From the NCBI GenBank assembly GCA_003024175.1, contig MDYQ01000206.1, positions 1 to 48,309 on the forward strand: a stretch of 48,309 nt of DNA, given 5' to 3'. The position numbers and the translations under genes were made by a program. This stretch comes from Planoprotostelium fungivorum. Taxonomy: Eukaryota > Evosea > Variosea > Cavosteliida > Cavosteliaceae. The notes beneath the pieces are model-generated. The model was not told the DNA's origin. It did no database searches and worked only from the letters and a program-made list of their open reading frames with translations. This document shows positions 1 to 48,309 of the stretch, piece after piece; positions within the stretch are counted from its first letter, which is position 1; every line of letters starts with the position of its first letter.

Positions 1-416
1 AGTAGCTCTTGATCGTAGTCAGGTCGATTGGTGTGATCGCTCATCGTGATGATGATGATGACGAGGGTGTGGGTGGTGAGTGGGACACTCGAAGGAAGTG
101 GTAGTGAAGAAGGTAGTGTGGATGAGCTCGATGTGCGAGCTGTGTTGGTCTCCGTTAAGGATGGCTAACCAAAAAAAGATGAGGTCCTTAGACCCCGTAG
201 AATGATAAAGAAGAGTGACGACTGCTGGTTGCTTCCTATGTGGAAGACTTGAGAAGTGATTTTATTGTGTTCAAATCGTTCATTCTTGAACGTAGAAATG
301 TCCAATAAAAGTCATGGAAAGAGCCGGTGAAATGTTTCCGTGAAAAGGGCGTGTTTCTCGAAAGTCGGAAATTCAGGGAAACTCCGGCCGTTGTAATCGG
401 GGCAATTATTTGGTGC

Positions 417-436
417 GTCCGTGATCTCTCACGGAC
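417..436. repeat. 8-bp perfect stem-loop
   Basis: Arms 417-424 (GTCCGTGA) and 429-436 (TCACGGAC) are exact reverse complements around a 4-nt TCTC loop. It lies about 30 bp outside the dispersed repeat copy, so it may belong to the same element. Function unknown. Confidence 0.6.
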
Positions 437-465
437 TTGGTCTTATGTCTGACAGTAGTCACGAC

Positions 466-683
466 ATGAACGTCAGAAAAGACAAAGACGAACCGATGTT
501 GGGTCGGACGTGTTGTTACCTAGAGGAATGCTCGAAAGGTCTTCTTCGAACAGACAGTAGAATATGAACCCAAGATCTGGAATAGAGTCGGAATGAGAAA
601 GATTTGAACCGACGTTGGTGTGGCGTTGCTACCTGTGGACGCTCAAGACGAGTCTAAGAAGATACGGCGCAATACGGACCGAA
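466..683 (-). repeat. dispersed repeat, copy 1 (inverted relative to copy 2)
   Basis: Read on the minus strand this segment matches 29614-29823 almost base for base over about 210 bp, with scattered substitutions and small indels. Both share CGCCGTATCTTCTTAGACTC and TCTTCGAAGAAGAC-like blocks. The copies are 29 kb apart in opposite orientation. No coding sequence is obvious, so a non-autonomous mobile element or the end of a larger element is the likely explanation. Confidence 0.8.
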
Positions 684-1039
684 GATCTGAAAAGAAATAA
701 GTCAGATTGAAGACAGACCATATAATGAATGAGAGACGGCGATGATACAATAAGACGTCTACAATCGAGCGTCTACCTGTGTGCGGTCGAGGTCTCTGGA
801 AAGTGAGAGCAGTTACGTCATGACATCTTTTTGCGATATTGCCGACATTTAGCAAAGCGAAAAATTTCTGCAAAACAGCCCTGCCCTGACCCCCTGGTAG
901 TGCGCAAATTTGTTGTGATGTACACCAGTGTTGTCAAGAGAGGGATGTGCGCAAAATCATGCGCAGAGCAGATACAAGGAGAAACACAGAGCACACAAGC
1001 ATGTTCTTAGCAGATGACAATAGAAACATAGGTGTATGG

Positions 1040-1468
1040 TCACCACATAAGAACCAAACAGTTCAATGAGTCTCTGTTTATAAAGAATGATTTCATACCA
1101 AAGAAAGCCAAGGAGTTCCTTTTCAATGAATGTGCATTGAATGTGTTTCTTGGTTGCTGAGTTTTCTCTGAGATTTCTCTGTTTTCCAATTTGTTGGTGA
1201 TGTCAAATGTTGGGCACAACACTCACTCTTCTCTTTGTTTGTCAGAATTACCTCCACTGGTGATTAAATACAGGGGATGCAACATGGCACCATATAACGT
1301 GAAGTTCCTGAAGAGGTAAAGAATCCTACTGCTTAGTGTTGTTTCCATAGTCATCTGACGCCCTTCATAGGTTGCCGTCTTGCCTTCTATGAAGATCTCT
1401 CGCTCATAGGCTGGTAGATTATAGCCAGATACACACAGAACTGCATTGCGAGTGCACTTGCAGGTCAT
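1040..1468 (-). CDS. hypothetical protein, two exons
   Basis: Two frames join through a canonical 48-nt intron (gtgagt..acag). Exons are 1227-1468 and 1040-1178, giving 381 nt and an uninterrupted frame of 126 residues. I do not recognise the protein. The first exon has several Cys near the N-terminus and a hydrophobic stretch around residues 50-70. The second exon is basic and polar. Support is the exact frame through the intron; there is no homology argument. It could also be the 3' part of a longer gene whose upstream exons I did not identify. Confidence 0.35.
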
Positions 1469-1756
1469 CTTTCACCACACATAAAATTTTCCTTCGTTCA
1501 AACCAAAAGGTAGGAAATCAAGTACTGCGGACAATATTGGATTGCGCGGTGATACGTTGAACAAACAAGAACCGCGTCAAATGATGTCTGTGATAATCTG
1601 AGATAGACAATGACATTCACTGTAGTTGGCATATTGTACAGTACATTATGTCGTCTCCTCTCTAGCTGAACATGACACAAGAATCGTATAACGTAGCGTT
1701 AGTCTACTGTATTGGATGTCCAGCCATTTGTCTCCTGGTTTGATGGGGTGATCGCG

Positions 1757-2022
1757 ATGGACGAGTGCAATAATCAAATGCCAGAGAGAGACTCTCTCTT
1801 AGAACAATCCCGAAAGGTAGAACACTATCACGATACGGTGTGACTCGTCGTGATGTGGCGTGATGTGATGTTGAATTTCTTCAGGCTGAAAACACTCGAT
1901 TCGAATTGGTGCATAACCTTCACATTCTGGAGGTAAGAAGAATTAAATATCGATGACTGAGACACGGTCACATAAAGTTACGAGATCGGAATTCGAAGAG
2001 GATAATCAAGAGTTGGAGGTGA
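1757..2022 (+). CDS. hypothetical small helical protein
   Basis: Three short exons (1757-1816, 1885-1932, 1978-2022) are joined by two phase-0 introns with good gta..cag and gtaag..aag borders and give 50 residues. The sequence is rich in Glu, Arg, Lys and Leu with heptad-like spacing and no helix breakers, so a coiled coil is likely. No family recognised. The last exon might read in another frame and extend further, so the C-terminus is uncertain. Confidence 0.35.
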
Positions 2023-2407
2023 CATTCGGTATCTTCGTCGTGATGTTGATCAAGTTTTTTACACACGTTTTTGCATTGTATGAAGTGCCGTGCTGTTTTT
2101 GCTGTTCAGCTTTCATCACTGCTAACACCGTCTGTTCCATGTCAATATACTGTGCATTGGCGTTTTGTCGCTATTTGAAATAAATCCGCTTTTTTGAGAT
2201 CGTCGAGCGGAGCCGGGGAGAGGAGTTGCACGTAATGCTGTTAAGTGTCGATACACGATCTTATGATGTTTAGATGTGTACTAGACACGAATACGGCTAA
2301 CAACCAATGATTCTTGATATTAACGTGATCATTCTATGTAGATGGGGCTCTCTACCTATTCTCGTAAGATGAACGAAAATGGTATTTTCGTTGGTTATCG
2401 TTAACGT
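2023..2407. other. intergenic, nothing recognised
   Basis: The stretch lies between the small hypothetical gene and the 3' end of the glycosyltransferase. It contains only short frames that overlap the glycosyltransferase on the other strand. I see no repeat, RNA gene or promoter that can be named. Confidence 0.4.
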
Positions 2408-3608
2408 TTACTCCTTCAAATCATTTCTCCAAGTCCCTGATGTATGGTGGACAATGTATGCGTCCTTATTGCTCCTATCGTTGAAAAGGCTTTTGTGCAG
2501 CAGAATGAGATCGCCAATCCTCAACGAGTTTTCAAAACCTGTCACATTTGTTCCTCCAAAGCTGCCATAACCCGCATTCCATTGCATTTCTTTGTCAAGA
2601 TCATCCACCACGGCCCCTCCTGGACCTCTTCGATTCCAATACCCTTTGTTGTGTCATCATAAAGATTGCAGGATACAATCAATGATGCAAATGAACACGG
2701 AAGAGTTCCTCACAAAAAATCTCATCCGTGTATGGCCCTGGCCCTGTCCATTCCTCAATATCCTTCTGAGTAGTATCTTTTAACAACCCTAAAGCAGTCA
2801 ATCGGTAGACAACAACAAGTACATAGTGAACTCACCAGCTTCTGCTCGGTTCATGGTCTGTATGATTACGTTTGCAATTACATTGATGAGCGCTGGGTGT
2901 CCTGCTTTGAACATCATGCAATATTGGGCAATCTGGAACCGTCGCTGTGCTTCGTATTTGCCTGTAGGTTGGTCGTCCTCATTACCGATCACACCACCAA
3001 TATCGTTCCATTTCGTCAACGGATGAGAAGGTATCCATCTTTCAGGCCTCACATTGAGAGTGACATCCATGTCTGTAGATTGTAAGACTTGAGAGATGAA
3101 TATAAAGAATGTACCCGACCAGATCCCTCCGTTTGCGAGGAGCACAAGGTAGCGGAATAAATCAGAACGTAAGATGACACGAGGCATGAGATACCACGCA
3201 GCCAGAACCTGAGATTATGAGAACACCGATGGAGAGAGAGATTACCTGAGGAACCTTCCAGTATTTTTTCTTCACCCAATCATCCATGTCTTTGTCATCA
3301 AACAGATTCATCGTCCAGTCGGGTGCGATGTTCTTCCATGTGTCGGTGATCTTGACACGATCTGAATCCAGCTCCTTTGTCTTCCACGACCTCCAGATGC
3401 TTTTGGGAATGGGTACCTCTTTTCGGTATGGGAAGACAGTTCTGAGCTGTTGATATAGCGTCTTATCAGACATTGTCTGTACGCAATTGGAAAACTCCAT
3501 CCTTGGCCTCTGAGATGTGAATCGAATTACCATCACCACTGCTACTGCTAGGAGAAATAGAAAAAGTGTGGATCTATGTTGGATGTGGCTAGTGCTGGAC
3601 CTAGACAT
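2408..3608 (-). CDS. GT32 family glycosyltransferase (OCH1-like), type II membrane protein
   Basis: Five exons (3246-3608, 3115-3208, 2836-3072, 2714-2788, 2408-2643) total 1005 nt with every junction in frame, giving 334 residues. A hydrophobic segment at residues 14-30 is a signal anchor typical of Golgi glycosyltransferases. The order of motifs is that of GT32: IPKSIWRSWKT, then LRSDLFRYLVLLANGG, the metal/sugar-nucleotide DXD (S-DMD, assembled across an intron), TGPGPYTDEIF, and a C-terminal VHHTSGTWR. The family transfers mannose or related sugars from nucleotide donors in the Golgi lumen; Och1 starts the outer chain of N-glycans. Donor and acceptor cannot be read from the sequence. Confidence 0.85.
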
Positions 3609-3907
3609 GGGGACGTGATGCTCTTTGTTTGCTGTCTAGATAGAATAATGATTATGCTGTCAAATATCAATGGGAACTCCGTTGAGTTTTGAGCGAATTG
3701 TATCTCGATCGACCACTCCCAGATTCACGGTGTCCGATATCAGGAACACCAATTGCTGAAGTGAACCAAAAGACATATATATATATTCCCCAAGAGGCAA
3801 TGTCTACCACATGATTTGGGTTTTTCGGTTGGTGGCCGTGCACTTAACCACTAATTTTGTTGTGCATATTCCAGTTGTCAAATCAAATAGTAATTCTTAT
3901 CTTTATC

Positions 3908-4917
3908 TCAACTCCTCAACTTTCTTCGCTTTGCAGCGTCTTCTTCCAAAGCTTTTTGAATGATCCCCGTAATCTCCTCCACCTGGTAGAGTAAGACGGA
4001 TGAATACGTAGATGAGAGCACCTTGACAGCAGCGATTCTCAAGCACTGGGACAAAGTCTCCATAGACACAGCAGTGCCTCCAGCCTTCTGAATGGAACAG
4101 ATCTCTCGATGTGAGTTGAGTGTCAAGGTCATCTGGCCATCCATGATAAGTTCCTCTTTTAGATGGGGATCCAGCACGGTGACCCCGTTCTCCTCAAAGA
4201 ACCCAAAAGTGATGCAAACTGGAAAATGGTGTATCGACAGTGGTACTGGCTCCTTCTCTCCCGGTGGATGCTGTGTGTCTCAGTACTATTGACATATAAT
4301 GATGCTGAGATGTACATCCAGGACTCACAACAGTGACTTGACTCCCAGTGACAGTTGTGGACGGCCTTCGGAAGTGCATCAGGGCGGCGATCGTAGCGAT
4401 GCTGGCGCAATCGGTGAGGTTTCCCACATGATCTAGGATGTGTATGTCACATCGGACGGACCACACCTTGGCAAATCAATTCGTGTTGATCAAGATTTAG
4501 GGTGGGACTCACTTTTTCGGAGGCGATGATGCACAGCGCCTCACTGTCGATTGCTCTGCTCTCTCTTAAACCACGTTCAACGACCCGACCAAGCTCGATG
4601 AATTGATCTGACTGCTTCCCCTGTTCAAAATTTGGGTCGGCCATTGGTGAGAATTCAACATTGAAGTGGAAGAATCCCTCTGTTGGTCTCTCAGGAAAAG
4701 GTTCTACAATGTCAGCGCGAACGCTAGTTAATACTCTTGTTCCACCGAGTTGAACTTCCACATGGCCAGTGACACCGCTATCAAAGTTGATGTTGAGTCT
4801 CCTCATATCGTGTGGCCTCCGCCCATCAACCCTCAGGTTTTCTCTAAGGCCTTCGGTAATGAATTTGGATTCATTCAGGGAGACGATTCCTTCTGATTTC
4901 AAGATCGCTTTGCTCAT
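3908..4917 (-). CDS. RRP45: exosome complex subunit RRP45 (EXOSC9)
   Basis: Four exons (4513-4917, 4329-4466, 4022-4270, 3908-3982) total 867 nt and give 288 residues, close to the conserved core length of RRP45. The N-terminal EGLRENLRVDGRR, LGGTRVLTSV, FNVEFSPMADP, SRAIDSEALC and HFRRP blocks, then PVPLSIHHFPVCITF and EICSIQKAGG, are RNase PH-fold signatures specific to RRP45. The protein is a structural ring subunit of the nuclear/cytoplasmic RNA exosome (3'-5' RNA decay and processing). Eukaryotic ring subunits are generally not catalytic. The 39-nt last intron is a multiple of three, so its removal does not alter frame; I infer it because it interrupts the conserved helix. It diverges from the asparagine synthetase gene, 137 bp away. 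Confidence 0.92.
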
Positions 4918-5054
4918 GATTTGGTGATCTTGAAACGACGCGAAGGGAAAGAAAAAAGAGGAAATTTTGACGGGTTTCCTAATTCAGAACAGCCCGAGAA
5001 CTGAAAGGTTCCTCTGTCGACTAGATCGATCAGCATTTGAGCACAGGACATCCA

Positions 5055-6884
5055 ATGTGTGGGATATTAGCTATACTCAGATCCTCTGTGGATCCAGCAG
5101 AATTAAGAAGAAAGGCACTCGCCCTCTCCTGTAAACAGAGACATCGTGGTCCTGATTGGAGCGGTGAGTCGTTGATATGGGTCCCTTCTGATTGTCTGTA
5201 AACAGGTGTCTGTGTTCAGAACTACGATACTGCATCTGGAAAGGTGCTCAACATCCTTGCTCACGAGCGTCTTGCCATTGTAGATCCCCACAACGGAGCA
5301 CAGCCACTATACGATGAGAGTGGAAACGTTGCCCTGACGGTTAATGGAGAGATCTGGAACCATCGCGAGCTCCGCGAGCATTTAGTACCCCAAAAATTTG
5401 CCACTGAGTCAGACTGTGAGCCCATCGTCTACCTCTACAAAAAATACGGCGATGAATTCGTTGACCGTTTGGACGGTATCTTTGCCTTCTGCATCTCTGA
5501 CTCCACCAACAACACCTTCTTGGCCGCGAGAGATCCCATCGGTGTGTGCTCCATGTATGTGGGCTGGGGAAGAGATGGTTCCATCTGGTTCGCTTCGGAA
5601 ATGAAGGCTCTCATCGAGGACTGTGAGAATTACCAAGAGTTTCCTCCAGGACACTACTGGTGTGGCTGTTTCATCGATATTTCAATTGAGCCGTATTAAA
5701 GTCTTTCAGGTCCTCCAAGACCAACGAGTTCAGGAGATGGTATAACCCAAAGTGGTTCGACGAGCACATTCCATCCACACCTTTGGACCTCACAGTGCTC
5801 AGAGAATCTCTCGAGAAGAGTGTGGTCAAGAGACTCATGACGGACGTACCGTGAGTTCTACCCCTACGAGTGAACTGAAGAATGTAGATACGGTGTTCTC
5901 TTATCTGGAGGATTGGACTCCTCGTTGGTGGCTTCCATCGTCACACGTCATGCCGCCAAGAGGACAGAAGACAACGAGAAGTCAGCTGCCTGGTGGCCCA
6001 GAGTTCACTCGTACAGCATTGGATTGCCCAACTCCCCTGATCTGAAGGCGGCCAAGGAAGTGTCTGAATACCTGGGAACCGTGCACCACTCCTTCCACTT
6101 CACTGTGCAGGAAGGTCTGGATGCCCTCTCTGATGTCATTTACCACCTGGAGACATACGATGTCACCACCATCCGTGCTTCCACTCCCATGTTCTTCCTC
6201 TCCAGGAAGATCAAGGCTATGGGCGTCAAGATGGTTCTCAGTGGTGAGGGAGCTGACGAAGTGTTTGGAGGTTACCTCTACTTCCACAAGGCCCCCACCC
6301 CCGCCAAATTCCACGTGGAGACCTGTCACAAGATCAAGGCACTCAGCAAGTACGATTGTCTCCGAGCCAACAAGTCCACAGCTGCCTGGGGTGTGGAGGC
6401 CAGAGAGCCCTTCCTCGACCGAGAATTCCTCGATGTGGCCATGGCGATCGACCCCTCAGAGAAGATGATCAGAAAGTCAGAGGGCAGGATCGAGAAGTAC
6501 ATCCTAAGAAAGGCCTTCGACACCCCGGAGAACCCTTACCTCCCCCATCACATTCTCTACCGACAGAAGGAGCAGTTCTCCGATGGCGTGGGCTACGGAT
6601 GGATCGACAGTCTCAAGGCACACGCCGAGAGCCTAGTGTCCGAGGAGCAGATGAAGAACGCCGCCTACCGCTTCCCGTACAACACTCCCGTGTCCAAGGA
6701 GGCCTACTACTACCGAACCATCTTCCAGAAGCACTTCCCTTCCTCTGCCGCCGCTCAGACTGTTCCCGGAGGTCCTTCCATCGCCTGCAGCACCCCCGCC
6801 GCCATCGAATGGGAGGCTGCTTGGAAGAACCAAGCTGATCCCTCAGGAAGAGCCATCGCCGATGTCCACACTTCAACCCAATAG
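5055..6884 (+). CDS. ASNS: asparagine synthetase (glutamine-hydrolysing)
   Basis: Four exons (5055-5163, 5206-5659, 5710-5850, 5888-6884) give 566 residues, normal for the family. It makes asparagine from aspartate, glutamine and ATP in the cytosol. The start is fixed by MCGIL, where Cys2 is the glutaminase nucleophile exposed after Met removal. [18 protein letters not shown] and NGEIWNH form the Ntn amidotransferase site. The C-terminal synthetase domain has the ATP pyrophosphatase loop LLSGGLDSS, then [12 protein letters not shown] and a conserved [10 protein letters not shown]. All key residues are present. The N-terminal part lines up with the plant/bacterial AsnB type as well as animal ASNS. 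Splice sites interrupt Trp and Pro codons and restore the conserved sequence exactly. Confidence 0.95.
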
Positions 6885-6924
6885 AACGATGACGAGGCAT
6901 AATGAACAACCAACACGCCCTTCT

Positions 6925-9900
6925 TTATATCTCATCGTGCACTCTGAAATCGGTGTCGATGGCCCTGCAGTTGTAGATGGCGTAGGTCAACTTTTCCTTC
7001 AGTACCTGCTTGGAGCTGTAGCGTGGTAGGTCTAAGGCGAAGAAGCATGTGTCTGCATGTGTCAGATTGACTGAAAATATCTCTGGCTCACGAGCTTCTG
7101 GGAGGTACTGATCGTCTTCTGTGCTTCCCTCCTTCTTCTCAAAACTCTGAATACAGAATCTTTCTGTCATATGAGCCGACACGGAAGGTAGCCTCGTTCT
7201 CCCCCAGACAAACTTGAGGAACAGAGATTTCTCGTGGGATGAGAACTCCTCCATGACCTATTGGTGTGAATGCCATGTGGTGCAATAGACACACCTCCCA
7301 AAAGTACTGTATGATGGGATCCTTCTCACTATAACCCCTCAATTCAGTGTGACTCTTGAGGAAGGCTAGGTCGATGTCGGGAACACCGCAGACCATCAAC
7401 TCGAGCTCCTCCCACCGAAGGAGGTAGAGGAGATCTGGGGGTACAATGGAGGAGATCCCCGCAGCAATGGCATTCATCTGAGGTGTGAACTCCATCATTT
7501 TGAACCTCTCCAAGAGAATGGCGTTGATCTTTCGATTCTTCCAGGTGACAGGGACATCTCTCCCCTTGGGAACCAATTCAACTTCCCTTCCATCGAGAGA
7601 CATGGTTGACATGTACAAGTCAGTGACCACAGTGCTGAAGTTGCCCTCATTGACACCTTCCTGCTCTCTGTCAAACCTTCCACGAGGTGAAGCTCACCGA
7701 TTCGATTCGAAGGAGGGTATCCATGTTCTGCACGGAGATCTGATCGACCATCTCCAGATCTGTACGATCGGGTGACTGACCCACGAGGGTCTTCCATACA
7801 AAAGAGGGAAGGTTCAGAGGGAAGATGCCCTTGAACCGAAGGGTGATGCCGATCAGCTTTCCCAGAAAGTTGAGCTGAGAGAGTTGATCGGGAGTGCGGT
7901 AGGAGGGATTGGGTAGGTACTTGTCGCGATTGAATCCAATGTCGTTCATTCCGTTGGGGCACTTGAGCAGGATCTTGAGCCCCTCGTCATTCTGTACCTC
8001 TTCGCAGATCTGGGCCATGGCATCTCTGTACGGCCCTCCCTGATCTTGAGCTCCCTCGTTGACTAATTCCACTTGGAACGCTCGTTCTGCGCCTCTGAGG
8101 TAGCTGCTCTTGATCATCTCCAATTGACTGAACGCTTGAACGAAGAGGCTCTCCGCTGCGTTCTTTCACTCTTCTTACCTCTGCGATAATCTCACCTGTC
8201 TTCTGGTCGGCTTTCCTGCGATCCAGTTTGATTGTAGTGGTGGGGACGTTTTGTACCATGGTGTCGACCAGACTCTTATTCCAAAAGCTCATCTTTGTTT
8301 CTAGGAACATGATCGATTTGAGACCTACGGCGTCAACGTCTGCATCATCTCGTGAATTCACTCACTCAACACTTTCTGGGCCAGAGATATCCACCTCGGC
8401 TCCTGACTGAGGCATGCTTTCTGTTGTGCGTCGTTCAAATCGATGTAGCAGAGCAGTTTCTGCATCTTCAGATTGAACAGTTGTAAGACGGAATACCTGA
8501 CGTCATCTCAGTCCCGCTTCTCATTCACGGACTCACCTAGCTGTCAATTCCATGTGATCGATCTTGGTCAATTGGGGGTAGTGTGTCATGTCCTGGCTGT
8601 TGCTCTTTGTCAACTCACTGGGTGGTATGGCAAACGCTGAACTTCCCTTCTCTTGGTAGCTCCTGTCGATCTTCAGTACTGGACTCCACATATGGACGCA
8701 CCGATTCAAGAGTGACACGAGCTCTTCGTCGATGAGTCTGGTGGTGGTGTGTTCGAACGACTCGGGTTCATCGTGATGGAACGATGGTGCGTTGTATATC
8801 GAAAGGTCCAATCGATCGGCTGCGTGAGGAATGGATCTGAGGGAGTCAGTGAACTAGTGAAGAGAGAAACTCACTTGTAGTAAGGACCAAAGTTGGTGTC
8901 AGGGGCAGCCTCTATGCGATCGATGCCGTGTTGCGATAGCTCGGGGATGGCGATGAATTTGAAACCCCAGTAGGCCTCTTGTACAAATGGAAGGACGAAC
9001 TGGAAGAGATCCAATCGGGAGGAGGGGATGGGATGAGATAGCCTCATGAATATGTGATGAGGGTTGTGGTTGTGCGTCCCTTCACATTCCTCACAGAGAT
9101 CGTAATCGGGACAGTGCCCACACTTGTATCGATTCCCAATGATGGGGCACCTCCCACATATAGAGCATTTGATCCCCTCGTGAATATCTCCGCTCTTCTC
9201 GGTCAAGAGGGCTGGTTTCAAATCGTAATCCTCCAATTCGTATTCATCATTGACCTGGGTGATGTCATTCATCTGAATAGGAGTTGGATACACTCACGGG
9301 TCTTCTGAGGAGAATCTGCACATGATCTGATGGCTCTTGGCCAATACATGAGGTGCAGAGGTTGAATCCACAAGTGAGACAGTGATACTTGAGGCCTAAG
9401 ATCTGCTTGTCACATCCATCACAGAAGGAGTCCGTGTGCTCGTATTGCTCCCATGTGATGGAAAATCGGATGGTGAATCGATCGCTGGAGATGTGGAGAT
9501 CCGTAAATTTCTGTCCCGATCCGAGATAGTTGGCTACGTCTTCTGAATCGTCTGCACTCTGTTGGGTTGATACACACATCACACCTCACCTCCTTCAGAA
9601 GTGGAGATTCTCAAAAGATGATCATCGTAGAGAGACGAACGTCGGTCAAAATAGAGGTGCACTGAGGATGCATCCTCGAAGTGAAAGCTGCGAACGATAT
9701 CGCACTTCTCATAGGGGTGTGCGGTCTCTACATTCGTTTCAGTATGGCTCTCCATGTAGTGATTCGTCCCACCGAATGTAGCAGCAGAAGCAAAAATAGA
9801 GGCCACAGCCCTCTTCACAAAAGTATCAGGAAATCGATGATACTGATAATAGCTATCAACAACTTCCACCATCTATCGTCTGTCAGTGATGAGAGAACGA

Positions 9901-12900
9901 CACAGTCTCACCTCTTCTAAGATGGCCAACCAGCTAATCTGGTCCATCTTGGATGGAACAGGAGGATGAGATGCTAAAAGGTCTGGAGCTGACACGGGTA
10001 AGGGTATCGTTGTGTCCGGCTCTCTGGATTCCAGCAGAAAGTTGTGATTCTCCGATTCATCCGTGGTCAGCACCTATCACATCTCAGTCACTGCAGAGTC
10101 ATCCAGTGGATCACATCAGCCACCGCTTCGGGGAGGTGTAGGTTGACGATGGTCTGTATGGCCTCTTCGTCCGCTCGAACGACCGTAGGGCTTAAGATCA
10201 TCTGCGGTGTTGCTCTCTGTTCTCTTCAGTTCAATTCCTCACATCGATCGTACCTTTGACGGAGGTGTTCGGCTCATAATCCGCTTCAGTTTGCTCCACT
10301 GGGTGATGAGCTCCACCATAGAGAGGAAGTAGGGGCTAAAGTTGGTAGACTTCACCTTGCTCTTGTACAGTTTCTCCATGTGAACCTGGGGATATCAATG
10401 AAAGAGATCCATTGAAAGATGTACTCGAATCTTTGTGAGGTGATCAAAGGGACATCTCTTGATTTCAGATGACATGGGATTGCCACTGCTCATCATTTGA
10501 CAGAAGTGATCTAGAATAGCGGACATCCATCTGAGACAATCAGTCTCGGTACATGAGATGTTATAGTAGATGATATGAGATGTTATAGTAGATGATATGA
10601 GATGATACCTGAACACAGATGTCTTATGGAATGTTCGTAGCGAGATAGCATTCTCTCCAAGAGCCTGGAAGAGATCGATTGTGGCCATTGCTTGAGGCAA
10701 TCGCTTCGTATAATGATACCGATCACTCGAAATCTGTGGACTATGAGAAGGTGCATCAAGTGACGAGGATAAGCAGGCACCTTGGATGGCATGGGAAGCA
10801 TGAAGAGAGTGTGAAGGAGCGTCCAGATGAACTGAAAATTTCCTGGTTCGAGAATACGTTTACCAAAGAGAGGAAAGACCGGGATCACAAACATCTCGAA
10901 GCGATGTTTCTCCCCAGCATTAGAGGCAAAGTCGATGAGGTAGTGGAGGGTGTCTCCCTCTACATATACGGGCTGCAGTCCCGTGTTGTACATCCCACCG
11001 TATCTGGCGATCGTCGGCTCGTTCTTTCCCTTTCGAATCTGTATCTTGTGGGGTACACTGCTCCCTCTACCGAACACGACGCTCAGTCCCGATGCACCTG
11101 TGCCCTTTAGCATCGATCTCCTCTGCTTGATGGTCAATCAATGATGTCATCACCATCTATACGAACTAGACGACTCCATGTGCTTGTTGCGGGAGAGGAT
11201 TGTTGCTTCAAGCAGTTCTTTGTTGTCTGTGTGGCCGCAATCTCCTTCAGCAGCATCTGGTGAAACATGGATAAGTTGGGTATTTTCCTCATGGATGCTT
11301 CGTGGTTGTTGTTGTGCATGTATCTCTCAAGCAGAATGTCAACTACGATGTTTCGAAAGGGGATCAGATTTCCGTCCACGGTGGTCGTGCTCGTGTGCTT
11401 TGGAAACGTGACCATCTATAGAGGTCAGACGAAATGAAACATGATCCGTTATGGATGGGTGACAGATGGAATGGATTCACCTTCTTCTCATCCATGAGAT
11501 CCATTCGAGGTCGGAAATTGAGAGGAGACAAATCCTTATCTGGGTGACGGATGTTCTCTACGGAGATGATCTTCAAGCACTCGATCCAATCCGAGAGAGG
11601 AATGGTTGTCGAATCTTCGGCATCTGTGCTGTGGTCGGGGAGATAGGGCAGATAGACATCTCTGGGGACACTTTCCTTGGCCTGCTCATTGAACAACCTC
11701 AACAGAGCCCTTCTGGATACAGAATAGCTCAAACCATTAATCAATTGTAAGGCTACTACAGTCAGCCTTTTTCTCCCTCAGTGAGCTCACCGAATCTCTT
11801 GACCCTGGAATCCTCCATCTTCGTCATCTGAATTCTAAAATTCTGATAGAAGTTATATTGTTTGTGCATCTCCCCGTAGTCTTTCGACAGAGATGAGATG
11901 TGGATCCACCACAATTCACTCATGTCATACTGCTTGTTGCTCGTGTCCTTCATCGACATGAGCACATTCCCACTGATGTAATCGATCTTGTGAACGATTC
12001 CACACTGTCCCTCATACTATCGCACATCAGTCGTGGCCCTCCAATCGACACACCTTCAGCAAAGATTCGTGCCACAGTTGTGGGTGACGAGATTTGATGG
12101 AGATCAAGTTGATGAGGGACAAGGCCGTCCCCACACTCAGTTCGTGCAGCATCGGTTCACTGGTCTTGAGGCTCACGCTTGGTGCTATCGATCTCAGTGG
12201 ATTTCCAACACTTGCTTCCTCTTGAATTCTCTCGTTGGACTCTCCCTCTGCCTCTCTCTGTCCTTCCACTCCGTTCCCTCCCTCTGTGTACGAATGGCTG
12301 ACACTCTCGATGTCTGACAACACACATTCCCCTTCCCTCTGAATCGTTCCTTCTTCTCTCTTCTCCTCTCTGTCTTCACTCTTCTCTCTTTCTTCTCTCT
12401 TCTCTTCTCCTTCCGTCATCTCTCTCTCTTCTTTCTCCTCTTTCTCCTCTTTCTCCTCATCGCTTTCTTCCTCATCCATGTCTTCTTCCATGTCATCTCC
12501 TTTGTCCTCCACCTTCTCCTCTCTTCTCTCTTGTGCCCTCTGATCGATGATCATGTTGTCACTGGTTGGACACAGAGACTCCAGACTGTCACTCAGAGAA
12601 GAATCTGAGAGCCTTCCAAAGGAAGAGTACCTGACGGCATTCACCGCTGGGATGACGGGACTCGTCTGGAATGGAGCATTGGAAGAGAAGATGTGGTGGT
12701 TCAGATTCGTCACAGACTGCGTCCGAGAGACTCTCAAGTTGGGTGGCTGCACCGGCGGTGGTGACATCGAGGCTTGTACGGGTACGGATGTCTGAGGCAG
12801 CATGAATGGATTGTCTAATCCGCGCAGTAGAGGCTCGAGTGGTCTTCCCATGGTGATCATTCCGTTCCCCGTGGTTCTCTTGCTGACTGGTTTCGTATCC

Positions 12901-15900
12901 GCATCAGTTATCTCTGGCTCTTCCTCTCTGGATGAGAGGTGAGCGTACGTGTCCTCCAGGTATCTCTTGACGTCGAAGAGAAAGGGAAAGGCACCAAAAT
13001 TGAACTGGAAGGTGGTGTTGTTTGAACCCGTACTCAAAGCGGGAAACATGCCCTGCTGAGGTAGACTAATCTGTAGGGTGTTAAAGGGAAGGAGAGATGG
13101 AGAGGACATACAGCAGGCATGGGTTGACCGATAAGGATACCATTCAGAGTGAAGAAGATCCGTTGCTTTGTTCGCTCAGTGTAGAACCCGCATCCCACGA
13201 TATCTCCATTGTGTAGATTGTGATTCATGCTGGATGTACTGATGTGCTCGTTGTTGCTCATTGCTGAACAGGCTCCCGTCATGCCTGTACAATAAGAGTC
13301 AATCAGGTATTCAGTCATCATCCGTGTGACTACACACCATAGGTGTTCTTGACTGTTCCAGGGGGAGGAGGGGAGACTCTCTGCTCTATGGGAATGAATC
13401 CCCACCATATGAACGATGGATGATCTCCACTGTGAATGACGTGGACCTCATAGTAGTAATGGCTTACATAGGAACCGAAATTCGTCTTGTCCTTGATGGA
13501 GGGAGTACCGATGGTCTGCTGTACTGTGGGTGTGAAAGGTACGTTTCCCCTAAAGTGACCCCAGTATTCCTTCTCTCTCGATCGTTGTCTATCACAAGTC
13601 AAACCACTCTCCCTTGGTTCCATCCTCACGTGTGGTAATTGACTTCCGATTTGTTGGACAAGTGTTTACTCTGTGATGAATTGTTTCCGTATGCCATGAT
13701 GTGTACGGAGCAAGGGAGGAACTGCTGTGCCAGAATCTTATCTCCAATCACATTGGGTGTTCCTAGGGACTGCTGCATGGTTATCCTCGCTCTCTTCTCG
13801 TTCCTCTCACCTGAGACGGTTGGCCAGGGAAAGTGAGTAGAGTGGGACTATGGGGCACGGCAGAGGAAAAGTCAAAGGGGGGAGGATCGATGAGGGAGAG
13901 GAGATTGGTAGAGGATGAATTGTTGTGATGCAATTCCACCAGTCGCCAGAGGGTTTCGAAGAAGATGCTCAGATTCGAGCCAACCCCTTGATGTCCGTCC
14001 AATCCTTTGATTCCCGTGTGTTCTCTTGGTTTCCGTGCGTATTCCATCAGTATCTTCAGTCCCCCTTGCTTCATGAACATTTCGATCCTCCTCTTCCTCT
14101 CTTCTGTATTCCTTCTCCTGTGCATGATAAGTTATGCCTCGAACAAATCTGTATGAAAGGAAGAGATGTATGCTAGATGAATCACCCATCAGGAGAAGCC
14201 TGTTCAGCATCGATCTCTGAGGGATGGATGTGCAGGATGTGGTACAAGTAGTGAATGATCGTGAGTCTGATCTGAGTGTGGTGCAAGTGTGGAATGGAGA
14301 GGGAGGGATGAGACAGTGTACGCAGCATGAGGAGCATCATCTGATCATCGATAGCCATCAACGAGGGCTCTGCCACGACCTCAGGATAAGCCTTCATCCT
14401 CCCGGTGCTCGTCTCGAACGTCTCTCCTGAATCGAGCAATACCTGGTCAGTTGAGACTCTGTCATGCACCACTCATCCGTCTCACCGTGACATTTCTAGA
14501 GTTGGAAGCGAAGCCCACGATGGAGCCCAGAAGGAGTTGATCGGAGGGCTGGTGGGGCATGTAGACTCGAACTCTCCCTCCTGCTCTCAGTGATGTTTCT
14601 TTGTATCCTCCGATACAAGACAGTCCGCCTATCATTCCGTGCAGGTTCTCCTCTCGGGTCCTCTCGTCTGTCTGTTCCATCTCTCCTTGTCCATTGATGT
14701 CCTCCAGACCCCTTCTCACTTGCTCTCGTATCATTCTCTCGATCCCATCTGCATAGTTGGGGTGTTCACCGATCTTTCTGACGAAAGAGATCATGTCTGC
14801 GATCAACGTGGACGATTGGGCGATGAATCCATTGTCCCCGGAATTCTGTCTCTCTCAGCTTTCGCTCTACTTCTCTCTCACCTTTTCTGCTTCGGGGTCG
14901 ATCAGTAGGACCGACTTTCCTATGATCTTGATGAATGTGATGAAGATCGTTTGGATCTTGTCCATGTCCCGATCTACTTTTCCTTCTGCCTTGTTCGACT
15001 TGTCGATCTTCATGGACGACAACAACCCCTGGATCAACTGCCCACCTTCAGAAGAGATGCACATCGAATGCATCACCTTGACTGCACCCCTCTGTATCCG
15101 TATACTGAAGTGACGTCTCTCTTCTCTCTCAAAGAGGCTGAACAAGAGGGGAAGCAGCTGCCCGTATTGAGAGCAGAAGTCGTAATGACCATTCAGCACA
15201 TCAGGCGCCTTCGATTCTGTGTAGAACAAGATGAGGCACAGCAGATCGTTGCAGTAGTCCTCTGCGTATCTCCTCATAGCCGCTGGTATCGATCCGTACA
15301 ACCTCTGCGACTCTTGGTTGTTTTCCGCACGAATGATCTTGTTTAAACTCTCTCTCATCTCTGCCTCTCCTTCCATCTGACCCTGTCACTCTCCTTCCCT
15401 CTCGTCATCTCACCTTGATGCCCCTCAGATCATTGATGGTGGTCGTCAGTTGATCGCACAGGATCGATTCCAACTGTCTACACAAGTGAAGCAGCGACGG
15501 AGAAGGGTCCTTGTGTCTCTGCTCACTGATGGCTGCAACCAAGATAGAGAGGCTGTAGAATCCTGTTCTCCTCATCTCGTGCACCATTTCGAATTCCCTC
15601 TCTTCTCTCATGGGATTCCACTTGTCCAACATCTCTCTCATGTATTTGCAAATGTCCATGCGGTATAAGTGTTCAATGTCTTCTCTCTGCACGAGTTCAC
15701 AAAGAGACATCGATGAGAGGATATACCTGAGGGGAGAAAGAGATAGAGAGGAGGACGTGTGCCAGGAGAGAAGGTGTGAGGGAATCATCGATTCGCAGAG
15801 AGGCAGAGTAAGAGATGGCCGACTCACACATACGGAAGAAGCTCTCCCTCACTCGCTGCATCAATCGAACTCCACAGCACTGAATGCATCAATACGAGTG

Positions 15901-18900
15901 TGAACAAGGATGTAGCACTCACAGTGATACCCTCGGTGTAGTCTCCTGTGATGAGTGCATCCTTCATGCCTCGGATCATGCTTAACTTGTTCTGTGCGTC
16001 CTTCTCTGTGACGGTACTGCGGCGTATCATCTCTGCCATGAAGGACATGACCCATGTTCTGTACTCTGCTCTCCTCTTGTGTCTCTCCATCACTTCTCTC
16101 ACTTCCTTCACTTCGTAATCCTCGTTGATGAATGCTATTATCCCATTCATCATCTCAGAGTATTTCTCTCCCAATTCTTCAGGACATGCTCTTCTTCTCT
16201 TCCTCTGTCTTTGTTCTCCACTTGCTCAGCTTTCCTCATTCAGTCCAGTGATCCTCTCCGTTCCTCACCTGCTCTCGGATGGACTCTGATCGAGTCAAGA
16301 GATATCTCCTACTATTCGTTTTCTCTTGTTGGTTTCTGACGTAAGATGGCAGATCACTCATGCTCAATGATGTTCCTGATGTGGGATTGATCTTTCTCCT
16401 CTTCGCCTCCTTCATCTCATCCTCTGGTGACTCCACAGCCCTCTTCGGAATCAGAATCCCGCTCATCGATCTGTTTCGTGTGAGGGATCCATTTGATAGC
16501 TCGGCCATACCTAGACAGCGACGATATGTTCGAGGACAGTGCACTGTTTGTCAGTGCTCTCTTGTGAGCTCCACCGCTCAGAGGTGGCAGCGGTATGTCG
16601 AAGAAGTCTCCTCTGATCTTCGTTTCCTCTTTCTCTTCTCTTTTCGTGGGTGTCTCGCACTCCTTCAGAAACTTGACACGGAGCAGCATCTCCTCTGCCA
16701 ACTGGTAGTAGATTTCCTCACTACATTGTGTCAATGTAACTCGTTGTCTCATTTCTCACCTGGTGGCTTCCGGTTTGAGTCTGATCATGACTTGCTGCTT
16801 CTGGGACAAGGTACCGATGAATCTGGCAGATTGCTTCCAAATGTATATCAACACACCTGGTATCTCCTTTTCTCGTTCCTTAGTGTCCCACTGACTGACC
16901 ATCTACGTGTGTCAGCAGACGAGATGATTATGATGTTACCTTCATAGCGAGGTGAGAAGATGCGGTGTAATGCAAGAGGAGAGACAGGATGTGATGGTGG
17001 AGGCGATGAACGTGAGGGATCATGTTGTTCATCCTCAGGGACGGGTGTCGTTGTGCCAGTATCTTCAGAAGTCTGCTCCCCTGAGTCCCTGGGATATCCT
17101 CTGACACCTCTGTATGGAAGAGGTGCAGGGGGTCCAATAGAGTGGAGTCCTCTTGAATGAGTCCACCCCTCAATGTCCCTCTCATCTCTTTCGTGATCTC
17201 TTCATCATACACTCGGTTCATCTCTCCAGCGAAGCACTCGTGTTGGTTAGACTCACGAGATGATGATGCCTTGCACACCTTTCCCATGAAGAGGGTGATC
17301 GATCTCTGTAGATCGGATAGATAAGGTGCAGAATGGTCTGCAGACATGGAATAGACAGGCATGACCTTGAGTCGATAACCCCACAGAGCTCCCATACCCA
17401 CATTCATGGATGTGCACAGCTTGATGTTCACTGACTCTCCTTGAATCACATGTCGCTTGGGAAACTTGTGGCCGTAGTATAGATGGCTCGTAGTCTCTCC
17501 CGCCGTCTTGTATTGGATCTGAGGGGGTGAGAGGGGATGAAATCGATCCACTCACCTGCAGACAATGATCGGAGGAGAGGAGTGAACGAGGATCAAAGGA
17601 TAAGATCAAGCAGGTGGCACCAGTGAACTGAATGAACCTCTCCTTATCCTGCCCCACTCGATACGGGTGTTCCGTCTCGACGACTTCGCAGTCTCTCTTT
17701 CTCATCTTCTCTCCCTTTCTCTTGTCCTTCTTCTCCTCTGTTGATCCGGTCTCTTCTCTCTGTCCCTCCATCCCTCTCGTCTGGATGTCCTGCCGTCTCT
17801 TCATCTTCCTTTCATTTTTCACTCGGTTCTTCATGTTTTGAAAGGTGTCCACTAGATCCAGGAGCTTTTTAAGTGACTCCATCAGGGTCTTTTGTGAATC
17901 GTTGTTCATTCTGTGTACGGATGGCATAGCCAGAAGAGACCACATCAGCGGTGGCAGTAGAGTTCCTATCACGGACCCGCGTAATATCGAGTCGAATAGC
18001 TCATACACGGGTGCCAGGGTGTGTCCTGTCGATTGTCAGGAGATGATGGACCACTGCGAGGAGAGAAGAATTATGGCAGAGGAAAGGATGAGTACCTTGT
18101 ATCTGTACCATTCTCCAGTTTGCACCTCTGAGGAGAGAATCACAGCTGTCGATGATACGTATCGTGTACTCCACCAGCTGAGATGCCACTCTCTCATCTC
18201 TGTATGACCTGCAGCACAGATCCTTCTGAACTTCCTGCATCAACACCGTCAAGGCTGATGATGCCTCCAAGAGAGCGCGGTCTGCCTTGTTTTCCGTTTC
18301 CTTCCCCACGATCTGATCGACGTAAAAGTCCATCATCCCTGTCTCCTCTTCACTCTCTCTCCAACGGTCCATTCTCACCGAACGTTTTGTTGGTCAACAG
18401 CTTCATCATGTGAACCAACTCCACCACTCTCATCGACTCATCTTCCTGATCGATCGATGGCTGACTCTCGTTCCTCCCCACTTCATCTGAAGGGATAAGC
18501 AATGACACGAAGAGGGAGGTACCTGGATAGAAGGGGAGGATCAAGGCAGAGGGATGAGTTCCACCAGAGTATTGAACCAGATCGATGATTCCCCCTCCAA
18601 CGTTGAGGATCTCGTTGATGATGTTCAACTTTGTATCCATCTCTGGATGAAAGAGATCCACATCACGTGCCCAGATATCACATATCGTCTGGTAGATCAG
18701 TGGATAGATCTGTCTCTTGTCATGTTCCTCTCTGTGTATCCACTCACGTTCAAGGAGCTTTTACTCTCTTCGACGCTAAGCTTCTTCATCGTCAACGTCG
18801 AGAGGTTAAATATCGCCAGAAGGGACACTCGTAGAGATTCGATGACAGGGGCTGAATGGAATGAGGTCAAGTGACGATCAGCGACTCACATTCGGGGACA

Positions 18901-21685
18901 AGTCCGGCAGTCGATTTGTCCAAGTTTTTTTCGATGACATAAGAGGTATTGTGATCCAGCAGTTTCAATAAGCTATACAGTTTGTACAATTTGGGATCCC
19001 ATCTCGTGAGTGTTCGATTGTGCGTCGTGTGCTGGTAGTAAGTGGATAGACTCGCGATCATCTGAGAGAGAGACAGGAAGGTGTCGGTACAGATGTCGAT
19101 CGTGTACTCGTTCCTCCATTTCGTCTCCGTTTCCTTCCACGCGATATCCGTTGATGCGTCGATCTGTTCGGTTCAATCGATGAAATGTGTGATGACATAC
19201 CATACTCAGTACCCTCACACACATCCAAGTGAGATGATCCGATGTTTCTTCTATGACCTTCTTACTCTGCTGAGATTCCTCTTGGGTTGGAATTTTAATC
19301 GTCTGTGCGGATAAGCTCTCCATGATGGCCAGAGATGAATAAGCCCCTCCATAGAAATAATGCTTCGGTGCCATCGATTTGTTCTTCCACACTCCAATCT
19401 TCTCTTTTCCCTCGATCCAATTCATCAGGAGATTGTTCTTCACATCGTAGCACACTGGTATCCCCAAATCCGATAATTCTATTTCCCCATCAGTTTCTTT
19501 TCAAGATAAAACAGACATGATAATAGTATAGATGTGAGATGAGGTGTGTAAGTAGAATACCTCCACCAGTGGGGATATAATCACGATTGTGCCTAGCATC
19601 AGAGAGGGAGAAGATTCTGACAAAGAGGGGAGGATCCACTGTCTTTGAGGGCAGAGGAACAGATGCAAAGGGGACAGTGACCACAAACTCGAAGCCATTG
19701 CAATAGCAACATCCCTCTTCAATCACTTCGTGGGGCATCTGGGGTACCATGTTGATCAATTTATCTGTTCCCTCTCAGTTTCAAATCAATCGTTTAACCT
19801 ACCTGTTTGGAAGCGATAACATCGCTGAAATGAAGATGACGAAGGGTCATACTTCTCCAAAATGTACTCGCTGTCCACCATTTCCCCCATGGCCTCTGTA
19901 TGGATTCAGATGAAGATACAATGTCAGACTTACCGGAGCTATTGTCACCAGGAAGAATGAGAGATACGAGATGCGAAGGATAATCGGACATCAGGGGGTG
20001 GTGTGATTGGAGACGGAATAGAATGAACAAATATCTTCCGTCACTGGTGATGTAACTCGCTGTCCTCCCCTCCTCTTTCCCTCCGTAATCCTTCGTGCTG
20101 ATGGTCTCCACCGTTTTCATGTAATCTGTGTCGATGACTTTGATCTTTGTCACCTGGTAGAGATAATACAGGTGGTTCTGTCTTCTCTCAGTCCTTCCTT
20201 TGATGATGACACTCACTTTGACCACGGTCAGTGTCCCTCCGTATTCGTGATCCGATAAGATGTGGCTCCCATATGATTGACCTACGCGATGATGAATCAT
20301 CCCCCCATCACTCTCCATCACCTTGTACAGTGCCCGAACAGCCAGTGCCAAACTTGAAGATGGTATCCTTGACCAACAAGTAGACGTACCGATCATCACA
20401 TCCGATACTGATCCTTCCACGATTGTCTTTGTTGACGACAGACAAGTCCACCGAGAACGTTTCTGATCTTCGTCATTTCTTCATTGACATGGTGACACAC
20501 CTTGCATATAGGAGAGAGTGCCCATGGTATAGTCACTGGGGTATCTCGAAGCGCAGGAAGAGACGAGCTCTCGGATGAATGGATCCAGAATATCTGTGAG
20601 ATGTCTGTGTACATCTGTTGGAAGGTCGAGATCCTCGATCTTCATCAGGGTCTCCAGGAGAGAGAGGATGCATCGCAGTGACTGCGTCATGATGCCTATA
20701 CCAGCCATTCCTTTCAAAGCCCTGATTCTCTCACTCCTTCATCTCTTCATGTTCAACACTCACACGTCGAGTATCTCGTAGTTGATGGGTCTCGTCGATG
20801 GTTCCTCCTTCTGTCTAGAGCATTGCCGAACGATGACATCGTTGAGCCATTTGAGTATGTTCCTGATGATGTCACAGTGATCTTGATTGAACCACATGTT
20901 GGCACTGATCAACTTCTGCTTCCTCCCCTCGTCTGATAAGACCACAGAGAAGACGGAATGCATGATGTCCTTCAACAGGCTGTCGTCTGTCACCATGACA
21001 TTGAGGGAGAGGAGGGGTGATAGAATGCGGGAGTACATGTTCAGAGCGACATCTTGTTCTGTCGCTCTAAATGCGGCAACCAATGTCTGCTTCTCCAACT
21101 ACCAATCTATCAGCATCCCCTAGCGGTTCGTATTACCTTTGCAATTCGGGCCATCTGGTTTTGTGTCTCATGGTAGATCCTTCGGATGACCTTTTCGACT
21201 TCAGTTTCAGGACACATGCGTTGATCTCACCTTCTGTCGATGTGATGTGCGCAATTCGAAGACATAATCACTGTTCCCAACGACCTCAGATTCAATCGTA
21301 GAGGAGGTGATGCGTTGGATCACTCTCGTTTGGGAGGATAATTTGTCTCTCAATTTGTGAAAGAGCTCTTCATTGCTCTGTGGTGCACTTGATGATCTAG
21401 CACACATTAAGAATTTCTCGAACAACAGAAACACCTCAAGTTCCTATGCGAACGATACAAAGTCAAGATGGAGGCCAATGAGCCTTCCGCCCCATCTTCT
21501 CCCAAGTGTGCCAATTCCTCTTCTTCTTCCAATCCATATCCTAGTTTGAGGAGTCGAAACAATTTGTCCTTGAGGAAGCCATCGTTGCAGAGAGATTCGG
21601 GGGGGATCATGAGCCATTGTTGAGTGGGATCAATATTGTCACCATTGTTAACGTCTGCATAGTATTGAGACTGGGACGCCCCCAT
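6925..21685 (-). CDS. giant HECT E3 ubiquitin ligase with SPRY and two ZZ fingers
   Basis: A chain of exons separated by short introns can be followed from 21685 to the stop at 6925 and encodes roughly 4,000 residues. The N-terminus MGASQSQ fits the N-myristoylation pattern (Gly2, Ser6). Along the protein: a beta-sandwich-like module near 17.8-17.2 kb ([22 protein letters not shown]); a SPRY domain at 13.6-12.9 kb ([27 protein letters not shown]); a very acidic Glu/Lys tract at 12.6-12.3 kb; related modules near 11.1-10.8 and 9.85-9.4 kb (ETAHPY..FDRRS); two ZZ zinc fingers at about 9.44-9.34 and 9.2-9.06 kb ([31 protein letters not shown]); and a HECT domain from about 8.2 kb ending in [15 protein letters not shown], whose Cys forms the ubiquitin thioester. 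No RCC1 repeats were seen, so it is not a plain HERC protein; HERC1, HERC2 and HECTD4 share parts. I traced only some exon borders. A split into two genes is possible, but I found no internal break. Confidence 0.85.
10555..10598. repeat. 22-bp tandem duplication in an intron of the HECT gene
   Basis: Two perfect copies of a 22-nt unit (10555-10576 and 10577-10598) are followed by a partial third start. They sit at a place where the minus-strand reading frames of the ligase gene are interrupted, so they probably lie in an intron. This looks like recent replication slippage. Confidence 0.7.
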
Positions 21686-21776
21686 TCAGGGAGGCAAGCT
21701 GATGTGATGGGGTGTGATCTTTTTAATCCTCATTTGTAGATGTCATTTTCGCACTACACACCGCGCATCTCGTGTT

Positions 21777-23321
21777 ATGGTGGTTGCTAGCTTTCTCGTC
21801 ACCTGCGGGCAAGGCTTAGAGAGGATCATTGTAGGAGAAGTGAGATCGATGGGAGAGAAATCCGCTGAGGACAGATCAGATACGAGAGATTCTCACAGGG
21901 CATAGAATCGATGTTCCTGAATGTGAACAATTTAGCACAGGGAAGGTTATCTTTCGTTGTTCCTCAGGTAGATGTCATCATTGTTGCCTCTTTGACAACC
22001 ACAGACAATGAGGCACTGTTGTGGGATTCAGTGTTGTCTATAGAGGGAATAGAACGACTTTTTCGTTTGATATACGGAGGACCCACCCCAAACAACTTTT
22101 ATACAAACCACGACGATGGTTAGTCTGCACTCAATAAGATGGTTAACGAGGCAGTAGAAGAATCATTACGCTTCATTCAAAAATGGTCCATGGAGAAGTT
22201 TAGTGACATCGAAGAGGCATTCGAGAGCTGCCGAAGAGCACTTGCACCTCAGAACTGCCCATCCCCCGTTCGATTCCGCGTCTCATGTAAGCTGTCTGGT
22301 CATCGCATGGAGCGACATTCCCACCAAGTGAGTCGCTTCCTCTTCTGAACTGAAAGGATCAGTCGGTGTCGACGTCCATCGCGAGGGGAGTGACAGAAGC
22401 TTCACAACACAAGTGGAAGTCGAACGTGAAAGAATACGAGATGGAGTTGTATGTCAATCTCACAGACAGATCCACTCTCCTCGCATTTCCCCTTCCGAGG
22501 AGAGACAAGAGTTCCTCTTTCGGAGGACCAGTTGAATCGGACAATCACAACTTTACTCTGAAGGACTATTTCCTGGTGTCCGGTATGAGAAGCAGTCTAG
22601 CCTGGGCCATGGTCAAGTGAGTGTGGAGGTGGTGATGGTGTTGAACGAGACAGGCTCTTGGGTGTGAGGCACACAGAGACAATATGTGATCCCATGTGTG
22701 GGAAGGGAACCCTGCTGATCGAGATGTGCTCGAAATACAAGAGCAACGCTTACATTGGGATCGACGTCAGCCGAGAGCAATTGGAGAAGGCATCGGAGAA
22801 TGTACTGCATCTCACCAAGTACCAAGCACAGGCCAATATATCACTCTTCTATGCAAACTCCACGAGTGAGATGTCATCTACATCGCACGAATGAACACCA
22901 TCAGATCTACCTCTACGGGATGACAGCATCGACGCATTCATCAGCGACATTCCATTCGTGAGTCTACGTGATGGAGGTGAATGATGGACCTCAGGGACAA
23001 CGGTTTGGATCCTATGAGGATTGCAAGCGGATCTATCCCCTGTTACTAGAGGAGATGTTCAGAGTAGGTACAAGCACATGCAAGGCTGTGATATTGACCT
23101 CACAAAATCAATTACTGCGCTGGTTACTGAATCGAAAATACAAAGAGCAGTTATGGAGGATTGCTTCTGACATTCCAGTGCAGTTGGGAACCACAAAGTC
23201 CACCATATTTGTATTGGAAACCATGAAGGGTGAGATATCAACCTCAAAGCAAATGTACAAATACAACGCACAGGAGATCACGTCTATTTTGAAAGAGAAC
23301 ACAAGAAAGGGAAGTTGCTGA
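21777..23321 (+). CDS. THUMPD3: THUMP-domain tRNA guanine-N2 methyltransferase (THUMPD3-like)
   Basis: Eight exons (21777-21839, 21880-21967, 22005-22118, 22155-22327, 22363-22616, 22654-22865, 22905-22957, 22995-23321) give 427 residues with consistent phases. The N-terminus has the THUMP-type start (VTCGQGLERIIVGE, SIEGIERLFRLI) and an RNA-binding THUMP core (FRVSCKLSGHR). The C-terminal Rossmann methyltransferase has the SAM motif DPMCGKGTLLIE, the acidic GIDVSREQLEKA and the catalytic DIPFGQRFGS, which in THUMPD3 replaces the usual NPPY. Human THUMPD3 acts with TRMT112 to form N2-methylguanosine at tRNA positions 6 and 7. AATAAA lies directly at the stop and could be the polyadenylation signal. 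Its 5' end faces that of the HECT gene, about 90 bp away. Confidence 0.92.
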
Positions 23322-23668
23322 AATAAACAGTTCAAGTCGCATGAGTATTGTAAAAAAGTTCTTCTCTCAGCCTTTCTGCGCTGAGTTGCATTGACACGAA
23401 AGTTAACAGACGATGAAGTGTTGTCAAGTGCAATGTATTGAGTCAGTATCGATGCCAGAAGCTGACCGCAGAACACCGGCACAAGGCTTCATGGTGGAGG
23501 CTTGTATGTTGTTCGCTATCACAAACTTCAGTTGAAGACGAGAACGATCATTCTCACCTTCTTATTCATCATGAATTCTTCGTTTTCCTCTGTCTCAATT
23601 GGATGTGTGTTTCCTTCTCTTCTATCTTGTACCTCCTCGTTCATTTCGTTCATTCAATTGCGCTCTCC
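23322..23668. other. intergenic, nothing recognised
   Basis: Apart from the AATAAA right after the THUMPD3 stop I see no gene or structured element. Minus-strand frames here are antisense to the methyltransferase end. Confidence 0.4.
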
Positions 23669-23857
23669 ATGAAATTCCTTTTCACTCTCCAATCTTTTGA
23701 TGACTCTGGTGAGCCACTGATGAGTGATTGATTGTTAGCTTGCGATGTCAGTTATCCCTCTGGTCTGATGGTTGGCAAGCTCATCAAGCTCTTGGAAGAG
23801 AGACTGACCTTCGTCCCTCCTTTGGATCGGACTGTATCAGCAGAGTCACGTACGTGA
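23669..23857 (+). CDS. hypothetical 52-residue protein
   Basis: Two exons (23669-23708 and 23739-23857) join across a 30-nt intron (gtgagc..ttag) in frame. The product has an N-terminal MKFLFTL stretch and a likely amphipathic helix (GKLIKLLEERL). No family recognised. Its stop codon lies in the palindrome TCACGTACGTGA that also holds the stop of the opposing gene. It is short and could be a shadow. Confidence 0.35.
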
Positions 23858-24369
23858 CGATTCAAAATTTATTGAGGAATACAGGAAACGATGCTCTTTT
23901 GCGTCTTTGTCGATTAGACCGACACGAAAAAACGTCCCCCTGCGACTGCCAAAAAGGACAAGGGAATTCAACCAAACTGGGACAGTGGCTGAATGCGCTG
24001 ATATAATCGAACGGAGTTCCACGCCTTACCGAGCAGCTGGTACACTAGGATGATCGATGTAATTACATCGAACGGTGTACCAAATGAGATGGAAAGCGAT
24101 GGATGATTATCTGGTACAAAATCGTCAGCCTCGTGTCGAACACAACCCTCGGAAATGACGGGATAGAAATATTTCGATGTCTGGCGTGGAGCTGTTCTTG
24201 GCGAACGAAAAACACAGTTCTGAGAGTTATAACTCAGATCTCTCATAATATTAACAAGCTGAATAAGTCGTTCACCACCATGTGATAATGGTGAACGACT
24301 CACCACATCCGTGTTCATAAAAATCCAATCCTCTATCATGCGTAATGCGCTCAACATGTTAACCTCCAT
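23846..24369 (-). CDS. hypothetical protein, possibly membrane-associated
   Basis: Three exons (24304-24369, 24030-24258, 23846-23997) with canonical introns (gtgagt..tcag, gtaagg..tcag) give 447 nt and 148 residues without a stop. The middle of the protein carries hydrophobic stretches (PFDVITSIILVYQLL and VPVWLNSLVLFG) that could be membrane helices or a buried core. I do not recognise a family. Intron 1 consists almost entirely of a hairpin (see 24267-24299). It overlaps the plus-strand small gene by 12 bp, stop to stop. Confidence 0.4.
24267..24299. repeat. 11-bp inverted repeat filling an intron
   Basis: Arms 24267-24277 (GTCGTTCACCA) and 24289-24299 (TGGTGAACGAC) are perfect reverse complements with an 11-nt loop. 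The element occupies most of a predicted 45-nt minus-strand intron (24259-24303) just inside its splice sites, so in RNA it would bring the two sites together. Confidence 0.75.
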
Positions 24370-24494
24370 CTACAATCACAGAGAATTTTTTTCGGGCCGC
24401 GCAACCATCAGTCGCGTGCACCAGCCATCGGTTGCGTCATTTGGGTGTATAGGCAACACTAGCTGATCTCTGTCCCTTATTGGATGCTATTCTA

Positions 24495-27400
24495 ATGGTA
24501 AGCCCATGTTCTTCAGCATCATTCCTCTGAAGGCCATTCCTCAGCAGGGTCGGTTCCCTATCTATGATATTGAGTGTGACGATTTATTCTAACTGACTTC
24601 ATAGGGGAAACAGAGAGGAAAGATTTTAGGATATGAAGAGACGTCTGCCCTCTCTCTTGCACCCATCACGTTCAGATCTGGCTATCTGAAAAAGTGGTCC
24701 ACGAAAGGGCCGGTGGGAAGATGGACAAAGAAGTGGATCGTGGTAACGACATCGGACATGGTCTTCTACTTCAAATCGCCCAAGGACAGCTATCCGAAAG
24801 GTTATCTAGACATGTTGAAATATAATGACATCGTCGACACCTTCTCGGAGAAGGGAAGTGAGCATGCCTTTCGGATTATCAATACATTCAATTCGATGAG
24901 AAGGTGAGCCCACTACGAAGGATCACGATTCACCCTCACAAAGGTGTATCTTTCAAGCAGAAACGGAAGAAGGTAAGAGACGAAAATCATCAGTGACTGA
25001 CGTGAGAAAGACAAATTGAGTTGGATGAGCACATTTCGAAGTGCCATGAACGTGAGATGATCACGGGGAATGATCCACTGATCCGAGCAGCGAGCCGGGA
25101 TGAATGGACTGAGGAAGAGGTGTCTCGAGATGCAAGCCACCGGTCGCAAGATGAGAATGCAGAGTATGCTCTACGTCAGAGGTGAACTCCTCTGCCTCTC
25201 TCCTTCTCACTCTCTGCAGTCGCCGAGGCCAGAAATTTGAAACCACACAGCGATGCGTTCTGTCTGGTACAGATAGGTGAGAGAACGAGAGAGGAGAGAA
25301 GTGAACGAGACATCAGGGGCTCAGACGGTGTCCACCCAGACCATCTACAAGACGGACTCACCCCTCTGGGGAGAAGAGTTCGAGTTGGATCTGACAGAGA
25401 AATCGGCATCTGACATCATGGAGGAGGTACAGTGTCACTGATGACACGTGACATCTGACATCTGACAGTCTGTCAACATCACTGTCATGGACCACTCCGG
25501 CCGCAGGGACGGAATCGTGAGTCACTCTGTCGTACATCTTCAAAATTAAGGTTTTGAAATAGTTGGGGGCGGTACAGATTCCGATGCAGCAATTGATCGA
25601 CCAACAACCAAACGAACAGTGGTACGAGCTACAATCGAAGAAGAGCGAGGTGAAGGGAAGATGGGTGATGGTTCGTCACCTTCACAGGATTTCATCTCTG
25701 GTGAGGTCCTCGTAGAATTGACTTACACTCCCGCTTCGAAATCATCTGCGGCTCTCTTGTCCATCAAGCTCATCGAAGGTGATTCAATCTCACCGTTGAT
25801 GTCGATATGTCCATGATGACATCGTTCATCTCTTCACAGGAAGAAATCTCGTCGCAAACGATACCAACGATCTGTGTAGCGTGAGTGATCCATCTTGAGA
25901 TGTCTTCGGATCATCATCATCATCGATCGCTGATGATCGATCAGCCGTTCGTCGTGATACGTCACGGAACGGAGAAGAAGAAGAGTTCCACCGCACTGAA
26001 GACTCTCAATCCGTCGTGGAATTTCTCGACCACCTTGTAAGTCGATCTCGCGAAAGAGGCTGACGTCAAACAGTGAGCTGACTGTAGACAACATCAAAGA
26101 AGACGTGCGGGTGATCGTTAAAGACAAAGAGAGGACTCACAGCACGAAATTGGGCCAAGTCAGTTTCTCCGTATCTACTCTCACGCCAAACACACCCGTC
26201 AAAAATTGGTATACTCTGACAGGTGACTCGTTGTAGATGGATGGTACAACAGAGATAATCGAAGACAGGGAGAGCAGAGAGGAGGAGCATGATGAGGAGA
26301 GAGAAGAGCATCAGCAGCAACGAAGACTTGTCCCTCGGCGATATTCGCCTCCGTCTCAAATATTCGGTCAGTTCTACAGCTGTTTGTGGAGAGTTGACGA
26401 CGAGTAGGAGACGCAGATATTGACTCTGGACAATTACTCTGAGCTGTGGGATCTCATCAATGCGGGAGATTATGCCATCATCGATGCTTTGGGTGAAGTG
26501 ACGTCGGACCGTGATGGTGTGGCGAAGAATCTAGTTCGTCTCTACGAGGTGTGCTTCATTCTCTCACCGCATAATCTCCCTCGTACGCTTCGAATACAAA
26601 TATGTTTCATGATTATATTTGAATGGAGGCTCGCATTCGATGGACTCACTGTCACAGGGACGTGGAAAGGCAGTGGATCTGTTGAACCATCTGACAGAGA
26701 GGGAGATCTCATCGACAGGTGACAGACAGAGAAATGTGAAGACTGAGAGACGACAGCATCTGAGGACGTCATCTTCCGTGGAAATTCGATCGCTACAAAG
26801 TCAGTGGACAATTACATGAAGTTGATCGGTCTAAAGTTTCTGTACAAAGTGATGGCCAGAAAGGTCAAAGAGATCTGTTCCAGTCGAAAGAGCTTCGAGG
26901 TGAAGAGTCTCATCCTTTCATCTTGTTCACGTTCTTCAGGTGGATCCCTCACGAGTCGATAAACAAGAGAAGGTCAGTGATGTCGATCGATGATAGAGGA
27001 TAGAACGACATCATCATACACATCACGATAACACTCTGTACAGATCGATGAGAACGCATCCGGGCTGATGGAAGCAACGACCGCAATCGCACAGGTCATC
27101 TTTCAATCGGTAGATCAGACACCCTAGTGAGCACTACACCCAGCGCAATCAGCTGAAAGACACAGTGAACTGAGGCAGATCTTCAGTGGAATACAGAGGG
27201 GTGTCGTCAAAAAGTGGGGCGCTCAGAATATCGTTCGGTGGACGGCCGTCTCCGGTGTGTCATTCTCTACGATCTCTCTGTTTATTGGAACAGGTTTCAT
27301 CTTCTTACGATTCTGGGGACCAGCCATACTGGGACCGAAACTGTTCAAACTGTTGGACGATCATCCGGACGTGGACACTTCTCGGTCACTGACGTTGATC

Positions 27401-27915
27401 TCAAAGATGTGATGATCACTTATCTCACACGGATCTGACCCACATCAGGATACAGAAGATGGGGAACCTGGCTCAGTTTGAAGGGAAGGAGCCTCACCTG
27501 GCGTTCATGAACCCTTGCATCGAGCAGAATCAAGATCGAGTCAAAGTGTACATAGACAAGATCTCGGTGGGTCTCTTTCTCCCTCTGCAGAACGATGCGT
27601 TGATTCGATCAAAATAGACGGCTCCCAGCAGTGCAGCGTCACCGAATCAGACACGAGACCATGTGATCGACGTAGAGGCTGAGATGTCTCTGTTATACAC
27701 CACCCTCTGCAGAGATCGTGTTAAATTGGCTGCTCTTAACCAGGAGGTGAACCTTCTACATCTATATCGATTAACAACGACAGAAACCATCTCCTTATTT
27801 ATCAAAGTTGGAAACTGTACTCAATGCTGTGGGAGAGAAATACATCGCCACCATAGTGAGTTTAACCTTGTCGATCTTCACTAACAAATGACAGGAGAAC
27901 CAATCTCTAAAGTGA
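24495..27915 (+). CDS. RasGAP protein with PH and two C2 domains
   Basis: This is a multi-exon gene with about 20 short introns. Domains in order: a PH domain (GYLKKWST..GRWTKKWIVV, ending CIFQAETEE..WM) encoded at 24.66-25.05 kb; a first C2 (YVRVAEARNLKPHSDAFCLV) at 25.1-25.6 kb; a second C2 (LIEGRNLVANDTNDLC, LNPSWNFSTTFELTV) at 25.75-26.2 kb; and a RasGAP catalytic domain at 26.4-27.6 kb. The last has the arginine finger FRGNSIATK, then FLRFWGPAILGPKLF and LTLISKMIQKMGNLAQFEGKE. The family speeds GTP hydrolysis on Ras at membranes, with PH and C2 giving lipid/Ca2+ recruitment as in RASA/RASAL proteins. The first C2 seems to lack part of the Ca2+-binding Asp set. The start is tentative: ATG 24495-24497 immediately before an intron joins the PH exon in phase. 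The stop at 27913-27915 faces the next gene 34 bp away. Confidence 0.87.
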
Positions 27916-27949
27916 AGAAAGTAACACACTTTTGAATAGATGCTACGTT

Positions 27950-28909
27950 TTAATCGACTTGTGACGTATTGCTTCGTCCGTTGAATGGATTGTGATCGAA
28001 TCTATAATCTTGTGGTTGTTGCTGAAGTCCCGTTGGATAAGGTGAAGAGAGATTTCCTTGTGGGTAACCAGTCGGTGCGTTCTGGATGTGTGCGGGTAAC
28101 ACTGGGTGGTGTGGGGGTTGGGCTGTCTACATCAGTATAGAAGATGACCTGATCATGCACCTGCGGGAGAGAGAACGACACTGATGGGACGAACAGTGTT
28201 CATCTCTTGGTGATTGGGCTGAGAGCGGTCAACACGCTGATCAGACATGTCCTCTCACCGTCTCGACATCATCTGAAGCCATCTGTTCCTTTCTCTTCAG
28301 TACTTTGAGGTACGTGTGATTGCAGATGGTCCACAGTGCCTGAGAGAGATGAGATGAAATTGGGAACGATGGATCCGCTCACACAGACACCAGCCATGCC
28401 CAAAGTAGACAGAAGAGGACGCAAGAGTTTGTGATCATGAACGATTGTCTTATATAAGTAGTAGATAGTTATTGCTGTCATCACCACCACCACACCAGAG
28501 TAATACTGTAACCAGAGGTGAATTTCATGTTCATTTGAACGACGTCCTGCTCACCGTTTGTACTGTCCTACTGCGCTTGGAGAGGAGAGCGACGATACCA
28601 AAGAATCCGAGTCCCGCGTAAAATATACCTGCAGATCCTACTCCAAGCTCATACGGCCAATCGATCTCGCCCTCTTGGGCGCAAGCAAAAGAGATCACAC
28701 CCATCAACTGAAAATGTGAGCTGATCTCTCTTCAAATCGATACTCACAAGGACTGTGACAGCCCAAACGAGAGTGACTACTCTCCACAAGTTAAAACTAG
28801 CATTGATGTCTTGCCCATTGAGAGAGCCGTATCCAAGGTTGTTCCACATGCTCGCTGTTGTGCTTCCTTCGTTTGGGTCGGTCCGAAATTTTGGACGAAG
28901 GGATTTCAA
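27950..28909 (-). CDS. four-helix (tetraspan/MARVEL-like) membrane protein
   Basis: Short introns join exons into a protein with four hydrophobic segments: LWRVVTLVWAVTVLLMGVIS, GIFYAGLGFFGIVALL, YYSGVVVVMTAITIYYLY and LLSTLGMAGVCALWTIC. A cytosolic Pro/Gln/Tyr-rich C-terminal tail follows (HPVLPAHIQN, GYPQG, PYPTGLQQQ). This four-helix layout with a short N-terminus and a proline-rich tail resembles MARVEL-type vesicle proteins such as synaptogyrins, but I see no diagnostic motif. Met at 28909 is chosen; a second in-frame Met at 28849 would remove 20 polar residues. It converges with the RasGAP gene. Confidence 0.65.
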
Positions 28910-29554
28910 TGAAAATGATGGGCTTTTCGATAACCGCGGATATTGAAAAACGACTATTGATGATGAGGTATGAGGTCGTTTATCTACATCCAGTTTGTGT
29001 TTCGTTGTTCTTGGGGGTGTCTACGGCCTTGGTGAAAAACCTGCGGTAGGAAAACCGGGCCCGTAGAATTTTCCTCGTCTATGCACCCCGCGTTCCGCCA
29101 TCGAGACTATCGTTTCGCCCTCTTGCTCTGTGTGATTTGTGGACGAGTCCCGTCCCAGCTCCTCTCCGGCTCCACCGGTAAGTCTACAGTCGGCTCCCCC
29201 TCCGGTTATCTCGCCACCAAGGCTCCCCGCCTTGTGGCTATTGTAAACCTGAGTCCGTGATCAGTCCAATGAATTCCCCGATGTACAGAGAGATATATAT
29301 GGGTGGGTGGGAGACCTCTCGCTTCGAATTGAAAAACGACTATGATTTCTATCGTGGGCACCGTATGATGTCGTCGTTTTCGATATGGAAGCTGTATGGT
29401 ACGAAATGATTTCTCGATAATAACCGTGAAGAAGCATCATTCTACAGTCGACATGAACTTTTCGAAGAAAATATGTTATGTTTCAGCGGTGTTCGGTGAA
29501 ATATATATCTACAACGTCTATTTATCAAATATACATGCACACAACGTTCAAGTG

Positions 29555-29974
29555 TGTTTACATTTTCTATCGTCGAACAGATCTCGTCCATCACAGCCTG
29601 TTGCCGAACACCGCCCGTATCGCGCCGTATCTTCTTAGACTCATTTTGAGCGTCCACAGGCAACAATACCTCGCCGACGTCGGTTCAGGTCTCTCATTTT
29701 GACTCTATTCCAGATCTTGGGTTCATATTCTACTGTCTGTTCGAAGAAGACCTTTCGAGCATTTCTCTAGGTAACAACACCCGACCCAACATCGGTTCGT
29801 CTTTGTCTTTTCTGACGTTCATTTCAGGTTTCGAGTTGAGATCGTCCACCATCTGAAAGGTGATAATATACGCCTCACCCAAAAATTAGACGCCTGCTAT
29901 AGACGTCGGTGTACGTTTACGTTTTCTGATCGTCGAACAGATCTTGTCCTCACATCCCGTCGCCAAACACCGCC
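29555..29974. repeat. local duplicated block of about 60 bp
   Basis: Segments 29555-29614 and 29914-29974 share TTTTCT-(GA)-TCGTCGAACAGATC followed by a similar GTCC..CCGAACACCGCC block, about 360 bp apart in the same orientation. Together with the copy at 29614-29823 this suggests a repeat array or nested insertion. Similarity is obvious but imperfect. Confidence 0.65.
29614..29823 (+). repeat. dispersed repeat, copy 2
   Basis: This is the reverse complement of 466-683 over about 210 bp, with high identity and a few small indels. It lies about 260 bp upstream of the Crinkler-like gene. No open frame is conserved between copies. Confidence 0.8.
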
Positions 29975-30080
29975 ACTTCAAATATTCCAAAGGTAATTAT
30001 ACGCTCGGACCGAACGCTTGGCCTCGGTCTTCGAGCCGTTGGCGTGGGTTCATCTTCTGTATTCTGACTCATTCCAGATC

Positions 30081-31913
30081 ATGAATGTAGTTACATACCA
30101 CGTAGGAACAGGAGCCACTGGCCCCGTGTTGGCTGTAGCTGCAACTCCTCCCTCAGCTCATGATCAAGCCACCCTTGAAAATATTTATAGTCTTGTGCCA
30201 GGCAGCCTTGTCCTCCTCAACAATACGACAGGACTTCGAGAGAATCTTATAGGTGTAGGACATCAAACACCCGGGAACGCCTACACTGTTCAAGGTACGC
30301 CTATGCCTGCACAAGCCGCCTCCGCCGGTGAGTCTCAACTTTCTTTATTCTCTTTCTGTTCTCTACATTCTCGTCGCGGTGTATCCAGGACCTCTATGAG
30401 GTCCATAGGGCCTATCAGGCTCTAGCTTGCATAGCGGCAGCCCAGAGGGGTTGATACAGCTGCGTAACGTGACTAGAAAATTATCAATAGTTCATATTGT
30501 CACTATACCAGATTTCCTTTACTCTCTGATTGAATCAGCATCTGTGCTCCTCAGAGACTGCTCGGCAGATGTGAGGGCACAGTGGGTGACTGGACACCGG
30601 ATTTATGAGCAAGATCGTGTACCCCAACCGCCTGGACCAACAGAAAGCTCTTGTCACTCCTTTTGGGACTCTGTCATCAAGACTACTTGTTGCATATTTG
30701 AGTACGAGACAGTGCGAGATAACAATCAAGAGACAACAACTGGGAGTAATCGACCTGACTTTGTTGCATTTGTGAATGGTAAGGCTCTACTACGGGGAGA
30801 AGAGAAAGGACCAACATCTTCTGGAGATCCCAAGGAGGAGCTCACTAGCAAGCTGCAGGAGTGGCCCAAGGGTGAGCCTAAAATGCTCAGATGCCAATAA
30901 TGACAACAAACATGTGATAAATGAGTGACATAAAGCAGGTGCACCCTTCATCATAGGCTATAGTGCACAATATACTAGTGTTAGTTTTTGGATTATTACA
31001 GCACCAACAACTCCCAAGAAATGGGAACAGCGATATACATCTCTGGGGACATTTGTCTTCACCCGACTTGAGGATCGCTTAGCGGCAACAATTCTTCTTG
31101 TGAAGATCTTACGCTTCCTTCCGTTATCAGCGGCCCAGATTGAGGACCCCTTGTCATTCCGCAAGACCACAGGTGTCAGACAGTTGAATCAAATTGAGAT
31201 AACAGAAGTAGAGCATGCTGACACAGAGAGTATCGATGGAGTGACAGTAGTCAAGAGGATTTACGACACATCTGATGACTTTCTGAAGGTATTTGTCAGA
31301 TGCTTTTGCGCACTCCAACTCAGTGCAGAAGACCACATATATCTTCAACTCTGTACAAGGGAATATTCACATAAATCAATCACAAGGGATCACTAGAATC
31401 AAAAAGGGTCGCACATTCGAGTACCTTCGAATTTACCTGACACCAGTTGGCCGCGTCAGGCCACCTTCCACCACTGAGGAGAGAAAGTTATGGCTTGAAT
31501 GCATGCTTGATGCTGTCCGACATCTTCATAAGTACCACATTGTTCATAGGGACATCAGGTGATATCTGATCTTGATATTTTGGTGTCCTCATATCTGTAG
31601 GTGGGATAACATGATCCGTCTTGTAGACAATTCTGGTCCTTTGTGGGTCTTGATTGACCTCACTGATGCGTGGGTCAAAGGATACGAGTGTCCATTAAGG
31701 TCCTTGCCAACTGAAGACTGGTCACATGCACCTGGTGTGAATGAGAGATGTCCATCACCAAGAGTGGATATCTGGAGTCTTGGAAGGGCTTACTGCAAAC
31801 TTCCAGGGATTTCACAAGATGAGAGAGACCTGGGAGAATGGATGGCAACTTGGCCTGACACGCCTCAATTGCCAGCTGTGCTCCAGAGGGTGCAGACCAT
31901 CTTCCAACAATGA
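30081..31913 (+). CDS. Crinkler (CRN)-like effector: nuclease-like plus protein kinase domain
   Basis: The central part has the RPDF..GEEK pattern (30751-30807) of the PD-(D/E)XK-type fold found in Crinkler-family effectors of oomycetes, chytrids and mycorrhizal fungi. The C-terminal part is a protein kinase-like domain with catalytic loop HRDIRWDN (near 31545-31620, restored across an intron) and LIDLTDAW in place of DFG. Introns such as gtgata..gtag at the kinase loop are canonical. The N-terminal piece at 30081-30330 is open but I do not recognise the usual ubiquitin-like header. I could not join it to the nuclease exon in frame, so the 5' gene model is unresolved or damaged. Crinkler proteins are known as secreted or intracellular effectors, some causing host cell death; the role here is unknown. 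Confidence 0.6.
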
Positions 31914-31949
31914 AGAAGTTGTGTCATTGCTCTTATTATATTAACCCTT

Positions 31950-32640
31950 AATGGCTTGGTTTGTGGAAGATGGGGCACTATCAGAGGACGAACAGACAAA
32001 CAGAGCGACATCAAATCACCTCCTCTCTTCGTCTCTCCAGGTCAGTCCACGATGCACCGTCATTCAATGATGTGATGACGTCTCCATCAGGAGCAGTGGA
32101 TCACCAGAGACAGAGACTCTTCGTTTCGACAGCGGTTAGAACAAAATCTTTGTAGTTCGTGCAGATGGTGAAGTCATCGACGTGATCGGCAGCGGGGAGA
32201 GAGGTTTTTCGGATGGAAATCTGACGAGTGTTGCGTTCAACCGACAGCAAGGCATCTACTACGATGACACGCGCGATCTTCTCTGTGTGGCAGGTGATGA
32301 CGACCGGGATGGACGTGCGATCGATCGGAGGAAATCACGGGAAGAAGCAACGAATGACAAGTCCTTGGGACATCTGCATGGACAAGAGAGACAACGAAGG
32401 TCTTTTCATTGCTATGGCCGGAAGTCACACATCGACATCATCGGCATGTGATCTTCCAGTGACTGTGTCATCATCACGATCATCCCTCATCACCTCATGA
32501 GACAACTGAAGAATGTATAGAACTGGCGACGCGATCTCAAAGATGGAAAGACGTGGAGAATCAGTGGGACGGGGCAGGAGAGGAGTCTGAACAATAGAGT
32601 CAAGATCGAATCCGCAGATTGGGCTCAACCTTCAGGTCAG
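31950..32640 (+). pseudogene. decayed NHLRC2-like NHL-repeat fragment
   Basis: Short blocks typical of NHL-repeat protein NHLRC2 appear in order on the plus strand: EVIDVIGSGERGFSDG..FNRQQGI, TSPWDICMD, LFIAMAG, ISGTGQ and WAQPSG. They do not share one frame. Near 32125-32145 the expected FVSDSGN-K motif is split by what looks like a one-base loss plus an in-frame TAG. Frame also changes before the SPWD block (although a 36-nt intron could explain that one) and again before ISGTG. N- and C-terminal parts of the usual protein are absent. I read it as a truncated, broken copy inside the accessory island. Confidence 0.5.
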
Positions 32641-33086
32641 ATTATTGGTATTTATTTGGAGGATATAACAGTGGAAGGTGCGACGATGTCAACAGCCTTT
32701 GTCGCGGTATCAGTAGCCTTTGTTGTGGCGTTGGTGGCCATACACGGAAATTTCCTGGCCGATATCGAGAAATGATTTGCATCAAGTCTCACGCAAGCAA
32801 TGTATGGAAGCCAAACCGCAAAAAGGACAAAGGGGTTATAAAGCGGCTGGGTTCTAAAGACTCCGCTTCTCCGTTGAAGGGACCGCACGAGGGGAAAGAG
32901 CCCTGGAAGTCAAATCAGAGCTGAAACTTCATTCCTCCAAACAGACAGACCAGCAGACTCCACTTCGCGAGTCCCACTGGGCCCAGCTCCTTCGATCATT
33001 ATCTTCAAATGCAACGGAACTACTCGTTCACAATCATGGCAACTGATGACGACGACGGCAGTGCGAGATTCAATTCATTTCATAAT
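32641..33086. other. intergenic, nothing firm
   Basis: An open frame runs on from the NHL relic to about 32775 and includes an Ala/Val-rich hydrophobic stretch, but it has no recognisable continuation. The rest holds no gene I can support. Confidence 0.4.
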
Positions 33087-33764
33087 TTAGTGCTTCGTTG
33101 GAGGAGCGTGGGTGTCCTTCTCAGTCACGTGGTGAGAAGGTGGTTGAGGCTGAGATGGGGGTGGAAGAGGGTGACTGGGTGTCGTGGCCTTGGTGGAGCT
33201 GCTAGAGGCAGCCTTCGTGGTGCTGGATGTCTTCGATCCACAGATGGCGTAAGCAGATGCGGAGGTAGTCTGGCACTCTTGATCGGGAGAACAGCAGAGG
33301 TAGAAGCTGTTGGAAGGACAAGCCGTGTAAGTCTTGGGGCAGACGATCCAGATGTTAGGGTTGGGATCGTAAGAGCTGCACAGGATGTCAGGAGAGAAAG
33401 ATGGTAGAGGTGCTCACCAGGTGGCGGCAGAGGTATCGTAACAGGTTCCGAAAGAGTCTGTGCCTGGTGTCTGTCCGGTTTGGTTGTAGACAGAGCCAGA
33501 GCAGTAGGCACGGTTGGAAAGACAACCGCAGAAACCTGCATCGTATGAGATAATGGATGCCATGTTATACCTCCTACCTGTGTTGGAGGGACAACATCTG
33601 TGAGACTCGATGGGTCCGGCGCAGAAAGAATCAGAGCCGCAGCATGTGGTATTGGTCGAGCATTGTCCGCCGCAATCTTGGTGAGCGGAAGACACAGCGT
33701 ATTGAGCGGTGACAGATCCTAAGAGGATGCCAACGGTGCAGATGAAGAGAATCGTTTTCGTCAT
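33087..33764 (-). CDS. secreted cysteine-rich protein with Ser/Thr/Pro tail
   Basis: Three exons (33578-33764, 33418-33535, 33087-33375) total 594 nt and give 197 residues. Residues 1-20 form a clear signal peptide (MTKTILFICTVGILLGSVTA). The mature part has about 16 Cys in spaced pairs (CGGQC, TCC, CCPSN, CGC, LCC), several possible N-glycosylation sites, then a low-complexity Ser/Thr/Lys tail and a Pro/His-rich end that would suit O-glycosylation. The pattern is that of extracellular matrix, cyst-wall or carbohydrate-binding proteins, but I cannot assign a family. Confidence 0.75.
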
Positions 33765-33953
33765 CGTCGTTCGTGTGGTGTGGTTCGTGTTGTGTGGTTG
33801 AAAATGTGAGAGGCCACATCCGGCACGTTGTGTTGAAGAACGTGAGATATCCTTCACTTTTCTTCCGATTCTCAAGCCGGTACCCCTACAACCTCGAATA
33901 AAAGACTTTGTTCTTGGAATCGATTGAGAGATACCACAACCATGGACAGCGGA

Positions 33954-33991
33954 TATCATCTCACACCATGATATCATGGTGTGAGATGATA
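33954..33991. repeat. 38-bp perfect palindrome
   Basis: The 38 bases read identically on both strands with no spacer (centre ATGAT/ATCAT). The element lies between the start of the secreted-protein gene (33764) and the stop of the F-box gene (34017). As RNA it would form a long hairpin. It could be a terminator/3'-end structure, a protein binding site or a mobile-element remnant. Confidence 0.9.
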
Positions 33992-34016
33992 GTGTGGAGC
34001 GTGTTTATTTACTTTT

Positions 34017-36213
34017 TCATTCACTGTAATCCCCATCAGACTCATCATCGAAGAGACTAGCAGAAGCATAGACGATGTCTATCCCTGGATTTAGCGTCTC
34101 TAGTGCATCCAGCTTTTCGCTCAGATCATCGAGTTCCAAGACTCTGAGTCTCGGGAGGGTGTCGATGAGCTTTTGGAGGTCAGGGGGTGAGCCACCACCG
34201 ATCTTTAATTTGACCAAGTTGGGACAATATTTGTGCAGATCAGTTAACATCTCCGCATCTAATCCTCTGTCTCAGCGTCAGTTGACATCTCGAGGATGTC
34301 GGATGATGATGTTGTCAAAGATGATGTTGTCAAAGATGATCTTGACAATGAATTCCATGAAGAGAACTAAGACGATGAGAGATCGTAGGGTCTCACATCC
34401 GAAGGTAACTCAGAGTAGTGAAAGCACTCAGCAGTGGAAGGCAGTCGACCGTCATAAAATTGTACAGCACATCCAACATGATCAGGTTAGGATTGACGCT
34501 GGACCACACGGACAAGACTTGATCTGTCTCAACTGAGTCCTCCTCCTTCTCTTCCCCTCACCAGTTAAGTCTCCATCATTGTATCCAAATCGAGTGATAG
34601 AAGGTAGATTGACCATCAGCTGTGCCATCAAGTTCATGTACACTTCGATCTTCGTTTTCCTCTGACCAAAGATGAAATATTCGAACGTTCTCATCTGAAG
34701 CGATTTATAAATCAGACGAAAAGTATGTCGTGAACTCATGCGAGTGGATGGGGCATTCACCTTCTTCCAACTCGTAGCGCAATCGACCACCGTCTCTAAC
34801 GTGAGGTCTCCACTGGTGAAGCTCATCTCTAATTCTTCCAGATTGTGGCATCCCTTCAAATGCAGGAAATCTAATAAGGTGAACTCTTTCTCTGGATGAT
34901 GAGTCACCCTTCTCGTAGATCTTGATCGATGATACACGCAGGACTCGCAGGTGCTCCATTTTCGGTAGATTTTCGAACCAATCGGAATAATAACCGTTGA
35001 CCGTGATCTACCTCTTCGGTTGGTTCGGTGTGTGAATCATCCGTTCTCACCTCTTCTAATTGTTTGCATTCCTTGAATAATGGCACCAGATCGTAACCCC
35101 GATTGTGATACGCGAACGATCTTTCCTCCTCATCAATATCGGATCACATCATCGTGCATGATCATCACCTCAACGTGTCCGCATAGCACATCACGTCTGA
35201 TATGTCTACATATCTTAGACTGGAGCCCATCAGTGTCATCGATCGTATGGGATTCTTCTCCTTCATCTCTTCGAAGGGCAGGCTCGTCCTCTTGTCCCCT
35301 ACAATCTTCAGTGGCGCGATGACTTCAGAAACGTCGACACCTCGAAAGTGAGTGATCTCTAATTCGTTCAGACCGGAGAATTCAGACAGCCACTGAGGGA
35401 TGGGCAAGTCGGGAAAGACGAGAGAGGTCAAGTTGGTGCAGTGTCTTAAAACGGAATCGAGAGATTCTCTCGTGATGAAAGTGCAACTGTCTGTGTCAGC
35501 CGTCGTGCAGTTGCATCGACGATGATCTCACGGCTCTTCGGATGATGTGTGTTCGTAGCATCTTATGGATCGGATGGAATCTCTACCGCTGCGAGCAAAC
35601 CATATCAAAGATTGAGCTTCATGGCCACGGAAGACAGTCGCGCTTCGACTCTCAAATGGACTGGATCGATGAGTCGAGATCGTCTCCATTCTCACTCACC
35701 GCATGCGACGCGTGTCTAAGACGATATCTCTGGAATCACATTAGATCTTCACCTGAATGGAATGGAGTGATTCATCACCTGTAGATGAGATTGGGAGAGC
35801 GTGTTAGACAGTAGAAACTGCGAGACACAGACGAAAACCTTCCTAGATCCGTCGGTTTTAGGAAGCTTAGCACCAACTGAAGAGAATAACGTGGATGTTG
35901 TGTGACGTGCCTCACCTGCCACACATCAGAGGGTAACAGAGGTGCTTGTGTTGAAGACGCTTGGAGTTGGCGGTACCATTCAAGATACTCTTCCTCAGGA
36001 TCTGCGGTTAGATCCCTACATCATTGTCAGATGAGATGTAGAGGGTGACGTTGCCGTGATGTAATAAAAGCGGCTCACACTGTGTCTGGTTGCGTCAGAT
36101 CTATCCCTCCTGATAGAACCGTCGCCTTTTTGCGCTGTATATCGTCGTCTACAGCTACATGTCTCTCTACGTTGTGATGAGTTCACATGCTATCAAGATC
36201 TCCACTCACTCAT
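34017..36213 (-). CDS. F-box protein with leucine-rich repeat-like region
   Basis: The gene starts with a 4-nt exon (ATG A) followed by 36079-36154, 35916-36015 and 35779-35876, all in frame. These encode a polar N-terminus and then an F-box (LPSDVWQLVLSFLKPTDLGRF) that ends SFYCLTRSPNLIY. Downstream exons carry leucine-rich patterns (LNELEITHFRGVDV, LKGCHNLEELEMS, YCPNLVKLKIGGG, LPRLRVLELDDL), as in FBXL-type proteins. Such proteins dock on Skp1 in SCF ubiquitin ligases and choose substrates with their repeats. The protein ends in an acidic tail. Exon borders between 35.8 and 34.2 kb were only partly resolved. Confidence 0.75.
34305..34346. repeat. 15-bp tandem repeat in the F-box gene
   Basis: Two perfect 15-nt units (34305-34319, 34320-34334) and a truncated third copy are present. 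If translated on the minus strand they encode a repeated FDNII pentapeptide, consistent with repeat growth inside the coding region. Confidence 0.65.
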
Positions 36214-36418
36214 GTCGCTAGAAAGTGACGGAAGGAATGTTCAGAACCGAGAATCAGAAGAAGAATGTCTTCCGCGAAACAACGACAAATTGACCAACCA
36301 TCTTACATGATGTTCGAATAGAAACAGACATCTCTTCATCCCTATTTATCAAAATGCTCATATATACATGCGATGCATCATGTCACAGGTTCAGCTGTCC
36401 GATCGTTGTCTCGCAGCA

Positions 36419-38099
36419 TCATGCTCCGTGTGTGTCTTCCACAAGGTCGTCAATTTCTTCTTCGCCTCGGTCGAACTGAAGAGATGAGAACACAATTCAC
36501 TCTCTCTTCTCACCCCAACGGCTTACCAGCCAGGTACACGCAGTTCTTTTGGGGCAGTGAGAAGACACGATCCTCCGCCACGTTCAACGGTCCGTATATG
36601 TCTTCGCTGTACTCTCCGAATGCAGCTGTATAGAGAGGCTCCCTCACGTTCGTCTGTCATATGTCATCATGCGATGGTGTGTGATGTGATGTCGCTCTAC
36701 CTGTCTGCTGTTGGAAGATTTCATAAACATGTTTGTGAGTTTGTGCCAAGCGTGTTTGTTCTTGTTATTCGGTAAGTTCGCGTTCGATTCGACGTGACAG
36801 CCCCTGGACTCTCTATGAAGCTCTACAAGTCTGTCTTGCTTCAGCTCATCATCGTTCGATGTTGATCGTGGACTATTCAAGATGCTCACGCTCTCAGCTG
36901 ATCTTGCGTGGAGCAATTGGGAACGTCTAAGAGGATGGACCCCGGTGGCAGTTTGATGAGGTCCAGCAGCATCCAAGTCTGATGCGCCTGCACTGGAATC
37001 AGCGACGCGCGGATGCGATTACGACTCACGAGTTTGATGTGGCGAGAAGAGTGATAGACGATGCGATAGCCTCGATCGTAAGCTGAATGCAGCATATCGA
37101 CCAACGGCTCGAAATCACCTCTCCATCCCTTGCGTCGCTGTGGATCCATTCTCCTGCTATATTTCAATTTCAAATCTTACGTTTTGGCGGGAACACACCC
37201 CATGATGGAATGGTCGATGTCGACGAGTAGGATTCGGACGTCATGCCTCCACAGGTGGATGCGGAACTGAACGTTAGCTCCCGTGTTCTTGTTGCACAGC
37301 ATAACGTGATTTTCTCCGGGCTGCAGATTCATCTCCTCCTGTTCGAATTTTAAAAATCCGATTTCGGCGGGAAACTCACCAGCTGCTCCGGAGTGGGTAC
37401 GACTCGAGCGGATGTCATGTCTAAGATGTCTTCCTCTTCCACTTTACCAGTGGCCAACGCGTTAGCCAGTCCTTGTGATTCGCATGAGGAGCTGATGTCT
37501 AAACCCTTCCCCGTCTCTCCTTTCTTACCGTCCGGTGATTCTAAACTCTCCTACTCTCGATGAGAACCTCATCATCATCACTTGCGTCTCATCTTCACCT
37601 TTAAATTGGAATCAGAGATGGCCTTTCTTAAGACGATGCCCGGCGATGAGTGACAAGACGTGTTGTTGGAGGGTTGAGTCGTGAAGAGGCGACGCTTGAT
37701 GCTGTTCTGAGAGAGTTCTTTGATCTGTTCGAAATCGACCATGCGGACCTGTGATGTGTTAGAGGAGGTGGGGGAGGTGCACTCACGTCATCCGGAGTGG
37801 AGAAGACGATGGACAAGTTTGTGGCTCTTCCGTTGATGGTGACGTCGATCACTTGAATGGGTGATTCGCCCTGTGATGATAATGTGAATGGGTGAAAGAG
37901 ATGAGAGGAAATGTACTTGAGTGCGGCAGCGAGAGACACAAAAGAAGATGGGCTCTGATATCATGCATGTGTCGGGTTTTTGGAGGACGATGCAATCTTG
38001 TGCCTCTGTGATGCGATAGGTGTATCTTTGCTCAAGGCTTTTCCTCGGTGTCACAACATTCGCTCTGGCTGTGACGTGTAAGTGGATGATGCGAATCAT
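36419..38099 (-). CDS. lipin/PAH1-type phosphatidate phosphatase, altered catalytic motif
   Basis: The N-terminal lipin domain is visible as TEAQDCIVLQKPD at the right distance from the chosen Met (38099), then VIDVTINGRATNL. After a variable linker comes the C-terminal lipin half: TPEQLEEMNLQPGENHVMLC, FRIHLWRHDVRILLVDIDHS, GYRIVYHSSRHIKLAHQTW, LPPGSILLDVPN and a terminal FGEYSEDIYG..EDRVFSLPQKN. Lipins dephosphorylate phosphatidate to diacylglycerol on ER membranes and are Mg2+-dependent HAD enzymes. The usual DXDGT loop reads DIDHS: both Asp remain, but Gly-Thr is His-Ser. The DGTITKSD sequence that normally follows is missing, so activity is uncertain. An upstream frame (38195-38425) could be an extra 5' exon but did not join in frame. 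Confidence 0.75.
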
Positions 38100-38796
38100 A
38101 CGCAGATTATCGACTGAATACCTCTCCAAACTTTTGGACTGGATGTCACTGACGTGGCTATGGTGTTCGTGACACTGTAGACAATGTCAACATTTCAAAT
38201 GGTTGATTGAAGGGGTTGAACAGACCTCGCTGGGATAGCATGCGGGGTTGGCTGTGGACTACGAGGAGGGGTGTAGGACTCTCTCGAGTTCGTGTAGTCC
38301 CAACTGTGGTGGTGAATTCTGTTCCTCCTCTTCGCCTTCATCTCAGCCGAAATGATACGTGTCGTCACTGCAACCATTAGAATGGTCGATGGTTCGAAAT
38401 GTGATGTTGTCACTGGTATACTCACTGGTTCAGTTTAAGATTTACAATTGCGTCTGAGCGACAGCTTGAACGTCGGACGTAAGAGGTGAAACCTGATGTT
38501 TGCGAGGACTGTCTTACTCCGTTTCGAATCTGAGACTGAATTCTCTCCCGCCAGGCTCCTGCCGAGAAATCTACAAACCCGCCGCATTTTATCACCACCA
38601 CAGGAGATTTCACTACGTAAGCGGTAGACACACCTCTGAATAGGGAGTTGCTTCATTGAAATACGAATAACAATCAGAAAGGCGGCGTTTTGTCGCATGA
38701 AAGAACAAAGCACAAGGAAGACAGAGTGTGTGTTGAGATCGTGAGAGATCGACGTTCGATAACATGTTGATGAAAGAACAGCACTGAACAAATACC
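38100..38796. other. spacer between divergent lipin and HAD genes
   Basis: A minus-strand frame at 38195-38425 is open from an ATG and rich in Arg, His and Pro. It could be an upstream lipin exon or a chance frame. A longer minus-strand frame (38435-38938) overlaps the HAD gene antisense and looks non-coding. No repeat or RNA gene recognised. Confidence 0.4.
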
Positions 38797-39390
38797 ATGC
38801 AGCGGAGGAGGTAAACATGTCTTTTCTTGAACCACTGATTGGCTCAGATATAAGGCTTTCGTATTCGATTACGACAATACACTGACCATCAGCAATTCGC
38901 CCGCTCAACGGACTGCATACCTCGAGACAATTCAACAAATGATGCAGCAGTTGACGTCAAATGGAATATACGTTGCCATCGCCTCGTACAATTGGGACAC
39001 CGATCGACTTCTAACGGACATGGGAATTCGTCATCACTTTCATCACATCGCCTTGCATGATCGAGGTATTTTTTCAACGAGTTGATTCATCGTTTGGTAA
39101 TGATGAACCAGAAAGTAAAACGGACATGATCAAAGAGATTAGAAGACAATACAGGTGAGTGAGGGTATCGATGAGATTGATCTTCTCACATATTGATGTC
39201 GAACAGAATATGGATGAGAGAGAGAGGGAGACACACAAGCCTGAGAAAAAGCGAGATCATCTTCTTCGATGATGATCTGTTTAATTGTCAAGCGGTGGAA
39301 GCGTACGGAGTGAGAGCGATCAACATAGCCCCCAGCAGTGGGATACAAATGCAAGTGTTCGAGTCGTTATTGTCGGAATCGACACAATGA
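38797..39390 (+). CDS. small HAD-superfamily phosphatase-like protein
   Basis: Four exons (38797-38810, 38848-39065, 39112-39154, 39207-39390) give 459 nt and 152 residues. All four HAD motifs are visible: FDYDNTLT (nucleophile and acid Asp), AIASYN (motif II Ser), SKTDMI (motif III Lys) and IIFFDDD (motif IV acidic). The size and the FDYDNTL-ASYN layout resemble MDP-1-type magnesium-dependent phosphatases. The substrate is unknown. Its start diverges from the lipin gene, another HAD enzyme but only distantly related. Confidence 0.75.
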
Positions 39391-39497
39391 AGGACGATAA
39401 ATATCTTGTGGATGGAAGAGAGTCAATAATCAGCTCTATGATCGCGCACCATGAAGAGAATAGACATTGTCTCTGCTCTCAACGAGCTGCTTCACTT

Positions 39498-42400
39498 TCA
39501 TTGAACGTACGATTTGAACTGGCTCATACTGTGGTGAGATGTGCCTGGTCCAGTGACGTCGATGTGATGCACATTCTCTCCCTTTGGCCCAGTCTTGTTG
39601 AGGAATGCAGAGACGATGTCTCTATCGTTGCGAATGTGATACTGTTGGTGATGACCGTCGTGCTTCTTGATCTTGGAGGATTCCAGCGTGTTCAGAGGTC
39701 CCGCCCCAGCATTGAACGTCACGACTTGTAATCCCAACATGCTGCCCATACTCGTCGCCTGTTCACCTCCCAGTGAATGTCCCGTGAGAGTGAGCTCCAT
39801 GCCAGAGTATTTCTGCTGGACCTTCTCGATGACGTGTTTCAGCTCGTCTCGGTTGGAATAGCCTCTGAAGAAGATGTTCAGGTCACGCCAGGTCCAATCG
39901 GCCCAGGTTGTGCTGCCTCTGACTCCAGCGAAGACTTTTTTGTTCTTCTCGTCGACGTACACGGCGACTCGATCGGTGGAGGATGACTGATCGTAGACCA
40001 TTCCGGACTCCAACTTGTTCGGGCGTTCTTTCGGTCCTTGATAAGCGATTTCTGATACTGCTACAGTGTCGCGATAGAGTTGTTTGGGTATGACATCGAG
40101 GCTCTCTCTCTCTTGCCCGGGTGTGATCATGGACTCGAGGGCTAAAACTGAACCACCTCCCACGATCGTTGTCTTTTTCCTTCCGATCATTTCAATGAGA
40201 TTGACCTCCTGCTGACCTGCGTGGGCACGCGACATCGAATTCTCCTCCAGCTCTTGGTGCTTGAGCTTGAATCCACCGTCTGCACCTCGCACAGTGATGC
40301 TAGTGTTATGGCTTCGGTTGTGAAGGTGAATTGGGCCTCCCATTTCGATTGTATCGACAAATTGATCGTCCGGTGTGATGAGCTGGGCTCCCGGCTGAAT
40401 GATCGCCTTTTCTACTCGGAGTTCCGAGGTGTCTGCGATCTCTACGGAGCTTGGGTTGATGGTTGTCTGATCGTGCTCGCCCGAGCCGAACGACACAGCG
40501 GCGTCGGTGGATGCAGATTGTGACTCAGATTGAGCATGATAGCGATCCACTCGACTACCGATGATCCATTGCTTCACACGACCTGAATCGTTTCAACGGC
40601 GATATCGTACGATTGGACTCACCCATAGCACTTCCAAAGGTGAGATTTGCATTCTGAACCGTGACCGACTGCCCTTCACCGAAATTGACTGAACCAGCTA
40701 TCGTTCTTTGGTTGATTGTCGTCTCCTCCTCGTAGCTGGCCTTAGATTGAGAGTATGAACCGCCTTGTATGCCACCCAGCGATACGTCTGCAGTCACACT
40801 CTTAGATGTCGAGCTTCCGCTCCCGTGTAGTGTGGTGCCTATGAACTTAGGGTCTTTCGCCTCGCTCAAGTCTAGATGATCGGTGTAGATGCCCGATTGA
40901 AAAGTGGCGCCTTCAGATGCAATGACTTTCAGCTGGCCTTCAGCTACGATCCAGCTGGAGACATTCTCTTCGTGTTGCGTGTGAACGTGAGTCTGAGCCA
41001 AGGTCACTTGTACGGTGGGATTCAGCAGTTGTAGCACGTCCTTCTTGTTACCGTTGAGAAAGTTGTACGCATCGTCGACAGTCCCAGACAGTTGAGTGAA
41101 ATTTGTGCCCAAAGCGAAGGCCTTTCCCAGACCTCCAGTGGCGTCTCGAACCTCTCCAAGTGCCTGTGCGGTGGCAGATTGTGATGGATCCATGATGGTA
41201 TCGAGAGTCTTCGAATGAATGGATAGACCCTTTGTTTTGTGATCCATCGAATGATGCGTCGGCGTCTTTTCGAAGGAAACGTGCTTCCCCTTGATGATGA
41301 TGTCGTTGGCAGAGTAGAGATTCGCGTTGTTTCCGTGGACGTTTCCGTCGTGGGCGATGATACCCATGAGAGCATCGTCCTCTTCATCATGAATGGATAC
41401 AGAGTAGTTTTCCTCATGGTTCGTCTTCTTGTTGCTTCTATTGAGCCCTCCCAGACGACTCTTCTTCACGGTCGAATGCGTGCCTCCAGCCTGCGACAAG
41501 AGGTGGATGTCTCCTGATGTAGCGTGGACGTGAGTGCCGTTCTGACTCCTCAGGCTCGTGGCGGTGAATGTGGGATCGGTTCCTTGAATGAAATTCATGT
41601 CACTCGCTTGCAGCGCGGTCGGTGTCACTTGAGTGTGTGTCGTCGTAGTCGTCTTTTCGTTAAATGCCCAGCCAGAAGTCTTTGACGACACCCACTGATA
41701 GATCGAAGAGCCGAGATTCACTTTTCCCTTGGCTTGAATGACATTACTCGAAGTCGATGCGATGTTCACTGAGGTGGTATGGATGTCACCACCAGATCTT
41801 ATGTTGACTCCCACGTTGATCTGCCGCACTTCGGGCAGCCCATCACGATTCACAGTTGTAATCGTGTGTTGGTCACCGCTACCACCTGCGACCGTGGTGA
41901 TCTTCACGATGCCGTTCTATTCGACGTCAGATGAGAGGCGATGCGATATCACTCACCGTTTCTTTGTGAAGAAGATGCACTCCCTTCTCTCCAGTCAGAG
42001 AAGCCGAGTGAGCACCTGTCCAATGTGTGCTGGTCGAATGCACAACGCCCTCGGCCCTTGCATCTAACTTTCCGAGGGCTAGAACGTGAGAATCGAGTGT
42101 AGTGATGTTCTCTGTGGCATCGATATCCAGGTTCTCTGCCGCGGTAACTATGGCATTCTGTGCGACAACGTGTACACCCTCCATGTGAAGATTACGAGCG
42201 GATTGAACGGATCCACCGTTGATGACCACATTTGCTGCCTGACTGCTGACGGATGCATCTCCCATAGTGATGATTTTGTGGACGACAACGAGCTCGTCGC
42301 GACTGGTCAGGTGTAAATCTCGTCCTTCTATGGACTGATCGATGTTCAAACGGCCATTAGTCTCGATTGCAATGTTCTTATCAAGAGATAAAGGAGTAGA

Positions 42401-43848
42401 TTGACCCTTCTGTCCCAGTGTGACGTTCTCGTCGGTCTTCCAATGTAGTGACCCCTCCACAACGATTCCGTTCCGGTTGTACAGTGCATCGTCCATCTGA
42501 TCGTTGTCCTTCTTCGTCACAGAGAGGCCGCGGACGTGAATGTCGGTCAAGGGGGCAGAAGGTGCATCGAGACTCAGATTCTCTCCCCCGATATTCCTCG
42601 AATCGATCTTTCCTTCGCTCTCCATCAAAACTCCCTTGACTTCGTTGTTGTGGTTGGTGATGGCGGCTGTAGATGTCACGCGGGCATCCTCCAGATGATT
42701 GTTGACTAGGGTAGTCTGACCGATCTGCCCCTGCTGAACGGCGACCAAACCTGGGTGGTTTCCCTCTCTGATCGACAGCATTCCATCCGCAATGTAGGTC
42801 TCCTTGTATCCTGCTCCACCGATGGCTGAAACGTTGTGTCCTCTGATTGTAGACTCCATCGTGGATGAATTGGTAGTCTTGATGTCGTGGCCCGTGATGT
42901 ATGAGCGAGATGTGTTGCATCCATCGAGATTGACGTTGCCTTGCAATTCTCTTCCAACTTGTGATGAGTTGAAGATAGTCCTCTGGGCGTTGATGTGTTC
43001 AGATTGAATAGAGGAACCGGTGATCCTGCCGGATTGAATCGTAGCTGAATTCGTCACATCGACATCGCTGCGGTTGATGTTTGCATCGATCATCTGATTT
43101 GAATCAGCCTATCGAATGAATGGAACGCCATTGTCGTTATGAACGAACGATTGACATTTAATATGATATCCATCATCACCTTTGTATCTGTTCCATACAA
43201 ACTGACGCCATTCAAGTGCGTCTGAATGAATTCACTCCTGTCAATTTGAAGCACACTCTCTCCGAAGCTTCCTCTCGTGGCATTCATAGTCTTTCCCTTC
43301 ATGGACAGCATCGCTCCTGTGTCATCCGTAGATTGGATGTGATTGGCGACGACGTGTCCAGTGTAATGACCCTGTTTAGAGGAGAAACTGCCGTCTGTGA
43401 TGACATCCAAGTTGCCCTCGAAATGGTCCAGAGAAATGTTACCGTTGCGGGCGGAATAGTTCTTTGCCTTCATGTTCTTCAAGCGTGCATTACCCTGGGT
43501 GGAGATTTGATTCGATTGTATGGATGAGGACTCTGAGCTGGCGATGGTACCATCATACTGATAAGGGTCAATCGAATCGACAATGTTGCTTGCTGAAAAT
43601 GGCCACTTGATGCGATGGTTATCAATCGTCTGTGTCGAACCGCACGGTTTGGTAGGAGGGCATTGAGATCGTCCTCTAGGGAGGATCATCACAGAATCGG
43701 CCCGAAGAGAGGCACCGCATCTATGACCTGGTTCAAATCAGAAGGGTTAATAGCGATTGGGCTCACATTGTGGTTTCTTATTATATATATTAAGAGACAA
43801 AATGTATAACACCAATATAACAACACATGCGACGATGAAGCCCAACAT
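39498..43848 (-). CDS. filamentous-haemagglutinin-like protein with C-terminal class-3 lipase
   Basis: Five exons (43767-43848, 43180-43727, 41957-43093, 40623-41916, 39498-40582) total 4146 nt and encode 1381 residues with every phase matching. Residues 3-20 are a hydrophobic signal anchor (MLGFIVACVVILVLYILS), followed by a Cys-rich patch. From about residue 60 to 1020 the protein is a run of Gly/Asn/Ser/Thr/Val-rich strands (for example GRLNIDQSIEGRDLHLTS, TSGDIHLLSQAGGTHS, TADVSLGGIQGGSYSQSK) like the beta-solenoid and haemagglutinin repeats of bacterial FhaB/CdiA exoproteins. The last 200 residues form a class-3 lipase domain: FAGVRGSTTWADW, then GHSLGG with nucleophile Ser near residue 1290 (39765-39782), an RNDRDIVS Asp and a terminal HHS. 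It is divergent from the paralogue-like gene at 43967. Phospholipase or acylglycerol lipase activity is inferred from motifs only. Confidence 0.88.
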
Positions 43849-43966
43849 CTCAGCGACGCTGTGAGAGGCCTTTCTTGTGAAAGACCTGAACGAAAAATGC
43901 ACGAAACCTCTGGTTTTGGGTCACCTCAAGGCTTTTTCCGACCCAAATCATTCTTGAGTGCCCTCG
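43849..43966. promoter_or_regulatory. 118-bp shared bidirectional promoter region
   Basis: The two divergent ATGs are 118 bp apart, so both haemagglutinin-like genes must share control sequences. The spacer holds a perfect 8-bp inverted repeat (TTTGGGTC at 43915-43922, GACCCAAA at 43940-43947) and a near-perfect hairpin at about 43866-43887. Their role is a guess; co-regulation follows from the geometry. Confidence 0.5.
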
Positions 43967-46900
43967 ATGAGCGACAGCAAAGACCTTTGCATCCCTGTCA
44001 AATGCAAGTTCGTTACAGACGATGCCCGCATCAGACTACTAGAAGATGCGGTGGTAAATGGTACCATAGAACCACAGAAACATCTTTACCTGGAGGCCGG
44101 AGAAACGATAAAAATTGAAGGTGATCCTAATGCATCGACCCCAATTGACAGAATGAACAGACTCCGGTCGCGTTGATTCACAACACAACCTCACCTTCAT
44201 TTCGAAGAACCTTTCGTGCACAATTTGAAGGTTCTCGCTCACTCTCTCTGCCTCAGTTCCGGTTCTACCATTACTCAGAGTGGTCGCACTTGTCAACTCA
44301 GTGGCTCCGACATCATCATAGACGGACGACTTTTGTCACCCAAAGATGGTGCATTACGAATCAAATGGCAGATATCAACCTATCCCTACTGCTCTCTCGG
44401 AGGCCGGATCTCCGATCTTGCAGAACTGCGATGCACCATCGTCGGGCGCTCGCAATTCATCATCACGAAAAGGACAAATTTGTGGACAGTCAATGAACTT
44501 AACGTCATCATGGGAGGCAACGGCACTGTGATGGACGTTCACACCGACATGTCCATCGGGGTCGCCCATATTACCTGTGGAAAGCTCATCATCAGTAACC
44601 GTATCAGCTGCGAGAGTCTGAAGGTTCAACTGACCAAGGGCGCCCAAGTGGTTCAATTGAATGCAACGTGTCAGCTGGGATCACTGCACATCATCAGCTC
44701 TCAAAAGAACGCGACGCTGCAGATCAACTCCGATCAGGAGATCGACAGGCTTCAGATCGAGATGAAAGAGGGAGGAACCCTGACCGTCCTGTTGGGCGCA
44801 CAAGTGAAGATCAGTGAGTGATTCTCTTCCGTGTACACACTAAAATAGAATAAAACAAAATCTGACATTACCGCAGGGCGGGAGATACTGATCTCTTCTC
44901 TACTAGAAGCGAAGGTGTTCATCGGAGTGCAAGACGGTGCGATGCTAAACAGTCTCTCCCTTGACACAAAGTCCATAACCTCTTTCTCGATCAGCGGAAA
45001 CGTAATGGTGAACGACGTTAAGATCGAACAAGGAGACTTGAATTTGGATGCTGGACAATTTACCGTGGGATCCGTCTCGGCCAGAGTGTTTTCGATTCAG
45101 GGAGGGCGTTGCGTGGTCTCTCATCGTTTAGAGCTGAATCATCTGAAGGTGTGTTCTTCATTTTCATCATCATTCGTTATCATCGTACACGCTTCATCTA
45201 TTTGTGTATGCATCAATCAGAAGCAAAGTTCGACCATCTTAGAATGATAACGTGGATTCATCTGACACACCACAGTTGATCGATGGAGATCTCAGTTTCG
45301 ACAAGGACACACAGATCAAGTGCGGTCACATACACCTCTTGAAGGATGTCGTCTGTCAGTCCAATCTCATGATACAGGCCACAAAGATCGACATCCACTC
45401 CAATCTAACCGCAAAACAACTTCAACTTCAGGCCAACGCCCTAACGATCCAGGAGAAATGCACTGTATCGTGTGAGGGAGGAACCATCACATGCGATTAC
45501 ATCGATTCCCATGGCACCATCGAGTCCAAAGACCATCTATCCATCAACTCTTGGACCCTTCACAATCGTGGCACCATCTGCGTGTCAGACAAAAAGTCAG
45601 TACTCTCTCAGCGCGGCCTTTCTCCTGTGCAATAGGGGAAACATCAAAGCGGAGGGAACACTGAAGACCGTCTCCACCTTCTTCATCAACCTGTGGAACA
45701 TCTACTGCCCCGATATCTTCATGAACAGCATCGTCACCCTACTCGGTTGGGTAAGATTTCAGGCTGGAACCAGACAGTGAGGTCTCTCTGTCGAATCATC
45801 ACTGACGCGGACCAGACCAGGCAATTGGCTCTCGTCCAGGCTTTACACATACAAATACCCACCCTGCCCAGATGGGATCAGATCGTTACTTTCGATATCT
45901 TCAAGCTGCTCCGCATACTGATCGATGCGACCAAACTCTTACCTGGTTGCAGCATGATCAGCTATATCTCCGAAGCTCTCCTCTCCGGTTATTACTTCAT
46001 CAATACCATCGTACACATGACTCAGTCTTCCGTCCTACCCACCGCCAGGAACATTTTCAATGGCAAGTTCAGTCGGGCCAATTACTGTCAGATGATCGAG
46101 GCCTTTTGACGGGATACGCGATGAAGAACGACTTTGACAACTTCTTCCAACACATCCAATCGTACGATGCCTTTCAGATTCCCACTGACTGGATGCCATC
46201 GTGGAACAGTCATGCCATCGCCCGGGCGACCGCCCGAACTGCAGCGGTGATGATCGCGCCCCGAGTGCAACAGATATCTCTCTACTCCAAGAGCACTGGG
46301 GTCGTTGTCACGGGATACTATTCAGAGAGAGGATTTCAAGCCGATCATCGATACCAGAGTGTGGCTTCCGTCTTCCACACCGCAGACTACCAGAACCAGT
46401 ACACTTCGGGGAATCTTCTGGCCGGCCAATCGATACAGAGGGCACCTGTATTGACTGTGGGTGGTAAGAATCTGACACAACAGACACAGGTGAGAAGACA
46501 AGATCATCGATGCGTTCATTCATATTGGGGCAAGCGGATTGGCAGGTCAACGGAGATGCTCCTCTGTTGTCCATCATCTTGCTGGGTGAAAGGGGCGTTG
46601 GAAAAACTTCCATTACCAACACCCTCTGCGGTGTAGACCTCTTCCAGGAGAGGAGTACAGTGACCTCTACTTCCACAGAACTGCCTGAACTACGAGCTGA
46701 GATCATCGATACACCCGGTTTCGATTGCACCAACAACGGATGGGCAGACCAGATCGACGAACTGATCACAGCTCTGTCTGAAGTGGAGAATGGCATCTTA
46801 GCCATCGTCGTCGTTCTCGGTAAGGACCTTACTCTGCAACGGTCTACCATTCGCCTGATCAACAAACTCTTGCCGAAAGAATTCAGAGAGTACATCACCG

Positions 46901-47223
46901 TGGTTCGAACTCATTTTCCTGCATTTTTGTGAGTGACATCGATGCACATCAGCCAAAGATTATATATTAACTCAAGCAGGGATCAAAAGAGAAGAACAGA
47001 GGAGAGAGAAATCATGCAGAACCACAAGGACTTGCAACATCTTGGGGCGAACATCATCCACGTCAACTTACCACCTGAACACGAGATGGGATCAGATGAG
47101 GCCAGATGTTGCAGTAGAAACATCATGATGCATCATTTTCTGCTTCGTAGCATGTCAAAGGGGCGACGTCCTCTCCGGTTCGATAAGTCCAACCTCATCG
47201 AAATGTTAAGCGACATAAACTGA
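43967..47223 (+). CDS. beta-solenoid (haemagglutinin-like) protein fused to AIG1/GIMAP-like GTPase
   Basis: Nine exons (43967-44120, 44208-44813, 44877-45148, 45243-45595, 45636-45750, 45816-46062, 46092-46489, 46546-46928, 46980-47223) total 2772 nt and encode 923 residues with matching phases. One intron (46063-46091) is a 29-nt GC-AG type. Residues from about 50 to 510 form repeated short beta strands (LKVQLTKGAQVVQL, LNLDAGQFTVGSVS, LQLQANALTIQEKC) like a solenoid, followed by a helical hydrophobic region. From about residue 718 there is a P-loop GTPase with G1 GERGVGKTS (46585-46611) and G3 DTPGF (46708-46722), and a weak G4 (RTHF), which fits AIG1/GIMAP septin-like GTPases. No N-terminal signal is visible, unlike its divergent partner. 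Fusion of the two halves rests on the phase-0 splice at 46489/46546. Confidence 0.82.
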
Positions 47224-47713
47224 CTTGTGATGTAATCTACGATTCATTTTAAGCGGCTATGATCACAGATGTGGAAGGGTCAGTTTGACAGCTCATGTTT
47301 CATCACAGCTCTTCTTCTGGTCGGATGTACACTGCGAACGTGTCGTCATTTGATAGGTCCAGATGTTCGATTGAGTCCGTCCCGATCACTCGCTAGAATC
47401 GCTTGATGCACCGAATTTGCTGTCTTTCGATACTAATGATTTCGTCTGCGGGATGTTACGAATGACAAGATCTCTGTAATTCACTCCTTCAGATCGATTG
47501 CACGTGGATCGTGTCATAATTCGGTCGTGAGATTCTAAACGTCCCATGAGGGTGATTCTCTTGTCCATTCCTTGGATCTGTTTATCTACTTCTGCCTCCA
47601 CATACACTTCGTCTGTCAGTCATCTACAGATATCGCCAAAAGATGGTCGATCTTTCTGCAACACAAACTCTCCTCTTCGTCTTATGACTGAGTTCAACAG
47701 ATAGACGTGATAT
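47224..47713. other. intergenic, possible extra exon of the DHHC gene
   Basis: A minus-strand frame at 47386-47607 is open and polar. It could be a further 3' exon of the neighbouring acyltransferase or chance. Nothing else recognised. Confidence 0.4.
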
Positions 47714-48309
47714 CTACAGATTGTATATTCGATACCAATCCTTCTCGTTGAAGAAGAACTCTCTGAGGTTGCTCGACAGACCTTGGTCAAATGGGTTCAC
47801 AAACCTTCCTCCTTGCTGCAGATAGAGGTACCTCCTGCCATTCATCCTCTCGTTGGTCGTTGTATTCTCTCGTATTCCTTCATCACCATCATCATCACGC
47901 ATCATCATGCATCATCATGCATCATCTCACCGTTGATCTGTCTGTAACATTGATTCAGCGACGTGATGCTATGAGCGCTCTGGATAAGCACGAGAACTAG
48001 GTCGTTCAGTGGGGTCATCTTCATTTGACTCACTCATGACGGTCGGCTCTCTGTCTAAACATGTCAGGAGGGCAGTGAAGGGTGAAGCTTTATCCGTGAA
48101 GTCGATGACGAAGGAGAAGTCTGGATGGTGATCAGAGTTGGGTGATGATCGATGATGTGATCGACGAGATGATCGATGATGGTAATCAAGCTGATCAACT
48201 CACACAAGAGAGAGAAACGAATGAATAAGATCTGAATGAGACTGATCATCAGGAGAGCGATGACGTACATCAAGTGGTTGTTGGCTCCCACACAATTATT
48301 GATCCACAG
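47714..48309 (-). CDS. DHHC palmitoyltransferase, C-terminal part (cut by window end)
   Basis: The first visible exon reads NNCVGANNHLMYVIALLMIS, the segment that directly follows the DHHC-PW active site and begins the third membrane helix; the DHHC tetrad itself lies beyond the window. Further exons end with TTNERMNGRRYLYLQ and VNPFDQGLSSNLREFF, the TTxE and PaCCT motifs of the family. These enzymes attach palmitate to Cys of membrane proteins in the Golgi or plasma membrane. The intron between the middle exons contains an ATCATCATGC microsatellite. The stop at 47714 is the simplest reading; an extra C-terminal exon is possible. Confidence 0.82.
47881..47926. repeat. ATC/ATG-rich microsatellite in an intron
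   Basis: Imperfect tandem copies of a 10-nt ATCATCATGC unit lie inside a predicted minus-strand intron of the DHHC gene. Likely slippage. Confidence 0.7.

Follow-up and report, generated by a model that had tools for sequence, protein, structure and literature searches.

A predicted intron-bearing gene of Planoprotostelium fungivorum that joins an FHA-like repeat signal to a class-3 lipase domain

Can a gene laid out like a bacterial stalk-and-effector protein come to reside, interrupted by introns, in the genome of an amoeba? The question is raised by PROFUN_13344 of Planoprotostelium fungivorum, at 39498-43848 on the minus strand of the window (the whole stretch of 48,309 nucleotides analysed), whose product opens with a hydrophobic segment, continues in a long stretch of repeats, and ends in a Lipase_3 domain that carries the motif GHSLGG. 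It is probably a bacterial FHA-effector-type gene that was anciently acquired and domesticated as a membrane-tethered lipid hydrolase.

Gene model and N-terminal segment

The splicing modelled here gives five predicted exons on the minus strand, with exon 1 (43767-43848) carrying the start codon and the hydrophobic segment (aa 3-22, 43783-43842), followed by exon 2 (43180-43727), the beta-solenoid-like exon 3 (41957-43108), exon 4 with an FHA-like solenoid (40623-41916), and exon 5 (39498-40582), which contains the final solenoid portion, the lipase, and the stop codon. The four predicted introns of 39, 71, 40, and 40 nt are all bounded by GT...AG and break the frame, as intron 1 has an in-frame stop inside and none of introns 2-4 has a length divisible by three; the four introns of an earlier note on this DNA are thus upheld at the level of prediction. 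The product has 1386 amino acids in this model and 1361 in the NCBI model (P0001), both similarly long to the 1381 residues stated earlier but identical to them in neither case. The two models disagree on the boundaries of introns 1 and 2, and the model used here retains the hydrophobic segment through a GTGAGC donor, whereas that of NCBI removes most of it as intron, so that the membrane anchor proposed earlier stands in one model and is mostly spliced out in the other. Mean hydropathy over aa 1-19 is 2.94, and the segment would tether the protein to a membrane. Lysines (NKKP) come after it, and, under the positive-inside rule, lysines that follow a membrane segment are read as marking the cytosolic side, which would favor this side for the stalk that the solenoid may form.

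Repeat region and lipase domain

The FHA-like signal was obtained with a main profile built here from 31 bacterial FHA-2 regions, which matches aa 487-807 (41278-42280, minus strand, spanning intron 3) and scores 19.5 bits there (E 5.5e-6 for a 602-sequence set). The best score was -2.8 bits among 300 window shuffles of the protein, -1.5 for any domain of the reversed protein, and -7.6 for the Ag43 passenger control, while 300 permutations of 30-residue blocks gave 18.8 and 17.5 at best and 5.8 in third place. In a ranking of 369 ORFs, drawn from the window and from 13 further loci, exons 4 (12.0 bits) and 3 (10.1 bits) stand directly below a true CdiA, the next score being 3.2. These matches, which exceed window shuffles, reversed sequence, and Ag43, count against the rather unlikely alternative that the gene is a fusion made within the eukaryote from an ordinary repeat or solenoid protein and one of its own class-3 lipases, with the FHA likeness due to convergence among beta-solenoids. 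The same alternative draws support from Pfam, where hmmscan at E<=1 returned only Lipase_3 and UPF0227 and no haemagglutinin family. Similarly, no haemagglutinin match was found in searches of NCBIfam, PADLOC, and PHROGs, and a second FHA profile, built from eight full-length proteins, gave no signal (-1.6). The profiles PF13332 and PF05594, run over the amoeba's own genome, missed PROFUN_13344 too and hence cannot speak for a lack of further FHA genes; PF13332 did match in two bacterial genomes.

Pairwise comparison with 41 bacterial FHA pieces by blastp gave a best score of 38.9 bits and six matches of at least 30, compared with 27.3 for the reversed protein and at best 31.6 for 40 shuffles, and direct comparison with one CdiA was weak (blastp E 0.016; best phmmer domain 1.4 bits). 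Such scores can mislead, which again favors an in-house fusion: the solenoid of a divergently transcribed neighbor scores 35.0 bits against FHA by blastp and its reversed copy 34.7, making pairwise blastp of solenoids weak evidence. A segment at aa 786-850 (41149-41343, minus strand) resembles the 'KxSGLTL' region of FHA-2, with 8.0 bits alone, 5.8 bits within the whole protein, and a z of 4.5 in a further comparison, and 1 of 1000 shuffles (965 reported) scored equally high, a frequency that is partly post hoc because the segment was first picked by eye. A second segment picked by eye, aa 915-1035, was rejected, as 195 of 996 reported shuffles scored equally high and its z of 1.1 was lower than that of its reversed copy (2.9).

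Single-sequence structure predictions, made without relatives, were too poor for use (mean pLDDT 39.5 and 34.4), the second giving no usable model of the lipase triad. Exon 3 alone was folded mostly into beta strands at a confidence too low to confirm a solenoid, with ten-residue mean pLDDT of 50-63 only in its residues 221-330. The 12 entries that Foldseek listed for the first model include no match at E<=0.001, the best E being 3.7, and no weight is given to them, although several are presumably beta-helical. The haemagglutinin-type solenoid of about 950 residues described in the earlier note is therefore narrowed: the sequence signal at aa 487-807 points to FHA repeats that may form a beta-solenoid, and the remainder is compatible with the same reading.

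The C-terminal class-3 lipase with an intact GHSLGG is confirmed, as Lipase_3 matches aa 1268-1350 with 25.3 bits, above the Pfam cut-off of 22. The domain covers about aa 1190-1386 (39501-40091, minus strand), with Ser1295 in GHSLGG and a C-terminal His1376; both columns align with nine bacterial lipases, while the bacterial D/E stands opposite a gap, and Asp1347 in the motif NDRDIV is proposed as the acid residue, in a column unaligned with the bacterial lipases. Pairwise E values to the bacterial lipases L098, L097, L105, and L096 range from 7e-10 to 9e-8, the PAAR-linked L098 and L097 being the two best matches and L105 having no PAAR match, whereas the best E value to six lipase pieces from the amoeba's own genome is 2.6e-4. 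On an effector-lipase profile the domain scores 34.2 and on an own-lipase profile (the six pieces, from eight own-genome loci) 12.5, with shuffles reaching at best 6.7 on each, which also argues against a fusion with a resident lipase.

That genome nevertheless has 32 Lipase_3 matches from which such a fusion could draw, and the lipase tree leaves it room. Its 33 rows comprise the query, 14 of 20 loci from one search (those with a motif found), 13 of the 14 tried (out of 16) from a second locus set (one duplicates a first-set protein), and 5 own-genome loci out of 8 that were taken from the 32 matches. The tree is weak (83/45) and did not achieve a placement: AU tests allow grouping with effector lipases (p 0.51) and, equally, with a set of own lipases to which one bacterial row is added (p 0.56), and reject neither own-only (p 0.087) nor FHA-linked-only placement (p 0.19).

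Bacterial counterparts and origin

The two parts also occur in equal order in bacteria, which speaks further against an in-house fusion. An FHA-plus-lipase layout was found in four genomes out of 299 that were sampled in one order, in frames of 1192 aa (G297), 2361 aa (G474), and 1917 aa (G465) recognized by Pfam and of 529 aa (G562), whose FHA part was recognized only by the profile built here (28.2 bits). These proteins have FHA-2 repeats followed by a C-terminal GxSLGG hydrolase, the order of parts seen in PROFUN_13344, but they carry GNSLGG in an unbroken frame. Only G297 among the FHA-linked proteins gives a good match, to both parts in order (aa 631-728 and 1257-1317, pairwise E about 4e-4 each), and the similarity of 29-31% covers short stretches, being insignificant or absent in G474, G465, and G562. 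The PAAR-linked class-3-type lipases of T6SS type (L096-L099) share GHSLGG and the C-terminal His region, but their N-terminal carrier is PAAR rather than FHA. FhaB/CdiA proteins (TpsA, two-partner secretion) likewise combine an FHA-like solenoid with a C-terminal effector-type domain, whereas PROFUN_13344 is eukaryotic and has introns, with neither TPS domain nor partner found. No N-terminal TPS (Haemagg_act) domain matched in Pfam at E<=1, a search that misses the repeats of PROFUN_13344 too and could likewise overlook a highly divergent TPS domain, and no TpsB partner (FhaC/CdiB/ShlB) matched PF03865 in the genome, where controls were equally silent. Since no TPS domain was found, the gene is not classed as TpsA/CdiA, and 'FhaB/CdiA-like', as it was called earlier, holds as resemblance rather than as demonstrated membership.

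Other searches yielded little. A protein search (8000 candidates scored) and lipase searches found no relative besides PROFUN_13344 itself, and tblastn against plasmids and phages gave four weak records in each of two runs and none in a third; two hits of the first run fall within hypothetical proteins, which are about 271 and 351 residues long. A genome scan with the whole protein gave 12 stretches with none confirmed, the viral contigs searched gave no confirmed match, and PDB sequence searches gave four lipases at E 0.8-1 and, in another search, one unrelated entry.

A transferred gene might instead have been kept as an adhesin, with the solenoid binding prey or substrate and the lipase vestigial or secondary. 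One report describes amoebozoan proteins, 'hemagglutinin domain adhesion proteins' of Acanthamoeba, that have bacterial-like haemagglutinin domains and are suggested to attach to bacteria or biofilms (PMC4053784); they differ from PROFUN_13344 in being called adhesion proteins. The adhesin explanation appears improbable, as the conservation of GHSLGG and the C-terminal His, with the acid residue unaligned, would argue for selection on catalysis. Bacterial contamination of the assembly is highly improbable, even though the gene lies less than 5 kb from the contig end, as it is contradicted by the frame-breaking introns (if spliced) and opposed by codon usage resembling six other contig frames (r 0.884; three of the six with Pfam matches), by the presence of HECT and further genes along the contig, and by the lack of a similar bacterial protein among the searches made. 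Of nine other frames tested on the contig, where the earlier note placed the gene 'between ordinary eukaryotic genes', three have RNase_PH, Asn_synthase, or HECT, and the other six have no Pfam match.

The identity and origin of PROFUN_13344 as an acquired bacterial FHA-effector-type gene are thus considered likely, and the old horizontal transfer named in the earlier note remains the best reading of the FHA signal and the same-order bacterial proteins, without proof from the tree. An ancestor of the amoeba would long ago have acquired such a gene, which would then have gained spliceosomal introns, lost its bacterial secretion domain, and gained the N-terminal membrane segment. The C-terminal serine hydrolase may act on lipids, either those of microbes that are ingested or invade or those of the vacuole around them; such an anti-microbial use, in line with the predation or defense proposed earlier, is conceivable but somewhat doubtful.

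The divergent neighbor and the reach of the architecture

The neighboring gene diverges from PROFUN_13344 at a distance of 118 bp. Its N-terminal part (43967-45750, plus strand) has FHA-like repeats over five modelled exons (43967-44120, 44208-44813, 44877-45148, 45243-45595, and 45636 to about 45750) and is without a strongly hydrophobic segment; the FHA profile gives 19.1 bits, and 22.9 bits for the ORF 45243-45635 in the 369-ORF scan. A few hundred bases past this part begins an AIG1/GIMAP-type GTPase (46109-47223, plus strand; exons 46109-46489, 46546-46928, and 46980-47223), the two together being one or two genes, with an AIG1 domain of 37.7 bits (E 1.8e-9, cut-off 27). Neither the neighbor's FHA-like repeats nor the downstream AIG1 domain was reported in the earlier note. 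Effectors of amoeba endosymbionts are reported to have C-terminal GIMAP GTPase or lipase-like domains, the same two kinds as this pair, but belong to intracellular bacteria and have other N-terminal parts (PMC3482391). That the divergent pair stems from bacterial FHA effectors and now serves the predatory amoeba as an immune or feeding system is an unlikely, speculative extension, in which a membrane-tethered lipase and a GIMAP-type GTPase, each on an FHA-like stalk, would act jointly on microbe-containing vacuoles.

Toxin domains of bacterial conflict systems have been reported in eukaryotes (PMC3482391), and no paper with the present architecture was found among titles and abstract openings, mostly outside subscription journals. 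If an intron-bearing gene does have the complete layout of stalk and effector, even the carrier architecture would be open to takeover, and the pair, if read correctly, would be a polymorphic-effector architecture domesticated in a eukaryote. It raises the question of whether an amoeba that feeds on fungi may turn such a bacterial-type weapon on its prey or on its invaders.

A gene with predicted introns in an amoebal contig

Protein search identifies the gene at 43848-39498 on the reverse strand as PROFUN_13344 of the amoebozoan Planoprotostelium fungivorum, located in a 36.86 Mb assembly in which the window is one whole contig of 48,309 bases. Our splicing joins five exons into 1386 residues across introns of 39, 71, 40, and 40 nt, all four bounded by GT...AG, and the intron 1 donor predicted from the DNA (GTGAGC) is akin to those of introns 3 and 4 (GTGAGT); the NCBI model is 1361 residues long and removes most of the hydrophobic segment as intron. 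Codon usage in the gene follows that of six other contig frames (r = 0.884). Pfam recognizes three of those six (RNase_PH, Asn_synthase, and HECT), and six of the nine contig frames tested have no Pfam match. Bacterial contamination is unlikely given the introns, the shared codon usage, and these three frames, and the intron-containing eukaryotic gene described in the earlier note is upheld at the level of predicted splicing. Just beyond the lipase end, exons at 38800-39390 (forward strand) have by eye the look of a HAD-type phosphatase.

The putative FHA-like solenoid

The solenoid is not recognized by Pfam, NCBIfam, PADLOC, or PHROGs and shows weak similarity to one CdiA in direct comparison, and profiles were therefore built from bacterial sequences picked independently of the amoeba gene. 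The first profile draws on 31 regions that surround Fil_haemagg_2 matches and hits residues 487-807 at 19.5 bits, with 300 window shuffles reaching at most -2.8 and the reversed sequence -1.5; among 300 block-permuted copies, the best reach 18.8 and 17.5 and the third 5.8. The Ag43 passenger, which we take to be a non-FHA beta-helix, scores -7.6 bits, and in a background of 369 frames (the window and 13 other loci) a genuine CdiA ranks first, followed by exon 4 (12.0 bits), exon 3 (10.1), and the next frame at 3.2. A second profile, a small alignment of eight full-length proteins that are close kin, gives the lipase gene no signal (-1.6), which is counted against the FHA reading. An FHA-2 "KxSGLTL"-like segment scores 8.0 bits, a value reached by one of 1000 shuffles (965 reported; z 4.5); another segment, FHA-2-like by eye, failed the same kind of scoring. 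Exon 3 folded alone yields a low-confidence, mostly beta model, with which fold search found no significant match.

Of the haemagglutinin-type solenoid proposed earlier, residues 487-807 are backed by our first profile; the second profile, the domain libraries, and the fold search with exon 3 give no match. The FhaB/CdiA-like label holds as a likeness, and the protein, in which no two-partner-secretion domain was seen, is not assigned here to the two-partner-secretion family.

The lipase domain and its bacterial counterparts

Pfam places Lipase_3 at residues 1268-1350 (25.3 bits against a cut-off of 22) and UPF0227 half a bit over its cut-off (21.5 against 21). Ser1295 and the C-terminal histidine align in register with nine bacterial enzymes, whose acid residue lies opposite a gap in the amoeba lipase; Asp1347 is proposed as the catalytic acid from its motif. 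The class-3 lipase of the earlier note stands as a domain prediction. For PROFUN_13344, the database entry also gives a precomputed Pfam domain, PF26363, that is outside the Pfam set used for domain searches here. Word-based protein searches found PROFUN_13344 itself and no other relatives. By exon, the amoeba genome has 32 Lipase_3 matches, which suggests a sizeable lipase repertoire.

A six-frame search with the amoeba lipase through 398 genomes of a single phylum (the one to which G002, carrying the Chimaeribacter locus L020, belongs) matched 35 at E<=0.1, mostly weakly. In one of them, G297, the match shares an open frame of 1192 residues with Fil_haemagg_2 matches, so that bacteria have at least one protein in which FHA-2 repeats precede a lipase-like C-terminal domain. 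With this C-terminus as query, 299 genomes of that order gave 16 loci in 12 genomes at E<=0.001, of which 14 were tried and 13 yielded a frame with the motif. FHA signal and lipase motif share one frame in four of the 13 (L091, L092, L093, and L094); for L091, L093, and L094, Pfam reports Fil_haemagg_2 as well, and the L092 signal comes from our own profile only (28.2 bits). FHA repeats followed by a terminal GNSLGG lipase-like domain are seen in L089 (G297), L107 (G474), L108 (G465), and L109 (G562), a layout recurring in one bacterial order in four of the 299 genomes sampled. Loci L096-L099 have a PAAR motif in place of FHA and are apparently T6SS-type effectors with a C-terminal lipase, Lipase_3 being under the cut-off in three and unlisted in the fourth. 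In addition, a 3222-residue bacterial frame (L090, in G203) has by eye a lipase-like N-terminal part with GHSLGG and, after it, calcium-binding-type repeats.

The amoeba lipase is closer pairwise to bacterial effector lipases (E 6.8e-10 for L098, 2.4e-9 for L097, 1.8e-8 for L105, and 8.5e-8 for L096) than to six lipase pieces of its own genome (best E 2.6e-4), and scores 34.2 bits on an effector-lipase profile against 12.5 on an own-lipase profile. This kinship is indecisive, since lipases of the amoeba's own genome also score 12-27 bits with the effector profile, the six own-genome pieces were drawn from eight of the 32 matches, the domain is a long branch in the 33-row tree, and AU tests leave unrejected its placement with own lipases (p 0.087), own lipases plus one bacterial row (p 0.56), the effector core (p 0.51), or FHA-linked lipases (p 0.19). 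For the old horizontal transfer suggested in the earlier note, pairwise comparison of the lipase part is favourable and the AU tests reject none of these placements. What that note observed is real, and the protein resembles bacterial FHA-type effectors, from which it probably derives.

The divergent neighbour and a proposed role

In our own gene model, a forward-strand gene starts at 43967, 118 bp from the lipase-gene start codon, and its region (43967-47223) contains FHA-like repeats with an AIG1/GIMAP GTPase domain downstream. Its N-terminal part scores 19.1 bits on the full-length profile (150 shuffles at most 3.3; reversed 0.6), the ORF at 45243-45635 is the top non-CdiA frame among 369 (22.9 bits), and the first profile is negative (-6.4). 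The AIG1 part (37.7 bits in Pfam) lies ~360 bases past the FHA-like part, and no continuous frame was found between about 45750 and 46109, for which a missed intron, an error in sequencing, decay, or a boundary between two genes may account; the two parts may form a single gene, two genes, or a gene that is broken. The genome yielded no second copy of the lipase gene or its neighbour within the limits of that search. This GTPase-bearing neighbourhood is the most interesting loose end. Effectors of amoeba-dwelling bacteria are described as including lipase-like and GIMAP-type C-terminal domains (PMC3482391), and the same two kinds meet in the amoeba gene pair. Bacterial-like haemagglutinin-domain adhesion proteins described for Acanthamoeba offer a precedent in Amoebozoa (PMC4053784).

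Most likely, the amoeba co-opted a bacterial FHA-effector gene. Given the unseen two-partner-secretion domain, export by the bacterial route is improbable, and the N-terminal hydrophobic segment (if our exon 1 is right) would direct the protein to a membrane instead, with the stalk predicted to hold a lipid hydrolase either away from that membrane or alongside it. Possible targets would be prey membranes in the phagosome or, for a protein on the cytosolic side, the membrane of a vacuole that surrounds an invader. Two lysines after the hydrophobic segment and a neighbour N-terminal part without a strong hydrophobic segment (maximum mean hydropathy 1.21) lean toward the cytosolic side; N-glycosylation sequons number 20 in 1386 residues against ~17 reckoned from composition. 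P. fungivorum is presumably close to Protostelium aurantium. The latter is described as a fungus-eating amoeba (PMC7251208), and by analogy with such a diet an anti-microbial or digestive role for the lipase gene would be reasonable.
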